This document shows positions 1-64,000 of a DNA stretch of 64,000 bases, piece after piece. The notes below the pieces were generated by a model. The model worked only from the letters and a program-made list of their open reading frames with translations. It had not been told where the DNA came from and did not search any database. Source of the stretch: Williamsia maris (GTDB lineage Bacteria; Actinomycetota; Actinomycetes; Mycobacteriales; Mycobacteriaceae); contig NZ_JAMTCJ010000004.1 in assembly GCF_024171815.1 (NCBI RefSeq), positions 310,001 to 374,000 of the forward strand, written 5' to 3'. The position numbers and the translations under genes are program-made. How positions within the stretch are numbered: position 1 is the first letter of the stretch; each line of letters opens with the position of its first letter.

Positions 1-1131
1 GGTATCGGGATGCTCATCGCCGTCACGCCCGCGCAGGCCGCGCCGCCGTTGTCGGTCAGCACGGTGGCCGCCGGTCTCGACAAACCCTGGGACATCGAGA
101 TCGCCCCCGACGGCACCATCATCACCGGCGAGCGCAGCGGCCGGTTCGTTGCGATACGCCCGGGTGGAACAGCGCAGACCGTGCGCGCAGATCAATCGAA
201 ACTCTTCGTCACCAACGAGGCCGGTCTGATGGGGCTCGCGGTCGACCGAGGCTTCACGTCGAACCGCACCCTGTACTCGTGCCAGGCGGAGAAGACCTCC
301 CCGACGGCGTTCGGCACGGGATCGGCCGGCTCGTTGCCGATCCCCTTCCCCAACTCGGGACAGGTGATCAACGTGGTCGCCTGGCGGGTCGCCGACGACT
401 GGTCGTCGCTGACCCGGACGCGCACCGTGCTGTCGAACATCCCGGTCAACTCCGGTGGGCGGCACGCCGGGTGTGGTCTGACCGCCGCACCGGACGGCAC
501 CCTGTGGGTGGGTACCGGCGACAATGCTGTGCGGTCCTATCCGCAGAGCCGAACCTCGTTGGGCGGCAAAGTCCTGCACATCACCACCGGCGGCGCACCC
601 GCCGGTGGGACGATCCCCGGCACCCCGATCTACTCCCTCGGACACCGCAACGTCCAGGGCGTCACGATCCAGCCCGGGACCGGACGCATCTACTCCATCG
701 AGCAGGGCACCGACCGCGACGACGAGTTGAATCTCCTGCAGGCGGGCGGCAACTACGGGTACCGCCCTGACCGAGCGCCGCTGATCTACGACGAGTCGGT
801 GCCGATGACCGACCCTGCGCGCGTACCCGGCGCCATCGGAGCGGTCTGGTCGTCGGGTGCGCCGACCATCGCCACGCCCGCGCTCGAGTTCCTCCCCGCC
901 AGCGGCTGGGGCGATCTCGGTGGTGCCGCGGTCATCTCGGCGCAGAAGGGCAAGCGACTCGTCTTCGTCACGCTGTCGGAGAACGGGCGCGAGACGGTAC
1001 GAATCACCGACGGCCTGCGCGACACCTACGGCCGGCTGCGAGCCCTCCACGTCGACCGGGACGGATCGCTGCTGGTGAGCACCGACAACGGCGGTGACGA
1101 TCGCATCCTGCGAGTCCGCCCGGCGAGCTGA
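1..1131 (+). CDS. PQQ-dependent sugar dehydrogenase (GSDH family), secreted, 5' truncated
   Basis: Probable soluble glucose/sorbosone-type dehydrogenase that oxidises aldose sugars outside the cytoplasm. The reading frame is open to the left edge. The first ATG (position 10) lies inside what looks like the end of a signal peptide (hydrophobic stretch then Ala-Gln-Ala-Ala), so the true start is upstream of the window. The mature part begins with the family opening LDKPWDIEIAPDG and carries the beta-propeller signatures of GSDH proteins (GGRHAGCGL, GTGDN, SLGHRNVQGV, EQGTDRDDELN). The His-Arg-Asn turn and the NYGYRP element are typical of the PQQ pocket region. It ends 16 bp before a convergent gene. 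Substrate cannot be read from sequence. Confidence 0.85.
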   Translation, partial: GIGMLIAVTPAQAAPPLSVSTVAAGLDKPWDIEIAPDGTIITGERSGRFVAIRPGGTAQTVRADQSKLFVTNEAGLMGLAVDRGFTSNRTLYSCQAEKTSPTAFGTGSAGSLPIPFPNSGQVINVVAWRVADDWSSLTRTRTVLSNIPVNSGGRHAGCGLTAAPDGTLWVGTGDNAVRSYPQSRTSLGGKVLHITTGGAPAGGTIPGTPIYSLGHRNVQGVTIQPGTGRIYSIEQGTDRDDELNLLQAGGNYGYRPDRAPLIYDESVPMTDPARVPGAIGAVWSSGAPTIATPALEFLPASGWGDLGGAAVISAQKGKRLVFVTLSENGRETVRITDGLRDTYGRLRALHVDRDGSLLVSTDNGGDDRILRVRPAS

Positions 1132-1136
1132 ACGGC

Positions 1137-1167
1137 GATCACCGACCTCAGCGCGGAGCCGGTGATC
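1137..1167. terminator. Inverted repeat at a convergent gene junction, candidate bidirectional terminator
   Basis: GATCACCG at 1137-1144 pairs perfectly with CGGTGATC at 1160-1167 around a 15-nt loop. It sits between two converging genes and overlaps the last codons of the minus-strand monooxygenase. There is no T-tract, so factor-independent termination is only a suggestion. Confidence 0.4.
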
Positions 1168-2401
1168 CCGTTGTCGCCCGCGAATCCGGCACCCCGTCGT
1201 AGTCGGACAACTCGATGCCGTTGATCGCGCGTCCGATCAGCTCCATGAACCAGTCGCCGGTGAAGTCGGGCAGGGGCTCGCTGTCCGGGCCGGGGACCTC
1301 GCGGGTCCGGGCGTTCAGCCGTCCCATCTCCTGATTGGCCTCGACATACGAGCGCATCTTCGCCTCGTACCCGGCGAATCCCGTGTCGGGATCCCATCCC
1401 GCAGCGGCCAGTTCACCGGCCAACACATAGGCCCCCACCAGCGCGAGCCCGGTCCCCTGCCCGGACATCGGTGACGAGCTGAACGCCGCGTCCCCCAGCA
1501 ACGCGACCCGGCCCTTCGACCACCGGTCCATCACGACCTGTGCGACCTGATCGAGGTAGAAGTCGGGGGTGTCGTCGAGGTGGGCGATGATGTCCGTGGT
1601 CAGCCACCCCAGCCCGGCCACCCGATCTCGCAGAAGAGCTTTCTGGGCTGCGACGTCGCGGTAGTCGACGTCGTACTCGGCCGAGCCGAAGTAGAACATG
1701 GCCATCGCGCGCTCGGCGTCGTGAATGGGGCGGAGCATCGCCGAGCGGCCGGACTGCTGATCCTGGTATTCGAGAAGGTGGCGGTCGAGGCCGAACTCGT
1801 TGGGCACGCTGTAGAAGGCCAACACCTGCCCGAGGTGCCGGAGGAACTCCTCGTTCGGCCCGAACACCATGGCGCGCAGGGGCGAATGCAGTCCGTCGGC
1901 GCCGATCACCAACTCGAACCGTCGCTGGTCGCCGCTCGCGAAGACGACGTCGACCCCGTCCGCGTCCTGGGTCAGTTCGGCGATCCGGTCGCCGAAGATG
2001 TACTCGACGTCCTCGCTGGTGTCGTCGTAGAGCACCTGTGCGAGGTCTCCGCGCAGGATCTCGATGTCGGCGATGAATCCGTCGCCACCGTCGTCCTCGG
2101 CGCTGAAGGTCTGCAGCACCTGCCCGTCGGCGTCGACGGAGTGCGCCCCGGCGGTGTCCGTGCACGCCGCGCGGATGGCCGAGTCGAGGCCCATGCGTGC
2201 GATGGCCTCCTTGGCCACGCCGCGTGCGTCGACCGCCTGACCTCCGGGACGCAGTTCCGGTGACCGCTCGACCACGGTCACCTGGGCGCCACGCCGGTGC
2301 AACCAGTGGGCCAGTGCCGGTCCGGCGATGCTCGCCCCCGCGACCAGCACCCTGGGGGCGGGCATTCCGGTCGTCAGCGCGTCGTCGTCGAGATCCATCA
2401 C
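1148..2401 (-). CDS. FAD-dependent monooxygenase (PHBH-type)
   Basis: A 417-residue class A flavoprotein monooxygenase, expected to hydroxylate an aromatic or other small molecule with NAD(P)H and O2. The N-terminus has the dinucleotide-binding motif VLVAGASIAGPALAHWL followed by VVERSPELRPGGQAVD. The central DG motif (ELVIGADGLHSPLR) and the C-terminal GD motif (GRVALLGDAAFSSSPMSGQG) are both intact. The start is the first of two adjacent ATGs, 7 nt after GGAGG. Two further residues (Leu-Glu-His runs) near the middle are not diagnostic. It has no adjacent ferredoxin or regulator, and the substrate is unknown. A resistance (Rox/TetX-like) role is possible but unsupported by context. Confidence 0.85.
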   Translation of the reverse strand: MMDLDDDALTTGMPAPRVLVAGASIAGPALAHWLHRRGAQVTVVERSPELRPGGQAVDARGVAKEAIARMGLDSAIRAACTDTAGAHSVDADGQVLQTFSAEDDGGDGFIADIEILRGDLAQVLYDDTSEDVEYIFGDRIAELTQDADGVDVVFASGDQRRFELVIGADGLHSPLRAMVFGPNEEFLRHLGQVLAFYSVPNEFGLDRHLLEYQDQQSGRSAMLRPIHDAERAMAMFYFGSAEYDVDYRDVAAQKALLRDRVAGLGWLTTDIIAHLDDTPDFYLDQVAQVVMDRWSKGRVALLGDAAFSSSPMSGQGTGLALVGAYVLAGELAAAGWDPDTGFAGYEAKMRSYVEANQEMGRLNARTREVPGPDSEPLPDFTGDWFMELIGRAINGIELSDYDGVPDSRATTGSPAPR

Positions 2402-2546
2402 TTGCCTCCATGGTGTGTCGCTGCTCGAGTGTGTTCAGCGGTACCGACCCCCGGTGCGGACAAAACTAATCGGAAGAATCAGCAGTCTTTCCCGCTCAGA
2501 GGGAAACATCGCTGACGATCGGGCGTGCAATCCGAAGATGCGGGGG

Positions 2547-3332
2547 TCAGGCCAACAGGCGCCAGAGACCGATGATCCCGACCACCACGATGACGCCGCG
2601 CAGAGCGGTCGGCGAGAGGTTGCGTCCGTACCTGGCCCCGATCACCCCACCGACCAGCGAGCCGACCGCGATGATCCCGGCCGCAGCCCAATCGATCCGA
2701 TCGAACGCGACAACTGTGTAGGTCAACGCCGCAACGACATTGACGATCAAAGACAGCAGGTTCTTGGCGGCGTTGAGTCGCTGGAGGTTGTCGGTGACGA
2801 TCACACCCATCGCGCCCATGAGCAGGATTCCCTGCGCGGCGGTGAAATACCCGCCGTAGATTCCCACCGCGAACGTCGACACGATGACCAGCAGGAGACG
2901 CCCTGGCCGCAGTGCGGTGTCGTGGACATCGTCGGGCACCTGGGTGGTGCGCGACGCAGTCCACCGCTGCAGGCGGGGCTGGACGATCACCAGTGCGAGC
3001 GCCAGAACCAGCAACACGGGGACGATGGTCTCGAAAGCCTTCTCGGGCAGATGCAGTAGCAACCAACTGCCGATACCCGCACCGACCAGCGACGCCGGTA
3101 TCTGCCAGCGCAGGCGCGGCCACTGCCCGGCGAGCTCGCGGCGGTAACCCCACGTTCCCGACACCCCGCCGGCCACGAGGCCGACGGCGTTGGTCATCGT
3201 CGCCGTCACCGGTGGGAAGCCGAACGCGACCAGGGTGGGGAACGTGATCAGCGTTCCACTGCCGACAACGGCGTTGATGGCCCCGGCGCCGACACCGGCG
3301 ACCAGGATCGCGACCACTTCCCAGATCGACAC
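2547..3332 (-). CDS. TSUP (TauE/SafE) family membrane permease
   Basis: A 261-residue integral membrane protein of the sulfite-exporter TauE/SafE family (COG0730), which moves sulfur- or carbon-containing anions. It has the two-fold repeated architecture, with the first repeat signature GAGAINAVVGSGTLITFPTLVAFG at residues ~15-38 and the second around YGGYFTAAQGILLMGAMG (~150-170), plus about eight hydrophobic segments. The start is GTG, 4 bp after the stop of the TetR gene upstream, so the two genes form an operon. The regulator and the operator beyond it therefore probably control this transporter. The ligand is unknown. Confidence 0.88.
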   Translation of the reverse strand: MSIWEVVAILVAGVGAGAINAVVGSGTLITFPTLVAFGFPPVTATMTNAVGLVAGGVSGTWGYRRELAGQWPRLRWQIPASLVGAGIGSWLLLHLPEKAFETIVPVLLVLALALVIVQPRLQRWTASRTTQVPDDVHDTALRPGRLLLVIVSTFAVGIYGGYFTAAQGILLMGAMGVIVTDNLQRLNAAKNLLSLIVNVVAALTYTVVAFDRIDWAAAGIIAVGSLVGGVIGARYGRNLSPTALRGVIVVVGIIGLWRLLA

Positions 3333-3336
3333 CGGA

Positions 3337-3867
3337 TCAGTGTGCGGCGATGCGGTCGACCAGCAGATCGACGATGGCCCGCCGTTCGGTGTCGTCCCCG
3401 GGATGGGTCAGCAGACCCTCGACGACGAAGGCGATGATGTGGCTCGCGGCCTCGGCGGTCTCGGGCGGTAGGTCGTCCCGCGTGAGCGCATCGGCCACCC
3501 CGTGGAAGGTGTCGTGCCACCGATCGATCACCGGCGAGACCGAGCGCCGCGAATGCACCGTGTCGACGAGGTTGCGCATCGCCGACAACTCGTCGACGGC
3601 GAACATGATCTTGTCCCCCAGCGGGCGCGCCGCGATGGGCTCATACCGCGACATCGCCTCGGCCAGCAGAGTTTCGAGGACCGCGACCAGCAGGTGGTCC
3701 TTGTCCGCGAAGTACCAGTAGACGGTGTTGGTGGTCACCCCGGCGTCAGCGGCGATCTTGCTCAACGACGTCTCGTCGTATCCGTGGTCGACGAAGAGTC
3801 GGCGGGCGGAGGTGACGATCTCGTCCCGCTTCTCCTCCCGTGCACGAGGGCGACGGTTGGCAGGCAT
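3337..3867 (-). CDS. TetR family transcriptional regulator
   Basis: A 176-residue one-component repressor. Residues ~10-55 form the TetR helix-turn-helix (RDEIVTSARRLFVDHG, then KIAADAGVTTNTVYWYFADKDHLL). The remainder is the helical ligand-binding domain. I place the start at ATG 3867 because a TAGGGT -10 box lies exactly 6 nt before it, giving a leaderless transcript. A GTG two codons upstream is the alternative. It precedes the TSUP permease gene by 4 bp and faces a hydrolase gene across two copies of a palindrome. The likely role is autorepression and control of both flanking units. Confidence 0.88.
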   Translation of the reverse strand: MPANRRPRAREEKRDEIVTSARRLFVDHGYDETSLSKIAADAGVTTNTVYWYFADKDHLLVAVLETLLAEAMSRYEPIAARPLGDKIMFAVDELSAMRNLVDTVHSRRSVSPVIDRWHDTFHGVADALTRDDLPPETAEAASHIIAFVVEGLLTHPGDDTERRAIVDLLVDRIAAH

Positions 3868-3873
3868 CCCCAC

Positions 3874-3879
3874 ACCCTA
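3874..3879 (-). promoter_or_regulatory. -10 box of leaderless promoter for the TetR/TSUP operon
   Basis: Reads TAGGGT on the minus strand, 6 nt before ATG 3867. It abuts the upstream operator copy, so a bound repressor would block polymerase. Confidence 0.55.
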
Positions 3880-3880
3880 A

Positions 3881-3926
3881 TTGATCGGCGATCAAGAGCG
3901 CGGTATGTTCCTTGAACACCGATCAA
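3881..3926. promoter_or_regulatory. Twin operator for the TetR regulator
   Basis: Two near-identical 15-bp inverted repeats: TTGATCGGCGATCAA (3881-3895, perfect 6-bp arms, 3-nt centre) and TTGAACACCGATCAA (3912-3926). Their centres are 31 bp apart, about three helical turns. They flank a TATGTT -10-like box (3904-3909) for the rightward hydrolase gene, and the left copy touches the leftward -10. This layout fits simultaneous repression of both divergent units by the adjacent TetR protein. Confidence 0.72.
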
Positions 3927-3943
3927 GAGGAGAGGCGACACCC

Positions 3944-4873
3944 ATGTTGAACGACGACGAGTTCACCCGGACCGACGAGTTCTTCTCATCGTCGGGAGTC
4001 CGCTGCGCCGCCACGGTGTACCGGCCGACGGCGCCGACCGGCCAGGTGCCGGTGATCGTGATGGCGCACGGTTTCGGGGGAATCCGCGGGATCCGTCTGC
4101 CCGCCTACGCGGCCCGTTTCGCGAGCGACGGCTATGCGGTGGTCCTGTTCGACTACCGCTACTTCGGTGACAGCGAGGGCGAACCCCGCCAACTGCTCGA
4201 CGTGCCGTCGCAACTCGACGACTGGCGCGCCGCGATCCGGTTCGCGCGCTCGCTGGACGTCGTCGACGCCGAACGGGTCGTCGGCTGGGGCACGTCGTTC
4301 GCGGGTGGCCATGTGCTGAGCCTCGCCGGTGGTGGTGAGCGGTTGGCCGCCATCGTCGCGCAGGTGCCGCACGTCAGCGGTCCCGCCGCAGTCCGCGCCA
4401 CCGGCCTCCGGCAAGCCCTCCGGCTGACGCCGATCGCTCTCGCCGATCTGTTCGGGTCGTTCGCCGGCCGACCGCCGCGATACGTCGAGGCGATCGGGTC
4501 GGAAGGGTCGGTGGCGGCTCTGGCCTCTCCCGGTGCGATCGCCGGGTTCACACGACTCATCGCCGAATCCGGTTTGCAACGAGGCGACTACCCGGAGACC
4601 GTGGCGGCACGGATCCTCGTGAAGATCGGCCTCTACTCCCCCGCCCGGACCGCACGGAAGATCACGTGCGCGGCGCTCATCCAGGTGGCATCGGAGGACA
4701 ACATCGCGCCCGCCGCGGCGGCGGTGAAGGTCGCCGACGTCATTCCGCGATCAACGCTGCGGCGGTACGACTGCGGTCACTTCGATCCCTACGTCGATCC
4801 GTACTTCCCGACCGTGGTCGCTGACCAACTCGCGTTCCTCCAGGAGGCGGTGCCGGTCGGTCCCCGCGTGTGA
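3944..4873 (+). CDS. Alpha/beta hydrolase
   Basis: A 309-residue serine hydrolase, probably an esterase or dienelactone-hydrolase-like enzyme. It shows the oxyanion segment MAHGFGGIRG, the strand VVLFDYRYFGDSEGEPRQ, the nucleophile elbow GWGTSFAGGH (Ser in G-T-S-F-A-G-G), an acid in the ASEDNIAP segment and the catalytic His in YDCGHFDPY. The start is the ATG 10 nt after AGGAGAGG. The longer open frame upstream would run through the operator. It is divergent from, and probably co-regulated with, the TetR/TSUP operon, which suggests that hydrolysis releases an anion handled by the permease (inference). Confidence 0.87.
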   Translation: MLNDDEFTRTDEFFSSSGVRCAATVYRPTAPTGQVPVIVMAHGFGGIRGIRLPAYAARFASDGYAVVLFDYRYFGDSEGEPRQLLDVPSQLDDWRAAIRFARSLDVVDAERVVGWGTSFAGGHVLSLAGGGERLAAIVAQVPHVSGPAAVRATGLRQALRLTPIALADLFGSFAGRPPRYVEAIGSEGSVAALASPGAIAGFTRLIAESGLQRGDYPETVAARILVKIGLYSPARTARKITCAALIQVASEDNIAPAAAAVKVADVIPRSTLRRYDCGHFDPYVDPYFPTVVADQLAFLQEAVPVGPRV

Positions 4874-4899
4874 TCTGCAGGTGAGCAGGGCCGGCCACC

Positions 4900-4905
4900 T
4901 ACTCT
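4900..4905 (+). promoter_or_regulatory. -10 box of leaderless promoter
   Basis: TACTCT ends 6 nt before GTG 4912. No Shine-Dalgarno sequence is present, so a leaderless mRNA is likely. Confidence 0.5.
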
Positions 4906-4911
4906 CACCGT

Positions 4912-5985
4912 GTGGGGGAACTGGTTCTGGCTGGGGTGATCATCGCGTCCTGCGTCCTCGCGGTGCTGTGGGTGCCCCGACTCGGGTCGAGTTCTCGTGG
5001 CGGTGGCGGCGTCCTGCGACATCCCGGCACGTGGTTGGGCGTGGTCGTCGCGGCGATGTTCGTCAACCAGGTCCTGTTCACCGCGTTCGTCGAGCAGGTG
5101 TGGAACGGCGACCCGTCGCCGGTGGCGACGTACCTACCGTCCGGCTGGTTCGACATGGCCGATCTCGGTCCGGTCGCCGACGCCCTGCCCGCGTGGTCGT
5201 GGACGGTTCTGCATGTGCAGGCAGCCCTGGAGTTGCCGTTCGTGATGTTGGCCTACCTGCTCGTCTGTCGATGGTTCGGTGCCGATGTGTTCGGGCGGGT
5301 GATCGCGGCTCGCTGGCTGATCTCGGCGTCGTTCACCACCACGTTCTGCCTCGTCGAGTGGGACCTGCACAACCCGTACACGGTCACCGACATCGTCATC
5401 CGCGTGATCGCGGCCGTCACGACGCCGGTGCTCATGCCGCTGCTGTCGGCCGGTCGTCCCGGACCACCGGCGTTGTGGCCCTTCGCGCTGTCGGCCGCCG
5501 CGCTGGGCTGCATCGTGCTGGCGGTGTACGACGTGGCGACGCTGTACAACCTGGGGCACGCCATCTCGTGGTCTCCGTTGGTCGGTGTCGCCGCGCTCGC
5601 TCTCATGGGTGCGCGCCTGTGGGCACGTCGCGAGGCACCTCCGCGTCCCGTCGCCGCCTCGGCCGCACGGTCGTTGGGATGGTTCCTGGTCGTCTTCGCC
5701 GTACCCGCGCTCGCCGTGCGGTACGGCATCAATTTCGGTGTCGCGCCGTTGTCGATGGTGTCCGGTGCGGTGATCGTCGGTGTCGCGTTGTGGCGGGGAT
5801 GGGATCGACAGATGTTGCCGCAGTTGATCGTTGCCGCGGTCGCCGGGGTGGTGGGAGCGGCGATCGGTGCCGCGGTCGCACGGGGCCACCCGGAGGCGAC
5901 ACTGCTGGCCTCGGCGACCGGATTCGTGCTGCTTGCCGGTGCCGCGTGCGCGGTGCTGGACCGTCGCGATCTCGACAGCGTCTAG
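4912..5985 (+). CDS. Multi-pass membrane protein of unknown function
   Basis: A 357-residue protein with about nine to ten hydrophobic segments spread over the full length (first MGELVLAGVIIASCVLAVLWV, last ATLLASATGFVLLAGAACAVL). I do not recognise a catalytic or transport motif. Polar loops contain a run of Trp/Asp/Pro residues after segment 2 that could be extracytoplasmic. The GTG start has no ribosome binding site but has a TACTCT -10 box 6 nt upstream. Its last codons overlap the convergent PNPOx gene by 4 bp. Actinobacteria commonly carry such orphan membrane proteins; no neighbour suggests a role. Confidence 0.7.
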   Translation: MGELVLAGVIIASCVLAVLWVPRLGSSSRGGGGVLRHPGTWLGVVVAAMFVNQVLFTAFVEQVWNGDPSPVATYLPSGWFDMADLGPVADALPAWSWTVLHVQAALELPFVMLAYLLVCRWFGADVFGRVIAARWLISASFTTTFCLVEWDLHNPYTVTDIVIRVIAAVTTPVLMPLLSAGRPGPPALWPFALSAAALGCIVLAVYDVATLYNLGHAISWSPLVGVAALALMGARLWARREAPPRPVAASAARSLGWFLVVFAVPALAVRYGINFGVAPLSMVSGAVIVGVALWRGWDRQMLPQLIVAAVAGVVGAAIGAAVARGHPEATLLASATGFVLLAGAACAVLDRRDLDSV

Positions 5986-6551
5986 CGAGGTCTCTCGCGG
6001 TGGGCGGGAGAGTCCAACCCGGGGAGCCCGTCGATGCTCCGCGCGTTCTTCTGGGTGCGGTAGTCGATCATCCCGTCGACGCCCTTCTTCTCGGCGTGCA
6101 ACCGGATGAGGTCACGTTCGTCGACCATCTCCATCACGGGAACACCCCATCCGCACGAATCGCTGATCCGACTGACCTCGACGATGACGACGGCACGGGT
6201 GCTGGGGTTCGAGGGGTGTCGCGCCACCACCTCGTCGAAGGCGGGCTCGCCTGGTAGCGACACCGTCCCGCGTCCGTGCAGACGGACGATCCGTGGACGG
6301 CCGTCGAATGCCGTGAACATGATGCAGATGCGCCCGTTCTCGCGGAGATGGGCGATGGTCTCGACACCGCTGCCGGTGTAGTCGACCCAGGCGACGCGGT
6401 GCTCGTCGAGGACCGAGAACGAGTCGTGGCCGCGTGGCGAGACATTCACGTGGCCGTCACCCGCGAGTGGGGCGGTCGCGACGAACCACATGGGTTGTTT
6501 CTCTATCCACGAGCGCAGCGTGCTGTCGATCGAGTCGAAGACCTTGCCCAT
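5982..6551 (-). CDS. Pyridoxamine 5'-phosphate oxidase-related FMN protein
   Basis: A 189-residue split-barrel flavoprotein of the PNPOx family. The N-terminal MGKVFDSIDSTLRSWIEKQ helix is followed by the core FVATAPLAGDGHVNVSPRGHDSF, then WVDYTGSGVETIAHLRENGRICIMFTAF and RIVRLHGRGTV, all typical of this subfamily. The C-terminal tail DYRTQKNARSIDGLPGL is also a family feature. FMN or F420 may be the cofactor; sequence alone does not settle it. I chose ATG 6551 over TTG 6560 because homologues usually begin MGKVYDSID. The physiological substrate is unknown. The gene is convergent with the membrane-protein gene on its left. Confidence 0.85.
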   Translation of the reverse strand: MGKVFDSIDSTLRSWIEKQPMWFVATAPLAGDGHVNVSPRGHDSFSVLDEHRVAWVDYTGSGVETIAHLRENGRICIMFTAFDGRPRIVRLHGRGTVSLPGEPAFDEVVARHPSNPSTRAVVIVEVSRISDSCGWGVPVMEMVDERDLIRLHAEKKGVDGMIDYRTQKNARSIDGLPGLDSPAHRERPR

Positions 6552-6661
6552 GTCGCTCAACGTAGTTGGCGATGAACGGCCCCGGTTCCCGAGATGACCG
6601 CCTGCGCGTGCTCGGGTGGTTGGCTACGGTTCTACACACCGCACACACGAGAGGTGATGAC

Positions 6662-7024
6662 ATGGCAATCGGTTTCGTCAACGCCGTGATCCTGGACTGC
6701 CCGGACACGGTCGGGTTGGCCACGTTCTACCAGCGAGTGCTGGGTGGGGATCTCGACGCAGCCGACCCCTCATGGGTGAAGCTGAACTGTGGACTGGGCG
6801 GCGCCAACCTGGTGTTCCAACCGTCCCCCGAGCATCGCCCGCCGACGTTTCCGGATCCGCACGCGAGTCAGCAGTTCCATCTCGACGTACAGGTCACCGA
6901 CTTCGACGAGGCCGAACGCCAACTCCTCGAGCTCGGGGCCACGGCGGTACCCGGTCAATCGTTCGAGGGGTTCCGGGTGTACCTCGACCCCGCCGGGCAC
7001 CCGTTCTGCATCGTCAGCAGCTGA
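6662..7024 (+). CDS. VOC superfamily protein (glyoxalase-like domain)
   Basis: A 120-residue single-domain vicinal-oxygen-chelate protein. Two beta-alpha-beta-beta-beta modules are visible: CPDTVGLATFYQRVLGG with VKLNCGLGGANLVFQ, then QQFHLDVQVTDFDEAERQLLELGA ending in VYLDPAGHPFCIV. The His of QFHLDV and the residues near HPFCIV are in the usual metal or ligand positions. Members act as dioxygenases, isomerases or binding/resistance proteins, and the function here is not determined. The start is the ATG after GAGAGGTGATGAC. A TACGGT box at 6625-6630 could be its -10. Confidence 0.82.
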   Translation: MAIGFVNAVILDCPDTVGLATFYQRVLGGDLDAADPSWVKLNCGLGGANLVFQPSPEHRPPTFPDPHASQQFHLDVQVTDFDEAERQLLELGATAVPGQSFEGFRVYLDPAGHPFCIVSS

Positions 7025-7051
7025 CGGCGCGCCGGACGCGGGGAGACGTGC

Positions 7052-7597
7052 TCAGCGCCTCGGCACGTACTTCATCACGACCGCGCCGGATTCGAATTCC
7101 TCCCTGTCCACCAATGTCAGGTCCAGCGGCGCAGAGAGTCCCTCGAACAGTCGGCGCCCGTGGCCGACCACTCTGGGGTGCACGACGAACTGATATTCGT
7201 CGATGAGGCCGAGTTCGGCGAGCGCCATGGGGAGTTGTACCCCGCCGACGTAGATTCCCCGCCCCGACTGTTGCCTGAGCGCCCGGACCGCCGCCTCCAC
7301 GTCGCCCGTGATGAGTTCCGCGTTCCAGTCCACCCGGGGAAGACTGCTCGACACCACATACTTCTTCGCCGCGCTGATGGTCCGGGCGAAGGGCTCCATC
7401 CACTCGGGTCTCGTCCCGTCCGACGGAGGCCGCCACGCGGACTCCATCATCTCGTAGGTCACCCGACCGAACAGCAGAGCGTCGGCGCCGGCGAGGATCT
7501 GTGCCGCGTGCCGGTGCAGGGCTTCGTCGGGGACCATCGATCGGTGATCGCAGCACCCGTCCAGCGTGACGTTGATGGAGTACCGAAGCGGTTGCAT
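7052..7597 (-). CDS. Dihydrofolate reductase family protein (RibD C-terminal domain)
   Basis: A 181-residue protein with the RibD-C/DHFR-like fold: MQPLRYSINVTLDGCCDH at the start, ADALLFGRVTYEMM, KKYVVSSSLP, and QSGRGIYVGGVQLPMALAELGLIDEYQFVVHPRVVGHG. Stand-alone members are NADPH-dependent reductases of unassigned substrate. They are abundant in soil actinobacteria and unrelated to essential DHFR. It is preceded by a leaderless-type promoter with no Shine-Dalgarno sequence. A second paralogue lies at 26647-27195. Confidence 0.85.
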   Translation of the reverse strand: MQPLRYSINVTLDGCCDHRSMVPDEALHRHAAQILAGADALLFGRVTYEMMESAWRPPSDGTRPEWMEPFARTISAAKKYVVSSSLPRVDWNAELITGDVEAAVRALRQQSGRGIYVGGVQLPMALAELGLIDEYQFVVHPRVVGHGRRLFEGLSAPLDLTLVDREEFESGAVVMKYVPRR

Positions 7598-7603
7598 CGG
7601 CTC

Positions 7604-7609
7604 AGTTTA
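7604..7609 (-). promoter_or_regulatory. -10 box of leaderless promoter
   Basis: TAAACT on the minus strand, exactly 6 nt before the ATG of the RibD-C-type gene. Confidence 0.55.
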
Positions 7610-7690
7610 CTCGCGACGAGATGACCAGTGGTGCAATCGGACCCACCGCCGACCTCGACACGGCGCCACACCCGTGAAACCGTGAAGGCC

Positions 7691-8461
7691 ATGTCTGACA
7701 TCCCGTCGAGCCGACTCCCCGCGTCCACCGATCGATTCGCAGGCAAGCGCGTCGTGATCACCGGGGCGACCAGTGGGATCGGTCGAGCAGGAGCCGAACG
7801 TCTGGCGGCGGAGGGTGCCGATCTCGTGCTCACCGGCACCGATTCGCATCGCCTGGACGATCTCCGCTCATCGTTCCCGGATGCTCTGGTCGTGGCCAAC
7901 GATGCGTCGTCGCCTACGACGGGTTCGGATCTTCTCGCGGCCATGGGTTCGCGCGGAATCGACGGGCTATGGCTCAACGCAGGATTCGCGGCCACCGCGC
8001 CGGTGGCCGAGGTCGACGCGGCATCCTTCGATGCGCTCATGGCCACCAACGTCCGCGGACCGTTCCTCCAGCTGGCCGCCCTCGCAACACGATTGAACAC
8101 CGGGTCCTCGGTTCTGGTGACGTCCTCGACGTCGGTGTACGAGGCGGCTCCCACGACGGCGGTGTACGCCGCGGGCAAGGCCGCGCTGATCGCCGCAGCG
8201 CAGACATGGGCCTCCGAACTGGCCGTCCGCGGAATTCGCGTCAACACCCTTGTTCCCGGGCCGATCGACACCGGCTTCCGTGACTTCATGCCCCCCGACA
8301 CCCGCGCCGAATTCGAGGAGACGGTTCTCGGAAGCGTTCCACTCGGTCGTGTCGGTACACCCCGGGAAGCGGCTGCGGTCGCGGCGTTCCTGCTGTCCGA
8401 CGACGCGTCGTATGTGACGGCGTCGCGGTACGCCGTCGACGGCGGCCTGACCCACCGCTGA
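7691..8461 (+). CDS. SDR family NAD(P)-dependent oxidoreductase
   Basis: A 256-residue classical short-chain dehydrogenase/reductase. The cofactor motif is VVITGATSGIGRAGAERLAAEG, followed by a charged strand end (LTGTD). The usual NNAG is LNAG here. The catalytic Ser is in VTSSTSVYE and the Tyr/Lys pair is YAAGK. The GPIDTGF segment and the C-terminal DDASYVTASRYAVDGGLTH are standard. The frame is open further upstream but the ATG at 7691 begins the conserved protein. Substrate is unknown; there is no regulator beside it. Confidence 0.9.
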   Translation: MSDIPSSRLPASTDRFAGKRVVITGATSGIGRAGAERLAAEGADLVLTGTDSHRLDDLRSSFPDALVVANDASSPTTGSDLLAAMGSRGIDGLWLNAGFAATAPVAEVDAASFDALMATNVRGPFLQLAALATRLNTGSSVLVTSSTSVYEAAPTTAVYAAGKAALIAAAQTWASELAVRGIRVNTLVPGPIDTGFRDFMPPDTRAEFEETVLGSVPLGRVGTPREAAAVAAFLLSDDASYVTASRYAVDGGLTHR

Positions 8462-8495
8462 CGAAAAGGTGGCGACGTACGGATGTCCACCTCGC

Positions 8496-8501
8496 TACCC
8501 T
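8496..8501 (+). promoter_or_regulatory. -10 box of leaderless promoter
   Basis: TACCCT ends 7 nt before ATG 8509. No ribosome binding site is visible. Confidence 0.5.
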
Positions 8502-8508
8502 CACTGCC

Positions 8509-8865
8509 ATGTCCGCGATTCCCGAGCACTGGATACCGCACCGTCGTGAGGACGGCGAGGTCATCGGTTGGATCGATCTCGAGACCGCAGCACCGGATCT
8601 GATCCCCGTCGACCGACTGGGGCGGTCTCTCGCCGCGGTGTCGGAATGGCCACTGGCAGAGGAGGTCCTGGAAGAGATCGGTCTGCGCTTCCTGCTGAAC
8701 CGGTTCGACCACCGCGGTCGCCGGGTGCGGATACGCCAGCTGTACGACGACCGGGTGGTGGTCACGACGGCGGTGTCGGATGCGATCGGGGACATCGGTG
8801 ACGAATACACGCTGCCGTTCCCTCCCGGCACGGAGCTCACCGAAATCGTCGGTAGCGATCGTTGA
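8509..8865 (+). CDS. Hypothetical protein, 118 aa
   Basis: A small soluble, acidic protein I cannot assign. It begins MSAIPEHWIPHRREDGEVIGWI and has mixed alpha/beta character with a central LAEEVLEEIGLRFLL helix and a RRVRIRQLYDDRVVV strand pair. It has no signal peptide, no Cys and no recognisable motif. Coding status is supported by GC-rich third positions, a leaderless-type promoter immediately upstream and the lack of competing frames. Confidence 0.65.
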   Translation: MSAIPEHWIPHRREDGEVIGWIDLETAAPDLIPVDRLGRSLAAVSEWPLAEEVLEEIGLRFLLNRFDHRGRRVRIRQLYDDRVVVTTAVSDAIGDIGDEYTLPFPPGTELTEIVGSDR

Positions 8866-8941
8866 TTCCGAAATTCGCGGCTGACCAGCACAATTCCTGA
8901 TCTATCGTTTCCTGATCATCGGCACGACGATCGGATTCTCG

Positions 8942-10459
8942 ATGACGGCAGAGAAGACGACGCGCGCGGTCGACACGGTAGATCTCGACCCCGACGGGGC
9001 GTCGGGTCCAGAACTGAAGCGGTCACTCGGATCGTTTCAGGTGTTCGCGATCTCCTTCGCGTTCATATCGGTTGCGGTGGGCATCTTCGCCACCTACGGA
9101 CAGGTGCTCACCACCGCGGGACCGGTGGGCATCTGGTTGTGGATCGTCGCCGCGATCGGGCAGACGCTGGTGGCATTCGTCGTCGCGCAGTTCGCGGCCC
9201 GGATCGCGCTCTCGGGGTCGTCGTACCAATGGGCGTCGCGACTCGCGAACCCCAAGGTGGGCTGGCTGTTCGGATGGCTGACGTTCTGGTACCTGGCGAC
9301 CGCGACGGTCGCGATGGACAACGCCCTGGCCAGTCAGGCCTTCATGCCGTTGGTCGGGATGCAACCGGACGAGGACACCGCCCGGATCCTCACGGTGGCC
9401 ATCATTCTCATCCAGGTCGTCCTCGTGATCGCCTCGACGCGTCTGCTGGGCATGGTCACCTCCGCGGCCGTCGGGATCGAGATCGCGATCGTGGCGGTCA
9501 TCATCATCGCGCTCGCGGCGGTCGTGGTGTTCACCGGCAGCGGTGATGTCGCGAACCTGGGGTCCCGCGGCGTGACGGAGGGCAATGCCGGTTATTACGC
9601 CGTCGGAGGTGGGCTGATGGCAGGAATGCTCATGGGCCTGACCACTCTCGTCGGATTCGACTCGGCGGCGAATCTCGCCGAGGAGGCCAGGGATCCCTTC
9701 CGCAGCGTGCCGCGCGCAATCGTGGCGTCGGTGGTCGCGGCGGGTGTGGCCGGGCTCCTGTTCCTGATCGCCCTGACCGTCTCGATCAAGGACATCGATG
9801 CCGTCAGCGCGAGTGGCTCACCGGTCGCGGCGATCATCCGCGAGCAACTCGGACCGGTCATGGAACGAATACTGCTCGCGTGCATCGCCTTCGCGATGTT
9901 CGGCGCCGGGATGGTGGTGATGGCCGCCTGCGCACGACAGGTGTTCGCCATGGCGCGTGACGAGCGATTCCCGGGCCACCGGGTCCTCGCGCGGGTGAAC
10001 CCGACGACCCGAACGCCGGTCGCCGCGACCGTCCTGGTGCTCGTCATCGGCGTCGTGCTGATGGTTGCGTTGCCCGGCGACGCGCTCCTCCAGCTGATCC
10101 TGGGCGGGACGGTCCTGCCCGCCCTCATCTACGGCGCGACCATTGTCCTGTACCTGGTGGTCCGTCCACGGCTCGAGAGCAAGCAGGGGGGTTTCAGCCT
10201 CGGCCGTTTCGAGCTCCCGGTCGCCATCGTGGCGATGATCTGGGTGGCAGGCGCGCTGTTCGTGCTCGTCACCCCTGACGATGCTCGCGTCCCCACGCTG
10301 ATCGTTGTCGGGTTGATCGCCACCGGCGGTGTGTACTTCGCGAAGATGATGCTGTTCGACCGCGACGTGTTGGAGAGCGAACCCGCGGGTGGGGGCGCAG
10401 TGCATCTCGGCCAGGACCCCGAGAACGAACCGGTCGCCGCGCACGACACCGACCGGTAG
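8942..10459 (+). CDS. APC family amino acid permease
   Basis: A 505-residue secondary transporter with about 12 membrane segments. Features of the amino acid-polyamine-organocation superfamily are the FAISFAFISVAVGIFATYG segment (helix 1), LSGSSYQWASRLANPKVGWLFGWLTFWY, the TTLVGFDSAANLAEEARDPFRSVPRAI loop and a C-terminal NPTTRTPVAAT helix. It resembles the GABA/choline/amino-acid permease subgroup. Substrate cannot be assigned. A TATCGT box about 35 nt before the ATG could be its -10. It converges with the next gene, 6 bp apart. Confidence 0.88.
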   Translation: MTAEKTTRAVDTVDLDPDGASGPELKRSLGSFQVFAISFAFISVAVGIFATYGQVLTTAGPVGIWLWIVAAIGQTLVAFVVAQFAARIALSGSSYQWASRLANPKVGWLFGWLTFWYLATATVAMDNALASQAFMPLVGMQPDEDTARILTVAIILIQVVLVIASTRLLGMVTSAAVGIEIAIVAVIIIALAAVVVFTGSGDVANLGSRGVTEGNAGYYAVGGGLMAGMLMGLTTLVGFDSAANLAEEARDPFRSVPRAIVASVVAAGVAGLLFLIALTVSIKDIDAVSASGSPVAAIIREQLGPVMERILLACIAFAMFGAGMVVMAACARQVFAMARDERFPGHRVLARVNPTTRTPVAATVLVLVIGVVLMVALPGDALLQLILGGTVLPALIYGATIVLYLVVRPRLESKQGGFSLGRFELPVAIVAMIWVAGALFVLVTPDDARVPTLIVVGLIATGGVYFAKMMLFDRDVLESEPAGGGAVHLGQDPENEPVAAHDTDR

Positions 10460-10478
10460 GCCGCGTCAGCGGGCGGCC
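10459..10478. terminator. Inverted repeat between convergent genes
   Basis: GGCCGC and GCGGCC arms with an 8-nt loop lie across the 6-bp gap between the permease and a monooxygenase gene. No T-tract; weak evidence. Confidence 0.3.
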
Positions 10479-11611
10479 CGCTCCCCCGCCGCGACGCCGG
10501 TGATGAGGTCGATGAGCCCGAACGGCGACGTGTCGCCGAGGCACAGGTCCAGGGTCTCGTGTGCCTCGACGGCCATCGTCGAACTGCGCGCGAACATCGA
10601 CTCCTCGTAGACCGCCAGGGCAGCGTCGACATCGCCGGGATGATCGGCGATGGCCCGGCCCAGCTCGGCTCCGTCGAACATCGCCAGGTTCGCCCCGTCG
10701 CCCGACGGCGGCATCAGGTGTGCGGCATCGCCGAGCAGGGTGATGCCCGGTGTCCGATCCCAGCGGTGATCGTTGGGCAGGGTGAAGATCTTCCGTGGGA
10801 CCGGCGCGCTCTCGCCGTCGGTGATCAACGCCGTCAGTTCCGGTGCCCACCCGTCGAATTCCGCTGCGATGGTTGCCCTGGCGGAGTCGGCGTCGTCGAA
10901 ATCGATCGCCGCGACCCAGTCGGCGGAGCGATTGAGCTGAACGTAGGTGTGCAACACGTTGCCGGCCTCGCGGTGCACGGAGATCCCCTTGCCCGGCGTG
11001 AGGGCGAACATCGCACCCTCTCCGACGGCGCGGGCGGCATCGGGGTGTCGGTCGTCGACGTCGTGCAGGTACGTCTCGACGAACACCGTGCCCACGTAGG
11101 ACGGTGCGGCGTCGGACAGCAGCGGCCGAACCTTCGACCACGAACCGTCGGCGCCGACGAGCACGTCGCTGACGGCGGTGGAGCCGTTGGCGAAATCGAT
11201 CTCGTGCCGCCCGTCGCCGAGCGCACGGACGGACGTCACCTTGTGTCCCCACCGGACCGTGTCGGCAGGCAGGGAATCGAGCAGTGTGCGGCGCAGGTCG
11301 CCGCGGAGGACCTCGGGACGAGCGCCGTGGCCGTCGTCGGGCTCGTCGAGCAGGACCCCGCCATCGGGCCGCAGGACGCGGGTGGCCTCACCTCCCTCGT
11401 GGACGATCGCACGGAACTGCGCGGTGAGCCCGGCCGCCTCGAGGGCGACCTGCCCGTCGTGTTCGTGGATGTCGAGTTGCCCACCCTGGGTGCGCGCGCT
11501 CTCCGAGGGGTCGGCCTCGTAGACCGTGGCGTCGATGCCGTGCACGTGCAGGACCCGTGCCAGCACCAATCCGCCGAGTCCGGCGCCGATGATCGTGATC
11601 GATGGGGACAT
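10466..11611 (-). CDS. FAD-dependent monooxygenase, TetX-like
   Basis: A 381-residue class A flavin monooxygenase. It begins ITIIGAGLGGLVLARVLHVHG and VYEADPSESARTQGGQLDIHEHDGQ, a pattern shared with TetX and related drug- or aromatic-hydroxylating enzymes. VLVGADGSWSKVRP is the DG motif and ITLLGDAAHLMPPSGDGANLAM the C-terminal FAD/ribityl motif. An AAGGAG sequence precedes the ATG. It is divergent from a TetR gene with two strong palindromes between them, so it is probably inducible by its substrate or a related compound. Tetracycline inactivation is not shown by the sequence. Confidence 0.87.
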   Translation of the reverse strand: MSPSITIIGAGLGGLVLARVLHVHGIDATVYEADPSESARTQGGQLDIHEHDGQVALEAAGLTAQFRAIVHEGGEATRVLRPDGGVLLDEPDDGHGARPEVLRGDLRRTLLDSLPADTVRWGHKVTSVRALGDGRHEIDFANGSTAVSDVLVGADGSWSKVRPLLSDAAPSYVGTVFVETYLHDVDDRHPDAARAVGEGAMFALTPGKGISVHREAGNVLHTYVQLNRSADWVAAIDFDDADSARATIAAEFDGWAPELTALITDGESAPVPRKIFTLPNDHRWDRTPGITLLGDAAHLMPPSGDGANLAMFDGAELGRAIADHPGDVDAALAVYEESMFARSSTMAVEAHETLDLCLGDTSPFGLIDLITGVAAGERAAR

Positions 11612-11626
11612 CGCATTCTCCTTCTC

Positions 11627-11669
11627 GTGTTGGAACGCTGTTCCAACACATCTTGGAACAGCGTTCCAG
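11627..11669. promoter_or_regulatory. Twin operator for the adjacent TetR regulator
   Basis: A perfect 23-bp palindrome (arms GTGTTGGAAC at 11627-11636 and GTTCCAACAC at 11640-11649, centre GCT) is followed by a second, slightly degenerate copy (TTGGAAC at 11653-11659, GTTCCAG at 11663-11669, centre AGC). Centres are 23 bp apart. It lies between the monooxygenase and TetR starts and is the obvious binding site of that regulator. Confidence 0.78.
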
Positions 11670-11688
11670 CTATGTCAAGATGGTTCCC

Positions 11689-12357
11689 ATGGCAGCTGGT
11701 CAACGGAACGAGAGACGCGCGGATGCGCTGTCGCGAGAGCGCATCGTCGCGGAGTCGGTGGAGATCCTCGATGCCGAGGGTGAAGCCGGGCTGACCTTCC
11801 GCGCCCTCGCCGCGCGGTTGTCGACGGGCGCAGGCGCGATCTATCACCACGTCGCCAACAAGACCGAGTTGCTCTCGGCGGCAACCGAACACGTGATCGC
11901 CGGCGTCGTCACCGACACTGGCTCCGAACAGCCCGCGGAGTCGATACGCGAGATCGCTCTCGGTGTCTTCGACGCCATCGACGCCCATCCGTGGGTCGGC
12001 ACGCACCTGTCCCGAGAGCCGTGGCAGACCGCGATGCTGCGCATCTGGGAGGCGCTGGGCGGCCGACTTCCCGCCCTCGGCGTTCCCGAGCAGCGACGCT
12101 TCGACGCCGCGTCGGCACTGGTGAGCTATGTCCTGGGCGTCGCCGGTCAAAACGCTGCGAACGCCCGCCGGGACTTCGGCGGCGCCACCGACCGATCCGT
12201 CGTCCTCGGCGCCGTCGCGGTCCGGTGGGCCGAGATGGACGACAGAGAGTTCCCGTTCGTGCGGTATCTGTCCAGCCAGGTCCGCGACCACGACGACCGC
12301 GAACAGTTCCTCGCCGGCGTCGACATCTTCCTCGCGGGCATCGCGACCGCGGGGTGA
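11689..12357 (+). CDS. TetR family regulator with TetR_C-type ligand domain
   Basis: A 222-residue repressor. The DNA-binding part is ALSRERIVAESVEILDAEGEAGLTFRALAARLSTGAGAIYHHVANKTELL (residues ~13-62), with the HTH recognition helix GAIYHHV. The C-terminal domain contains ESIREIALGVFDAIDAHPWVG and a late REQFLAGVDIFLAGI helix, as in TetR_C11-like members. The start is ATG 11689; an alternative ATG is three codons upstream. The divergent partner is a TetX-like monooxygenase, and the twin palindrome lies in the shared promoter region. Confidence 0.85.
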   Translation: MAAGQRNERRADALSRERIVAESVEILDAEGEAGLTFRALAARLSTGAGAIYHHVANKTELLSAATEHVIAGVVTDTGSEQPAESIREIALGVFDAIDAHPWVGTHLSREPWQTAMLRIWEALGGRLPALGVPEQRRFDAASALVSYVLGVAGQNAANARRDFGGATDRSVVLGAVAVRWAEMDDREFPFVRYLSSQVRDHDDREQFLAGVDIFLAGIATAG

Positions 12358-12453
12358 TCGTCGAATCCGACGATTCCTGTTCGACCCTTGTCGACTCCCG
12401 TACGCGTGTGCGACAGTGATTGGTATTCCTCAGTACCACCGGAAAGGTCACTC

Positions 12454-12825
12454 GTGAACCGATCTCCCGTTCGCCTCACCGCAGCCGTGTTCGTCGCAGT
12501 CGTCGCAGCGTCGACCATCGGCGCAGGCGGCGCCTCCGCTGCTCCCGCGAGTGCCGACGTCGCGATTCGCCCCGCGGGGTTCGACTGCGCCGTGTTCGTC
12601 ACGAACAACGGTCCCGACACCGCCCGCGATGTCGTGGTGTCGTCTCGCGACCCTTTCGCGTGGTTGCGGGGACACTTCCCTCGCCATCTCGGCTCGATCG
12701 AGCCGGGTGGTTTCCGAAGTGTGTGCTTCCCGCTGGACTACTACCTGCCGAAGCGGACGGAGACCTACACGGTGGTCTCGTCCACACCCGATCCGGATTC
12801 GTCGAACAACACCTCGACCAACTGA
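12454..12825 (+). CDS. Small secreted protein with CARDB/DUF11-like fold
   Basis: A 123-residue exported protein of unknown role. Residues 1-~30 are a Sec signal peptide (NRSPVRLTAAVFVAVVAASTIGAG then Ala-Ser-Ala-Ala). The mature part resembles a single CARDB/DUF11-type beta-sandwich: FVTNNGPDTARDVVVSS, the IEPGGFRSVCF turn, and a closing SSTPDPDSSNNTS. Two cysteines in the mature region could form a disulfide. The GTG start follows GGAAAGG. Such domains occur in cell-surface or matrix proteins. Confidence 0.72.
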   Translation: MNRSPVRLTAAVFVAVVAASTIGAGGASAAPASADVAIRPAGFDCAVFVTNNGPDTARDVVVSSRDPFAWLRGHFPRHLGSIEPGGFRSVCFPLDYYLPKRTETYTVVSSTPDPDSSNNTSTN

Positions 12826-12831
12826 ACCGAT

Positions 12832-13980
12832 TCAGCCGCGCTCGGCCGCACCCAGACGTGCCGCCTGACGGGTCAGGTGCTGACGCTCGGCCAGATTCGT
12901 GGCGGCGTGGGCCGCCTGCGCATACAGCGCCGCCGCCGCGCTGAGATCCCCGGCTTTCTCGTGCAGATGCGCTGCTGCGGCCGTGTGGCGCGGAACGGAC
13001 GGATCGATCTCCGCCAACGCGGCCAACCCGGCGAGCGCACCATCGGCCTCGCCGACGGCCACCGCGCGGTTCAACGCCACCACGGGGCTGGGGGTGAGGG
13101 CGTACAGCTCGTCGTACCACTCGACGATCTGTACCCAGTCGGTCTCCTGCGCCGACTGCGCGTCGGCGTGCAGCGCCGCGATCGCTGCCTGCGCCTGGAA
13201 CTCGCCGAGTCGGTCCCGGTCCAGAGCCGACCGGAGCACCGCGATCCCGTCGACGATCAGATCGGTGTCCCACCGCGAACGGTCCTGATCGGCCAGCGGG
13301 ACCAGGCTCCCGTCGGGACGGGTACGGGCCGGCCGTCGCGCATGGTGCAACGGCATCAGGGCCAACAATCCCGCGGTCTCCTCGTCGTCGGTCGTCGACG
13401 CCAACTGTCGGGTGAGTCGGATCGCCTCGGCCGCGAGATCGACATCGCCCGTGTACCCCTCGTTGAACACCAGGTAGAGGACGCGCTGCACCGTTGCCAG
13501 ATCGCCCACATCGGTGAACCGCACCCCGGAGACGGTCCGCTTGGCCCGGCTGATGCGTTGCGCCATCGTGGCCTCGGGCACCAGGTACGCCTCGGCGATC
13601 TGTCGGGTGCTCAGCCCGCCCACCGCCCGCAGCGTCAGCGCGACCGCCGAGGCCGGCGTCAGCGACGGGTGCGCGCACAGGAAGAACAGCTGCAGGGTGT
13701 CGTCCGCAGCCTCCGTGGGGCCGGGGGCGGGTTGGGCCTCGGCACGCTCCTCCCGTTCGCGGCGGGCCACCTCCGAGCGGTGGGCGTCGACGAACTTGCG
13801 CCAGGCCACGGTGACCAACCAGCCCTTCGGATCGGCGGGCCTGTCCTGCGACCACGTGATGGCGGCCTGGACGAGCGCCTCCTGCACGGCGTCCTCGGCC
13901 GCCGCGAACTCCACTCCGCGGCGCACGAGGACGCCGATCACCGCCGGCGTCAGCTCCCGCAGGAGCACGTCGTCCATCAT
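12832..13980 (-). CDS. ECF sigma factor, ECF42 type, with C-terminal TPR-like extension
   Basis: A 382-residue sigma factor. Residues ~1-65 are the sigma-2 region (FAAAEDAVQEALVQAAITW, PKGWLVTVAWRKFVDAHRS), ~100-160 the sigma-4 region (LTPASAVALTLRAVGGLSTRQIAEAYLV, ATMAQRISRAKRTV). The rest is the DUF6596/TPR-like extension that marks the ECF42 group (VLYLVFNEGYTG, LAEAIRLTR, ALNRAVAVGEADGALAGLAAL, ARLHEKAG-like repeats). ECF42 proteins lack an anti-sigma factor; the extension is thought to control activity. It lies 22 bp after a DGPF/YciI gene, the classic ECF42 neighbour and target. I start at the double ATG (13980) because upstream frame runs into the YciI gene. Confidence 0.9.
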   Translation of the reverse strand: MMDDVLLRELTPAVIGVLVRRGVEFAAAEDAVQEALVQAAITWSQDRPADPKGWLVTVAWRKFVDAHRSEVARREREERAEAQPAPGPTEAADDTLQLFFLCAHPSLTPASAVALTLRAVGGLSTRQIAEAYLVPEATMAQRISRAKRTVSGVRFTDVGDLATVQRVLYLVFNEGYTGDVDLAAEAIRLTRQLASTTDDEETAGLLALMPLHHARRPARTRPDGSLVPLADQDRSRWDTDLIVDGIAVLRSALDRDRLGEFQAQAAIAALHADAQSAQETDWVQIVEWYDELYALTPSPVVALNRAVAVGEADGALAGLAALAEIDPSVPRHTAAAAHLHEKAGDLSAAAALYAQAAHAATNLAERQHLTRQAARLGAAERG

Positions 13981-14002
13981 CGGGTCGATCCGCTCTCCGA
14001 GG

Positions 14003-14410
14003 TCATTCGTCGACCGTGGTCGGGACCCCCATGAACGGGCGCAGCTCGAGCCATTCGTGGATCGGTTCCCCACCTGCGCCCGGCGCGGCGGACAGTTCAC
14101 CCGCCAGGGTCAGGGCGCGGTCGTAGCTGTCGACGTCGATGACCATCCAGCCGGCGATGAGGTCCTTGGTCTCGGCGAACGGCCCGTCGGTCACCGGCGG
14201 CCGACCCGGTCCGTCCGACCGGACGAACGTGCCCTGTGCGGACAGGGCCTGGGCGTCGACGAACTCCCCGGTGCTCTCGAGGCGCTGCGCGAAGTCGTTC
14301 ATGTACTGCATGTGGGCGTCGATCTCGCCCGGCGTCCACTGGTCCATGGGAACGTTGTTCGGCGCCTCGGGGGCTCCGCGGTAGTGCTTCAGAAGCAGGT
14401 ACTTGGCCAT
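14003..14410 (-). CDS. YciI/DGPF domain protein
   Basis: A 135-residue protein of the YCII-related (DGPF) family: MAKYLLLKHYRG at the start, then WTPGEIDAHMQYMNDFAQRLESTGEFVDAQAL, and the signature VTDGPFAETKDLIAGWMVIDVDSYDRAL. The DGPF residues are intact. The biochemical role of the family is not settled. These genes are typical partners of ECF42 sigma factors, as here, in the same operon and upstream of it. A strong GAGGAGG site precedes the ATG. The promoter in front matches the ECF42 motif. Confidence 0.9.
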   Translation of the reverse strand: MAKYLLLKHYRGAPEAPNNVPMDQWTPGEIDAHMQYMNDFAQRLESTGEFVDAQALSAQGTFVRSDGPGRPPVTDGPFAETKDLIAGWMVIDVDSYDRALTLAGELSAAPGAGGEPIHEWLELRPFMGVPTTVDE

Positions 14411-14459
14411 GATGGTTCCTCCTCGTCGGTGCCGCCCCGGTGGCTGCATCCACCCCTGG

Positions 14460-14486
14460 GACGGAGCCGCGCTCGCTGTCTCGACA
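14460..14486 (-). promoter_or_regulatory. Candidate ECF42-dependent promoter
   Basis: On the minus strand TGTCGA (14486-14481) is followed 17 nt later by CGTC (14463-14460), about 50 nt before the ATG of the DGPF gene. As I recall, the motif reported for ECF42 factors is TGTCGA at -35 and CGA/TC at -10, so this would make the operon self-activating. Confidence 0.55.
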
Positions 14487-14675
14487 TCGTGTCGGCGGTG
14501 TTGTCGAGAATTTTCTCAAATGGGCCGGTCGGGGTGGTGTCGTCTGGCCGAACCCACGACTGGCAGGAACCTCACAGGTGCGTGAGCGCCTGTGGAGACG
14601 CCGATCGATCCTGAAGGCTGCTAGCGTTCCACGAGCCCGGGTACTGCGGATATACGGCAAAACGGGCTTCTGGCG

Positions 14676-16172
14676 ATGACTGTGGCCGACCGAGGGTGCT
14701 CGCGGCGGTGGGAACGGAGCGTGGACGAGTTGGACATCCCGACACGGGAGACGAAGCCCTCCCCGGCACCGACGATCATCGGCGACACCAAGGCCGATGA
14801 CACGCCGGCGGTCGTCACCACCGTCGACACCACCACGGTCGGCCGCGACAAACACCTCTACCAGCTCGATCTGGTCCGCCTCATCACCTTCGGTGCGGTC
14901 ATCCTCGACCACGTCGTCATGGGCGCGGCGAATCCCGCGAACGCCGTCGCAGGCGGCGTCGAGCTGACCGTGCGCTACTCGCGCTACGGCTTCTTCTTCC
15001 TCACCGGGTTCGTCCTCGGGTACCAGTACCGCAACCGTGAGCTCAAACCCATCGAGTTCTGGCGACGGCGATTCAAACTCATCGGAATCCCGTACGTGAC
15101 GTGGACGATCTTCTACTGGATCTATTCGCGCTATCGCGGGGGCGGGTTCGACGCGCTCAAGGACACCGTCAACAGCGCCGACCACATCGTGCTGTCGCTG
15201 AAGAGCCTCGCCTACGACCTCGTCACCGGCAACGCCTGGTACCACCTGTACTTCTTGTTCGTCAGCATGCAGATCTACCTGGTGTTCCCGCTCGTACTGA
15301 TCATCCTCAAGAAGACCTGGGGATATCACCGCTACCTGCTGGCGGTGAGCTTCGCCGCACACATGGCGCTGCTGTACTTCATGGTTCGTCCGCAGACCGG
15401 CTTCATCCAGGAGGGGCCCCAGGGCGTCATCTGGCGGCACCTGCTCATCACGATCCTGCCGTACCAGTTCTTCGTCCTGGCCGGCATCGTCGCGGCACTG
15501 CATTTCGAGAAGGCCCACGCGTTCACGGTCAGATGGCGCAAGTTCATCTTCTCCGGCGGGCTCATCGTGCTCGCCGCGACCCTGGTCTACTTCGCGCACA
15601 AGGTCGACGTCGGCGAGGAGATGTTCCGGGCGACCAACGTCTTCATGCCGCACAACGCCTTCGCCTACGTGGCGACCATCGCCATGCTCTACGGGCTCGG
15701 TTCGATGTGGCGGGAGCGACGACGCCCCGGCTCCAGAGCCGACACCTTCCTCCGCACCGCCGCCGACCGCTCGTTCGGCATCTACCTCGCGCACGCGCTG
15801 GCCCTCAACGAACTGCAGCCGACCATCAACAGCCACCGGGCCGACCCGACCTGGCTCGTCGCGCTGATCGGTTATCTCGCCACCGTCGCGCTGACCGTGT
15901 TCATCGTCGAGGTGTTGCGCCGCAGCCCGATCAGCCTCATGACCACCGGCCGGAACATGGTGTCGTGGAAGGTCCAGACCCCGGTGCGCTCCATCGTGGT
16001 CGGCGTCGTCGCGATCGCACTCGGTGTCATCCTGCGCAGCGGCTTCGGTCTCCTCGCCGGCGACCTCATCTCGATCACCGGTGCGCTCCTCATCGCCAGC
16101 GCGGCCCTCGTGTTCTGGCGGCAACGGTCCCTCGTCGAGTCCTCGGAGCCGGTCGAGTCCGCCCGGGTATGA
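14676..16172 (+). CDS. Membrane acyltransferase (acyltransferase 3 family)
   Basis: A 498-residue integral membrane O-acyltransferase. After a ~60-residue polar, Thr/Asp-rich N-terminal tail comes the domain opening YQLDLVRLITFGAVILDHVVM, where the Arg and His correspond to the conserved acyltransferase-3 positions. About ten membrane helices follow, including FFFLTGFVLGYQYRNRE, GNAWYHLYFLFVSMQIYLVFP and YLAHALALNELQ. The family acylates sugars, lipids or glycans. The start is uncertain: ATG 14676 has no ribosome site and GTG 14721 is an alternative. The stop overlaps the ATG of the YceI gene, implying coupling. Confidence 0.82.
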   Translation: MTVADRGCSRRWERSVDELDIPTRETKPSPAPTIIGDTKADDTPAVVTTVDTTTVGRDKHLYQLDLVRLITFGAVILDHVVMGAANPANAVAGGVELTVRYSRYGFFFLTGFVLGYQYRNRELKPIEFWRRRFKLIGIPYVTWTIFYWIYSRYRGGGFDALKDTVNSADHIVLSLKSLAYDLVTGNAWYHLYFLFVSMQIYLVFPLVLIILKKTWGYHRYLLAVSFAAHMALLYFMVRPQTGFIQEGPQGVIWRHLLITILPYQFFVLAGIVAALHFEKAHAFTVRWRKFIFSGGLIVLAATLVYFAHKVDVGEEMFRATNVFMPHNAFAYVATIAMLYGLGSMWRERRRPGSRADTFLRTAADRSFGIYLAHALALNELQPTINSHRADPTWLVALIGYLATVALTVFIVEVLRRSPISLMTTGRNMVSWKVQTPVRSIVVGVVAIALGVILRSGFGLLAGDLISITGALLIASAALVFWRQRSLVESSEPVESARV

Positions 16173-16723
16173 CCGGATCCGGGTACACCTTCACCGCATC
16201 GGACGACTGCCGACTGCTGCTGCACACCGGTGTCACCGGTAAGGCCTCGAAGATGGGGCATCGGCTCACGATCGCCGTGACACGGTGGCGTGCGGAGGTC
16301 GACTGGTCCGGCGACCGCCCGATCGGTGTCGATCTGAGCGCCGAGGTCGACTCGATCGACGTCGTCCACGGCGAAGGCGGCGTCACCCCGCTGCTCGGAC
16401 CCGAGAAGACACTCGCTCGGTCGAACGCACTCAAGACGTTCGAGGCGGAGCGGTTCCCGCACATCGGTTTCCGCACCGACACGGTCGACGAGACCGCCGG
16501 CGGTTTCCGACTGATCGGGACCCTGGAGATCCACGGCGTCAGCCACGACCACACCGTCGATCTGACGGTCGCCGACCTCGGGGAGTCCTGGGGTCTGTCG
16601 GCCGAGGCCGTGGTGCGGCAGAGCGACTTCGGCATCAAGCCCTACTCTCAGTTGATGGGTGCGATGAAGGTCGTCGACGAGGTCACCGTCGAGTTCGCTG
16701 CGGAACGTCCCAAGCGCGCCTGA
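16169..16723 (+). CDS. YceI-like domain protein
   Basis: A 184-residue cytoplasmic YceI-family lipocalin-like protein (no signal peptide). Features are MGHRLTIAVTRWRAEVDW, SALEVDS-type strand SAEVDSIDVVHG, NALKTFEAERFPHIGFRT, the LIGTLEIHGVSHDHTVDLTV turn and RQSDFGIKPYSQLMGAMKVVDEV at the end. YceI proteins bind isoprenoid or lipid chains, though cytoplasmic actinobacterial ones are uncharacterised. Its ATG overlaps the stop of the acyltransferase gene (ATGA), so the two may act on a common lipid (inference). Confidence 0.88.
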   Translation: MTGSGYTFTASDDCRLLLHTGVTGKASKMGHRLTIAVTRWRAEVDWSGDRPIGVDLSAEVDSIDVVHGEGGVTPLLGPEKTLARSNALKTFEAERFPHIGFRTDTVDETAGGFRLIGTLEIHGVSHDHTVDLTVADLGESWGLSAEAVVRQSDFGIKPYSQLMGAMKVVDEVTVEFAAERPKRA

Positions 16724-16831
16724 CCACGAGGCCACCGACGGCCGGTGGTGACGGCGCACGAACTGTGCACACCCACACCAGGCAGCACCCGATATGCGAC
16801 GACATCGCCCGGCGGCGTCGTCCCACGGCAG

Positions 16832-16837
16832 TAGCGT
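16832..16837 (+). promoter_or_regulatory. -10 box, probable leaderless promoter
   Basis: TAGCGT ends 8 nt before ATG 16846; no ribosome binding site lies between. Confidence 0.45.
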
Positions 16838-16845
16838 CGCCGGGC

Positions 16846-17151
16846 ATGGAACCCATCCTCACCGCCGACCTCGACGCTCTGCGGTCACTCGCCGACAAGC
16901 AGCGACGCTCGGCGGCGACCCTCCGGGACATCGACCTGCATTCCGTTCTGCGCGAGGCGCATCGGGCTCTGGACGGCTCGCAGACCGCCGAGCAGTGCGG
17001 TCGCGCGGGCGCGGCGGCGGAGTCGGCGATCGCGGTGGTCGCCGCACGGGTCGAGAGCCTCTCGGAGGCCAACCGGCGAGCCGCCGACACCCTCGGCGTC
17101 GCCGACTCCGATCACGCGTCGGCCATCCGCGCCCTGACCAACGCGGCCTGA
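16846..17151 (+). CDS. EspC/WXG100-like small helical protein (type VII secretion-associated)
   Basis: A 101-residue, almost entirely helical protein: MEPILTADLDALRSLADKQRRSA, then an Ala/Glu-rich second helix AGAAAESAIAVVAARVESLSEANRRAADTL and a short DSDHASAIRALTNAA tail. Length, the two-helix layout and the lack of a signal peptide match EspC/DUF2580-type proteins, which are often encoded beside DUF1023 hydrolases and connected to ESX secretion. It lacks a central WXG motif, and no C-terminal YxxxD/E is seen. The next gene is a DUF1023 hydrolase 11 bp downstream. Confidence 0.65.
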   Translation: MEPILTADLDALRSLADKQRRSAATLRDIDLHSVLREAHRALDGSQTAEQCGRAGAAAESAIAVVAARVESLSEANRRAADTLGVADSDHASAIRALTNAA

Positions 17152-17162
17152 GCGGTCGCGAC

Positions 17163-17279
17163 GTGTCCGCACCCGGCCCGACCCTGCCGCAGGTCAGCGG
17201 TTGGGCAGTGGGCACCGGATCGCTCTCGGTCGCGGCAGCCGCAGTCGATTCCGCGGTCGACGATTCGACCACGAGATGA
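17163..17279 (+). CDS. Out-of-frame N-terminal fragment of the DUF1023 protein (38 codons)
   Basis: A GTG-initiated frame starting SAPGPTLPQVSGWAVGTG and continuing SLSVAAAAVDSAVDD. This matches the usual N-terminus of actinobacterial DUF1023 proteins, in which a helical WXG-like segment begins with a Pro-Thr-Leu...Val...Trp pattern. It ends in TGA that overlaps the ATG of the main frame by 4 nt. Reading straight through with a -1 shift at 17264 would give SAVDDFDHEMNVLTRDVEAV, a continuous, sensible helix. It is either a frameshift mutation, a sequencing error or a coupled separate peptide. Confidence 0.55.
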   Translation: MSAPGPTLPQVSGWAVGTGSLSVAAAAVDSAVDDSTTR

Positions 17280-18856
17280 ACGTCCTGACGCGGGATGTCG
17301 AAGCGGTGCGCGAGTGGTGGCGTGGTGACTCGGCACGCGCGTCCGCGACCGCGACGGCCTCCGAGCGCCAGTTCGGCAACCGGCTCGGCATCGCGATCCT
17401 CGACATCGCCGACGGCCTCAACCGGCTGGGCCCGGCGTACGCCCGCGCGTGCGAGACCGCCCGCGACACCGCGGAATCGATCCGGGCGCTCGGCTATCTC
17501 GTCGCCGACGACGGTGTGGTCCGTGCGCCATCGGTGGGTGCCGAGGTACCCCGCGACGCGGACACCACTGCCGACGCGGCCCGGCTGGTGTCGGAACACC
17601 AACGTCGACTCAGGTCGGCGCTCGACGAGGTGCGTGTCGCCGACGCCGACCTCGCCGGACACATCGGTCGGGCGCTGGAGGCGCTGACACTCGCGTCGTT
17701 GCCTGCGACCCACCCGGTCGCGATCCGTTCCGAGGTACGCCGGATTCTCGACCACCGCGCGACACTCCCCCGCGACCCGTTCGCGCTCAACCGATTCTGG
17801 GGCGAGCTCACCGCGATGGAGAAGGCCGGACTGTGGAACGCGGACCGGTCCATCGGCAACCGTGACGGGATCCCGGCCGCCGATCGCGACCACTTCAACC
17901 GACGACATCTGGTCGAGTTGCAGCGCGACGAGACCAGGAAGGTCGCCCGGTACCTGCGGGGCCACCCCTACATCGTCGACGGGCAGATCCCGCGCTCCCC
18001 CGGCCCGGGCGGATACGTCACGGAGACCCGACGTCGACGGGACTTCGACGCCGTCACACGCACGCATCGTGCCCTCGACGGGATCGAGACAGCGCTGCAG
18101 GACCCGACCGGGGCGCATGCTCGTCTGCTGCTGCACATCGACACGCGTGGCCGGGTGGCCATCGCGATCACCGACCCCGACACCGCACGCAACGTGGCCA
18201 CCTTCGTCCCCGGTACGGGCTCGAACGCGGGAAACGTACGCGGGGGCGCCGACCGGGCCGCGGCGATGGTGACGGCAGCCGAGCGAGCCGATCCGACCGC
18301 CACGACCTCGGTGATCGCGTGGTACGCCTACGACGCACCCGCCGGGCTCGCGGCAGCCGCGGGACCGGCCTCTGCGGCACACGCGGCGGGCCCGCTCGAC
18401 GCGTTCCAGGCCGGGTTGCGCGCCACTCACGACGGTCCCGAGCCCTTCCACACCACCGTGATCGGACACAGCTACGGCACCGTGGTCGTCGGTGAGGCGG
18501 CGTCGCAGGGCCACACTCTCGACGCCGATGACCTCGTGTTCGTCGGCAGCCCCGGGATCGGCGACCCGGACTCCCCCGCCGATCGGAGACTCACCGACGT
18601 CGATGCCGAGGAAATGAACGACCACGTCTACGCCACGACCGCGGCACGCGATCCGATCGGGATCACCGAGGGCATCCACGGCATGAGCCCCACCGATCCC
18701 GATTTCGGGGGCCGTGTCTTCGCCTCCGATCCCGGTTCCTCCCTCTCGGGTTCTGCACACGGCGAGTACTGGGACATCGGTCCCGACGGGCGGATGAACC
18801 GTTCGTTGACCGCGATGGGCATGATCATCGCCGGTCGTGGTGACGAGGTGCGGTGA
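17276..18856 (+). CDS. DUF1023 alpha/beta hydrolase (possibly frameshifted at its 5' end)
   Basis: A 526-residue protein. Residues ~1-70 form the rest of a WXG-like helical hairpin (REWWRGDSARASATATASE). A middle helical region contains RDETRKVARYLRG and FWGELTAMEKAG. Residues ~310-480 are the DUF1023 hydrolase: FVPGTGSNAGNVRGGADRA, VIAWYAYDAPAG, the nucleophile elbow TTVIGHSYGTVVVG and the VFVGSPGIGDPDS strand. C-terminal His is expected in the GSAHGEYWD segment. Such proteins are associated with ESX systems and envelope lipids, but no substrate is known. The first ~38 residues seem to lie in another frame (17163-17279). Confidence 0.82.
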   Translation: MNVLTRDVEAVREWWRGDSARASATATASERQFGNRLGIAILDIADGLNRLGPAYARACETARDTAESIRALGYLVADDGVVRAPSVGAEVPRDADTTADAARLVSEHQRRLRSALDEVRVADADLAGHIGRALEALTLASLPATHPVAIRSEVRRILDHRATLPRDPFALNRFWGELTAMEKAGLWNADRSIGNRDGIPAADRDHFNRRHLVELQRDETRKVARYLRGHPYIVDGQIPRSPGPGGYVTETRRRRDFDAVTRTHRALDGIETALQDPTGAHARLLLHIDTRGRVAIAITDPDTARNVATFVPGTGSNAGNVRGGADRAAAMVTAAERADPTATTSVIAWYAYDAPAGLAAAAGPASAAHAAGPLDAFQAGLRATHDGPEPFHTTVIGHSYGTVVVGEAASQGHTLDADDLVFVGSPGIGDPDSPADRRLTDVDAEEMNDHVYATTAARDPIGITEGIHGMSPTDPDFGGRVFASDPGSSLSGSAHGEYWDIGPDGRMNRSLTAMGMIIAGRGDEVR

Positions 18857-19098
18857 CCGCGTCGTCCCGATGTATCCGCAGGTGAGAGTGCCGGTTTGGA
18901 TGAGCGCCAGGCTCGTCGCGATCGGACTGAGAACTGTCACAACGCCGATCGCCGTTGCCGTATGTGTTCTGCGCGATACCCTTCGGAGGTCTCATCAGTG
19001 ATGCGCGGGCACGGTCACCGTCACAAGCTCGTCTTGTCGTGCGCCACAGCGCATCTCGCGAAGCTCTGCCTCGTGTGATCCGAAGGAACCGTTCCGCA

Positions 19099-20538
19099 AT
19101 GATCAATTTCGGCCTCATCGATGAATGGGCACCCAGCGCAGGTCACGTCACCACCTGGTCGGCGTCGACCGCGTCGACCGCCGCCGCGAGCGAAGCCCCG
19201 ATCCATCCGGTACCGCCCTCACACCAGCAGGAGGAGTACCTCCGCTCGGCGCGGCGCAACGAAGACACCGGATTCCGGTTCTCGCGACTGTGTCTGATCT
19301 CGTTCGACCTCGAGGGCTCCCTCGACGTCGACGCCATGACCCGCACCATCAACGAGTTCGTCGGCAGGCACGACACGTTCCTCAGTTACTTCTCGGTGGA
19401 ACCGGATGGACAGATCGCCCGTCACGTCGTCGACGCGGAGATCGTCGACTTCACCCCGACACAGTTCGGCCACTTCGGCGACAGTCAGTCCATCCGCGAC
19501 CACGTCCAGGCCAAGACGCCGGGTCCGTTCCACTGGGATTGCCTGACCTTCGGGACCATCGAACGCGAGGGGAACTTCACGATCTACTTCGCCGTCGACC
19601 ATCTGAACTCCGACGGGATATCGCAGGCCCTGGCCTGCGTCGACCTCATCGCGCTGTACGGATCCCACATCAGCGGCAACCCGCACGGCCTGCAACCGGC
19701 GGGCAGCTACGTCGACTACTGCCGACGTGAGCGGGAGGGCACGGAGAAGTTGACGGTCGACGATCCGCAGGTCAGCCAGTGGATCGAGCTGCTCGAGCAG
19801 AACGGTGGCCGACTTCCGACCTTTCCCTTGGACCTCGGCGTGGGCAGCGAGGGATACACCCGCAGTGCGTTGCGCACCGTGCGGATCATGGACGAGGAGT
19901 CCGCACAGCGGATCGAGGACGTCTGCCGCGGTCTCGGCGCCGGCTTCAATTCTGCTGTTCTGGCCGTCACCGGCATGGCCGCGCGCGAGTTCACCGGTTC
20001 GGATTCGTACTTCGGGATGACGCCGAAGAGCACTCGGACCTCACCCGCAGAGTTCAACGCGGTGGGATGGTTCACCAACCTGATCCCGGTTCCCGTCGAC
20101 ATCACCGCCGACTCCACCTTCACCAGCGTGGTCGCGGACACACAGTCGTCCTATGAACGGGGCAAGACCCTCTCGGAGGTGTCGCTACATCGGATCGTCG
20201 AACTGATCCCGGCCGATTCGACCGTCCAGGTCGGGACGGGGTGGGTCGTCCCGATGGTCAGCTACATCGATGTCCGCAAGCTGCCCGGTGCCCAGATGTT
20301 CGACCACATCAACGGCGGCGTGTTCGGCAACCGCGGGAGTTCCGAAGAGGTGTTCCTGTGGGTCAACCGGTTCCCCGAGTACACGGTGATGACCCTGATG
20401 TACCCCGGCACCACAGAAGCCGACGAGTCGATCGATCGCTACGTCGAGAAGATCCTGCAGATCTTCTCCTCCGTCGCCACGACGGGGGACTATGCGCCGG
20501 CGTCGGTGGACGATCGCAACAGTCTGGTCGGGTCGTAG
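19099..20538 (+). CDS. PapA-type acyltransferase (condensation-domain protein)
   Basis: A 479-residue member of the polyketide-associated-protein/condensation superfamily, which transfers acyl groups to hydroxyls of lipids such as trehalose or phthiocerol. The opening IDEWAPSAGHVTTW and PVPPSHQQEEYLRSARR resemble mycobacterial PapA1/PapA2. The catalytic HxxxDG motif is HLNSDG (His168, Asp172). GWFTNLIPVPVDI and the YERGKTLSEVSLHRIVELIP helix belong to the second subdomain. The typical DFGWG motif is not seen. The start is the ATG after AAGGAA; the frame is open upstream. No PKS or FadD is adjacent, so its acyl donor comes from elsewhere. Its 3' end overlaps the next gene antisense by 49 bp. 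Confidence 0.85.
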   Translation: MINFGLIDEWAPSAGHVTTWSASTASTAAASEAPIHPVPPSHQQEEYLRSARRNEDTGFRFSRLCLISFDLEGSLDVDAMTRTINEFVGRHDTFLSYFSVEPDGQIARHVVDAEIVDFTPTQFGHFGDSQSIRDHVQAKTPGPFHWDCLTFGTIEREGNFTIYFAVDHLNSDGISQALACVDLIALYGSHISGNPHGLQPAGSYVDYCRREREGTEKLTVDDPQVSQWIELLEQNGGRLPTFPLDLGVGSEGYTRSALRTVRIMDEESAQRIEDVCRGLGAGFNSAVLAVTGMAAREFTGSDSYFGMTPKSTRTSPAEFNAVGWFTNLIPVPVDITADSTFTSVVADTQSSYERGKTLSEVSLHRIVELIPADSTVQVGTGWVVPMVSYIDVRKLPGAQMFDHINGGVFGNRGSSEEVFLWVNRFPEYTVMTLMYPGTTEADESIDRYVEKILQIFSSVATTGDYAPASVDDRNSLVGS

Positions 20539-21965
20539 GCGGCACGCGTAGCGAGCAGGCGGGCGAGGTTCGCCCCGAAGTAACGCTGTAGTTCGGCTCC
20601 CGGCTCGGCGTAGTTGACGTAGGCACCGTCCGAGGCGGGGCGCACCGCGGCGTGGGCATCGGCGATCCAGGAGGTCGCGGAATCGTAGGACCCGTCCGGG
20701 TCGACGTCGACGAACCACTGCACGACCGCGAGGTGTCGACGACAGGGAAACGCCGAGGCGCCCGGACGGACCGACCGGACCGCACCGTCGATCGGGTCGA
20801 TGATCACCGAACCCGCCCCACCCGAGGCCGATCGCGACCGTACGACGGCGACGATGGCCTCCGCCGTGTCGGCAGAGATCGTCGTAACCACGTCAGAACC
20901 GGCGGTGAAACCGTGCCGGGGCGAGGTCGGGCTCCCGCCGGCCAGCCGGAGCAGGACGCCGTCGGCGTCCAGGGTGGCCGCCGCGGTGAAGTTCGGCGTC
21001 ACCCCGACCGCCGCGGCGAATCGGGCGGCGACCTCGGTGCCGGCCCCCACCGGAGCGGCGATGAGCACGCCGCACCGGACTCCTCCTGCGCGGTCGGACT
21101 CGACGTTCACACCCACCCAGCTCGTGGTGTCGACCGTGGGCAGCCAGGACGCCCACCCTGCGATCACGTCGGCCGTGGCGGCGTCGGGGAATCCGAGCAG
21201 GACCAGGTCCTTGCCGACCGCCTCATGTGTCGTCAGGGTCATCGCGGTGACCACTCCGACTGCACCGCCTCCGCCACCGCGCAACGCCCACAACAGATCT
21301 CGATGACGATCCGGCGAGACGGACACGACGCGACCGCTGGGCAGGACCACTGTCGCAGCGACGAGCCGGTCACAGGTCAGTCCGTGTTCGCGGGTGTCGA
21401 CACCGATCCCGCCACCCAGTGTCAGGCCGCCGCACCCCACCGTCGGGCATGTGCCCAACGGTAGCGCCCGGCCGGACCGATGCAGGAAGGTCTGCAGCTC
21501 GAACAGAGTGGTCGCCGGGGTCACGGTCACCGCCTGCGTGGACGCGTCGTAGGCGATGGGCATCGACAGTGAGCGCAGGTCGACGACCAGCGCGCCGTCG
21601 GCCGCCGACGCACCGATGTAGGAGTGACCTCCGCTGCGAGCCGAGATCGGCAGTCGTCGTCGGGATGCGAAGGACACCGCACGGGCGACCTCGTCGGTCG
21701 TGTGCGGTCGCACCACCGCAGCGGGTGTCGTGGAGTCGTACCGGGTGTTGAAGATCGCGGTGGCCTCGGAGAAGCGTGTCCCGTCCCCCGCGGTGAGAAC
21801 CGAGTCCCCCGCAGCACCCGGTCCGGTCCAGTCGGGCTCGGACGGGGCCGCAGTCGCCGGTGCGACTGCCGTGGTCGCGTAGGCGGCGACACCGGTGCCG
21901 ACGGTGTACCGCAGGAAGGTCCGGCGTGACAGTCGCCCACGATCCACCCCGCGCTCGTCTCCCAC
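20490..21965 (-). CDS. Tat-exported FAD-linked oxidase (berberine-bridge/GOOX type)
   Basis: A 491-residue secreted flavoprotein. The N-terminus has a twin-arginine signal (LSRRTFLRYTVGTGVAAYAT) with Ala-x-Ala cleavage near residue 40. The FAD-binding PCMH domain shows SGGHSYIGAS (His for covalent flavin) and GTCPTVGCGGLTLGGGIG, where the first Cys is the usual second covalent attachment point. The C-terminal BBE motif is AYVNYAEPG with YFGANLARLLATRAAYDP. Family members oxidise oligosaccharides or alkaloids with O2. The start is GTG after AGGAG. It converges with and overlaps the PapA gene. Confidence 0.9.
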   Translation of the reverse strand: MGDERGVDRGRLSRRTFLRYTVGTGVAAYATTAVAPATAAPSEPDWTGPGAAGDSVLTAGDGTRFSEATAIFNTRYDSTTPAAVVRPHTTDEVARAVSFASRRRLPISARSGGHSYIGASAADGALVVDLRSLSMPIAYDASTQAVTVTPATTLFELQTFLHRSGRALPLGTCPTVGCGGLTLGGGIGVDTREHGLTCDRLVAATVVLPSGRVVSVSPDRHRDLLWALRGGGGGAVGVVTAMTLTTHEAVGKDLVLLGFPDAATADVIAGWASWLPTVDTTSWVGVNVESDRAGGVRCGVLIAAPVGAGTEVAARFAAAVGVTPNFTAAATLDADGVLLRLAGGSPTSPRHGFTAGSDVVTTISADTAEAIVAVVRSRSASGGAGSVIIDPIDGAVRSVRPGASAFPCRRHLAVVQWFVDVDPDGSYDSATSWIADAHAAVRPASDGAYVNYAEPGAELQRYFGANLARLLATRAAYDPTRLLRSSTDAGA

Positions 21966-22085
21966 CCCGACGTCTCCTCACCCACGTTGATCATCTGAGT
22001 ATCACCGCACCGGTGCCCTCGCGCACCGAAAGCGCGACCACGGCGGTCGGATCGTTCGGTGCAGGGCGCGTCGATCGGCCCGTCG

Positions 22086-22091
22086 TATGCT
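22086..22091 (+). promoter_or_regulatory. -10 box placing transcription start at a mini-ORF
   Basis: TATGCT ends 6 nt before the ATG of a 10-codon ORF (22098), so that ORF, not the downstream gene, would be at the mRNA 5' end. Confidence 0.5.
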
Positions 22092-22097
22092 TCGTCG

Positions 22098-22130
22098 ATG
22101 TCGAACGACCCTCATCGGGGCTCCCTGTGA
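22098..22130 (+). CDS. Leaderless 10-codon upstream ORF
   Basis: Encodes MSNDPHRGSL. It begins at the predicted transcription start and its TGA overlaps the GTG of the SRPBCC gene (GTGA). Translation of the main gene probably depends on termination of this mini-ORF. Confidence 0.5.
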   Translation: MSNDPHRGSL

Positions 22131-22633
22131 TCGGCGATCGCTGGAACGTGACCGACGACGAGATGGCGCGCCACTACCCGTGCGACGACATCGTCACGTC
22201 GCCCACGCTGCAGGCGTGGCGCGGCGTGACGGTGCACACCTCGCGGGCGGGGTTGTGGCCGTGGGTGTCTCAGATCCGTCTCGCCCCCTACTCGTACGAC
22301 TGGATCGACAATCTGGGACGCACGTCGCCGCGGGATCTGGTGCCGATGCCCGAACCGGTTGTCGGAGAACATTTCACGACGGCCGCGACCCGTCCCTGCG
22401 GAACCATCCTGGCGGTCACGCCCGGGGTGAGTCTGACCGGCCGGATTCTCGGCGCGGTGATGTCCTACGACCTGGTGACCGTGGACGAGCACACCACCCG
22501 ACTACTCCTGAAGGTCGTGATGTCCGGCGGTGGTGTCGCGCGCCCCGTCATCAGCCTGGGTGATCTCGTCATGGCACGCCGACAGCTGCTGAATTTCAAA
22601 CACCTGGCCGAGGAGAGCGCGCCCGGTCGGTGA
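22127..22633 (+). CDS. SRPBCC-family protein
   Basis: A 168-residue START/SRPBCC-like protein of unknown ligand. The pattern DDIVTSPTLQAWRGVTV, WPWVSQIRLAPYSYDWIDNLGRTSPRDL and a late SYDLVTVDEHTTRLLLKVVM strand pair is shared by actinobacterial proteins annotated as polyketide cyclase/SRPBCC. The GTG start overlaps the stop of a leaderless mini-ORF. The open frame extends much further upstream but would cross the promoter and the divergent gene. Its last 38 bp overlap antisense the next minus-strand gene. Confidence 0.7.
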   Translation: MIGDRWNVTDDEMARHYPCDDIVTSPTLQAWRGVTVHTSRAGLWPWVSQIRLAPYSYDWIDNLGRTSPRDLVPMPEPVVGEHFTTAATRPCGTILAVTPGVSLTGRILGAVMSYDLVTVDEHTTRLLLKVVMSGGGVARPVISLGDLVMARRQLLNFKHLAEESAPGR

Positions 22634-23774
22634 CGTCGGGATCCGTGACGGCGTTCTGGGCGGACGGCGCTCGCACGCCGCCGTAGATGGCCCGTTGCAC
22701 TATCCACGGCTGCAGGACGTGCTCGACCGACCACGTGGGGAACCGGACGCCGCGGCCCGACGGTGTGAACACCTCGAGTCCGTCGGACTGCGCCCCGAGC
22801 ACCGATCCCCACCGCCGGGTGCGGGGCCGGTAGCGGCGGAGCGGGCGACCTGCGAAGTGGGCCCGGACGTTGCGTGCGAGCAGGCGATCGGCCCGGTTGC
22901 GCGCCGACCCGCGCAGGGGGTCGGTGGCCGCGACGTCGCCGATTGCGAAGACACCGGGACGATTCGGGACCGACAGGTCCGCCGCGACCCGGACGAACCC
23001 GTTGTCGTCGAGCAGCTCCGCGGGTAGCCAGTCGGTGTTCGGGCGCACCCGGCCGATGGCCCACACGACCGCGTCCGCCTGCGTCGGCGACTGGCCGGTG
23101 CTCCACTCGACGTCGGAATCGGTGATCCGGTCACAGGAGAAACCATCCGGGACGACTGCGCGGTGTCCGGGGTGCAGGCCGACCCCGAGTGTCCGCAGTC
23201 GTCGTTCGACCTGCGACCAGGTACGTCGGTGGTGGGCGGGCAGCGCACGCTCACCGGGGTAGAAGAGGTCGACCGTCGTGCGGGGCCACGCCGCGGCGAT
23301 GTTGGCCGCCGTGCTGACCGCCGCCGCACCCCCACCGAGTACGGTCACCGACCCGGCCGAGGCGAGCCGATCGTGGGCGGCCCGGAGATCGCCGTCGACA
23401 TCGGCGCTCGACTGCAGCATCGGTCGGCGCCAGAAGCCGTTGGTGACGCCCGTGGCGATGATCAGGGCGTCGTACGCCTCGACGTGGGACGACCCGTCGG
23501 CGAGCACCACGCTGACCGCACGCTCGTCGAGGTCGACGCCGGTCATCGACCCGTGCACCGTACGGATGCGATCGAGGCCGCGGAACCGGTCGAAACCGAC
23601 CCAGTAGTCGCGGGCCCAGTCGTCGGGGTGGGACAGCCGGCGTCCGAGTTCCTGCCCGCTGACCAGTGCCGGTTTCGCCGAGATGCCCACGACGTCGACG
23701 TGGCGTGCGAGGTGGATCGCGGTCAGCACGCCGGTGTCGCCGAGGCCGGCGACGAGCACCCGGGGGCGGTTCAT
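22596..23774 (-). CDS. NAD(P)/FAD-dependent oxidoreductase (NDH-2/AIF-like)
   Basis: A 392-residue pyridine-nucleotide-disulfide-type flavoprotein. The FAD motif is VLVAGLGDTGVLTAIHLARHV, the second dinucleotide fold is VTVLGGGAAAVSTAANIAAAWP, and FAIGDVAATD is the C-terminal FAD-binding GD segment. ALIIATG is also present. No redox-active CxxC is seen, as in NADH dehydrogenase-II and AIF-type enzymes. Its ATG overlaps the stop of the DUF1295 gene (ATGA), so the two are co-translated; a joint redox or lipid-modifying role is plausible but unproven. Confidence 0.82.
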   Translation of the reverse strand: MNRPRVLVAGLGDTGVLTAIHLARHVDVVGISAKPALVSGQELGRRLSHPDDWARDYWVGFDRFRGLDRIRTVHGSMTGVDLDERAVSVVLADGSSHVEAYDALIIATGVTNGFWRRPMLQSSADVDGDLRAAHDRLASAGSVTVLGGGAAAVSTAANIAAAWPRTTVDLFYPGERALPAHHRRTWSQVERRLRTLGVGLHPGHRAVVPDGFSCDRITDSDVEWSTGQSPTQADAVVWAIGRVRPNTDWLPAELLDDNGFVRVAADLSVPNRPGVFAIGDVAATDPLRGSARNRADRLLARNVRAHFAGRPLRRYRPRTRRWGSVLGAQSDGLEVFTPSGRGVRFPTWSVEHVLQPWIVQRAIYGGVRAPSAQNAVTDPDVTDRARSPRPGV

Positions 23775-24670
23775 GCGGACACCCGACGAGGTGGACGGGG
23801 CACGAACCGGGACACACGGTCGGTGACCGCCCGGTACTCCGGCCTGCGCTCGAGGCTGCGGGTCTCCATCATCGGGATGCTCGCACCGAGGAACATGGCC
23901 AACATGGCGAGGGCGCCGATGAACAGCCACCATGCGTCGGCGGGCGAGGCGGCCACGCCGAAGAGCGCGAGTGCGAACCAGAACCCGAACTCGCCGAAGT
24001 AGTTCGGGTGCCGCGACCAACTCCACAACCCGTCGGCCATCACCTGTCCGGGCGTGCGGTCGCGGACGAAACGGAGCATCTGTCGGTCGGCGGCGAACTC
24101 GAGGACCACGGCCGCCACACCGAGTGCGGTCGCGATCGCGGTGAGCCAGAACAGGTCGTCCCCGGTGTGCGTCACGGCGATGTAGACGGGCAGCATCCCG
24201 AGGAACACCTGTCCGGTGGGGATCATGTGGATGGCGACGAGATCGGTGAGGAACTCCCAGCGCCCGGCGTTCCCGCGCAGCAGTCCGTATCGCCAGTCCT
24301 CGTGGTGCAGTCCCGGGAAGCCGGTGGCCCAGTTCGCGGTGAGGCGAACCGCCCACAGGAGCACCACGGCGAACACCAGCCACGCGCGCAGTGAGTCGAC
24401 GCCCGCGCCGCCCTCTATCCACCAGTAGACGAGCAGCAGCGGCGGGATGACGCTCCAGTAGGCGTCGTAGAAGCTCGAGTTGTGGTGGACACGGCTGAAC
24501 ACGAAGATCACCAGCGTGCCCAGCACGTCGGCGACGAGGGCATCGAGCCAGAGGAGATCCGTGGAGGGACCGACCACGAGCCATGCCGCGGCCACCGCGA
24601 TGGCGATCACGTAGGCCACACCGACACGGACGAACGAGGCGGTTCTGCTCACAGGTCCCGATGGTGCCAT
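23771..24670 (-). CDS. DUF1295 (steroid 5-alpha-reductase-like) membrane protein
   Basis: A 299-residue membrane protein with about seven helices. The diagnostic region is QMLRFVRDRTPGQVMADGLWSWSRHPNYFGEFGFWFALALFG, including the Ser-Arg-His-Pro-Asn-Tyr-Phe-Gly-Glu motif of DUF1295 and of the related ICMT and 5-alpha-reductase families. The first part contains RVHHNSSFYDAYWSVIPPLL and AWLVFAVVLLWAVRLTANW. Function is not established; the fold suggests lipid or steroid reduction or methylation. It leads the operon with the FAD oxidoreductase. Confidence 0.85.
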   Translation of the reverse strand: MAPSGPVSRTASFVRVGVAYVIAIAVAAAWLVVGPSTDLLWLDALVADVLGTLVIFVFSRVHHNSSFYDAYWSVIPPLLLVYWWIEGGAGVDSLRAWLVFAVVLLWAVRLTANWATGFPGLHHEDWRYGLLRGNAGRWEFLTDLVAIHMIPTGQVFLGMLPVYIAVTHTGDDLFWLTAIATALGVAAVVLEFAADRQMLRFVRDRTPGQVMADGLWSWSRHPNYFGEFGFWFALALFGVAASPADAWWLFIGALAMLAMFLGASIPMMETRSLERRPEYRAVTDRVSRFVPRPPRRVSA

Positions 24671-24709
24671 TCGGTCACGGTGCGCCGCCGCCGAACCGCG
24701 GGTCTGTTC

Positions 24710-25555
24710 TCACCAGTCGTCGGGTGGGGTGAACTGACTCGCGGTGAACACCGCCCCTTGCGGGTCGCGGATGACCGCGGTGTGCGTCCAGTCGTCGGCG
24801 GCCGTGGTCAGTACGGTCGCGCCGAGTCGGTCCGCCGCGGCTGCCGTCGCGTCGCGGTCGGCGACGGCGAACGTCACATGCCAGTGCGGGGTCTCGTCCT
24901 CGGACGCCTGCGCCAGCCACCCGATGGAATCGGCGAATCCGGGCGGCGCCGACTGTTGGCGGCGGTGGATGTCCGGGTCCACGGTCGAGGCCAGATGATC
25001 GCCGTAGCCCGGCACCGTGATCATCGTCGCGAAACCCAGATCGGCGGTCCGCCAACCGAACACGTCGGTATAGAACGCGGCTGCCGCCACCGGGTCGGAT
25101 GTGTGCAGGTCGCTGAAGTTCCAGGCGCCGGGGACGTTGGTGACCTGAGCCCCCGCGCGGCCGCGGGCCTGCCACAGCCGAACCGCCACCCCCTGGGGGT
25201 CGAGGACCGTCGCGGACACGCCGCCGTCGCCGGCGGCCTGCGCCGGGTGTACCTCGCTCCCGCCGGCGCGGATCACCCGCTCGACGGAGGCGGCCGCGTC
25301 GGTGACGGCGATGTAGGTGTTCCACGTCGAGGTGACGGATCCGGCGTTCTCGACGGTGGCGGGTCCGCCGATCCCACCCACGTCGGCGCCGTCGAGTCGG
25401 GCGATGACATACCGGAAGGGCAGGCCCGGTGGCGTCGCCTCCTCGTACTGCCATCCGAACAGGTGCGCATAGAACTCCAGCGCCGCGTCGACGTCGCCGT
25501 ATTCGGCGTCCACCCACGACGTGACGCCGGGCGGATACGTCCTGATGTCGGTCAT
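24710..25555 (-). CDS. Two-domain VOC protein
   Basis: A 281-residue protein with two tandem glyoxalase-like modules. Module 1: TSWVDAEYGDVDAALEFYAHLFGWQYE to VLDPQGVAVRLWQ (residues ~10-125). Module 2: AWNFSDLHTSDPVAAAAFYTDVFGWRT to IRDPQGAVFTASQF (~145-275), with HWHVTFAVADRDA in the middle. Such two-domain proteins are common in actinobacteria, often beside oxidoreductases, and their substrates are mostly unknown. The ATG is preceded by GAGGAGGAGA. Divergent from an aldo/keto reductase gene 127 bp away. Confidence 0.85.
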   Translation of the reverse strand: MTDIRTYPPGVTSWVDAEYGDVDAALEFYAHLFGWQYEEATPPGLPFRYVIARLDGADVGGIGGPATVENAGSVTSTWNTYIAVTDAAASVERVIRAGGSEVHPAQAAGDGGVSATVLDPQGVAVRLWQARGRAGAQVTNVPGAWNFSDLHTSDPVAAAAFYTDVFGWRTADLGFATMITVPGYGDHLASTVDPDIHRRQQSAPPGFADSIGWLAQASEDETPHWHVTFAVADRDATAAAADRLGATVLTTAADDWTHTAVIRDPQGAVFTASQFTPPDDW

Positions 25556-25682
25556 CGTCTCCTCCTCGCACGGTTGTGCGGCCACCCTAGATCGCGGCAC
25601 CGACACCGGCAGATCCTCGACCGGCCCATCCTGGGACCGGTGGGTCCTGTCGTGGTGACCGGAAATGGTGGAGGGTGAGGTC

Positions 25683-26558
25683 ATGGCAACGACAACACTT
25701 CCCGGTGGAACCTTCACGATGGCACCCGACCTCACGGTCACACGGATGGGCTACGGCGCGATGCAGTTGGCCGGTCCGCACGTCTTCGGACCCCCGGCCG
25801 ATCGGGCCGCTGCGATCGAGGTCCTGCACGAGGTCATCGCGGCCGGGATCAACCACATCGACACCAGTGACTTCTACGGTCCCTACGTCACCAACGAGAT
25901 CATCGCCGAGGCGTTGCGCCCCTACCCGGACTCGCTGCACCTGGTCACCAAGGTCGGTTCGTTGCGCGACGACAAGGGTGGGTGGCCGCCGGCCCGCGAA
26001 CCGGATCAGCTGCGCAAGGCCGTCCACGACAACCTCGAACGCCTCGGTCTCGACGCGATCGATGTCGTCAACCTCCGCGTCGGGGACTTCGACAGTCCGG
26101 CGGCGGGTTCGATCGCCGAACCGTTCACGGTGCTCGCCGAATTGCAGCAGGAGGGCCTGATCAAGCATCTGGGCGTCAGCACCGTCAACGCCGAGCAGGT
26201 CGCCGAGGCGCAGTCGATCGCCCCGGTGGTCTGCGTGCAGAACTTCTACAACATCGCGCACCGCGTCGACGACGAACTGGTGGACTCGTTGGCCGACCAG
26301 GGCATCGCCTATGTGCCGTATTTCCCGCTCGGCGGGTTCTCGCCGCTGCAGTCCGAGGAACTCGCAGGCGTGGCGAGTCGGCTGGACACGACGCCGATGG
26401 CCGTCGCCCTGTCATGGTTGCTGCAGCGCTCCCCCAACATCCTGCTGATCCCCGGCACCTCGTCGGTGGCTCATCTGCGTGACAACATCGCGAACGCGGC
26501 ACTCGTCCTGCCCGACGAGGAGATCGAGATCCTCGACGGCATCGCCGCACCGAACTGA
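25683..26558 (+). CDS. Aldo/keto reductase family protein
   Basis: A 291-residue (beta/alpha)8 NADPH oxidoreductase: DLTVTRMGYGAMQLAGP, INHIDTSDFYGPYVTNEIIAEALRP (Asp and Tyr of the catalytic tetrad), LVTKVGSLRDDKGGW (Lys) and a C-terminal cofactor loop IPGTSSVAHLRDN. The usual catalytic His in the L-H-x-x-D position is replaced: the segment reads VVNLRVGDFD. This is known in some AKR subgroups but may alter activity. The second of two in-frame ATGs is used because GGAGGGTGAGG precedes it. Confidence 0.85.
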   Translation: MATTTLPGGTFTMAPDLTVTRMGYGAMQLAGPHVFGPPADRAAAIEVLHEVIAAGINHIDTSDFYGPYVTNEIIAEALRPYPDSLHLVTKVGSLRDDKGGWPPAREPDQLRKAVHDNLERLGLDAIDVVNLRVGDFDSPAAGSIAEPFTVLAELQQEGLIKHLGVSTVNAEQVAEAQSIAPVVCVQNFYNIAHRVDDELVDSLADQGIAYVPYFPLGGFSPLQSEELAGVASRLDTTPMAVALSWLLQRSPNILLIPGTSSVAHLRDNIANAALVLPDEEIEILDGIAAPN

Positions 26559-26646
26559 GCGTCGGCAGACCCGGTGCGTCGACGACCGATGTGTTCCGGC
26601 CGCGCCGACGGTCTGTCCGTGTAACCGCCCGTTCGAGAGGAACCCC

Positions 26647-27195
26647 ATGCCCACGTTCACACTGCAGACCCAGGTCACCGCCGACGGCTTCATGGCAGGC
26701 CCTGACGGCGAGATGGACTGGCTGACCACGGACTGGAGCGAGGACCTGACCCGCTACGTCTCCGCGCTCACCGAGTCGGTCGGCACCATCGTCCTAGGAC
26801 GGGCCCTGGCGGAGGGCTTCATCCCGACGTGGGCGTCGATGCCCGACGCACCCGGCGCCGAGACGATGAACAACTCGCGGCGCGTGGTGATCTCGCGAAC
26901 TCTGACCGAATCCCCCTGGGACAACGCCGAGATCGCCGACGGCGACCTGACCGAGGTGATCAACGACCTCAAGGCCGGCGACGGTGGCGACATCATCGCC
27001 TACGGGGGAGGCTCGCTCGTGCGCAGCCTGATCGGCGCCGGGCTGCTCGACGACCTCCACCTGCTGGTGAACCCGACCGCGATCGGGGCAGGGATGGCCG
27101 TGTTCCCCGCCGGACACCACACGGATCTCACGGTGGTCGGGGTCCATCCCTTCGAGTGCGGCGTCACGGCCATGCACTACCGCCCGGTCAGGTGA
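26647..27195 (+). CDS. Dihydrofolate reductase family protein (RibD C-terminal domain)
   Basis: A 182-residue RibD-C-type reductase. Landmarks are FTLQTQVTADGFMAGPDGEMDWL, GTIVLGRALAEGFIP, SRRVVISRTL, and GDGGDIIAYGGGSLVRSLIGAGLLDDLHLLVNPTAIGAG. It shares the fold and NADPH-binding GGG segment with the protein at 7052-7597 but the two are only distantly similar. The ATG follows GAGAGG. Substrate is unknown. Confidence 0.85.
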   Translation: MPTFTLQTQVTADGFMAGPDGEMDWLTTDWSEDLTRYVSALTESVGTIVLGRALAEGFIPTWASMPDAPGAETMNNSRRVVISRTLTESPWDNAEIADGDLTEVINDLKAGDGGDIIAYGGGSLVRSLIGAGLLDDLHLLVNPTAIGAGMAVFPAGHHTDLTVVGVHPFECGVTAMHYRPVR

Positions 27196-27266
27196 GGCGA
27201 CACAGACGGTAGATTCGGCGGCAGTTCGACACTGTTCGTCCGCGTTCGCACATCACCGGGGGATCG

Positions 27267-28268
27267 ATGAAGATCAGGCGTGTCACCACAGCGACCACCG
27301 ATGTGCTCGCGGCGCAGCACGAGAGCTCCGGTCGGTGGATCGATCTCGATTCGGCCGCAGCAGCTTTCGAGCCCGAGGTCCGCGGGCGTCTGACCACCGA
27401 CCTCCTCGCGTTCCTCGCGTCCCGTGAGCGTGGCCGGGACATGGCGACGCGCCTCATGGACACTGCGACAACAGAGGGCGTCGGCGTCGTCGACCACCCG
27501 GGCGGATCGTTGCCGTACCAACCCGCCTCACTGCGGTGCTTCCTCGGGTGGGAGCAACACTGGAGTCAGGCCGCGCACCAACTGGTCAAACGAAACCTGC
27601 CCGCCGCGATGCCGGCCATCCGCGCCTTTGAGGCACTGACGCGCCGGGATTTCCCCGCCCTGCGACCCGGCGCGTCGTTCAGCCGGCATCCGCTCTATTA
27701 CACCGGCAACCACCTGAGCATCGTCGCCGACGGCGCACCGCTGCCGTGGCCGTCCTACACCGACGCGCTCGACTTCGAGCTCGAGTTCGCGATGATCGTC
27801 GACCGTCCCGTGCGCAACGCCACCGAGGCGCAGGGCGCCGATGCGATCGGCGGGTTCGTCGTCTTCAACGACGTCAGCGCCCGCGACGTCCAGTGGGACG
27901 AACAACGCAACGGATCGTTCGGGCCGGTCGTCAAGACCAAGACCTTCGCGAGCTCGATGGGCTCGGTGGTCGTCACCGCCGACGAGGTGCTGCCCCGGAT
28001 CGATGGGTTGACCGCTTCGGTGGTCGTCGACGACGAGACGTGGTCGACGACGAGCACCGCGGGCCTCAGCTACTCCCCCGGCGACACCGTGGCCTACGCG
28101 AGCAAGGGTGAGAACGTCTACCCCGGTGAGCTTCTCGCGTCAGGAACGCTTCCGTCCGGGTGTGGACTCGAACTCGACCGGTGGATTCGTCCCGGCAACG
28201 TGGTGACCCTCGACATCGAGGGCATCGGATCGGTGACGAACACCGTCGGGGACCGCGAGAGCGAGTGA
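27267..28268 (+). CDS. Fumarylacetoacetate hydrolase (FAH) family protein
   Basis: A 333-residue metal-dependent hydrolase or decarboxylase of the FAH superfamily. The N-terminal ~100 residues are a variable domain. The core carries YYTGNHLSIVADGAPLPWPSY, LDFELEFAMIVDRPVRN (metal-binding Glu pair), VVFNDVSARDVQWDE (metal-binding Asp) and YASKGENVYPGELLASGTLPSGCGLEL. Enzymes of this type act in aromatic or ketoacid degradation. GGGGGATCG precedes the ATG. The neighbours do not define a pathway. Confidence 0.88.
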   Translation: MKIRRVTTATTDVLAAQHESSGRWIDLDSAAAAFEPEVRGRLTTDLLAFLASRERGRDMATRLMDTATTEGVGVVDHPGGSLPYQPASLRCFLGWEQHWSQAAHQLVKRNLPAAMPAIRAFEALTRRDFPALRPGASFSRHPLYYTGNHLSIVADGAPLPWPSYTDALDFELEFAMIVDRPVRNATEAQGADAIGGFVVFNDVSARDVQWDEQRNGSFGPVVKTKTFASSMGSVVVTADEVLPRIDGLTASVVVDDETWSTTSTAGLSYSPGDTVAYASKGENVYPGELLASGTLPSGCGLELDRWIRPGNVVTLDIEGIGSVTNTVGDRESE

Positions 28269-28278
28269 GCCGCGGGTG

Positions 28279-28902
28279 TCAGCGCGCGGTCGCGACCACG
28301 CGGTCGATGATCCGTTGCAGCTGTTGCGAATCGGTCGCGTCACGCGGTGCGTAGAGGAACAGGTAGGAGTCGGGCAGTCCGATGATCGGCCGACCGGCCA
28401 GAGGGTGGCGCTCACCCCAGCCGCGCCGGATGATCTCGGGCACGTCTGCGGGGTCGGCGACGACGTGTAGCGACCCCTGCGTGCCGTGTACATGGGCGAT
28501 CTCACCGCGCGCGTGTGCGATCCAGGGACTCGCCGTCGCCCGATCGCGGACGAACAGCGCGTCACCGCGCCGTTCGAATCGACTCGTCGAGGTGACCATC
28601 GGGCCCGAGTCACCGACGCCGAACGCGGCCACGTGCTCGGCCAGTGCCCTGATCCGGTCGGGGTCGGTGACGGTGTGCAGTTCTCGATGCGGAATGGGAT
28701 ACGGGGCGATGGCCGGACGATCACCACGACGCTGCGGCAACGTGAAGTCACTCGGCGCAGCGTCGGGCGTCGCGTCGACGGTGATCGTGTCCCGCCCCCA
28801 CGGCCGCAACGAGGTCGTCACCAGCCAGCCCACCGGGTTGGCAGGAAGGCCTCCCTCGCCGAGGGCCCGCCATCGCCGATAGTCCTCGAGTAGGGCCGCC
28901 AT
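28279..28902 (-). CDS. Luciferase-domain (DUF5519-like) protein
   Basis: A 207-residue soluble protein. The C-terminal half carries the pattern of the so-called luciferase domain (PF17648-like): IAHVHGTQGSLHVVADPADVPEIIRRGWGERHPLAG followed by SYLFLYAPRDATD. The N-terminal half contains LLEDYRRWRALGEGGLPANPVGWL and a Pro-rich stretch, conserved in relatives. Despite the name, light production is not implied; the family is better described as of unknown function. GGAGG lies 5 nt before the ATG. Confidence 0.7.
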   Translation of the reverse strand: MAALLEDYRRWRALGEGGLPANPVGWLVTTSLRPWGRDTITVDATPDAAPSDFTLPQRRGDRPAIAPYPIPHRELHTVTDPDRIRALAEHVAAFGVGDSGPMVTSTSRFERRGDALFVRDRATASPWIAHARGEIAHVHGTQGSLHVVADPADVPEIIRRGWGERHPLAGRPIIGLPDSYLFLYAPRDATDSQQLQRIIDRVVATAR

Positions 28903-28938
28903 GGTGCCTCCGGTGTGTGTCGGCGGCAGACCTCTGAT

Positions 28939-29982
28939 CTAGAGGTCCGACATGTCCAACACGAATCTGTACCGTACGTCGTTGCGCGACAACCGATCAA
29001 GAGCAGTGTTGATCTGCGCGGACGGTAACGTCTCGACATCCGCGGTGATGCCGTGCTCCCCGCAGAAATCCAACATGTCCTGGGTGTGGCGCCGACCGCC
29101 ACTCCCCGCCGAGCTCACACTCTTCCGCCCGATCAACAGATCCAGGATGTCGACCGACGTCGCACCGAGGTGACCGAGGGAACACAGCGTCCCGTCCAGG
29201 GCCAGGCACCGGAGATACGGCGCGAGGTCGTGCTCGACCGGTACGCAGTCGACGATCAGATCCAACGCACCGGCCGTCGCGGCCATCGCGGAATCGTCGG
29301 TCGAGACGACCACGGTGTCGGCGCCGAGCGCCGAGGCCTCGGCGGCCTTGCCCGCGGATGTGGTGAACACCGTGACCGACGCCCCCAGGGCGTGCGCGAA
29401 CTTCACGGCCAGATGGCCCAGCCCGCCGATACCCGCCACACCCACGCGGACGCCGGGGCCGACCTTCCACCGCCGCATCGGTTCCCACACCGTGATCCCG
29501 GCGCACATCAGCGGTGCGACGGCGGCGGGGTCGAGACCGGCCGGCCTGCGGTAGACGAAACGGTCTCGGACGACGTACTCGTCGGCGAACGCGCCCCTGG
29601 TCGTCGACCCGTCGTGGCGGTCGGTGCCCCCGTAGGTGAGGGTGGGGAACTCCCGGCAGAAGTTCTCCTGTCCGGCCCGACACATGTCGCACACGTCGCA
29701 GGAGTCGACGATGTTGCCGACGGCGACCGCATCACCGACCGCGAAATCGGTCACCGCGGTCCCCACCTCGCTGATCACTCCGACGAACTCGTGGCCGGGG
29801 ACGACAGCGGTCGCCTCGTCACCTGCGACGACCGCGCGCTGGGCGTGCAGGTCGGTGTGGCAGACGCCGCAGTGGGTCACCCGTACGGCGACGTCATCGG
29901 GGCGGAGATCGCGTCGTTCGAAACGCCATCGGGACAACGGTTCGTCGGGTGCGGTTGCTCGGTATCCGGTCGTCGGACGCAT
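28939..29982 (-). CDS. NAD(P)-dependent zinc alcohol dehydrogenase (CAD-like)
   Basis: A 347-residue medium-chain dehydrogenase. The catalytic zinc site is GVCHTDLHAQ with VVPGHEFVGV; the structural zinc site is CDVCDMCRAGQENFC; the third catalytic ligand is in the APLMCAGITVWEP segment. The Rossmann motif is VGVAGIGGLGHLAVKFAHALG, and the FTTSAGK loop suggests NADP preference. The 3' region ETLPSAQINTALDRLSRNDVRYRFVLDM is typical. GAGGAGAAG precedes the ATG. A TetR gene is divergent with two palindromes between them; ADH is therefore inducible. Confidence 0.92.
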   Translation of the reverse strand: MRPTTGYRATAPDEPLSRWRFERRDLRPDDVAVRVTHCGVCHTDLHAQRAVVAGDEATAVVPGHEFVGVISEVGTAVTDFAVGDAVAVGNIVDSCDVCDMCRAGQENFCREFPTLTYGGTDRHDGSTTRGAFADEYVVRDRFVYRRPAGLDPAAVAPLMCAGITVWEPMRRWKVGPGVRVGVAGIGGLGHLAVKFAHALGASVTVFTTSAGKAAEASALGADTVVVSTDDSAMAATAGALDLIVDCVPVEHDLAPYLRCLALDGTLCSLGHLGATSVDILDLLIGRKSVSSAGSGGRRHTQDMLDFCGEHGITADVETLPSAQINTALDRLSRNDVRYRFVLDMSDL

Positions 29983-30017
29983 GTCTTCTCCTCGGGTCGT
30001 GGCGGCCGCGAAGACCT

Positions 30018-30080
30018 AACCAACTGGTTGGAAACGACAGTATCCCGGTGTCGACGGGTTTACAACCAACCGGTTGGAAA
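30018..30080. promoter_or_regulatory. Twin operator of the TetR regulator at 30097
   Basis: Two copies of CCAAC-n2-GTTGG (30020-30031, centre TG; 30066-30077, centre CG), each inside AACCAACyGGTTGGAAA. They are 46 bp apart. The right copy lies just 5' of the -10 of the TetR gene, the left one near the ADH start, so both divergent genes can be repressed. Confidence 0.78.
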
Positions 30081-30084
30081 TGGG

Positions 30085-30090
30085 TAGACT
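30085..30090 (+). promoter_or_regulatory. -10 box of leaderless promoter
   Basis: TAGACT, 6 nt before ATG 30097 and 7 nt after the right operator copy. Confidence 0.6.
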
Positions 30091-30096
30091 CCCGCC

Positions 30097-30693
30097 ATGG
30101 GAGATTCCGCGGCCACCCGAGAACGCATCCTCGACGCGGCGACCGTCGAGTTCGCCGACCACGGTATCGCCGGGGCACGGGTCGATCGGATCGCGGCTCG
30201 GGCGCGGGCCAACAAGTCGCTGATCTACAGCTACTTCGGCAACAAGGACGAACTGTTCGACCTGGTTTTCATGTCGAGGGTCGACTCCGACGTCGGCCGG
30301 ACTCCGTTCGACGCCGACGATCTCCCCGGATACGCGGCGCGTCTCTACGACATGTATCTCGGCGACCCCCACCTGGTCCGACTGCTCACCTGGGCGCGAC
30401 TCGAGCGGACCCCACACGGGGCGTTGTTCGCCGACGTGGCCGAGCGCGACGTCGAGGTGCTGGCCGCGATCGCCGATGCCCAGCGTCGCGGGGTGCTGGT
30501 CGAGGACATCGAATCGGACGACCTGTGGTCCATGCTCATCGCGATGGCCGCGACCTGGGCGCAGTCGGCGATCGTCTACACCGCCACCGAATCCGAGGAT
30601 CACGACGTGCACGCGCGCCGTCGCACGGCGTTGTCTGCCGCGGTCTCGCGAGCGTTCTGCGCCCAGGTTCGCTCACCCGGATCATTGCGCTGA
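30097..30693 (+). CDS. TetR family regulator
   Basis: A 198-residue repressor. HTH: RERILDAATVEFADHGIAGARVDRIAARARANKSLIYSYFGNKDELF (residues ~8-55). The ligand domain contains DDLPGYAARLYDMYLGDPHLVRLLTWARLERTP, matching TetR_C17-like regulators. It sits in front of a P450 gene in the same direction (18 bp gap) and faces an alcohol dehydrogenase. Predicted leaderless transcript. It may couple alcohol dehydrogenase and P450 expression to a shared hydrophobic inducer (inference). Confidence 0.87.
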   Translation: MGDSAATRERILDAATVEFADHGIAGARVDRIAARARANKSLIYSYFGNKDELFDLVFMSRVDSDVGRTPFDADDLPGYAARLYDMYLGDPHLVRLLTWARLERTPHGALFADVAERDVEVLAAIADAQRRGVLVEDIESDDLWSMLIAMAATWAQSAIVYTATESEDHDVHARRRTALSAAVSRAFCAQVRSPGSLR

Positions 30694-30711
30694 GCAACAA
30701 GGTCGCGAATC

Positions 30712-32034
30712 ATGAGGACGATGTCGATGCGCACGGTGGCCAGGTGGGTGGCCATGCACGGGTTCATCCGTTTTCTCGCGAAACGGGCGGCTGCGGCGGG
30801 TGATCCACAGGCCAAACTGATCGCCGATCCGGCCACCCGGGCCGATGCGTCGGGCGTATACGCCGAGATCCGCGCCAAGGGGCCGCTCGTGGAGACGGCG
30901 TTGGCCGCCATCACCGTCGACCACGCCGTCGTGTTCGAGACGCTGCGCTCCGACGATTTCCGCACCATCATCCTCGGGTCGCGGCTGCCGGCACCGCTGC
31001 GGTGGATCGAGAAGCACACCCGCTCGGATGCTCTGCATCCGCTGCGGCCCCCGTCGTTGCTGGCCGTCGAACCGCCGGACCACACCCGCTACCGACGACT
31101 GGTGTCGTCGGTGTTCACCGCACGGGCGGTCGAGGCGATGCGTGCGGGCGTCCAGGACACCGCCGACGCCCTTCTCGACGAACTCGCAGGCACCACCGAG
31201 ACCGTCGACATCGTCGAGCGGTACTGCGCGCTGCTGCCGGTCGCTGTCATCAGCGACATCCTCGGCGTCCCCGACGCCGACCGGATGCGTGTCCTGGAAT
31301 TCGGGGAACTCGCCGCGCCCAGTCTCGACATCGGACTGACGTGGACGCAGTTCTCCGAGGTGGAGACGGGGCTCGTCGGATTCAACGCCTGGCTGACCGA
31401 CCACCTGGCTGCGCTGCGCCGCTCCCCCGGCGACGATCTGTTCAGTCAACTGATCCGCGCCTCCGACGACGGGGTGTCGCTGACCGACACCGAGCTGCTC
31501 GGGGTCGCCGGACTCGTGCTCGCGGCGGGGTTCGAGACCACGGTCAACATCCTCGGCAGCGGCATCGACCTGCTGCTGCGCAACCCGGACCAACTCGAGG
31601 CCCTCCGGGAGGATCCGGCGTTGTGGCCCAACGCCGTTGACGAGATGTTGCGTCTCGAGGCACCCGTGCAGATGACCGCTCGTGTGGCGAAATCCCCGGT
31701 CGAGGTGGCCGGGGTCCGGATGGATCGGGGCGATCTCGCCATCCTGGTGCTCGCCGGGGCCAACCGCGACCCGAAGGTGTTCGACGACCCCGACCGGTTC
31801 GACGTCACGCGTGCGAACGCGGCCAAACACCTGTCGTTCTCGGGTGGCCGGCACTTCTGCCTCGGCGCGGCGCTGGCCCGGGCCGAGACCGAGGTGGGGC
31901 TCCGCTCGCTGTTCGATCGCTTCCCGGAGCTGCGCGGCGCCGGTGCCGGCACCAAGCGCGACACACGGGTGCTCAACGGATGGGCGCACCTGCCCGTCGA
32001 ACTCGGTGCACGTCAGCGGACCGCGCGCGCCTGA
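30712..32034 (+). CDS. Cytochrome P450
   Basis: A 440-residue soluble bacterial P450. The heme-binding Cys is in FSGGRHFCLGAALARAE, the ExxR is in VDEMLRLEAP, and the I-helix oxygen-activation motif is LVLAAGFETTVNIL. The FLAILVLAGANRDPKVFDDPDRFDVTR segment is also typical. The N-terminal ~30 residues (RWVAMHGFIRFLAKRAAA) are slightly longer than usual. No ferredoxin or reductase is adjacent. It follows the TetR gene and may be in its operon. Substrate unknown. Confidence 0.93.
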   Translation: MRTMSMRTVARWVAMHGFIRFLAKRAAAAGDPQAKLIADPATRADASGVYAEIRAKGPLVETALAAITVDHAVVFETLRSDDFRTIILGSRLPAPLRWIEKHTRSDALHPLRPPSLLAVEPPDHTRYRRLVSSVFTARAVEAMRAGVQDTADALLDELAGTTETVDIVERYCALLPVAVISDILGVPDADRMRVLEFGELAAPSLDIGLTWTQFSEVETGLVGFNAWLTDHLAALRRSPGDDLFSQLIRASDDGVSLTDTELLGVAGLVLAAGFETTVNILGSGIDLLLRNPDQLEALREDPALWPNAVDEMLRLEAPVQMTARVAKSPVEVAGVRMDRGDLAILVLAGANRDPKVFDDPDRFDVTRANAAKHLSFSGGRHFCLGAALARAETEVGLRSLFDRFPELRGAGAGTKRDTRVLNGWAHLPVELGARQRTARA

Positions 32035-32092
32035 CAACATCTCGCGCCCGGGCCGGTGACGACCGCCGCGGTGTTAGGCTGACGCAACCCCG

Positions 32093-32109
32093 CCCGCTCG
32101 TGCGGGTTT
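32093..32109 (+). terminator. Short hairpin after the P450 gene
   Basis: CCCGC and GCGGG (32093-32106) with a TCGT loop, then TTTC. It could end P450 transcription or lie in the leader of the next gene, because a TAGGCT -10-like box is just upstream (32075-32080). Confidence 0.4.
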
Positions 32110-32116
32110 CGCGAGT

Positions 32117-32956
32117 ATGACGACGATGTCGGGGGCTCGCATGGTCGATCTCCCGCACCACTCCTCGGACAGCACCGAACACGACGACACGGTGTCGTCA
32201 CCATCGGGCACCCAGCCGTCGGCGGACCGCCGTCTGTACTCCGGCCTCGGTGATCTGAGCCGGACCGCAGCACGGCTGACCGGCGCCGACGGTGCCGCGA
32301 TAGCCCTGCTCACCGAATCGACCGGGGTCCGCGATCTCGTCCGGGCCACCGATGCGATGTCCTATCACCTCGACGAACTGCAGTTCACCCTCGGCGAGGG
32401 CCCGTGTCTCGACGTCTTCTCCCCCGCAGGCAGTCCGCAACTCGTGCCCGACATGGGTGCCGAGGTCGCGAGTCGGCGGTGGCCGGTGTTCACGGCCGAG
32501 GCGCGTGCGGTCGGCGTACAGGCGGTCTTCGCGTTCGCCATCAGTTCCGGCACCCGGCCACTGGGGGTGCTCGAGCTGTATCGGCGGACCGCGGGCGCGT
32601 TGAGCGAGGACGAGTCGCGGGTGGCGGTGGTGTGCGCCGAGACCGTGGCGACCACCATGGCGCAGAACTGGGATGCCGTCATCGCGCACCTCGGTCCCGG
32701 CAGCGACGCGACACAGGTGGCCGAATGGCTCGCCGCCGACGAAAGCATCGCGCAGGGCGTGAATTCGCGAGCGCAGGTGTACCTGGCGTCGGGGATGGTC
32801 GCCGTCCAGTTGCAGATCCCGACCACCGAGGCCATGGCCCGTCTGCGCGCCCACGCGTATCAGACCGGCCGTTCGATCACGGCCGTCGCCGACGACATCG
32901 TCGCCCGCAGACTCGACACGCGGGGCGCGTTCGACGGTGTCGAGGAGGACCGATGA
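32117..32956 (+). CDS. GAF-ANTAR regulatory protein
   Basis: A 279-residue cytoplasmic regulator. Residues ~40-180 form a GAF domain (LYSGLGDLSRTAARLTGADGAAIALL, LGEGPCLDVFSPAG, QAVFAFAISSGTRPLGVLELYR). Residues ~210-265 form an ANTAR RNA-binding domain (QVYLASGMVAVQLQIPTTEAMARLRAHAYQTGRSITAVADDIVARRL). ANTAR proteins bind tandem hairpins in mRNA leaders and prevent termination. The start is uncertain: ATG 32117, 32126 and 32141 are possible, the last following GGGGG. It is followed by a second protein of the same architecture, joined by a mini-ORF. Confidence 0.82.
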   Translation: MTTMSGARMVDLPHHSSDSTEHDDTVSSPSGTQPSADRRLYSGLGDLSRTAARLTGADGAAIALLTESTGVRDLVRATDAMSYHLDELQFTLGEGPCLDVFSPAGSPQLVPDMGAEVASRRWPVFTAEARAVGVQAVFAFAISSGTRPLGVLELYRRTAGALSEDESRVAVVCAETVATTMAQNWDAVIAHLGPGSDATQVAEWLAADESIAQGVNSRAQVYLASGMVAVQLQIPTTEAMARLRAHAYQTGRSITAVADDIVARRLDTRGAFDGVEEDR

Positions 32957-32988
32957 GATCAGTCGGTGTCAGCGGGCGGTCGCGGTGA
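32953..32988 (+). CDS. 11-codon bridging ORF between two GAF-ANTAR genes
   Basis: Encodes MRSVGVSGRSR. Its ATG overlaps the upstream stop (ATGA) and its TGA overlaps the downstream GTG (GTGA). A strong GAGGAGG site precedes this ATG, whereas the GTG has none, so it looks like a translation relay. Confidence 0.5.
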   Translation: MRSVGVSGRSR

Positions 32989-33764
32989 CCGCTGAACAGT
33001 CACGGGTGGCCATCGCAGATCTGGCGAGCACGCTGACCGGTGATTTCGATCTGCCGGTCGTGATGCAGACGGTGGCCCGGTACGCGCGCGAAGGTCTGAC
33101 GGCGTACTCCGCGACCGTGGTCCTGGTGGACCCCTATGTGCTCGGAGCGCCGTCGCGCGTCGCGCACATCGTGGCCGAATCCGTGGTCGACCGGCGGGAG
33201 GCCGACCAGATGCTGAACTCGACGGGCCCCGGCCTGGAGAGCGCCCTGGGCGGGGCGACGACCATGATGGCCGAGATCGCCGACGACACCCGCTGGCCCG
33301 CGTACCGCGAACGCGCCGCATTGCTGGGGATGCGTTCGGTCCGCGCCTATCCGATCAACGCGCTGTCGGTCGTCCTCGGATCGGTCGTCATCCACACGTC
33401 GGAACCGTGGGGTGTCACGCGGCCCAACGGACTCGGTCAGATGCTGGCGGATCTGACCGCTCTCGCCCTCACCGTGGGCACCGCACGAGAGCGCCGTGAG
33501 CACGCGTCGACCGCGGTCGGGCGGGTACTGGAGGGCAGCGCATCGATGGCCATCGCGATCGGCATCGTCGCCGCGGCCCGGGACATCGACGCCGACGCCG
33601 CACGCGACGAGCTGACCCGTCTGGCCCGAGCCCATGACGTGACCACCACCGAACACGCGACCGCGATCGTGGCCGGCCACGACTCTGCGCCCGGCGACCC
33701 GACCGCCGGCGGCACGCTGATCCCGCCTGCGGTCCCGGATCCGCCGCGCTACTTCACCAGCTGA
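32985..33764 (+). CDS. GAF-ANTAR-like regulatory protein (second copy)
   Basis: A 259-residue protein. Residues ~10-170 are a GAF domain (LASTLTGDFDLPVVMQTVARYAREGLTAYSATVVLVD; the DTRWPAYRERAALLGMRSVRAYPI strand; SVVLGSVVIHTSEPWGV). The C-terminus (STAVGRVLEGSASMAIAIGIVAAARDIDADAARDELTRLARAHDVTTTE) has the ANTAR three-helix pattern. The chosen GTG overlaps the stop of the mini-ORF. An alternative GTG at 32937 lacks a ribosome site. It is a likely functional partner, or antagonist, of the first copy. Confidence 0.75.
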   Translation: MTAEQSRVAIADLASTLTGDFDLPVVMQTVARYAREGLTAYSATVVLVDPYVLGAPSRVAHIVAESVVDRREADQMLNSTGPGLESALGGATTMMAEIADDTRWPAYRERAALLGMRSVRAYPINALSVVLGSVVIHTSEPWGVTRPNGLGQMLADLTALALTVGTARERREHASTAVGRVLEGSASMAIAIGIVAAARDIDADAARDELTRLARAHDVTTTEHATAIVAGHDSAPGDPTAGGTLIPPAVPDPPRYFTS

Positions 33765-33795
33765 CCCGCACGGGCGGCGGGCGCGACGACGCTGG

Positions 33796-34302
33796 TCAGT
33801 CGTTGTCCGGGTCGTCCCCGGCGTCCGGACGTTCGACGGGGTCGCGGAGATACGCGATCGCGGTGTCGATGATCGGCTCGGCCGCCTGCGGCGAGGCATA
33901 GGCGAGTCGGCCGGCCAACGCTTCGAGCTCGTCGACGGCGAAACCGATGCGACGCACGGCTTCTGCGTTCTCCGAAGCGGACGCCGCGGCGATCAGGCGG
34001 TCGTCGAGTGCGAACACCTCGTCGTCGAGTCGGGTCAGTGACGCCGACACCGACGGTGTGGAGGTCAGGGTCGGGTTCTCGTGCACAGTGGCGATCGCGT
34101 AGCGAATCCGTCGGTGCGTGACGGCCTCGGGAACGTCGGAGGTCGTCCACTCGGCAGGCGCCCGGCCGGCGCGGCCGGGAACCAGGTCGGTGGATCGGGC
34201 GAAGCGGCGGACACGCATCGTCGAGTCGACGGCGAACCACGCCCCACCGAGGAGCACGAAGACGGCGAGGACAGCGGTCACCACGATGATCAGTGTCCCC
34301 AT
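33796..34302 (-). CDS. Single-pass membrane protein of unknown function
   Basis: A 168-residue protein. Residues ~3-25 form one membrane helix (TLIIVVTAVLAVFVLLGGAWFAV) followed by Arg-rich RVRRFAR, giving an N-out or N-in single anchor. The rest is soluble and helical: RRIRYAIATVHENPTLTS, SASLTRLDDEVFALDDRLIAAA and VRRIGFAVDELEALAGRL. The tail is acidic (ERPDAGDDPDND). No known domain is recognised. GGAGG precedes the ATG. It converges with the GAF-ANTAR gene. Confidence 0.65.
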   Translation of the reverse strand: MGTLIIVVTAVLAVFVLLGGAWFAVDSTMRVRRFARSTDLVPGRAGRAPAEWTTSDVPEAVTHRRIRYAIATVHENPTLTSTPSVSASLTRLDDEVFALDDRLIAAASASENAEAVRRIGFAVDELEALAGRLAYASPQAAEPIIDTAIAYLRDPVERPDAGDDPDND

Positions 34303-34400
34303 GCGTGTGCGCCTCCGCTGCGTCGTGTCGGTTCTGTTCTCACCGCACAACTGTGTCGAAGTCCGGACACGAAACACAAACGGATCGCCGCGGTGTCATC

Positions 34401-35378
34401 TCAGTCGACGACGGCGCGACCTCGGGAGTGCTCCCGGAACGGGCGCTTGGACATCTTCTCGATGTACATCGCGGCGTCGGCCGCGCGCCAGGCTCCGTCG
34501 AGTCCCTCCGCGATCGAGTACAGCCCGAACCCCACGGACGCGGACACGTCGCTCCTCGAGATCGTCCGCCGCAGTCGGTCCACCACCGCCTCGACCGTAG
34601 TGGCGGTGACGTCGGTGAGCAGGATCGCGAACTCGTCGCCGCCGATGCGGGCGATGATCCCGGGTTCGATGACCGTGTCGGTCAGCATCGTGGCGATCAG
34701 TCGCAGGTGATCGTCGCCGGCGTGGTGACCGTGCCGGTCGTTGACCTTCTTCAGATCGTCGAGATCGATGATCACGACCGCGCCGGGGTCGCCGAACCGG
34801 CGGAACCGGGCCTCCTCGGTCTCGAGGAGTCGCTGCCACCCGTTACGGCTGACCAGACCGGTCAGGGCGTCGGTGTCGGCGTTGCGTTGCGCTGCCTCGA
34901 GGGCGCGGGCGACGGCGGTCGCCTGCAGGTCCGCCTCGAGGATCCGTGCGAGCAGCGACGCGAGCAGCACGATCAGCTCCTCGTTGATCTCGGCCGTCTC
35001 GGGGAGCCGGCTGCGACCGAACCCGCACAGCGTGCCGAACAGTTTCCCGTCGGACGTCGTCAGGGGATAGCCGACGTACGACTCGACTCCGAGCCCGGAC
35101 TTCTCCACGATCGCGGCGTACTCGGCGACGGCGTGTGGGTCGTCGATGAAGGTCGGGCGGGTACGGGTCACGGAGTACTGACACATCGAATCCGACCACG
35201 CCACCGAGTCACCCGATGACAGCCCGAGATCGGTGTCGTCGACGGAGAGGTAGATCTGTCGCTCGCCGTCGAATCGCGTGACCGTCCATGTCCCGATGGG
35301 GATCACCCGACGGAGATAGGCGAGGACATCGTCGGAGGCATCGTCGAAGCGCGGGGGCGCGGTCGGGACGTCGGTCAT
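34401..35378 (-). CDS. GAF-GGDEF protein, diguanylate cyclase
   Basis: A 325-residue signalling protein. Residues ~20-160 form a GAF sensor (WSDSMCQYSVTRTRPTFIDDPHAVAEY, SYVGYPLTTSDGKLFGTLCGF). The GGDEF domain spans ~175-320 with DALTGLVSRNGW, VVIIDLDDLKKVNDRHGHHAGDDHL and an intact RIGGDEFAILL active site. The product is c-di-GMP. No RxxD inhibitory site precedes the GGDEF. The start is ATG 35378, after GGAAGGA. No EAL gene is in the window. It is divergent from the KstR-type operon. Confidence 0.9.
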   Translation of the reverse strand: MTDVPTAPPRFDDASDDVLAYLRRVIPIGTWTVTRFDGERQIYLSVDDTDLGLSSGDSVAWSDSMCQYSVTRTRPTFIDDPHAVAEYAAIVEKSGLGVESYVGYPLTTSDGKLFGTLCGFGRSRLPETAEINEELIVLLASLLARILEADLQATAVARALEAAQRNADTDALTGLVSRNGWQRLLETEEARFRRFGDPGAVVIIDLDDLKKVNDRHGHHAGDDHLRLIATMLTDTVIEPGIIARIGGDEFAILLTDVTATTVEAVVDRLRRTISRSDVSASVGFGLYSIAEGLDGAWRAADAAMYIEKMSKRPFREHSRGRAVVD

Positions 35379-35551
35379 CCGAAGTCCTTCCACCAGGGAC
35401 GCCCGGTCCGCGGTGGATCGGGTGGTTCGGTTACCTATCGCCGGACCGCGCTCGCCCGTTACCGTCCCGTGTTGTGATCTGTCACATCACACAGGGCCGA
35501 CGGGTGGCGAGATGTCCGGAGGCGTCCGACTGGTCGGAACCGCCGCAGAAC

Positions 35552-35565
35552 TAGAACGTGTTCTA
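35552..35565. promoter_or_regulatory. KstR-type operator
   Basis: TAGAACGTGTTCTA is a perfect palindrome that fits the consensus TnnAACnnGTTnnA of the sterol-catabolism repressor KstR. It sits immediately 5' of the -10 box of the next operon. Confidence 0.75.
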
Positions 35566-35571
35566 TACAGT
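35566..35571 (+). promoter_or_regulatory. -10 box of leaderless promoter
   Basis: TACAGT, 8 nt before ATG 35580 and adjacent to the KstR-type palindrome, the position expected for repression. Confidence 0.55.
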
Positions 35572-35579
35572 TTTCCGAC

Positions 35580-36677
35580 ATGAGCTCGCAACAGGCGATA
35601 CCCACCGTGGTCTGGGGTACGGGAAACGTGGGACGGGCCTCGATACGCGCGGTCGATGCGCATCCCGACCTCGAGCTGGCCGGGGTGATCGTGCACAGCC
35701 CCGCGAAGGTCGGCCGCGACGCCGGGGACCTGGCCGATCTCGGTCGATCGCTGGGCGTGATCGCCACCGACGACGTCGACACGACGCTCGCGGGTGCCAC
35801 AGCGGTGGTCTACGCGGCGTCCGGCGACATCCGTCCCGACGACGCCCTCGCCGACATCGTCGGCGCGCTGCGACGAGGGCTGATCGTGGTCACCCCGTCG
35901 CTCTACGCCCTCTACGACCCCGCGTCGGCGCCGCCGGAGATCCGCGAACCGGTCGACGCGGCGATCACCGCGGGCGGCGGGAGCCTGTTCGTCTCCGGGG
36001 TCGACCCCGGGTGGGGAAACGACATCCTGCCCGTCCTCGCCACCGGTCTCGCCTCCACCGTCGACGAGGTCCGCTGCCAGGAGATCTTCGACTACACGAC
36101 CTACGACCAGCCGGACTCGGTTCGGTACCTCATCGGCATGGGTCAGCCCATGGACTACGAGCCGCCGATGGTGGCGGCAACGGTCCCGACGATGGTGTGG
36201 GGAGGTCAGATCCGGCTCATCGCACGGGCGCTCGGGGTGGAGCTCGACGAGATCCGCGAGACCCTGGACCGTCGCGCCCTCGACGACACCATCGAGACGG
36301 CCCGAATGGGCACCTTCGAGCGGGGTACGCAGGGCGCGTTGCGGTTCGAGGTACAGGGGATCGTCGACGGCAGGCCGCTGATCGTCATCGAACACGTCAC
36401 CCGCATCCATCCGTCCTGCGCGCCGGACTGGCCCACTCCCCCGGACGGCGGCGACGGCGCCCACATCGTGATCGTCGAGGGACGGCCCCGGATCGCGATC
36501 ACCGTCGAGGCCACCGACGAGGACGGCAACCGCGCCGCCGGCGGGAACGCGACCGCGGTCGGACGCCTGGTCAACGCGTTGCCGTGGTTACGCGATGCGT
36601 CGGCGGGCCTGTACGACGCCCTCGACATACCGCTGTCCCCGGCGGTCGGAAAACTCTCACGGAAGGCACCGGCATGA
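35580..36677 (+). CDS. NAD(P)-binding dehydrogenase-like protein (DapB/amine dehydrogenase type)
   Basis: A 365-residue Rossmann-fold protein. The motif PTVVWGTGNVGRASIRAVDAHPDLELAGVIVHS is the DapB/2,4-diaminopentanoate-dehydrogenase signature, followed by AVVYAASGDIRPDDALADI and GGSLFVSGVDPGWGNDILP. The C-terminal half carries the substrate domain typical of the family in actinobacteria, where these proteins are often in steroid or hydrocarbon gene sets. A KstR-type operator lies in its promoter, which suggests control by sterol metabolites (inference). It is co-translated with the CMD-family gene (ATGA overlap). Confidence 0.82.
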   Translation: MSSQQAIPTVVWGTGNVGRASIRAVDAHPDLELAGVIVHSPAKVGRDAGDLADLGRSLGVIATDDVDTTLAGATAVVYAASGDIRPDDALADIVGALRRGLIVVTPSLYALYDPASAPPEIREPVDAAITAGGGSLFVSGVDPGWGNDILPVLATGLASTVDEVRCQEIFDYTTYDQPDSVRYLIGMGQPMDYEPPMVAATVPTMVWGGQIRLIARALGVELDEIRETLDRRALDDTIETARMGTFERGTQGALRFEVQGIVDGRPLIVIEHVTRIHPSCAPDWPTPPDGGDGAHIVIVEGRPRIAITVEATDEDGNRAAGGNATAVGRLVNALPWLRDASAGLYDALDIPLSPAVGKLSRKAPA

Positions 36678-37153
36678 TCGTCGACGTACCCGACGGCAAG
36701 GACCCCATCAGCTACGTCTGGGGCGAGATGGTGCCCGGTATCGGGCCGGCCGCCGCAACACTGTCGTTGAAGGTCTACTTCGACTCGACCCTGGGGCTCC
36801 GGGAGTTCGAGGCCGCGCGGCTGCGCATCGCGCAGATCAACGGATGCGTCTTCTGCCAGGACTGGCGCACCGAACGCGACGGCCAGAAGGTCGAGGCCGA
36901 CTTCGACCGGTCGGTGGCGCAGTGGCGGACCACCGACGCCTTCGACACCCGGACGCGGCTCGCCGCGGAGTACGCCGAGCGGTACGCGACCGACCACCAC
37001 GGCATCGACGACGACTTCTGGGCGCGGATGAAGGCGGACTACACCCAGAACGAGATCGTCGAACTGAGCATGTGCCTGGGTTCGTGGCTCGCCTTCGGCC
37101 GACTCAACCGGGTGCTGGGACTCGACACCGCCTGCGTCCTGCCGACGCACTGA
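36674..37153 (+). CDS. Carboxymuconolactone decarboxylase/AhpD-family protein
   Basis: A 159-residue CMD-type protein. It has the helical AhpD-like core with a redox CxxC (INGCVFCQDWRTE) and the later FDTRTRLAAEYAERYATDHHG and TQNEIVELSMCLGSWLAFGRLNRVLGLD helices. The CxxC suggests peroxidase or disulfide-reductase activity rather than decarboxylation. The ATG overlaps the stop of the upstream dehydrogenase (ATGA), so the pair forms one KstR-type operon. Confidence 0.87.
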   Translation: MIVDVPDGKDPISYVWGEMVPGIGPAAATLSLKVYFDSTLGLREFEAARLRIAQINGCVFCQDWRTERDGQKVEADFDRSVAQWRTTDAFDTRTRLAAEYAERYATDHHGIDDDFWARMKADYTQNEIVELSMCLGSWLAFGRLNRVLGLDTACVLPTH

Positions 37154-37156
37154 TCC

Positions 37157-37558
37157 TCATCGACCGAGCAGGCGCGGCAGGCGCCGCTGGATGCGCTTGG
37201 CGGTGATCAACCGCGCCGAGAACGCGACCGCGAGCGACGCGATCAGCAACGCGGCGCTGATGATCCAGGTGTCGGTGTAGCCGGTGCCGCGGCCGACCGC
37301 GTTGCCGCTGAAGCCCAGGGTGATGCCACTGACGACGGCCGAGGCGAACGCGGGGTAGGACGCGCGATTCTCCAGACGGTGCTTCCAGTCGACGGCGTCG
37401 CGGCGCAGCTGAGCCTGCGATTCCCGCGGGTCGTGACGGGCCGCCTCGATGGCCAGTTCCAGATCCGGGTCGTGCCCGGCCTTCCAGGCACGCACCAGCG
37501 ACCAGATCCATCCACCGACCACGACCGAGTCGCCCACAGCGAAGAACACCGTGCTCAT
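37157..37558 (-). CDS. Small two-helix membrane protein
   Basis: A 133-residue protein with an N-terminal hydrophobic segment (TVFFAVGDSVVVGGWIWSLV), a polar region DLELAIEAARHDPRESQAQLRRDA, and two later hydrophobic stretches (FASAVVSGITLGFSG, DTWIISAALLIASLAVAFSARL) before a basic tail RIQRRLPRLLG. I cannot assign function. It is convergent with the CMD gene 3 bp away and downstream of the nitrate reductase gene on the same strand, after a gap of 48 bp. Confidence 0.62.
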   Translation of the reverse strand: MSTVFFAVGDSVVVGGWIWSLVRAWKAGHDPDLELAIEAARHDPRESQAQLRRDAVDWKHRLENRASYPAFASAVVSGITLGFSGNAVGRGTGYTDTWIISAALLIASLAVAFSARLITAKRIQRRLPRLLGR

Positions 37559-37606
37559 CACTGTCACCGGTTCAGGCTAGCCGTCGCCGGGGCCACCCCG
37601 GACCGT

Positions 37607-40600
37607 TCAGTAGACGTCGCGCAGATATCGCTTGTCGGCCGCGAGCGCCTTGACGTAGGCGTCGGCACTGCTGGGGGCGAGTTTGCCGAACTGGGCCACG
37701 ACTCCCTTGAGGGCGGCGTCGACGTCCTTGGCCATCCGGGTGGCGTCCCCGCACACGTAGAACGACGCCCCGCGATTGAGCCACTCCCAGAGTTCGGCGC
37801 CGTGTTCGCGCATCCGGTCCTGCACGTAGACCTTGTCCGACTGGTCCCGGGAGAAGGCCACGTCGAGCCGGGACAGGTGTCCCTCGCCGAGCAGGTCCGC
37901 GAGTTCGTCACGGTAGTAGAAGTCGCTGCCGATGTGCTGTTCGCCGAAGAACAGCCAATTCGGGCCGGTGTGGCCCAGCGCCCGGCGCTCGTGGAGGAAC
38001 GCGCGGAACGGCGCGACACCGGTGCCGGGCCCGACCATGATCATCGGTGTCTCCGGGTCGGCCGGCGGTCGGAAGTGCGTCGACCGCTGCACGAAGATGC
38101 CGATGTCGTCACCGTCGGCGTGGTCGGCCAGGTAGGTCGAGCACACCCCGCGGCGGGCGACGCCGTGCACGTTGTACCGCACCGCGGCCACCGTCAGCTG
38201 CACCTCGTGGGGACTCTCCCGTGGGCTCGACGAGATGGAGTAGAGACGCGGCCGCATGGGCTTGAGCACCCGGAGCCATTCGTCGACCGAGGCGTGCACG
38301 GGGTGCATCGCGAGCAGGTCCACCGACTGCCGGCCCCAGGTCCAGTCGGCGAGGGTCTCACGGTTCTCCGGCAGCATCATCGCCTCGAGATCGACGTCGG
38401 CGGTGCGTTTGACGACGAACCGCAGCAGGTCCGGCGTGATCCGGGCGATCTCGAGGTCCTCGCGCAGCGCCTGCCGCAGCGGGCGGGCGCCCGTGTCGCC
38501 GATCTCGACGACGGTGTCGCCGTCGAGGTGCGTGACCTCGAGCCACTCGTCGATCAGGTGGGGGCTGTTGCGGGGCCACACCCCCAACGCGTCGCCGGCC
38601 GCGTAGGTGAGGGTGTTCTCGGGCAGATGGAACCCAAACTGTCGGACGTCCTTGCTCGATCCCGCCGCATTGAGTGGGGTGTTACGCACCAGCGAGGTGA
38701 TCAGCGGGGACTTCTTGCCGTACTCCACGGTCGCGGCCGGGGCTCGGTTCACCGCTCGAGTAGTGCCCGCGTCCGGTCGGTCCATGGGCCCGGTCGCCGC
38801 CGCGTCGTCACCGAGATGCGCGCTGACCGAATCGAGCCACGCATTGGCGGTCTCCTCGTAGTCGGGTTCGCAGTCGGCGCGGTCGATGATGCGGTCGGCG
38901 CCGAGTTCGGCCAGCCGCTCGTCGAGTTTGCGACCGTGGCCGCAGAAGTCGGCGTAGTTCGAGTCGCCGAACGCCAGCACCGAGAACTTCACGCCGGTCA
39001 GCGGCGGGGCATCCGACGAGCTGACGTGCTCCCAGAACCCGCCTCCGTTGTCCGGGGCGTCGCCGTCGCCGGTGGTACTCGTGATCAACAGCGCGGCATC
39101 GTGTTCGGCGAGCGCGGCGACCGGGAACTCGTCCATCGTGTGCATCGACACCCCTACGCCGGTGGCGCGGAGACGTTCGGCGGCCGCTTCGGCGAACTCC
39201 TCCGCGGTGCCGGTCTGCGAGGCACACAGCACCACCGCGGTCCGGGCTGCGGCCTCGGACTCCTCACCGATCGCGGGCGTCGCACCGCCCGAGCCGTCGA
39301 CATCGGCGCGCGCGAACATGCCTGCGAGAACCCCGTCGACCCAGGCTCGTGTCTCCGGTCGCAGGGGTGCGGTGGTGGGGACGGTCGGGACACCGACGCT
39401 CCCGCGCGTCGCCGCGGCGCGCAGCCCGGAGAGGAGCCCGGCGACCCACAGTTGCTCGGTGTCGGTCAGTTCCACCGCCTGTGCGCTCACGCCCAGCGCA
39501 CCGGCGAGCGCGTCGATCCGGTCGGGCGCCGCAGACCGTGCGGGTGTCGAACCGGTGTCGGTGTCGTGCTCGTGGTCGTGGTCGGTGCCTGCGGCCGCGA
39601 CACGCACGAGCTGTACGGCGCACGCCTTGAACTCGGGCTGCTGCGAGTCCGGGTCGACCGCGTCGTTGGTGACCGCATTGATCGCGAGATCGGCGCCGAA
39701 CACGTCGTTCCAGTGGAACGGGGTGAAGCAGTTGCCGCGACGGACGCGATCACTGAGCTGCGCGGGCAGCACCGCCCGGCCGCGACGGGACGCGATCTCC
39801 ACCGGGTCGCCGGCCGCGATACCGCGCTCGGCGGCGTCGTCGGGGTGGATCTCGACGAAGGGGCCCGGGTTGAGTCTGGTCAGTTTCGCGACCTTCCCGG
39901 TCTTGGTCATCGTGTGCCACTGATGCGGGAGTCGGCCGGTGTTCAGGACGAACGGGAAGTCGTCGTCGGGCATCTCGGCGGGCGCCATGGCCGGGCGCGC
40001 GAGGAACTGGGCGCGACCGCTCGGGGTGGGGAACGACAGCCGCGGGGTCGAGCCGTCCTCGGCGATCCGCAGGGTCTGGCTCACGCCGTCGTTGAGATAG
40101 CGGATCGGGTGCCGGGTGCTCTCCGAGTCCGGCGGGCAGGGCCACTGGATCGCGTTCTGCCGCAACCGTTCGTAGGTGATGCCACGCAGGTCGTATCCGG
40201 TACGGGGGTTGGCGAACTCGGTGATCTCGGTGAAGATCTCCTCGGCACACGTGTAGTCGAACGCGTCGGCGTAGCCGAGTTCGCAGGCCATCATGGCGAT
40301 GATCTGCCAGTCCGGCATGGCCTCGCCGGGGGCGTCGAGCGCCGGTTGGCACAGCGTCACCGTGCGCTCGGAGTTCACCATCACACCGTCGAACTCGGTC
40401 CACAGCGCCGCGGGCAGCACGACGTCGGCGTGGGCGTTGGTCTCGGTGTCGGCGAACGCGTCCTGGGCGATCACGAGTTCGGCCCGTTCCAGACCGGCGA
40501 TGACGGTGGATCGATTCGCAACGCTGGCAACGGGATTGGTACAGATGATCCAGCACGCCCGGATCTGTCCGTCGGCCATCCGGGAGAACATGTCGATGGT

Positions 40601-41749
40601 CCCACCCCCGACGTCGGTGCGGATCGTCCCCTGGGCCAGCCCCCACTTCTGTTCGACGAAGGCCCGATCGGCGTCGACGGTGGCTGCGCGTTGACCGGGC
40701 AGCCCCGGGCCCATGTACCCCATCTCGCGACCGCCCATCGCGTTCGGCTGCCCCGTGAGCGAGAACGGGCCGCTCCCGGTCCGACAGATCGCGCCGGTCG
40801 CGAGATGCAGGTTGCACAGGGTGTTGGTGTTCCAGGTGCCGTGGGTCGACTGGTTCAGCCCCATCGTCCAGCAGCTCATCCAGTTGTCGGCCTCGCCGAT
40901 CCACCGCGCCGCGGTCCGAAGGTCTGCCTCGGCGATCCCGCACACCTCGCTGACCTCGGCCGGGCCGTAGTCGGCGAGGAACTCCGGCATCTCCTGCCAA
41001 CCGTCGGTGAACCGGTCGATGAAGTCGCGGTCGATGTGGTCCTGCGCGACGAGGAGATGCAGGATGCCGTTCATCAGCCACAGATCGGTGCCGGGCGCGA
41101 TCTGCAGGAACAGGTCGGCCTTGTCGGCGGTCGCGGTGCGGCGGGGATCGACGACGATGAGTTTCGCGCCCTGTTTGACGCGGTCGAGCATCCGCAGGTG
41201 CAGGATCGGATGGCAGTCGGCCATGTTCGCGCCGGTCACGAAGAAGACGTCCGCGTGCTCGAAGTCCTCGTACGACCCGGGCGGCCCGTCCGCCCCGAGC
41301 GACTGCTTGTACCCGGTTCCCGCACTCGCCATGCACAGACGCGAGTTCGACTCGATCTGGTTGGTGCCGATGAAGCCCTTCGCGAGCTTGTTCGCGAGGT
41401 ACTGAGCCTCCATCGACATCTGGCCCGAGACGTACAGCGCGACCGCGTCGGGCCCGTGTTCGTCGATGATCGCGCGGAGGCGGCTCGCGGTGGCGCGGAT
41501 GGTGGCGGCGGTGTCGGCGGGCTCGAGCGGCGCGGTGCGATCGGTGCGGGTACGTGCCGTCGCGAGTCGGCCCGGTGCCGCCAGCATGTCCGCGGTCGTG
41601 CTGCCCTTGGTGCACAGGCGACCGAAGTTGCTCGGGTGATCCCGGTCGCCGACGGTCTTGGTGATGGTGGGGGCTCCGGAGGGCGCCGACCCGATCTGCA
41701 GCACCATGCCGCAGCCCACGCCGCAGTACGCGCACACCGATCTGACCAT
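37607..41749 (-). CDS. Assimilatory nitrate reductase fused to an NADPH flavoprotein (1380 aa)
   Basis: A single polypeptide predicted to reduce nitrate to nitrite with electrons from NADPH. Residues 6-46 carry the [4Fe-4S] site (Cys6, 9, 13, 46). The Mo-bisMGD domain continues to ~700 ([14 protein letters not shown]; molydop-binding [14 protein letters not shown] near 596). A His/Asp-rich linker ([10 protein letters not shown]) leads to a flavodoxin domain from ~835 ([12 protein letters not shown]), an FAD domain ([12 protein letters not shown] near 1166), and a NADPH domain ([13 protein letters not shown] near 1233). It ends DVY, the usual terminal aromatic. The start ATG 41749 begins the Fe-S motif. 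Usually NasA/NarB and the reductase are separate. No transporter or nitrite reductase is adjacent. Confidence 0.9.
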
Positions 41750-41939
41750 GCCCCCACTGTGTCGACCCCGCGGATCTGAGCGATTACATGGCTGTGTGTC
41801 CGAGGTGACGATCTCCTCACCGAGGGTGATCTGGCGTCGTGAGACCGGGTCCGGACACATCGGACCATCGCGATTGCAACTCTGCCGATGTGGCGTGCCG
41901 GGTGGGACCCGGCCCGTCCACACGTCGGTCGAGATCGGA

Positions 41940-41945
41940 TAGTCT
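41940..41945 (+). promoter_or_regulatory. -10 box of leaderless promoter
   Basis: TAGTCT, 7 nt before GTG 41953, no ribosome binding site between. Confidence 0.55.
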
Positions 41946-41952
41946 CGCGCGG

Positions 41953-43257
41953 GTGACCGAACACGAATTCGGGTTGCGCACGAAAGCGATTCACGCAGGT
42001 GCCCGACCCGATCCGCACACAGGTGCGCGCGCCGTCCCGATCTACCAGACGGCGAGTTATGTCTTCGCCGATGCCGCCGACGCGGGCGATCTCTTCGCCC
42101 TGCAGAAGTACGGCAACATCTACAGCCGCATCGGCAATCCCACCGTCGCCGCGTTCGAGGAACGGATGGCCAGCCTCGAGGGCGGGATCGGCGCGGTGGC
42201 CACCGCGAGCGGCCTGTCCGCGGAGTTCGCGGTGTTCGCGACCCTCGCCGGCGCGGGCGATCACATCGTCGCCGCAGCCGGCCTCTACGGCGGCACCGTC
42301 ACCCAGCTCGACGTCACCCTGCGCCGGTTCGGTGTCGACACCACCTTCGTGGTCGGCACCGACCCGGCCGACTACGCGGCGGCCATCACCGACTCGACGA
42401 AACTGATCTACGCCGAGGTGATCAGCAACCCGTCCGGCGAGATCGCCGACCTCGAGGGACTCGCCGCCGTGGCCCACGAGCACGGCCTGCCCCTCGTCGT
42501 CGACTCCACCATGGCGACCCCGTGGCTGTGCCGTCCGCTGGAGTTCGGCGCCGACATCGTCGTGCACTCGGCCACCAAGTTCCTCGGCGGTCACGGCACC
42601 ACGCTCGGCGGTGTGATCATCGAGTCCGGCCGATTCGACTGGGGTTCGGGCCGTTTCCCGGCCATGACCGACCCGGTGGCGGCGTACGGCGGGCTGAGCT
42701 GGTGGGGCAACTTCGGTGAGTACGGGTTCCTGACGAAGGTCCGCAGCGAACAGGTCCGCGATCTCGGTGCGAGCCTCGCGCCCACCTCGGCGTTCCAACT
42801 GATCCAGGGGATCGAGACGCTCCCCCAGCGGATGGACGCGCACATCGCCAACACCCGCGCCGTCGCGCAATGGCTGGACGCCGACCCCCGCGTCTCCTAC
42901 GTGCGGTGGGCCGGTCTGCCGGACCACCCGCACGCCGAACGCGCCGCGAAGTATCTCCCGGCCGGACCGGGTGCGGTGTTCGCGTTCGGCATCGAGGGCG
43001 GTCGTGTCGCCGGCCAGAAGTTCGTCGAGAGCGTCCGGCTCGCCAGCCACGTCGCGAACATCGGCGACGTCCGCACCCTGGTCATCCACCCGGCGAGCAC
43101 CACCCACCGCCAGCTCACCGACGCCCAGCTCGAGGGGGCAGGCGTGGGTCCGGAACTGATCCGGATCAGCGTCGGCATCGAGGACCCGGCCGACATCATC
43201 TGGGATCTCGATCAGGCCCTCACACAGGCGACGTCGCAGTCAGGGGTCGACGCATGA
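41953..43257 (+). CDS. metY: O-acetylhomoserine sulfhydrylase (MetY type)
   Basis: A 434-residue PLP enzyme of the Cys/Met metabolism family, making homocysteine or methionine precursors from O-acetylhomoserine and sulfide. Landmarks are [74 protein letters not shown] and the PLP Lys in [18 protein letters not shown]. The length and the [10 protein letters not shown] region favour the homoserine type over cystathionine enzymes. The GTG start has a leaderless promoter. It is co-translated with a CoA-binding protein through an ATGA overlap. Sulfide for it could come from nearby sulfur assimilation not in the window. Confidence 0.92.
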
Positions 43258-43745
43258 CCGCACAACGCACCTGGCAGGGTCCGTCGGCGCAACGCCGGCG
43301 TGAACTGCTCCTCGACACCAGGACGATCGCGATCGTCGGCGCCTCGGCCAACCCGGCGCGGGCGAGCTACTTCGTCAACCGCTACCTGTCGTCGACGTCG
43401 GACTACACCATCTACCTGGTGAACCCGACCATCGACAACGTGGACGGGACGCCGGTCTACCCGACGCTCGCCGATCTCCCCGAGACGCCCGACCTCGTCG
43501 ATGTGTTCCGCCGACACGACGACCTGCCCTCGGTGCTCGACGAGACCATCGCGGTCGGTGCCCGGGCGATCTGGCTGCAGCTGGGGCTGTGGCACGAGGA
43601 CGTCGCACACAGGGCCGAGGAGGCGGGCCTGACGGTGGTGATGGACCGGTGCATCAAGATCGAACACGCACGGTTCCACGGCGGGCTGCACCTGGCCGGT
43701 TTCGACACCGGTGTGATCGACTCGCGACGCCGATCAGGCCTCTGA
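43254..43745 (+). CDS. CoA-binding domain protein (YccU-like)
   Basis: A 163-residue Rossmann-like protein. TRTIAIVGASANPARASYFVNRYL, YLVNPTIDNVDGTPVYPTLADLPETPDLVDVFRRHDDLPSVLDE and WLQLGLWHEDVAHRAEEAGLTVVMDRCIKIEH make the CoA_binding_2 fold. The last part, including the Cys-x-Lys, is the conserved family tail. These small proteins bind CoA and accompany metabolic genes; no reaction is known. It overlaps metY by 4 nt, a common arrangement in actinobacteria. Confidence 0.88.
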   Translation: MTAQRTWQGPSAQRRRELLLDTRTIAIVGASANPARASYFVNRYLSSTSDYTIYLVNPTIDNVDGTPVYPTLADLPETPDLVDVFRRHDDLPSVLDETIAVGARAIWLQLGLWHEDVAHRAEEAGLTVVMDRCIKIEHARFHGGLHLAGFDTGVIDSRRRSGL

Positions 43746-43772
43746 CCGGCTGATCCGCGGCGTACTGCCAGT

Positions 43773-45632
43773 ATGGGGAGTGTGACCCGCAACGACGCCA
43801 CCACGATCCCGATCACCGACGACTCGACCAACGGCTATCTCCCCATCGCCGATCACGGCGTCATCGGCGACCTCCGGACGGCCGCACTGGTCGGCATCAA
43901 CGGTCGGATCGACTGGTTCTGCTGCCCCCGCTTCGACTCCCCCAGCGTGTTCGGCGCGCTGCTCGACTCGGGCAAGGGCGGTTCGTGGGACGTCGCCATG
44001 GTCGACGGACTGGTGTCGACGAAGCAGTTCTACCTGCCGGACTCGAACGTCCTCGTCACCCGCTTCATGAGCGAGGACGGTGTCGCCGAGGTCCAGGACC
44101 TGATGCCACTGACCAAGCCCAAGGACCCCGACCACCGCACCCGGATCGTGCGTCGGATCGAGTGCGTCCGTGGGCGGGTGACGATGTCGATGCGCCTGGA
44201 TCCGCAGTTCGACTACGGCCGCGCCGAACGTACCGTCGAGGCCGACGGCGACCGCCGGTTCACCCTGTCCGGCGGTGACCTCACGCTGCACCTCGCCGCC
44301 GATGTCCCGCTGGAGCTCGCCGACGACGACACCGTGACCGCCACGGTGCAACTCGGCGTCGGCGAGACGGCCACGTTCTCCCTCGGGGTCGACGAGATCC
44401 CGGACGACGAGGTCGATTCCGTCGCATCCGGCCACATCGTCCACGCCACGGTGCGGTTCTGGCAGTCGTGGCTCGCGCAATCGAACTACAAGGGCCGGTG
44501 GCGCGAGATGGTGCACCGCTCGGCGCTCGCCCTGAAGCTGATGACGCACGAGCCGACCGGGGCCATCGTGGCGTCGGTCACCACGGCGCTGCCCGAGGAG
44601 ATCGGCGGCGAACGCAACTGGGACTACCGGTATGTGTGGATCCGCGACGCGGCCTTCTCCCTGTACGGGTTGCTGCGTCTGGGGTTCAACGACGAGGCCG
44701 CGGCCTTCATGAGCTGGCTCACCGATCGGTTCAGTGACGGAGGCGACGAGGACGGCCGCCCGCTGCGCCTGATGTACACGATCGACGGTGAGACCCCGCC
44801 CGATGAGCACTCACTGGAGCACTGGGAGGGGTATCGGGGATCAACGCCGGTCAACGTGGGCAACGGCGCCACCAATCAGCTGCAGCTCGACATCTACGGC
44901 GAACTGATCGACTCGGTCTATCTGTTCAACAAGTACGGCGCGGGTATCTCCTACAACTCGTGGAATCAGTTGTGCGAGGTCATGTCCTGGCTGGTCGACA
45001 ACTGGGATCAATCCGACGAGAGCATCTGGGAGGTGCGGTCGGAGTCCCAGAACTTCGTCTACTCCCGCCTGATGTGCTGGGTCGCCTTCGAGCGGATGAT
45101 CCGGATGAGCAGGCAGCGCGGACTGCCCGGCGACGTCGGCACCTGGATGGCGACACGCGACGAGATATTCCACCAGATCATGGAGAAGGGCTGGAACGAC
45201 AAGCGCCAGGCGTTCACCCAGACCTTCGAGTCCGATCACCTGGATGCGTCGCTGCTGCTGATCCCAGCGGTGAAGCTGCTGTCCCCCACCGATCCCCGGT
45301 TCTTGTCCACCCTGGAGGCCATCGAGGGTCAACTGGTCAGCGACTCACTGGTGTTCCGGTACGACGCGAGCGATCACGACGACGGCCTCAGCGGCACCGA
45401 GGGCACGTTCTCGCTGTGTTCGTTCTGGTACGTCGAGGCGTTGACCCGGGTGGGTCGTCGAGCCGACGCACGGTTGGCGTTGGAGAAGATGTTCACCCAC
45501 GCCAACCATCTCGGTCTCTACGCCGAGCAGGTCGGTCTGACCGGTGAACAACTCGGCAACTTCCCGCAGGCGTTCACCCACCTGGCGTTGATCTCGGCCG
45601 CGTTCAACCTGGACCGCGAACTCGGCGCCTGA
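43773..45632 (+). CDS. Glycoside hydrolase family 15 (trehalase/glucoamylase type)
   Basis: A 619-residue cytoplasmic alpha-glucosidase. The N-terminal beta-sandwich opens with YLPIADHGVIGDLRTAALVGINGRIDWFCCPRFDSPSVFGALLD. The (alpha/alpha)6 barrel includes ERNWDYRYVWIRDAAFSLYGLLRLGF, EHSLEHWEGYRGSTPVNVGNGATNQLQLDIYGELIDSVY (general acid Glu region), and GTEGTFSLCSFWYVEALTRVGR. The pattern matches mycobacterial GH15 trehalases, which split trehalose to glucose. Starts at ATG 43773 or GTG 43782. The position before cyanase and G6PDH gives a carbohydrate context, since G6PDH uses the glucose released after phosphorylation. Confidence 0.87.
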   Translation: MGSVTRNDATTIPITDDSTNGYLPIADHGVIGDLRTAALVGINGRIDWFCCPRFDSPSVFGALLDSGKGGSWDVAMVDGLVSTKQFYLPDSNVLVTRFMSEDGVAEVQDLMPLTKPKDPDHRTRIVRRIECVRGRVTMSMRLDPQFDYGRAERTVEADGDRRFTLSGGDLTLHLAADVPLELADDDTVTATVQLGVGETATFSLGVDEIPDDEVDSVASGHIVHATVRFWQSWLAQSNYKGRWREMVHRSALALKLMTHEPTGAIVASVTTALPEEIGGERNWDYRYVWIRDAAFSLYGLLRLGFNDEAAAFMSWLTDRFSDGGDEDGRPLRLMYTIDGETPPDEHSLEHWEGYRGSTPVNVGNGATNQLQLDIYGELIDSVYLFNKYGAGISYNSWNQLCEVMSWLVDNWDQSDESIWEVRSESQNFVYSRLMCWVAFERMIRMSRQRGLPGDVGTWMATRDEIFHQIMEKGWNDKRQAFTQTFESDHLDASLLLIPAVKLLSPTDPRFLSTLEAIEGQLVSDSLVFRYDASDHDDGLSGTEGTFSLCSFWYVEALTRVGRRADARLALEKMFTHANHLGLYAEQVGLTGEQLGNFPQAFTHLALISAAFNLDRELGA

Positions 45633-45672
45633 CCGTCCTGCAGGAGCCGGTGCGGTGCGGTAGTGATGACGG

Positions 45673-46125
45673 ATGAACAGAATCGAACTCACCGAGGTGA
45701 TCACGGCGAACCGGATCAGCCGCGGGCTGACCTGGCAGCAGCTGGCCGACGCGATCGACCGGCCGGTCGTGTGGACGACCGCGGCGCTGCTGGGCCAGCA
45801 CCCGATCCCGCGTCCGGAGGCCGAGATCCTCGTCGAGAAGCTCGGACTCGACACCGACGTCATCCCACTGCTCGGAGCGGTCCCGGTGCGGGGCACCGAC
45901 CGTGACGTCGCCATGTCCGACCCGACGATCTATCGCCTGTACGAGGCGCTGGCGGTGTACGGCCCCGCGATCAAGGAACTGATCCACGAGAACTTCGGCG
46001 ACGGCATCATGAGCGCCATCAACTTCAGCGTCGACATCGACAGGAAGACGCACCCGACCGGGGACCGTGTCGTCATCACCCTTGACGGCAAGTTCCTGCC
46101 CTACGACTGGGTCAGCGGCGACTGA
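45673..46125 (+). CDS. cynS: Cyanate hydratase (cyanase)
   Basis: A 150-residue cyanase that turns cyanate and bicarbonate into CO2 and ammonia (via carbamate). The N-terminal HTH-like domain is MNRIELTEVITANRISRGLTWQQLADAI. The catalytic residues are Arg88 and Glu91 in DPTIYRLYEALAVYG and Ser114 in FGDGIMSAINF. The C-terminus VVITLDGKFLPYDW is conserved. A GACGG sequence precedes the ATG. No carbonic anhydrase or CynR gene lies next to it. It works with nitrate reductase at 37.6 kb in nitrogen acquisition. Confidence 0.95.
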   Translation: MNRIELTEVITANRISRGLTWQQLADAIDRPVVWTTAALLGQHPIPRPEAEILVEKLGLDTDVIPLLGAVPVRGTDRDVAMSDPTIYRLYEALAVYGPAIKELIHENFGDGIMSAINFSVDIDRKTHPTGDRVVITLDGKFLPYDWVSGD

Positions 46126-46144
46126 CCCGGCCGCACAGCGTTTT

Positions 46145-47563
46145 TCAGGACGCGGTGGTGAACCATCCGACCGGTGCGGCGAGGTCGTCGGCCGCGCCGG
46201 GACCCATCGATCCCGCCTCGTACGGCTGGACCGCAGGCGGGTTGTCGAGCAGCGGCGCGGCCACCTCCCAGACGTGGGCGAGACCGTCGGGCCGGGTGAA
46301 CAACGACCGGTCGCCGTCGAGCACGTCGTAGAGCAGTCGCGAATACGGGGACAGCCCACCGCCATCGGTCGGTGCGACGGTGTCGAGGGGCAGATCGAGA
46401 TGCGCCACGGTCAGATCCTCGCCCGGTCCGGGCTTCTTCACGGTCACGGTGACGTCGATCGCGCCGTCGCCGGAGAGGTCGAACGTGAGCGCGGCGCCGT
46501 CGGCGGGCAGGTGCTTGATGGGGCCGTCGTCGGGCCGTCGGAACACCAGCGTCACCCGCTGCGCGGAGGCGCCGAGCATCTTGCCGGTGCGCATCACGAA
46601 CGGCACGTCGCGCCAGCGATCGGTGTCCACCCACATGCGGGCCGCGACGTAGGTGTCGGTGTTGGAATCGTCTGCGATGCCCTCGGTCTCACGGAACCCC
46701 CGATACTGCCCGAGGACGACCTCGGCGGTGTCGATGGGCCGGAAGGCGGCGATGACCGATTCACGGGCGCTCTGCAGATCGTCGGCACCCAGGCTGATCG
46801 GCGGCTCCATGGCCACCTCGGCCGCGACCTGGAACAGATGGGTGACGAGCATGTCGAGGACGGCACCGGTGGCGTCGTAGAACTCGGCGCGGTCGTCGAT
46901 GTCGAGGGTCTCGGGCACGTCGATCTGGACCTGCTCCACGTGCTCGCGATTCCACAACCCGGCGAACATCCCGTTGGCGAAACGCAGGATGTGCAGGTTC
47001 TGGGTGCTCTCCTTGCCCAGGAAGTGATCGATCCGGTAGACCTGCTGCTCGTCGAAGACCTCGTGCACCGCGGCGTCGAGCTGCTCGAACGCCTTCTGTG
47101 ATGTGCCGAAAGGCTTCTCGTACACCACACGCGATCCCTCGGCGAGGCCGTGCTCGCCCAGTGCCTTGGTGTAATCGGTGAAGGTCGCGGGCGGCAGCGC
47201 GATGTAGTGCACGAGCTGCACGTCGTCGCCGTCGAAGTCGTCGTCGTTGCGCACCTCGTCGATGACGTCGGGCAACGCGCCCGGGTCCTCGGCGGTGAAA
47301 CCACCACCGGCGAACCGGAGGTTCTCGGCGAACGTCTTCCACGTGTCGTTGTCGGTGCCCGGACCGAACTCGTCGAGCGCGTCCTTGACGTGGTTGCGGA
47401 ACTCGTCGTCGGTCCGCTTCCCGCGGCCGTTGCCGATCAGTCGCCAGCGTGCGGGGAGCAGGTCTCGTTGCGCGAGTTCGAAGAACGCGGGCAAGACCAT
47501 TCGCTTCGCGAGATCTCCGGTCGAACCGAAGAGAACGAAGACCGTGGGGGTGTCGTCAGCCAT
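46145..47563 (-). CDS. zwf: Glucose-6-phosphate dehydrogenase
   Basis: A 472-residue enzyme of the oxidative pentose phosphate pathway. The NADP motif is FVLFGSTGDLAKRMVLPAFFEL, the substrate motif RIDHFLGKESTQNLH, with VVYEKPFGTS and the C-terminal TGAVLDMLVTHLFQV. It is shorter than the usual ~510-residue actinobacterial Zwf1 but has all active-site segments, so it may be a second isoform. No tal, pgl or opcA genes lie beside it, which also suggests a secondary copy. It converges with cyanase 20 bp away. Confidence 0.9.
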   Translation of the reverse strand: MADDTPTVFVLFGSTGDLAKRMVLPAFFELAQRDLLPARWRLIGNGRGKRTDDEFRNHVKDALDEFGPGTDNDTWKTFAENLRFAGGGFTAEDPGALPDVIDEVRNDDDFDGDDVQLVHYIALPPATFTDYTKALGEHGLAEGSRVVYEKPFGTSQKAFEQLDAAVHEVFDEQQVYRIDHFLGKESTQNLHILRFANGMFAGLWNREHVEQVQIDVPETLDIDDRAEFYDATGAVLDMLVTHLFQVAAEVAMEPPISLGADDLQSARESVIAAFRPIDTAEVVLGQYRGFRETEGIADDSNTDTYVAARMWVDTDRWRDVPFVMRTGKMLGASAQRVTLVFRRPDDGPIKHLPADGAALTFDLSGDGAIDVTVTVKKPGPGEDLTVAHLDLPLDTVAPTDGGGLSPYSRLLYDVLDGDRSLFTRPDGLAHVWEVAAPLLDNPPAVQPYEAGSMGPGAADDLAAPVGWFTTAS

Positions 47564-47608
47564 GACACCACTATGCCTGCCGCGCGGTGTGCTCGGCGCG
47601 GCGAGCCG

Positions 47609-48076
47609 TCAACGACGGGTCAGTGCGAAGACCGGGATCTCGCGATCGGTGCGCTTCTCGTACAGCGTGAAGTTGGGCCAGGTGCGCACCATCACGTCCC
47701 AGAGGCGTGCGCGTTCGGCCCCGGAGATCTCCCGCCACGCCACCGGCACCGTCTCGCGGTCGACGACGATCTCGGCCTTCTCGGTCGCCCGGAGGTTGAG
47801 CACCCAGACGGGCATCTTCTGTGCGCCGAAATACGAACCGGCGATCAACCATCCGCCCTCGTGCGGCACGCACAGCAGTGGTGTCGACCGGATCGCGCCG
47901 CTCTTGCGGCCGGGCACCCGCAGCATCAGGTTGGGCAGACCGGCGATGTCGAGGACGCTGACGCGTCCGGAGGTGAATCGCTGCAGCCGACTGTCCCACT
48001 TCTCGATCTGGGGTAGCGCTTTCGGCATCCACGAGATGGCGCCGATCTTGACGGCGAGCGGTGTGAGCAGTCCCAT
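47609..48076 (-). CDS. Ddn-like deazaflavin-dependent nitroreductase family protein
   Basis: A 155-residue split-barrel protein of the F420-dependent Ddn family (DUF385). PNLMLRVPGRKSGAIRSTPLLCVPHEGGWLIAGSYFGAQKMPVWVLNLRA is the F420-binding core, followed by ERARLWDVMVRTWPNFTLYEKRTDREIPVFALTR. The N-terminal ~25 residues are hydrophobic and may sit on the membrane, as in Ddn. A leaderless-type promoter precedes the ATG. It probably reduces quinones or other acceptors with F420H2. Confidence 0.88.
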   Translation of the reverse strand: MGLLTPLAVKIGAISWMPKALPQIEKWDSRLQRFTSGRVSVLDIAGLPNLMLRVPGRKSGAIRSTPLLCVPHEGGWLIAGSYFGAQKMPVWVLNLRATEKAEIVVDRETVPVAWREISGAERARLWDVMVRTWPNFTLYEKRTDREIPVFALTRR

Positions 48077-48082
48077 GTGTCG

Positions 48083-48088
48083 ACGGTA
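48083..48088 (-). promoter_or_regulatory. -10 box of leaderless promoter
   Basis: TACCGT on the minus strand, 6 nt before the ATG of the Ddn-like gene, inside the short gap after the hydrolase gene. Confidence 0.55.
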
Positions 48089-48089
48089 G

Positions 48090-48956
48090 TCAGCGGCGAT
48101 CGCCGGTGCGCAGTGACCCCGGCGACTCGGTCATGAACTCGCCGAGGAGTCGGGCGACGGTCTCAGGTGCCTCGACCTGCGGGAAGTGTCCGACGCCGGG
48201 CAGGACCTCGAGGCGACTGTCCGGCATCGCCTCGTGCGCCGCGTATCCGTGTTCGACGGGGATGATCGCGTCGTCGTCGCCCCAGATCAACAGCGTGGGC
48301 AGTCCCGTGTTCAGGTAGAGGCGACTCAGGGCGCTGACGGCCTGGCCGCGGTGATCGACCACCGATCGCAACGTCCGGAGGAAGGCCTGACGGGTCTCGC
48401 GGTCCCCGAGCGAGGCGTGGGCCTGCCACATCTCGTTGGCCCGCGGGGCGCGGAGTCCCCGGGCGGTGAGCCAGGAGTGCACGGCCGTGCCCGCGGTGAT
48501 GATCGGTCTGGACGCGATGACGGGCATCAACAACTCTGCGCCGGGGGCGGCCAGCAACCGCAGGGTCCAACTGACGTCGGGTCCGAGGCCGCCGCTGCCG
48601 ATCAACGACAAACGCTCGCAGTACTCGGGGTGCTGATAGGTGAACTGCATGGCCACGCCGCCTCCGAGAGACTGACCCACGACGGTCACGCGGTCGATCT
48701 CGAGTTCGTCGAGCAGGTCGCGCAGCCAGGCGGCGAACGACCCCAGCGAGTAGTCACCGCGCGGCTTTCCCGACTCGCCGTGGCCGGGCAGATCGGGTGC
48801 GATCAGGCGATACCGGGTCGCCAGCGACGGCATCACCCCGCGCCAGGTGGTCGAGTTGCCCGCCATGCCGTGGATCAGCAGGATCGCGTCGCCGGTGCCG
48901 GCGTCGCGGTAGGCGACACGCTCACCGTGGATGCGGGTGTGGGTGATGCCGGTCAT
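48090..48956 (-). CDS. Alpha/beta hydrolase, co-translated with an MMPL transporter
   Basis: A 288-residue lipase/esterase-like protein: LLIHGMAGNSTTWRGVMPSLA (oxyanion), PDLPGHGESGKPRGDY, the nucleophile elbow VVGQSLGGGVAMQF, an acid in IWGDDDAIIPVEHG and the His in LPGVGHFPQVEAP. It has no signal peptide. The ATG overlaps the stop of the MMPL gene (ATGA) after it in the same operon. The partnership suggests that it makes, trims or releases a lipid exported by the MMPL protein (inference). Confidence 0.87.
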   Translation of the reverse strand: MTGITHTRIHGERVAYRDAGTGDAILLIHGMAGNSTTWRGVMPSLATRYRLIAPDLPGHGESGKPRGDYSLGSFAAWLRDLLDELEIDRVTVVGQSLGGGVAMQFTYQHPEYCERLSLIGSGGLGPDVSWTLRLLAAPGAELLMPVIASRPIITAGTAVHSWLTARGLRAPRANEMWQAHASLGDRETRQAFLRTLRSVVDHRGQAVSALSRLYLNTGLPTLLIWGDDDAIIPVEHGYAAHEAMPDSRLEVLPGVGHFPQVEAPETVARLLGEFMTESPGSLRTGDRR

Positions 48957-51031
48957 GGATGTCCGCCTTCGTGTGGAGCCGACGGCCGGAGCCGGCGGGG
49001 CAACCACCAGTTGATGGGTCCGAGTGCTGCCACGAGCGCCGGTGCGAGAACGCCCCGCACGATCGTGGCGTCGATGATGATCCCGAGGGCCAACGCCGTC
49101 GCCAGGATCTTGACGTCGGTGGCAGGCACCCGGGACAGCGAGATGAACGCCAGGAACAGGACCAGCGCGGCGCAGGTGACGAGTCGGCCCGTGCGGGCCA
49201 GTCCGACCACGGTCGCCTCGTCGGTGTCACCGGTGGAGTCGTACTCCTCCCGGATGCGACTGAGCAGGAACACCTCGTAGTCCATGGACAGCCCGAAGAG
49301 GAAGGCGAACACCGCGATCGGGATCCACACGGTGATGGCGCCGGAGGAGTCCTGGTCGAACAACAGTTGCGTTCCGACGCCGTCCTGCCAGACGAGCACC
49401 GTGATCCCGTACGCGGCGGCCAGCGAGATCACGTTGAGCAGCAACGCCTTCAGCGGGAGCACGATCGATCGCAGCGCACGCACGAGCAGTGCGAACGTGA
49501 CGATCACGATGATGAGGATGATCCACCACGCGTTGCCGTAGACGGCGTCGATGAAGTCCGCGTTCTGCGCGGGTGCCCCGCCCACGTCGGCGCCGGTCTT
49601 CTCCGCGGCGGTTCGGATCGCGGCCGCCGCGTCGGCCCCGGTCCCGCTGGACGCGTCGGCGGTCGTCCATGCGTCGACCACCGAACGCCCGCCGGCCGTC
49701 CACGATCCCGGCGCGATGACGGCGGCGACCCCGTCGACGTCGGAGACGGCGGCGATGACCCGCTGGGGATCGGTGGTGACGATCTCGACCGGTGCGGTCA
49801 GTCCCGCGCCGAGACCGGACTCCTCGACGTGGGTGATCGCGGCTCCGGCCGGGCCGCCGGTGGATGCGAGCGAGTCGTTGGTCGGCTGGCCGAGTTGCAG
49901 GCCGACGAGTGGGGCCGCCATCGCGATCAGTACGACGATCGCGGCGATCGCCGACCACCAGCGGTGTCGGACGACGATGACACCGACCCGGTGCCAGAGT
50001 CTGCTGTCGGGGTCCGTCGATCGCCGGTGGGGCCACGCGAGTCGCGGGCCCACGGTCAGCAGGAGTGCGGGCAGCAACGTCAGCGCTGCGATCACACTGA
50101 CCACCGGGATGAGCAGACCGGTGAAGCCGATGCTGCGCAAAAACGGGACCGGTAGGGCGATGAGCGCGGCGAGGCTGACCGCGACGGTGATGCCGGAGAA
50201 CAACACCGACCGTCCCGCGGTCACCATCGCGCGGCGTACCGCCTCGGCGTTGTCGGCGCCGTGGCCGCGTTCCTCCCGCCATCGGGTCACCAGCAGCAGG
50301 GCGTAGTCGATGGCGACGCCCAGGCCGATCAGGGCGAGCAGGTACTGCACGATGAACGACACGTCGGTGACCGCGGTGAGACCCCAGACGATGAGGAACG
50401 TCGTCAGGATCGACGCCGCGGCGATGAGCAGCGGCATGATCGCGAGGAACGAACCGAAGACCAACGCGAGGACGACGAGGGCGCCGACGCCGCCGAACAG
50501 TGTCTCGGCGAGGATGTCGACGCCTCCCCCACCGCCGCCGCTGGCGAGTTCCTCCTGACCCGTGACCGTCACCGGCACCCCGGTGGACTCCTGCACCTGC
50601 GTGGCAACCGATTTCACCGCGGGCAGTGCTGCGCCGTAGACGTCGGAACCCGGCAGTGGGCGCGGGTACACGGCCACCACCCCGACCGTCTTGTCCTTCG
50701 ACAGCAGCGCAGGCTGGTCGGCGAACGACGCGACGCGGGCACCCGGCGCCGCCTGCGCGGCGAGCCGGCCGACCGTCTCGCCTGCCGAGATGGGGACCGG
50801 CTGCTCGCGGTCGCCCACGACCACCAGGATCGGCGGGTTGCCGCCGCCGTTGCCGAACTGCTCGATGATGTCGAGGTTCGATTCGTACCCGGGCTGACCC
50901 GGCAGGCTGAAGTCGTAGCTCAGGGCCGTGGTGGCCTGCGGCGCGGCGTACCCGCCGACCACCGCGAGGAGCAGCCACGCGGCCAGCACCCAACGACGGT
51001 GTCCGATGACCAGGCGTGCGAGTCGCTCCAT
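48953..51031 (-). CDS. MMPL family RND-type transporter
   Basis: A 692-residue polytopic membrane protein of the MmpL/YdfJ-type RND superfamily. Segment 1 is GHRRWVLAAWLLLAVVGGY, and the second cluster includes DILAETLFGGVGALVVLALVFGSFLAIMPLLIAAASI and GLGVAIDYALLLVTRWREE. The second half repeats with VTFALLVRALRSIVLPLKALLLNVISLAAAYGI and GLSMDYEVFLLSRIREEYD. The Asp-Tyr pairs (IDYALL, MDYEVF) are the conserved proton-relay sites. Such proteins export lipids, siderophores or drugs. It is followed by an alpha/beta hydrolase (ATGA overlap). Confidence 0.9.
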   Translation of the reverse strand: MERLARLVIGHRRWVLAAWLLLAVVGGYAAPQATTALSYDFSLPGQPGYESNLDIIEQFGNGGGNPPILVVVGDREQPVPISAGETVGRLAAQAAPGARVASFADQPALLSKDKTVGVVAVYPRPLPGSDVYGAALPAVKSVATQVQESTGVPVTVTGQEELASGGGGGGVDILAETLFGGVGALVVLALVFGSFLAIMPLLIAAASILTTFLIVWGLTAVTDVSFIVQYLLALIGLGVAIDYALLLVTRWREERGHGADNAEAVRRAMVTAGRSVLFSGITVAVSLAALIALPVPFLRSIGFTGLLIPVVSVIAALTLLPALLLTVGPRLAWPHRRSTDPDSRLWHRVGVIVVRHRWWSAIAAIVVLIAMAAPLVGLQLGQPTNDSLASTGGPAGAAITHVEESGLGAGLTAPVEIVTTDPQRVIAAVSDVDGVAAVIAPGSWTAGGRSVVDAWTTADASSGTGADAAAAIRTAAEKTGADVGGAPAQNADFIDAVYGNAWWIILIIVIVTFALLVRALRSIVLPLKALLLNVISLAAAYGITVLVWQDGVGTQLLFDQDSSGAITVWIPIAVFAFLFGLSMDYEVFLLSRIREEYDSTGDTDEATVVGLARTGRLVTCAALVLFLAFISLSRVPATDVKILATALALGIIIDATIVRGVLAPALVAALGPINWWLPRRLRPSAPHEGGHP

Positions 51032-51056
51032 CGTGGGTTCCTTGCCGCGTCGCGGG

Positions 51057-51488
51057 TCAGGCGGTCAGTGCCGCCAGGTTGTCCACCGAGGACCGTACGT
51101 CGGACTCGATGACCCGGGCGACGAGTTTGCCCACCGGGCCGCTGAGCAGCCCGCCGCTGAGATCGGCCGTCAGGTCGAAGGTGGATCCGCTCCCGTCGGG
51201 TGAGACGGTCATCGACAGATCGATCTTCACCCCGCCGCGACCGGTGCCCTTGAGTCCGATGCGCTTCGGCTCGTCGTACTCGGTCACGGTCCAGTTGATC
51301 GTGTTGCGGAAGCCCTTCACCTTGATCAACGACGAGGCCTTCGTGCCCTTCGCGATCGTCGTGGGGACATCGGACTTCCATCCGGCGAAGATGGTCAGCC
51401 ATTCGTCGAACCGCTGCAGATCCGACGCCAGCGCCCACGCGGCCGCGGGTTCGAGGTCGGAGCGGACGGTCACAGTCACACTTGCCAC
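51057..51488 (-). CDS. SRPBCC-family protein (polyketide cyclase-like)
   Basis: A 143-residue START-fold protein: ASVTVTVRSDLEPAAAWALASDLQRFDEWLTIFAGWKSD, KASSLIKVKGFRNTINWTVTEYDEPKRIGLKGTGRGGVKIDLSMTV and a SGGLLSGPVGKLVARVIESDVRSSVDNLAALT helix at the end. The GTG start follows GGAGG by 9 nt; an upstream frame continues but has no such site. It lies 25 bp after the MMPL operon start on the same strand (upstream of it) and 259 bp from the mycolate methyltransferase, divergent. It probably binds a hydrophobic ligand. Confidence 0.8.
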   Translation of the reverse strand: MASVTVTVRSDLEPAAAWALASDLQRFDEWLTIFAGWKSDVPTTIAKGTKASSLIKVKGFRNTINWTVTEYDEPKRIGLKGTGRGGVKIDLSMTVSPDGSGSTFDLTADLSGGLLSGPVGKLVARVIESDVRSSVDNLAALTA

Positions 51489-51668
51489 CGGTTGATTCCT
51501 CCTGCTGCACGCACGGTGCATGTCTGGGTTTCTGGTGTCGTGTGCACCGCATGCGCGACGTCGCCGGTGGGTACCGGATCGGTCGCTCTGGGTTCCACAG
51601 TGCTTGACGTGACGGTACCGGTAGCCGTCGGAGCGCGCGGTATCGTGGCCCGACGCCGCTGTTGAGGT

Positions 51669-51684
51669 GGTGACCCGGGTCACC
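51669..51684. promoter_or_regulatory. 16-bp palindrome upstream of the mycolate methyltransferase
   Basis: GGTGACCCGGGTCACC is a perfect 16-bp palindrome, 64 nt before the methyltransferase ATG. It could be a repressor site or mRNA hairpin in the leader. It is followed by a second GC-rich hairpin (near 51696-51720). Confidence 0.5.
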
Positions 51685-51747
51685 CGGGCACCCGCGGCCC
51701 CGGCCACGCCGGTCCGGGGGGACATCTACGGAAGGTAACTCTCACCC

Positions 51748-52611
51748 ATGACCGATCTCGACCCGTTCTACGAGGACGTACAGGCCCACTACGACCTCTC
51801 CAACGACTTCTTCGACCTCTTCCTCGATCCGTCGCGGATGTACAGCTGCGCGTACTTCGAGCAGGACGACTTCACGTTGGAGCAGGCGCAGTACGCGAAG
51901 ATCGATCTCTCCCTGGGCAAGCTCGGACTCGAGCCGGGCATGACTCTGCTCGACGTCGGCTGCGGGTGGGGTACCACCATCAAGCGCGCGATGGAGCGCT
52001 ACGACGTCAACGTGATCGGGCTGACGTTGAGCAAGAACCAGTACGAGCTCGTCAACGCGTCGCTCGCCGAGGCGACCCCTGCGGGCCGGACCGCCGAGGT
52101 GCGGCTGCAGGGGTGGGAGGAGTTCGACCAGCCCGTCGACCGGATCGTCAGCATCGGCGCGTTCGAGCACTTCCGGGCCGAGCGGTACCCGCAGTTCTTC
52201 GAGAAGACCTACAACCTGCTGCCTGCCGACGGACGCATGTTGCTGCACACGATCGTCGCGTTCAACCGGCATGTCATCCGGGAGAAGGGCCTGCCGATCA
52301 CCCGGGACGTCCTGCAGTTCGCCCGCTTCATCGCCAACGAGATCTTCCCCGGTGGTCAGCTGCCCGAGCCGCACGACGTCGAGCGGGAGTCGACCGCCGC
52401 CGGCTTCACGGTCGAGAAGATCCAGCCGCTGCAGCAGCACTACGCGCGCACCCTCGACATCTGGGCCGACGCTCTCCAGAAGCGTCGTGAGGACGCGATC
52501 CGTATCGCGTCCGAAGACGTCTACAACACCTACATCCACTACCTGACCGGGTGCGCCGACTACTTCCGCAACGGCTACATCGACGTCATGCAGTTCACGC
52601 TCGCCAAGTAG
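51748..52611 (+). CDS. Cyclopropane-fatty-acyl/mycolic-acid methyltransferase (CmaA/PcaA-type)
   Basis: A 287-residue SAM-dependent enzyme, the exact size of mycobacterial cyclopropane mycolic acid synthases. FYEDVQAHYDLSNDFFDLFLDPSRMYSCAYFEQDD is the N-terminal family block. LLDVGCGWGTTIKRAMERY is SAM motif I. GLTLSKNQYELVN and IGAFEHFRAERYPQFF carry the bicarbonate/active-site region; the Glu of AFEHF is conserved. It modifies the double bonds of membrane lipids or mycolic acids. GGAAGG lies about 12 nt before the ATG. It is convergent with PimC, both envelope genes. Confidence 0.92.
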   Translation: MTDLDPFYEDVQAHYDLSNDFFDLFLDPSRMYSCAYFEQDDFTLEQAQYAKIDLSLGKLGLEPGMTLLDVGCGWGTTIKRAMERYDVNVIGLTLSKNQYELVNASLAEATPAGRTAEVRLQGWEEFDQPVDRIVSIGAFEHFRAERYPQFFEKTYNLLPADGRMLLHTIVAFNRHVIREKGLPITRDVLQFARFIANEIFPGGQLPEPHDVERESTAAGFTVEKIQPLQQHYARTLDIWADALQKRREDAIRIASEDVYNTYIHYLTGCADYFRNGYIDVMQFTLAK

Positions 52612-52612
52612 G

Positions 52613-53713
52613 TCAGGCGCTCAGAACGTCGAGCATCCCGTCCACCGAGGACGGCCAACCGAACACCTCGGCACGTCGCCGGGCGTCGGTTCGGCCGCCC
52701 TCGGGGAGGCCGAACACGGTCTGGACCCCCTCGGCGAACGACTCGGCGGTGTTGTGGACCACCGCGCCGCAGCGGTCGGTGAGCATCTCGGCGACCGCCG
52801 AGGTCCGCGAGGCGACGACCGGGGTCCCCGCCGCCAACGCCTCGAGCGCGGAGAGGCAGAACGTCTCGTGCGGCCCGGGGGCCATGGCGACGTCGGCGGC
52901 GGCGAGGAGCCCGGCCACCGCGGTCCGACTCTCGAGGAATCCCGTGAACGTCACGGGCAGTCCCGCGGCGCGACGGGTGAGGGCGGCGCGTCGGGGTCCG
53001 TCGCCGGCGATCACGAGGTGGGTGTCGATCCCCGACCGCACGAGGTGCGCGCACGAGTCGATGCTGCGCTCGACGTGTTTCTCCACCGACAGGCGACCGC
53101 AGTGCACCATCAGGTGCCGTGCGGACCCGCGCCACGTCCGGGCGGCATCGAGATCTCGTCGTCGTGGATGGAACAGGTCGAGATCGACGCCGAACGGCAC
53201 CCGGTGGACGTTCGTCGCCCCGATGCGGTCGAACTCCGCGCGCGCGAACTCCGTGGTGCAGACCACGGCGTCGTAGCCGGCTGCGGTCCGTGAGTTCGCG
53301 AGATCAGCTGCGGCACGGGCATATCGGGTCGGCATGACCTGGCCGAGCAGCCGATCGAGACGCTCGTGCGAGATCATCACCGCGGCGATGTCGCGGCGGC
53401 GAGCCCACGGCCCGAGACCACGCAACGTCAGTCGGTCCGACACCTCGATCGCATCGGGTCGCAACCCGCGCAACACCTGAGTGACCCGATGGGGATCGGC
53501 CACCCGGTAGCCGCCGGTGAACGGGATCTGCAGTGCGGGAACGGTGATGCGACACACCCCCGACGCCAGGACCTCCTCGCGGGCTCGGCGGCCGGGGACG
53601 ACAACCGACACGGTGTGCCCGCGGTCGGTGTAGCCCCAGCCGAGTTGATCGACCGCGGTGCGCAGACCCCCGGAGCGGGGTCCGTAGAAATTCGCGACCT
53701 GAACGATGTGCAT
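52613..53713 (-). CDS. pimC: PimC-like GT4 mannosyltransferase
   Basis: A 366-residue GT4 glycosyltransferase. The opening MHIVQVANFYGPRSGGLRTA closely recalls M. tuberculosis CDC1551 PimC, which adds the third mannose of phosphatidylinositol mannosides. Further agreement is EVSDRLTLRGLGPWARRR, MISHERLDRLLGQVMP, VPFGVDLDLFHPRRR, VHCGRLSVEKHVERSID and MAPGPHETFCLSALEALAAGTPVV (donor-binding E-x7-E region). PimC is missing from many mycobacteria. The gene is convergent with the mycolate methyltransferase, 2 bp apart. Acceptor specificity is inferred from family likeness, recalled rather than searched. Confidence 0.85.
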   Translation of the reverse strand: MHIVQVANFYGPRSGGLRTAVDQLGWGYTDRGHTVSVVVPGRRAREEVLASGVCRITVPALQIPFTGGYRVADPHRVTQVLRGLRPDAIEVSDRLTLRGLGPWARRRDIAAVMISHERLDRLLGQVMPTRYARAAADLANSRTAAGYDAVVCTTEFARAEFDRIGATNVHRVPFGVDLDLFHPRRRDLDAARTWRGSARHLMVHCGRLSVEKHVERSIDSCAHLVRSGIDTHLVIAGDGPRRAALTRRAAGLPVTFTGFLESRTAVAGLLAAADVAMAPGPHETFCLSALEALAAGTPVVASRTSAVAEMLTDRCGAVVHNTAESFAEGVQTVFGLPEGGRTDARRRAEVFGWPSSVDGMLDVLSA

Positions 53714-53854
53714 CGCCGCAGTATGAGTCGGGGATCACACGGGCCGTTGTCGGTGAGATGTACAGCGGCACAACGATCACACAACAGAACGCTGCCGATG
53801 TTGTGGTCCGGCACATCGGGCAGTTCGGTCACGGCGCGGTCGGCGAACTTTCGC

Positions 53855-53860
53855 TAACCT
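53855..53860 (+). promoter_or_regulatory. -10 box of leaderless promoter
   Basis: TAACCT, 7 nt before ATG 53868; no ribosome binding site. Confidence 0.55.
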
Positions 53861-53867
53861 CGGCCAC

Positions 53868-54545
53868 ATGGACGTGATCGCAGACAGCGAAGCCCGGTTG
53901 TCCTGGGTGCTCGCAGGCCTGGCGGGATTGGTCGGCGCTGCCGCTTTCACCGTCACCGGTGGATATTTCGTGACCTTCATGACCGGCAACGCCGAACGTG
54001 GGGTGCTCGGTTTCTTCACCGATCAGCCGACGATGGCGCGCGCCGCCATCTTCATCACCCTGAGTTTCGTCGGCGGGGTCGTGGTCGCGTCGCTGTGCCG
54101 ACGCCACCTGTGGGTCAACCACCCGCACGGCGCCACCGTTCTGACCACGTTCGCCCTCGTGGTCGCGTCCGTGGTCGACCTGATCATGGCCGGCTGGGAC
54201 GCACCGCAGGTCGAGTTCGTCCCGATCCTGTTCGTGGCCTTCGGTATCGGCGCGCTGAACACGTCGTTCTGCAAGGACGGTGAGGTGTCGATCCCGCTGA
54301 GTTACGTGACCGGCACGCTGGTGAAGATGGGACAGGGAATCGAACGCCACATCAGTGGCGGCAAGGCGTCGGACTGGCTCGGATACTTCCTGCTGTACTT
54401 CTCGTTCGTCGCAGGCGCCCTGATCGGCGGACTGGTCAGCCTGGTCATCAGCAACCCGCAGATGCTCGTCACGGCCACCGTGATCAGCGCGGTGGTCTCG
54501 ACGTACACCTACACCGTGGCCGACCGCACCGGGGTGCTCGGCTGA
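53868..54545 (+). CDS. DUF1275 (YoaK family) membrane protein
   Basis: A 225-residue membrane protein with about six helices. The start VLAGLAGLVGAAAFTVTGGYFVTFMTGNAERGVLG is the family signature (GYFVTFMTGN), with ILFVAFGIGALNTSFCKDGEVSIPLSYVTGTLVKMGQGIERHI in the middle. The Lys/Asp-rich loop and YFLLYFSFVAGALIGGLVSL complete the fold. The family has no proven substrate. It has a leaderless promoter. It precedes a convergent cyclase gene by 10 bp. Confidence 0.87.
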   Translation: MDVIADSEARLSWVLAGLAGLVGAAAFTVTGGYFVTFMTGNAERGVLGFFTDQPTMARAAIFITLSFVGGVVVASLCRRHLWVNHPHGATVLTTFALVVASVVDLIMAGWDAPQVEFVPILFVAFGIGALNTSFCKDGEVSIPLSYVTGTLVKMGQGIERHISGGKASDWLGYFLLYFSFVAGALIGGLVSLVISNPQMLVTATVISAVVSTYTYTVADRTGVLG

Positions 54546-54555
54546 TCGAGCCGCG

Positions 54556-55380
54556 TCACTGTCCCGAGTCGTACTTCGGGACGACGGCGTAGACGATCAG
54601 GTCCTTCGGGGCGCCCTTCGCCCGAAACCGCCTGCGCCGCTTGATGTACTTGTCGGCATCGGTGACATCGAGAGTGGAACTCGTCGCCAGGACCTCTCCC
54701 CCGGACGCCGCGTCGGCCACCCGCGCGGCGATGTTGACGTCGACCCCGAGGTAGTCGTCGCCGTCGCGCCGTGGCTTGCCGGTGTGCAGCCCCGCGCGTA
54801 GCTGGGGGCGGTAGCCGTCGATGGTGATCGCGCTGACCGCCAGGCCGGCTTCGTGGGCCGCCTCGATCGCGTCGGCGCCGTCGACGAACACCGCCATCAC
54901 CCCGTCCCCCAACGACTTGACCACGCGACCGTTGCGGCGGGTGACGATGTCGGTGGTCGCTGCGTTGACCTGGCGGAGAAGCGTGAGGACCTTGTCGTCC
55001 CCGGCCCGCAGTGCCCAGGTGGAGAAGCCGACCAGATCGGTGAACAGGATCGTCACGTACTCACTGGGCGCCGACACCGCCGGTCGGCGCGCGACCAGCG
55101 CCTGCCACAGCTGGACCGCGGTCAGGCCCAGTTCGCGCAGGGCGGTGGGCTGGGCGGAGCCGGCCTCGCCGATCAGTCGGGCGATGCGATCGCTGTTACG
55201 CGTCGGATTGCTCGACACCTCGAGGATCGGCAGATCGCCCGGAGCGACCTTGCGGGCCGACCGTGCGGCCTCGACGACCGAATCCGTCCGGTTCACCCGG
55301 CCCGCCCATTCCCGGACGCGGGTCAGCCCGTCGAGGAACGCACGTCCATGGGGGTGCCGGTTGTCGTCGGGATCAGCCAT
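54556..55380 (-). CDS. Class III adenylate/guanylate cyclase
   Basis: A 274-residue soluble enzyme. The N-terminal ~100 residues are a helical region resembling the pH-sensing type of some mycobacterial cyclases (HAPGDLPILEV, SGRIARLIGEAGS). The CHD begins TILFTDLVGFSTWALRAGDDKVLTLL (first metal Asp), has NGRVVKSLGDGVMAVF (substrate Lys and second metal Asp) and LGVDVNIAARVADAASGGEVLA (purine Asp, transition-state Asn and Arg). All six catalytic residues appear present, and the Lys/Asp pair favours cAMP. No signal peptide or membrane helix is seen. Confidence 0.9.
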   Translation of the reverse strand: MADPDDNRHPHGRAFLDGLTRVREWAGRVNRTDSVVEAARSARKVAPGDLPILEVSSNPTRNSDRIARLIGEAGSAQPTALRELGLTAVQLWQALVARRPAVSAPSEYVTILFTDLVGFSTWALRAGDDKVLTLLRQVNAATTDIVTRRNGRVVKSLGDGVMAVFVDGADAIEAAHEAGLAVSAITIDGYRPQLRAGLHTGKPRRDGDDYLGVDVNIAARVADAASGGEVLATSSTLDVTDADKYIKRRRRFRAKGAPKDLIVYAVVPKYDSGQ

Positions 55381-55413
55381 GGTCCTGGTGTCTCATCCGT
55401 GCCGAGTGCGTCG

Positions 55414-56523
55414 TCACAGGTCCAGGGTGCATCGTCCGGAGACGGTGCTGATGCAGGTCTGGATGCGGTCGCCCTCGCGGTGTTCGTCCCCGGAGCGCAG
55501 ATCGCGGACGTAGCCCTCGCTCAACGGCACGACGCACGTCTGGCAGATGCCCATCCGGCACCCGAACGGCATCTGGATGCCCAGCTTCTCGCCTGCCTCG
55601 AGCAGCGTTGTGGCGCCGTCGATCTCGGCGGTCTTGTCCGACCTCGCGAACGTCACGGTGCCGCCCTCACCGCCCTTGTCGGTGCGTGCGATCGCGAACC
55701 GCTCGATGTGCAGGGTGTCCTCGATGCCGTTCTCCGCCCACACGGCCTCGACCTGGTCGAGCATGGCCACCGGGCCGCACGCCCACGCCGACCGCTCCCG
55801 CCAGTCCGGGACGCGGTTGCCGAGATCGGCCATGTCGACCTTGCCCATCTCCCGGGTCAGCTGCAGATCGAGGACGTAGTGCTCGGAGGCGCTGAGTTCC
55901 TCGAGCTCGTCGAGGAAGATGACGTCGTCGCGGGTGGGGGCGGAGTGCACGTGGACGATGTCGGGGTGGTCGCCGCGGGCCCGCAACCCGCGCAGCATCG
56001 AGATGACCGGTGTGATGCCGCTGCCCGCGGTGATGAAGAGCAGCTTCTCCGGGGCCGGGTTCGGCAGGATGAAGTCGCCCTGTGGCGGTGCGAGTCGGAT
56101 GACGGCGCCCGGCTGCACGCCGTCGACGAGGTGTGTCGAGAGGAAACCGTCGGGGTTGGCCTTCACGGTCACGGTGATGCGCTTGCGTCGCGACTCGCCG
56201 ATCGAGGTCAGCGAATACGAGCGCCAGTGCCAGCGCCCCTCCACCTGCAACCCGATGCCGACGTACTGCCCCGGTGCGTAGGTGTGCGAGAAACCCCACC
56301 CGGTCTCTATCTCGACCGTGGCGGTGTCGGCGGTCTCCTTGGTGACCGACACGATGCGTCCACGCAGTTCCCGCGCCGACCACAGCGGGTTGAGCAGGTG
56401 CAGGTAGTCGTCGGGCAGCAGCGGGGTCGTCGCGCGTGCGATCAGTCCGCGCACGATGTTGATCTGCGGCCGTGCGGCCTCGACGTCTTTCGCGGGGTGT
56501 TTACTCCACTTGAGCAGGTCCAC
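55414..56523 (-). CDS. Ferredoxin-NADP reductase with C-terminal [2Fe-2S] domain
   Basis: A 369-residue electron-transfer protein. After ~50 helical residues come the FAD domain ([26 protein letters not shown]), the NAD(P)H domain ([30 protein letters not shown]) and the ferredoxin ([18 protein letters not shown] with a last Cys in TCIST). The architecture matches mycobacterial Rv3230c, partner of stearoyl-CoA desaturase DesA3. No desaturase is in the window. The GTG 56523 is preceded by GGAG; the longer frame would overlap the DUF475 gene. Confidence 0.88.
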
Positions 56524-56536
56524 TTCGGTCTCCGGA

Positions 56537-57685
56537 TCAGTCGGTCGCAGTGGCCATCTCGGACGGGGAGCCTCCCCCACCCGCCTTCGGCGTCGAACCG
56601 CCGTCGGAGCGCTCCTCGCGTCGGTTGGCGACGACGCTGCTGAGGAAGGCGGCGCCGATGAAGGCGACCCCGACCAGGCCGGTGATGATCTCGTTGATGT
56701 GGTACTCGATCGAGATGAACAGGATCACCGACAGCGCGCCGATGGCCCAGTGCGCTCCGTGCTCGAGGTAGCGGTAGTCCGACAGGGTGCCCTGTCGGAC
56801 GAGATAGACGGTGATCGAGCGGACGAACATCGCGCCGATGAAGCCGAGCCCCAGGGCGATGATGATCGGGTCGGCGGTGATCGCGAACGCGCCGATGACG
56901 CCGTCGAACGAGAACGACGCGTCGAGGACCTCGAGGTAGAGGAACAGGAAGAACGCGGCCTTGCCGGTGGCCTTGACCAGGGTGGACGGACCGCCTGCGG
57001 CGCGCGAGGCGACGTCGCGCTCGTGGTCCTCCTCGAGCTGCTCGGTGTGGAACAGCGATCCGAGTCCGTCGACCGCGATGTAGGTGATCATGCCCAGCAC
57101 GCCGGCGATCATGATCGTCGCGCGGTGCTGGTCGTCGGCGAGGAACTCCGCGACCAGGGTCAGGCTGAGGCCGGCGATGATGACCGACAGCTGGTCGAGC
57201 TTGCCGATGGTGGCCAGCGGCTTCTCGAACCACGAGAGCCACTTGGTCTCGCGCTCGGACAGGATGAAGTTGAGGAACAGCATGAACAGGAACATGCCGC
57301 CGAACGCCGCGATCTGCGGGTGGGCGTCGGTGAGGATCTGCTCGTAGGACTCCTGCCCGGATCCCTCGGCGGGCGGGTTGAGCGCGAGGTCGAAGGCCTG
57401 GACCGGGTTGAGGCCCGCGGTGACCCAGACGACGACCAGCGGGAACAGCAGACGCATGCCGAAGACGGCGATGATGATGCCGACGGTCAGGAACATCTTC
57501 TGCCAGAACTCGCTCATCTTCTCGAGCACGGTGGCGTTGATGACGGCGTTGTCGAAGGACAGCGACACCTCGAGGACGCCGAGGATGGCGCAGAGCGCGA
57601 CGGCTTCCCAGCTGCCGTAGACGAACGCCGCCACGAGTGCGGCGATGGTGACCAGGACCGAGATCCCGAAGGTACGAACAACCAC
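56537..57685 (-). CDS. DUF475/TerC-like integral membrane protein
   Basis: A 382-residue membrane protein with about nine helices. It belongs to the DUF475 family (a TerC relative in tellurium-resistance gene sets). The conserved blocks are [22 protein letters not shown] and the second copy [21 protein letters not shown], both with the buried Asp-Asn/Asp typical of TerC-like metal-ion sites. A Gly/Ser-rich tail ends the protein. It lies downstream of terD across a long hairpin. TerC/TerD are thought to form a membrane-associated metal-sensing complex. Confidence 0.87.
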
Positions 57686-57714
57686 TGATGTGGCCTTCCG
57701 CTAGAGGACGCAGT

Positions 57715-57755
57715 TCGGGAGTCGTGCCGCCGACATCGGCGGCCACGACTCCCGA
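57715..57755 (-). terminator. Very long hairpin between terD and the DUF475 gene
   Basis: 12-bp arms (TCGGGAGTCGTG at 57715-57726, CACGACTCCCGA at 57744-57755) continue, after a 1-nt bulge, into a second 6-bp stem (CCGCCG/CGGCGG) with an ACAT loop. It is 49 nt after the terD stop. There is no T-tract, so it may end, attenuate or protect the transcript rather than be a simple terminator. Confidence 0.6.
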
Positions 57756-57803
57756 GTGCTGGTCACGTGGATGGGCAGTCTGACGTTACTGCACGACGAG
57801 AGA

Positions 57804-58379
57804 TCAGACGTTGACGCCGAAGTCCCGTGCGATCCCGGCGAGTCCCGAGGCGTAGCCCTGACCCACCGCGCGGAACTTCCACTCCGCGCCGTTGCGGTAC
57901 AGCTCGCCGAACACCATGGCCGTCTCGGTGGACGCGTCCTCGGTGAGGTCGTAGCGGGCGAGTTCGGAGTTGTTCGACTGGTCGACGACGCGGATGAACG
58001 CGTTACGGACCTGACCGAACGACTGCGAGCGCGCGTCCGCGTCGTAGATCGAGACGGGGAAGACGATCGAGTCGACCTCCGGCGGCACGGCGGCGAGGTT
58101 CACCTTGATGACCTCGTCGTCGCCCTCGCCCTCACCGGTGGTGTTGTCACCGGTGTGTTCGATGGAGCCGTCCGGCGAGGTGAGGTTGTTGAAGAAGACG
58201 AAGTGCTTGTCCGACAACGCCTTCTTGTCGGTCCCGGTGCCGATCGCGCTGGCATCGAGGTCGAAGTCGGTGCCGGTGGTGGAACGGATGTCCCAGCCGA
58301 GGCCGACGGCCACCGCGGTGAGGTTCGGGGCCTCCTTCGTCAGAGAAACGTTTCCGCCCTTGCTCAAGCTGACGCCCAT
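57804..58379 (-). CDS. terD: TerD family tellurium/stress protein
   Basis: A 191-residue calcium-binding stress protein. It starts [18 protein letters not shown] and has [22 protein letters not shown], the hallmark [34 protein letters not shown], and [27 protein letters not shown], all standard TerD blocks. Full length and intact. TerD proteins are part of the Ter system that gives resistance to tellurite, phage and other stress. Its start has GAAAGGA. It is divergent from the metabolite operon and in the same direction as the DUF475 gene. Confidence 0.94.
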
Positions 58380-58534
58380 GTCAGTCCTTTCCGTTGTTGC
58401 CTGTCAGAGCTGGTCAACCCAGTCTGAATACATTGCAGCCACCGTACGTGAAGTCCGACATCCGGTGCGAGCGATCGAGGTGTCCGACCGGCTGCACCCG
58501 AACAACTGCCGCGACCCGTTCAAAGGTTCCCCAG

Positions 58535-58540
58535 TACGAT
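58535..58540 (+). promoter_or_regulatory. -10 box of leaderless promoter for the Ter-associated operon
   Basis: TACGAT, 7 nt before GTG 58548. No ribosome binding site precedes that GTG. The shared 168-bp intergenic region also carries the terD promoter. Confidence 0.55.
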
Positions 58541-58547
58541 TGCGCAG

Positions 58548-59771
58548 GTGGTCACTGGCTGGTTCGGACGCGGTCCCCGTTCGGGGTCACGCACCCCGAC
58601 CGGGCCCCTCGACGCTGCCCGTGAGGCCATGGTCCGCGACTTCCTGCAGCTCGACCAGCGGCTTTCCATCATCGCCGACGGTGTCGACGCCGCGACGGCC
58701 CTGGGCGGCGACCGAGCGTTGGCGCAGGCCTTCGAGCCGGTGCGCACCCGGGTCTACGTCAGCATCGACCGCTACCTGTCGCTGAGCGACTCCCCGGAGA
58801 CCCCCACGGCGACGCCGGCCAACCGTCAGGCCGAGTACGAGCAGTGTTCACGAGACATTCACGAGTCCATCGCGGCGCTCGACCGGTTCTACTCCGAACA
58901 CTCGACGGCGATAGAGGGCGCCCGGACCATGCGCGCCGCGGTCCCCGACCGCGCCGGTGCCGCCATGGGCGCGTCGGATGCGGCCATCGCGGCGGTCGAC
59001 GCCCTGCCGGCCGAGTTGTCGGTGTACAGCTCCGTGCGCTCGGCCCTCGACCACCTCGCACGTGTGCGGGCCGACTTCGACCGCGCACGCGACGCGGCCG
59101 ACGGCGTCGCCACGGCCGAACTCAACACCGCCACGGCCGAGCTGACCGCTGCGGCAGAGGAACTGACCGCCGCGGTCGGGGCCGCGCCCCATCGTTCGGT
59201 GGAGGTGGGTCGGGCACTGTCGTCGGTCCGGACGCGATGGTCGGCGGTTCGCACCCGCGCCGAACGTCTGCCCGAGACCTACTCGGCGCTGCTGCGGGAG
59301 TTCTCGGCCGCCTGCTCGGAGGATCTGATCGGGCACGACCGACGGGGCGACGAGGCCCTGCGGGCGGCCTCCGGACACATCGACTCCGCGGCACGCCTGC
59401 TGGGCGCCGACCCGGACCAGGCCGGCGCCGAGGTCGGTGCGGCCAGGTCGTCCCTCGCCGACGCGGAACACTTCATCGACGGCGTGACCGACCGCCTCAC
59501 CACGCTGCGTGACGTTCGGGCCGACCCGCAGGCGGTCGAGGGTAGAGTCCGATTCCAGATTCGCGATGCCCAGCTGCTCGCCGTCGACCGCGGTCTGGTG
59601 CCGCAGTGGGGAACGGTTCTCGACGCGGCTGCGGCCCGAGCGGATCGGGCCACCGCCGGTCTGACCGGCACCCACCCCGACTACTGGGGCTACGTGACCG
59701 AGATGAACGACATCGCCGCGTTCGTCGCGGACGTCGTCGCGAAGATGAAAGGTCAGGGCAGACGGAGATGA
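58548..59771 (+). CDS. Uncharacterised helical protein heading the Ter operon
   Basis: A 407-residue, almost wholly alpha-helical and Ala/Glu/Arg-rich protein, likely forming long coiled coils (for example ELNTATAELTAAAEELTAAVGAA at ~190-212 and EVGAARSSLADAEHFIDGVTDRL). The N-terminal 25 residues are a Gly/Arg-rich tail (FGRGPRSGSRTPTGP). No motif, signal peptide or membrane segment is seen. Its stop overlaps the ATG of the aldolase gene (ATGA). It is probably a scaffold for the enzymes or a Ter-specific structural component, but there is no direct evidence. Confidence 0.7.
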   Translation: MVTGWFGRGPRSGSRTPTGPLDAAREAMVRDFLQLDQRLSIIADGVDAATALGGDRALAQAFEPVRTRVYVSIDRYLSLSDSPETPTATPANRQAEYEQCSRDIHESIAALDRFYSEHSTAIEGARTMRAAVPDRAGAAMGASDAAIAAVDALPAELSVYSSVRSALDHLARVRADFDRARDAADGVATAELNTATAELTAAAEELTAAVGAAPHRSVEVGRALSSVRTRWSAVRTRAERLPETYSALLREFSAACSEDLIGHDRRGDEALRAASGHIDSAARLLGADPDQAGAEVGAARSSLADAEHFIDGVTDRLTTLRDVRADPQAVEGRVRFQIRDAQLLAVDRGLVPQWGTVLDAAAARADRATAGLTGTHPDYWGYVTEMNDIAAFVADVVAKMKGQGRRR

Positions 59772-60982
59772 CTTCCACCGCGACCACGGGTCGGACGGTG
59801 ACGCATTTCCCGATGCTCGACGAGAGCGAACTCGCTCGTCTCTTCCATCGACGGCCCCAGCCGATCCCGGTGGACTCCGACCGTGAACTCCTCGCGACCG
59901 CTCTGGGCGCCACGCTCTACATCCCGGCGATCCGCGACGGCCTGGTGTCGCTCGTCGAGCGCGCCGCCGCGGCGGGGTCGGTGTCGATCGTCATCGACCT
60001 CGAGGACGCCGTCCCCGACGACGCGGTCACCGCGGGGTTGCACGCGGTGGTGACCGCTCTCGACACCCTCGCCCGTCGCGGCGGTCCCCTGCTGTTCGTC
60101 CGCGTCCGCTCCGCCGACCAGATCGACGCGCTGATCGCCGAGATGACCACGGGCGCGGACATCCTCGCCGGTTTCGCGATCCCCAAGTTCGACTCGTCCT
60201 GCGGACGCGACTACCTGACCCGCATCGACCGCGCCTCCGACGTCGTCGGGCGTCGGCTCTACGCGATGCCGATCATCGAGACGCCCGATGTACTGCACCT
60301 GGAGACACGCGGCGACGAACTGCGCGCCATCGCCGAACTGCTGGCCGAGTTCCGCGAGAGTGTCCTAACTGTGCGGATCGGCGCCACCGACCTGTGCGGC
60401 ACCTTCGGCATCCGTCGCGATCCCGATCTGACGATCTACGACGTCCACCCCGTCGCCTCGGTGATCGCCGCGGTGGTCAACATCCTGGGTCGTCGCGACG
60501 GAACCGGGTTCGTGATCACCGGACCGGTATGGGAGTACTACAACGCGCACGAACGCATGTTCCGACCGCTGTTGCGCAACACGCCGTTCAAGGAGATCGA
60601 CGCCGTCCGGTTCCGCACGCATCTGGTCAGCCGCGACCTCGACGGACTGCTGCGGGAGCTGGTGCTCGACCGCGCGAACGGCCTACAGGGCAAGACCGTC
60701 ATCCACCCGACACACGTCAACGTGGTCCACTCGATGTGCACGGTCTCGCACGAGGAGTACGTCGACGCGCTCGCCGTCCTCGGGGTCGACGACGAACAGG
60801 CCGGTCCGGATGCGGCCGGCGACATCGGCGGCGTTCTCCCGTCGGAGTACCGCAACAAGATGAACGAACGTCGCCCGCACCGTGCCTGGGCCGAACGCAC
60901 GCTGACACGTGCCACCGTCTTCGGGGTCACCCGTCCCGACGTCGCGGTCATCGAATTGCTGACCGCGGTGGTCGATCGGTGA
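59768..60982 (+). CDS. HpcH/HpaI (CitE-like) aldolase family protein
   Basis: A 404-residue TIM-barrel aldolase/lyase-like enzyme of the type found in Ter-linked gene sets. Landmarks are LYIPAIRDGLVSLVERAAAAGSVSIVIDLEDAVPDDAV (the Glu-Asp metal segment), LFVRVRSADQI, AIPKFDSSCG, YAMPIIETPDVLH, RIGATDLCGTFGIRRDPDLTIYDV and GKTVIHPTHVNVVHSMCTVSHEEY. It is longer than typical CitE because of a C-terminal extension (RRPHRAWAERTLTRA). The substrate is unknown; it may make or break a C-C bond in a nucleoside-like molecule (inference). Overlaps both neighbours by 4 nt. Confidence 0.85.
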   Translation: MTSTATTGRTVTHFPMLDESELARLFHRRPQPIPVDSDRELLATALGATLYIPAIRDGLVSLVERAAAAGSVSIVIDLEDAVPDDAVTAGLHAVVTALDTLARRGGPLLFVRVRSADQIDALIAEMTTGADILAGFAIPKFDSSCGRDYLTRIDRASDVVGRRLYAMPIIETPDVLHLETRGDELRAIAELLAEFRESVLTVRIGATDLCGTFGIRRDPDLTIYDVHPVASVIAAVVNILGRRDGTGFVITGPVWEYYNAHERMFRPLLRNTPFKEIDAVRFRTHLVSRDLDGLLRELVLDRANGLQGKTVIHPTHVNVVHSMCTVSHEEYVDALAVLGVDDEQAGPDAAGDIGGVLPSEYRNKMNERRPHRAWAERTLTRATVFGVTRPDVAVIELLTAVVDR

Positions 60983-62274
60983 CGGCGTACCCGACATCCG
61001 CCGTGACGCCCTGGGCCGGAACGGAACTCGGACTGGTGGCGTCGCATGTCGACGGCGCCGCCGGATGGACCGTCGACGCACTGATCGAACCGGGTCTGCG
61101 ACGCAATCCCAAACGGGCGCACCTCTGGGTGTCGCGTGTCCTCGGCAAACACATCCCGGTGGCCCCGTCGACCATCGTCCGCGCCGGCTCCGACCTCGCC
61201 GATCTGGTGGATCTCCGCGGCGCCGACTCGGTCATCGTGTTCGGGTTCGCCGAGACGGCGACGGGGCTGGGCCACGTCGTCGCCCGACGGCTCGACGCGC
61301 CGGTGTACCTGCACTCCACCCGGCGTCCCGGCCCGGTCGGTGCCACGTGGGCGCGGTTCTCCGAGGGGCACTCCCACGCCACCGACCATCTGATCCAGCC
61401 CTCGTCGCCCGAACTGATGGAGACCGCGGACGTGCTGGTGCTCGTCGACGACGAGATCTCCACGGGCGCAACCGCCCTCGACGCGATTCGATCGCTGCAC
61501 CGACTCGTGCCGCAGCGTCGCTACATCGTGGCCGCACTGGTCGACATGCGATCGGAGGCCGATGTGGCGACCTGTGATGCGGCTGCGGCAGAGCTCTACA
61601 TCACCGTGGACTTCGTCAGCCTGGCGCGCGGTGTCGCAACCGTGCCCGCGGATCTCGTCGCACAGGTCGCGGCGCTGCCCGATCCGCAACCCGCCGCCGC
61701 CCACCACCGCGACACCGCCGGCGACGGCGAGGTGATCCGCGTCGACGTCCCGTGGTCGCACCATGTCCCCGACGGCGGCCGACACGGGTTCCTGTCCACC
61801 GACGAGCCTGCGTTCGCCGTGCTCGTCGACGCCGCGGCGGACGCGCTCGCGCCCCATCTCGATCCGCGGCGCCCCGTGGTCGTGATCGGGCACGAGGAGC
61901 TGATGTACCTGCCGCTGCGGATCGCGGCGGTGCTGGAGACCCAGGGCCGGATCGTGCTGTCGCAGACGACTACCCGCTCCCCCGCGCACGTGCGGAACGT
62001 GGACGGTTATCCGTTGCGCCACGGTTTCGCCTTCACGGCGCCGGAGGTGCGGACGTCGCCGGATGCCCCGCTGCGGTACCTCTACAACGCCGGTGAGGCA
62101 GACCCCCTCACCCAGCGGGTGCTCGTCGTGGACGCCGCCGCCGACACCGACGCCCTGGTCGCCGACGACTCGGTGATCGCCGCGCTGACCGGGTCCGGCC
62201 GCGACCTCGTGGTCCTGGTCGTCGGCGACACACGGTTCGGAGCGCTGGCCGCGGCCCGGGGTGTCGGACGATGA
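60979..62274 (+). CDS. Ter-associated phosphoribosyltransferase with a TRSP-type C-terminal domain
   Basis: A 431-residue protein. Residues ~30-220 are a type I PRTase: SVIVFGFAETATGLGHVVARRL, PVYLHSTRR and the PRPP loop VLVLVDDEISTGATALDAIRSLH (Asp-Asp-Glu then Ser-Thr-Gly). The C-terminal half (PVVVIGHEELMYLPLRIAAVLE, SQTTTRSPAHVRNVDGYPLRHGFAF) has the second conserved domain seen in Ter-linked PRTases. It is expected to join ribose-5-phosphate to a base or other acceptor. GTG start in a GTGA overlap with the aldolase stop. Confidence 0.85.
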   Translation: MTAYPTSAVTPWAGTELGLVASHVDGAAGWTVDALIEPGLRRNPKRAHLWVSRVLGKHIPVAPSTIVRAGSDLADLVDLRGADSVIVFGFAETATGLGHVVARRLDAPVYLHSTRRPGPVGATWARFSEGHSHATDHLIQPSSPELMETADVLVLVDDEISTGATALDAIRSLHRLVPQRRYIVAALVDMRSEADVATCDAAAAELYITVDFVSLARGVATVPADLVAQVAALPDPQPAAAHHRDTAGDGEVIRVDVPWSHHVPDGGRHGFLSTDEPAFAVLVDAAADALAPHLDPRRPVVVIGHEELMYLPLRIAAVLETQGRIVLSQTTTRSPAHVRNVDGYPLRHGFAFTAPEVRTSPDAPLRYLYNAGEADPLTQRVLVVDAAADTDALVADDSVIAALTGSGRDLVVLVVGDTRFGALAAARGVGR

Positions 62275-63386
62275 GCCTGCCGACCCCGCTGTACGGGCCC
62301 GACTTCGGCAGTTACGCCCCCGACGAGGTCGCATGGTTGCTGACCGACCTGTCCGATGTCGATCTCGAGGCCGACATCGAGATCCGCGAGCGCGCGATCC
62401 AGGCCGGTACGGCGCACTACGCCGAGTCGTTGCCCATCGAGTTCCAACCCGACGAGCGGTACCGGGCCCTGTTCGACACCGTGCTCGCCGAGACCGCTCA
62501 GACGCTGGCCGCGGCGGTCGCGACGGTCACCGAACTGGTGATCGCCGAACGCGGCGAGAACGTCGTGGTGGCGTCACTCGCCCGGGCGGGCACCCCGGTC
62601 GGCATCCTCATGCGTCGGTGGGCGCGGTACCGGCACGGTCTCGAGCTCCCGCACTACGCGGTGTCGATCGTCCGCGACCGGGGCATCGACCGGACCGCGA
62701 TCGACTACCTCGCCGCTCATCACGACCCGGCGTCGGTGGTGTTCGTCGACGGGTGGACCGGCAAGGGCGCCATCGCCCGCGAGCTGAGGGCCGCACTCGA
62801 CGAGACCGCGGCGGCCGGGGGGCCGCGGTGCAACCCCGACCTGGCCGTTCTCGCCGATCCCGGACACTGCGTCCGCACCTACGGCACCCGCGACGACTTC
62901 CTCATCGCCTCGGCCTGCCTGAACTCGACGGTCTCCGGACTGGTGTCGCGGACGGTGCTGAACGCAGATCTGATCGGGCGCAACGATTTCCATGGCGCGA
63001 AGTTCTACCGCGAACTCGCCGACTCGGACGTGTCGAACCGTCTGCTCGACGCGGTGTCCGGCGCCTTCCCCGACGTCGCGGGCGGGATCGACGATGCCGT
63101 CGCCGACCTCGTCGCCTCCGACCGGACACCGACATGGAGCGGGTGGCGCTCGGTGGAGGACATCCGGGCGCGGTACGGCATCACCACGGTCAACTTCGTC
63201 AAGCCCGGCGTCGGTGAGACGACGCGCGTGCTGTTGCGACGGGTCCCGTGGCGGATCCTGGTACGCGATCCCGATGCCCCCGAGCTGCACCACATCCACG
63301 CCCTCGCCGAGAGTCGGGGTGTGCCGGTGGAGGTCGTCGACGACCTCGCGTACTCGTGCATGGGGCTCATCAGGGAGCTCGAATGA
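62271..63386 (+). CDS. StiP-type PRTase-like protein
   Basis: A 371-residue protein of the family named after StiP of Ter gene sets. The central region has VVVASLARAGTPVGILMRRW, the PRPP-like loop SVVFVDGWTGKGAIARELR, DDFLIASACLNSTVSGLVSRTVLN and FVKPGVGETTRVLLRRVPWRILVRD. Some databases call the domain a cysteine protease; PRTase-like activity is the more plausible reading of the loop. The Cys residues (SACLNSTVSG and AYSCMG) are conserved in the family. ATGA overlap with the PRTase gene. Confidence 0.85.
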   Translation: MSLPTPLYGPDFGSYAPDEVAWLLTDLSDVDLEADIEIRERAIQAGTAHYAESLPIEFQPDERYRALFDTVLAETAQTLAAAVATVTELVIAERGENVVVASLARAGTPVGILMRRWARYRHGLELPHYAVSIVRDRGIDRTAIDYLAAHHDPASVVFVDGWTGKGAIARELRAALDETAAAGGPRCNPDLAVLADPGHCVRTYGTRDDFLIASACLNSTVSGLVSRTVLNADLIGRNDFHGAKFYRELADSDVSNRLLDAVSGAFPDVAGGIDDAVADLVASDRTPTWSGWRSVEDIRARYGITTVNFVKPGVGETTRVLLRRVPWRILVRDPDAPELHHIHALAESRGVPVEVVDDLAYSCMGLIRELE

Positions 63387-63403
63387 GCGAGAGGCAGCAG
63401 TGA
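63383..63403 (+). CDS. 6-codon bridging ORF between the StiP and HAD genes
   Basis: Encodes MSERQQ. Its ATG overlaps the StiP stop (ATGA) and its TGA overlaps the GTG of the HAD gene (GTGA). A GGGAG site precedes it. Confidence 0.45.
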   Translation: MSERQQ

Positions 63404-64000
63404 CCGCGCTCGTCGCCACCGATCTGGATCGGACCCTCATCTATTCGACGGCCGCCGCCGAACTCGGTGTCGAGGCCGACGACTACGCCTGCGCGACGAC
63501 GCTGCGGTGTGTCGAGATCTATCAGGGCCGACCGCAGTCGTTCATGTCCCACCGCGCGGTCGAGTTGCTCGACGAGCTGGACCACGTCGCGACGGTGGTC
63601 CCGGTGACCACTCGCAGCGTCGAACAGTTCCGCCGCGTCGAGCTGCCGTTCACACCGGACCCGTCCCGTCGCCGGTTCGCGGTGGCGGCCAACGGCGGCG
63701 AGATCCTCGTCGACGGTGTGCCCGACCCCGTGTGGCGAGCCGAGGTCGAGCGGCGGCTGGCCGCGGCCTGCACACCCGTCTCGGACGTCCACGACCACCT
63801 CTCCGCCGACGCCGATCCCGGCTGGCTGCGGTCGCTGCGCGTCGCCGACGGTCTGTTCTGTTACGCCGTCGTCGAACTCGCCACCATGCCGACCGACCTG
63901 GTCGACCGGTGGCGGGAGTGGGCCCGACCCCGCGGATGGAACGTGTCCCGACAGGGCCGCAAGATCTATGTGATGCCCGACCCGGTGACCAAGTCCGCGG
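63400..64000 (+). CDS. HAD-superfamily phosphatase, 3' truncated by the window
   Basis: At least 200 residues of a HAD phosphohydrolase. The nucleophile motif is ATDLDRTLIYS (Asp-Leu-Asp, first Asp is the nucleophile). TVVPVTTRSVEQF is motif II (Thr), and FAVAANGGEILVDG follows the Cof-type pattern. GRKIYVMPDPVTK near the right edge is typical of the C-terminal Mg site approach. It is likely to dephosphorylate the product of the PRTase step. GTG start, coupled through the mini-ORF and the internal GAGAGG. Confidence 0.8.
   Translation, partial: MTALVATDLDRTLIYSTAAAELGVEADDYACATTLRCVEIYQGRPQSFMSHRAVELLDELDHVATVVPVTTRSVEQFRRVELPFTPDPSRRRFAVAANGGEILVDGVPDPVWRAEVERRLAAACTPVSDVHDHLSADADPGWLRSLRVADGLFCYAVVELATMPTDLVDRWREWARPRGWNVSRQGRKIYVMPDPVTKSA

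Follow-up and report, generated by a model that had tools for sequence, protein, structure and literature searches.

At the right end of the window (the whole 64,000-nucleotide stretch analysed, bases 310001-374000 of contig 4 of the 4.93 Mb, five-contig Williamsia maris genome) lies a Ter gene cluster whose operon begins with a gene for a predicted helical protein, here called HEL, of a family that by profile search is named by neither Pfam nor NCBIfam. The new point is a near-strict and testable either/or between HEL and TelA: among 200 genomes of the host's order, HEL was detected in 27, TelA in 42 and both in none. The operon itself is not new, its enzyme line being that of a published prediction, the Ter metabolite pathway of Anantharaman, Iyer and Aravind (2012), as cited in passages of PMC8115787 and PMC7824862. 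HEL is the most informative part of the locus.

Two genes on the minus strand, for a DUF475/TerC-like integral membrane protein (382 aa, 56537..57685; PF04332 at 445 bits, PF03741 at 58 bits) and a TerD (191 aa, 57804..58379; PF02342 at 283 bits), are divergent from an operon on the plus strand. In this operon HEL, a soluble protein judged to be helical (407 aa, 58548..59771; no Pfam match at E<=0.05), is followed by a C-C bond lyase of CitE/HpcH type (404 aa, 59768..60982; PF15617 C-C_Bond_Lyase at 364 bits, with a cut-off of 28.4 bits), a PRTase_2 + TRSP phosphoribosyltransferase-type protein (431 aa, 60979..62274; PF15609 at 210 bits, PF12500 at 102 bits), a StiP + PELOTA_1 protein (371 aa, 62271..63386; PF11202 at 344 bits, PF15608 at 123 bits) and a HAD-type phosphatase (285 aa, 63400..64257, past the window's end at 64000). 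All the genes that an earlier note on this DNA had placed here are present in the order given, and the three short junctions it had reported are overlaps of 4 bases: ATGA at 59768 (HEL/lyase), GTGA at 60979 (lyase/PRTase_2) and ATGA at 62271 (PRTase_2/StiP). A gap of 13 bases separates StiP from the HAD gene. The divergent intergenic region between TerD and HEL (58380..58547, 168 bases) is alignable in 7 of the 8 loci of the genus and contains, at 58535-58540 and 7 bases ahead of HEL's GTG, the sequence TACGAT, which we take to be a putative leaderless promoter. Across 36 intergenic regions between TerD and HEL, a search for a common operator motif found nothing convincing, the top 10-mers resembling the TerD start.

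The next gene after HAD, beyond the window, encodes a tandem TerD-TerD protein (415 aa, 64307-65554 in window numbering); to its right are a short DUF7576-like gene on the opposite strand and then RbpA, which are unrelated to the Ter set. The ATP-grasp ligase that the earlier note had expected past the right edge is absent there, and with no match above cut-off in the genome this candidate was rejected: the best score for ATPgrasp_Ter (PF15632) in the genome was 26.2 bits against a cut-off of 29.1, with none in the neighbourhood. The genome-wide search for ATP-grasp covered the host genome and the order sample. Matches of at least 90 bits, a limit for the Ter type that the analyst placed in the gap separating 94.8 from 68.1 bits, were found in 28 of the 200 order genomes, 20 of them among the 55 genomes with the lyase; at E<=1e-7 there was none in the 7 genomes of the host's own family within the order sample that carry the enzyme module (defined below). 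A profile built from four ATP-grasp sequences had no match in the flanks of the best 80 of at least 571 relatives' loci. ATP-grasp is treated here as accessory because just 10 of the 57 module genomes of the order have a match of at least 90 bits no further than 20 kb from StiP, and in actinobacteria the step looks accessory.

The enzyme genes travel together, and with TerD. A Ter-type lyase, counted as such above 300 bits (a limit chosen by the analyst, the next lower match being at 59 bits), is present in 55 of the 200 order genomes and in all 8 genomes of the genus; a further 118 order genomes have weak PF15617 matches only, which were taken as other aldolases. StiP is likewise present in 55 of the 200, together with the lyase in 53, and the 57 with a strong lyase or StiP are here called module genomes. 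In 62 lyase neighbourhoods (the window's, 54 from the order and 7 from the genus, each at most 20 kb long and many cut short at contig ends) we found TerD in 60, PRTase_2 in 60, StiP in 57, HAD in 56, DUF475 in 45 and HEL in 28. The linkage of the module genes with TerD is not chance. The operon is thus kept with terD in relatives, and the chance association that the earlier note had entertained is not what the comparison of neighbourhoods gave; its identification of a Ter metabolite module also stands, lyase, PRTase_2 + TRSP and StiP + PELOTA_1 all scoring above cut-off and HAD being recognised by its motifs, while its ATP-grasp falls away and the pathway it set out is the prediction already in print. 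The window's gene order recurs in loci of Nocardia, Rhodococcus, Rhodococcoides and Williamsia. When a sample of 396 genomes from across the phylum was screened, the StiP matches outside the order came from 11 members of a Streptomyces-like genus (g63), which its size and gene order make probably Streptomyces, and, with weak scores, from 3 members of a distant genus.

PRTase_2 and StiP lie in a single open frame in 22 of the 62 loci, a count that omits two frames (one at a contig end, one with a weak second match), so the window's split, ATGA-joined pair probably acts together. At the CitE-type positions of the lyase (E79, D80, K140, E171, D208 and the motif GK..IHP.H), each residue is the same in 98% or more of 62 rows; this also holds, over 61 rows, for PRTase_2 residues D157, D158, E159, G163 and T165 of the PRPP-loop-like LVLVDDEISTGATA, and over 56 rows for HAD protein residues D8, D10, T70, T71, K198, G221, D222 and D226, which we take to be HAD motifs I-IV. 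In StiP, the motifs SLARAG and FVDGWTGKGAI, that around Cys216 and the PELOTA motif KPGVGETTRVLLRR are conserved across homologues and intact in the window. The roles of the lyase, PRTase_2, StiP, PELOTA and HAD motifs are those generally known for these folds. The HAD protein has no Pfam match at E<=0.1, and its best NCBIfam match, HAD-SF-IIB-MPGP at 1.7e-6, is below cut-off. A search with PF15610 (PRTase_3) gave no match, its control being likewise silent. StiP had a sole match up to E 1 among PDB sequences, to ribosomal eL8 at 0.38 through PELOTA_1, and PADLOC models run against 8 proteins found no catalogued anti-phage system, only weak PRTase matches at 0.009.

HEL is acidic (pI 5.3), has a high content of alanine and arginine, and shows no hydrophobic or membrane segment (maximum 19-residue KD mean 1.22). 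With 26 relatives it gave only scattered weak matches in PDB, Pfam and NCBIfam (chemotaxis receptors, EzrA, SMC, Rad50), of the kind that we would expect from a helical or coiled-coil composition, and from that composition and the coiled-coil-like matches HEL is judged to be helical. PF05816 (TelA) has no match in HEL, nor in the host genome at E<=0.001. That HEL is a distant TelA was rejected at an hhalign probability of 0.3%, with a shallow TelA profile, and that it is the small companion of TelA (cluster c1) was rejected for want of profile similarity. No role had been assigned to this protein in the earlier note. HEL also lies near TerD in two genomes that lack the lyase, adjacent and divergent in one (G108) and about 2 kb from both TerD and DUF475 in the other (G073), so that its primary partner may be TerD or DUF475 and not the enzymes.

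The 57 module genomes of the order comprise 25 with HEL, 28 with TelA, none with both and 4 with neither, these four being 57-88% complete; each of the 40 with a completeness of 90% or more carries one of the two and not the other (HEL 22, TelA 18). When, of the 200, the 27 HEL and 42 TelA genomes alone were searched again at E<=0.001, the former were still without TelA and the latter without HEL; HEL searches scored the best 9 or best 27 first-look candidates per genome. Locus by locus, the 28 HEL stretches have no TelA, and the 19 stretches that hold a TelA-cluster gene have no HEL. HEL lies within 20 kb of StiP (in G128, of the lyase) in 23 of the 25 HEL module genomes of the order, and TelA in 22 of the 28. 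Among the matches listed, 17 genomes are from a single genus (g9, one member of which is Nakamurella), and 10 of these have HEL, 5 TelA, none both and 2 neither. The gene order differs between HEL-type and TelA-type clusters. A Fisher test gives 2.7e-12 for HEL against TelA, a value that ignores kinship and is therefore not to be leaned on.

On a maximum-likelihood tree of StiP, with 52 rows drawn from the 62 loci, the state changes between HEL and TelA 6 times, all 6 being forced by well-supported branches, as compared with 17.5 changes when states are shuffled. Two of 54 StiP rows (L059, L080) and one of 28 HEL rows (L122) were left out, as merging their matches had given envelopes of excessive length. 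All six independent pairs are opposite for HEL and TelA (p 0.031), and that six switches give this p value only is a limit on the case. The same comparison of HEL with ATP-grasp, as a control, showed no pattern, but has little power because few pairs differ (on average 1.5 of 6).

There are exceptions. All 11 module genomes of the Streptomyces-like genus have HEL within 9 kb of StiP, and 4 of them also carry an unlinked TelA, about 3 Mb off in one and on another contig in three, with no Ter genes in the surrounding 20 kb. TelA is present in 14 order genomes without the module and HEL in 2; in G004 and G033 HEL has no Ter genes beside it, and in G051 TelA is 1.06 Mb from StiP. The best 80 of at least 571 relatives' loci, an uneven sample since most are from Streptomyces, have HEL in 73, TelA in 1 and neither in 6; three of these six end at contig ends, and the other three, from Gordonia asplenii, Rhodococcus marinonascens and Streptomyces beigongshangae, have neither within 10 kb despite full flanks. 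With these exceptions, HEL in TelA's place would fit most of the distribution.

Plasmids often carry Ter systems: StiP has matches in 2,567 of 72,556 plasmid records, mostly enterobacterial, and HEL in 5, all of them actinobacterial. The four HEL plasmids that were read each have HEL followed by the lyase, PRTase, StiP and a gene at the HAD position, plus TerD or VWA genes; this run from HEL to HAD is thus on 4 of 4 and the window's full gene order on 2. The 23.6 kb pGD25-3 has an unbroken run of twelve genes, starting at TerB and ending at the last TerD, beside a gene of an abortive-infection family, and none of the 23 features examined of its 24 is annotated as ATP-grasp or TelA. It is annotated with a MobF relaxase, yet the record's typing is non-mobilizable. 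As a compact natural cassette, pGD25-3 is a convenient guide toward the Ter product.

The reading that we favour, with somewhat better than even confidence, is that the locus is a metabolite-making chromosomal Ter system in which HEL would replace the sequence-unrelated TelA as the sub-membrane part and which would have no ATP-grasp step. A nucleoside-like small molecule would be made by the lyase together with PRTase_2/StiP and the HAD phosphatase; TerD proteins may sense this molecule or metal ions; DUF475 would act in the membrane; and HEL, soluble and helical, may form the scaffold or effector beneath it that TelA would supply in other Ter loci, the ATP-grasp step being presumably outside this version of the system. 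To the more general proposal we give an even chance: that HEL founds an undescribed family exchanged with TelA about six times in actinobacterial Ter clusters, that one helical sub-membrane partner of either kind per locus would be needed to act on the metabolite signal, and that ATP-grasp would be dispensable.

That HEL and TelA alternate through lineage history alone, as two transferable editions of the cluster in which HEL's job is unrelated to TelA's, is possible, though on balance unlikely. Clustered states on the StiP tree (6 changes, with 17.5 in shuffles) and the distinct gene orders would suit it well, as would TelA outside the module in 14 genomes and the four unlinked copies in the Streptomyces-like genus; it accounts poorly for alternation within one genus (HEL 10 and TelA 5 of the 17 genomes among the matches listed), for opposite states in all six independent pairs, and for the absence from the sample of any module genome at least 90% complete that lacks both.

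The remaining alternatives concern the enzymes. StiP bears the name of a cysteine protease in Pfam and NCBI, and its Cys216, within SACLNST, does not vary across 52 aligned rows, so that a protease outside the metabolite route has to be considered; we regard it as rather improbable, however, since FVDGWTGKGAI and SLARAG look by eye like the PRPP and PPi loops found in PRTases, StiP and PRTase_2 form one frame in 22 of the 62 loci, and a phage homologue of StiP is annotated as a phosphoribosyl transferase. More doubtful still is that the enzymes modify an RNA and do not make a free metabolite, the PRTase_2-StiP pair working on PELOTA-bound RNA. PELOTA_1 scores 123 bits on StiP, its motif KPGVGETTRVLLRR is conserved, the pair can be one frame and the PDB match is to a ribosomal protein, but that match (0.38) is not significant, there is no known RNA target, and from general knowledge HAD and the lyase suit a small-molecule route better.

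If HEL does stand in for TelA, it would offer a concrete handle on the Ter mechanism, and the either/or gives TelA a testable role, as one required helical partner, and marks the core Ter parts. A literature search turned up no paper recognised as treating the alternation and no experiment on HEL, though the founding 2012 Ter paper may describe HEL. The literature links Ter systems with resistance to tellurite, colicin and phage, and a jumbo-phage comparison (PMC7824862) has the signal made by PRTases and HAD, ligands sensed by TerB and TerD, TerC as the membrane response, and TelA with TerF forming sub-membrane structures. The published metabolite module has, like the window, PRTases, HAD, TerD and TerC-type genes together with lyase and StiP families that carry Ter names; the window differs in having no ATP-grasp, HEL instead of the TelA seen in other loci of the order and, as its membrane protein, DUF475, a relative of TerC. 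The enterobacterial IncHI2-type ter locus of E. coli pCFSAN061771_02 shares PRTase, StiP (enterobacterial StiP being about 35% identical to the window's), an HpcH/HpaI lyase and TerD/TerC in divergent groups, but unlike the window has ATP-grasp, terZ, TerB, terW, TerY-C and VWA genes. TelA-type loci in other families of the order (for example L044, L046) share the enzymes and TerD, with DUF475 in many, and have TelA and its small companion instead of HEL. The loci of Nocardia, Rhodococcus and Williamsia (L166, L169, L170) and of plasmid pGD25-3 share the order DUF475, TerD, HEL, lyase, PRTase_2, StiP, HAD, TerD, some of them with additional TerB, DUF4236 or TerD genes as compared with the window.

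The gene for HEL, the helical soluble protein that opens the Ter enzyme operon (58548-59771, + strand), starts with a GTG that is preceded at a distance of 7 bases by TACGAT (at 58535-58540, within window 58535-58550), and TAC(G/C)AT is conserved upstream of HEL in 7 aligned loci of the host's genus. No clear ribosome-binding site was seen ahead of this GTG on inspection by eye. TACGAT so near a start is presumably a sign of a leaderless transcript, and from its position along with the ribosome-binding-site picture the HEL transcript looks leaderless. In one sampled genome, G033, HEL appears as a pair of overlapping frames (L143 9616-10771), either because the gene is broken or because the assembly is faulty there.

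Loci with TelA, the Ter protein that alternates with HEL across genomes, often carry a small unnamed protein (cluster c1; L044 17269-17751 and relatives) with the N-terminus M-x-W-F-R-R and, in the one member scanned, no Pfam match. A similar W-F/W-x-R stretch begins many HEL proteins; it could be a membrane-surface tag common to both.

On the other side of the divergent intergenic region, a gene for a Fer2/FAD/NAD oxidoreductase (window 55414-56580, - strand) lies downstream of the TerC-like DUF475 gene (56537-57685) in the same orientation; the longest frame of the oxidoreductase shares 44 bases with DUF475. A relative (cluster c8) adjoins DUF475 in 6 of the 8 genus loci, and the oxidoreductase gene may be co-transcribed with terD-DUF475. 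Contig 3 of the same genome has another TerD-containing group (L009 9819-16397), in which the gene for a TerD-AIM24 fusion comes first, then one for a DUF559 protein, then one for a 1084 aa HerA/AAA ATPase; this is possibly a second Ter-linked or defence-like gene set. Nearby frames resemble ribosomal proteins by eye.

In a single, distant genus of the same phylum, three genomes (G332, G487 and G549) gave only weaker, partial matches to the PRTase-like StiP (94.5-105.9 bits), and searches of these three found no match to HEL or TelA. On the 23.6-kb plasmid pGD25-3 (L246), the Ter cassette takes up about half of the sequence, and genes for a recombinase, a MobF relaxase and a member of an abortive-infection family lie beside it. 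A StiP relative, 41% identical to the query across 96% of its length, is also encoded in the phage record MT836648.1 (15,378 bases), which carries the label Bacteriophage sp.
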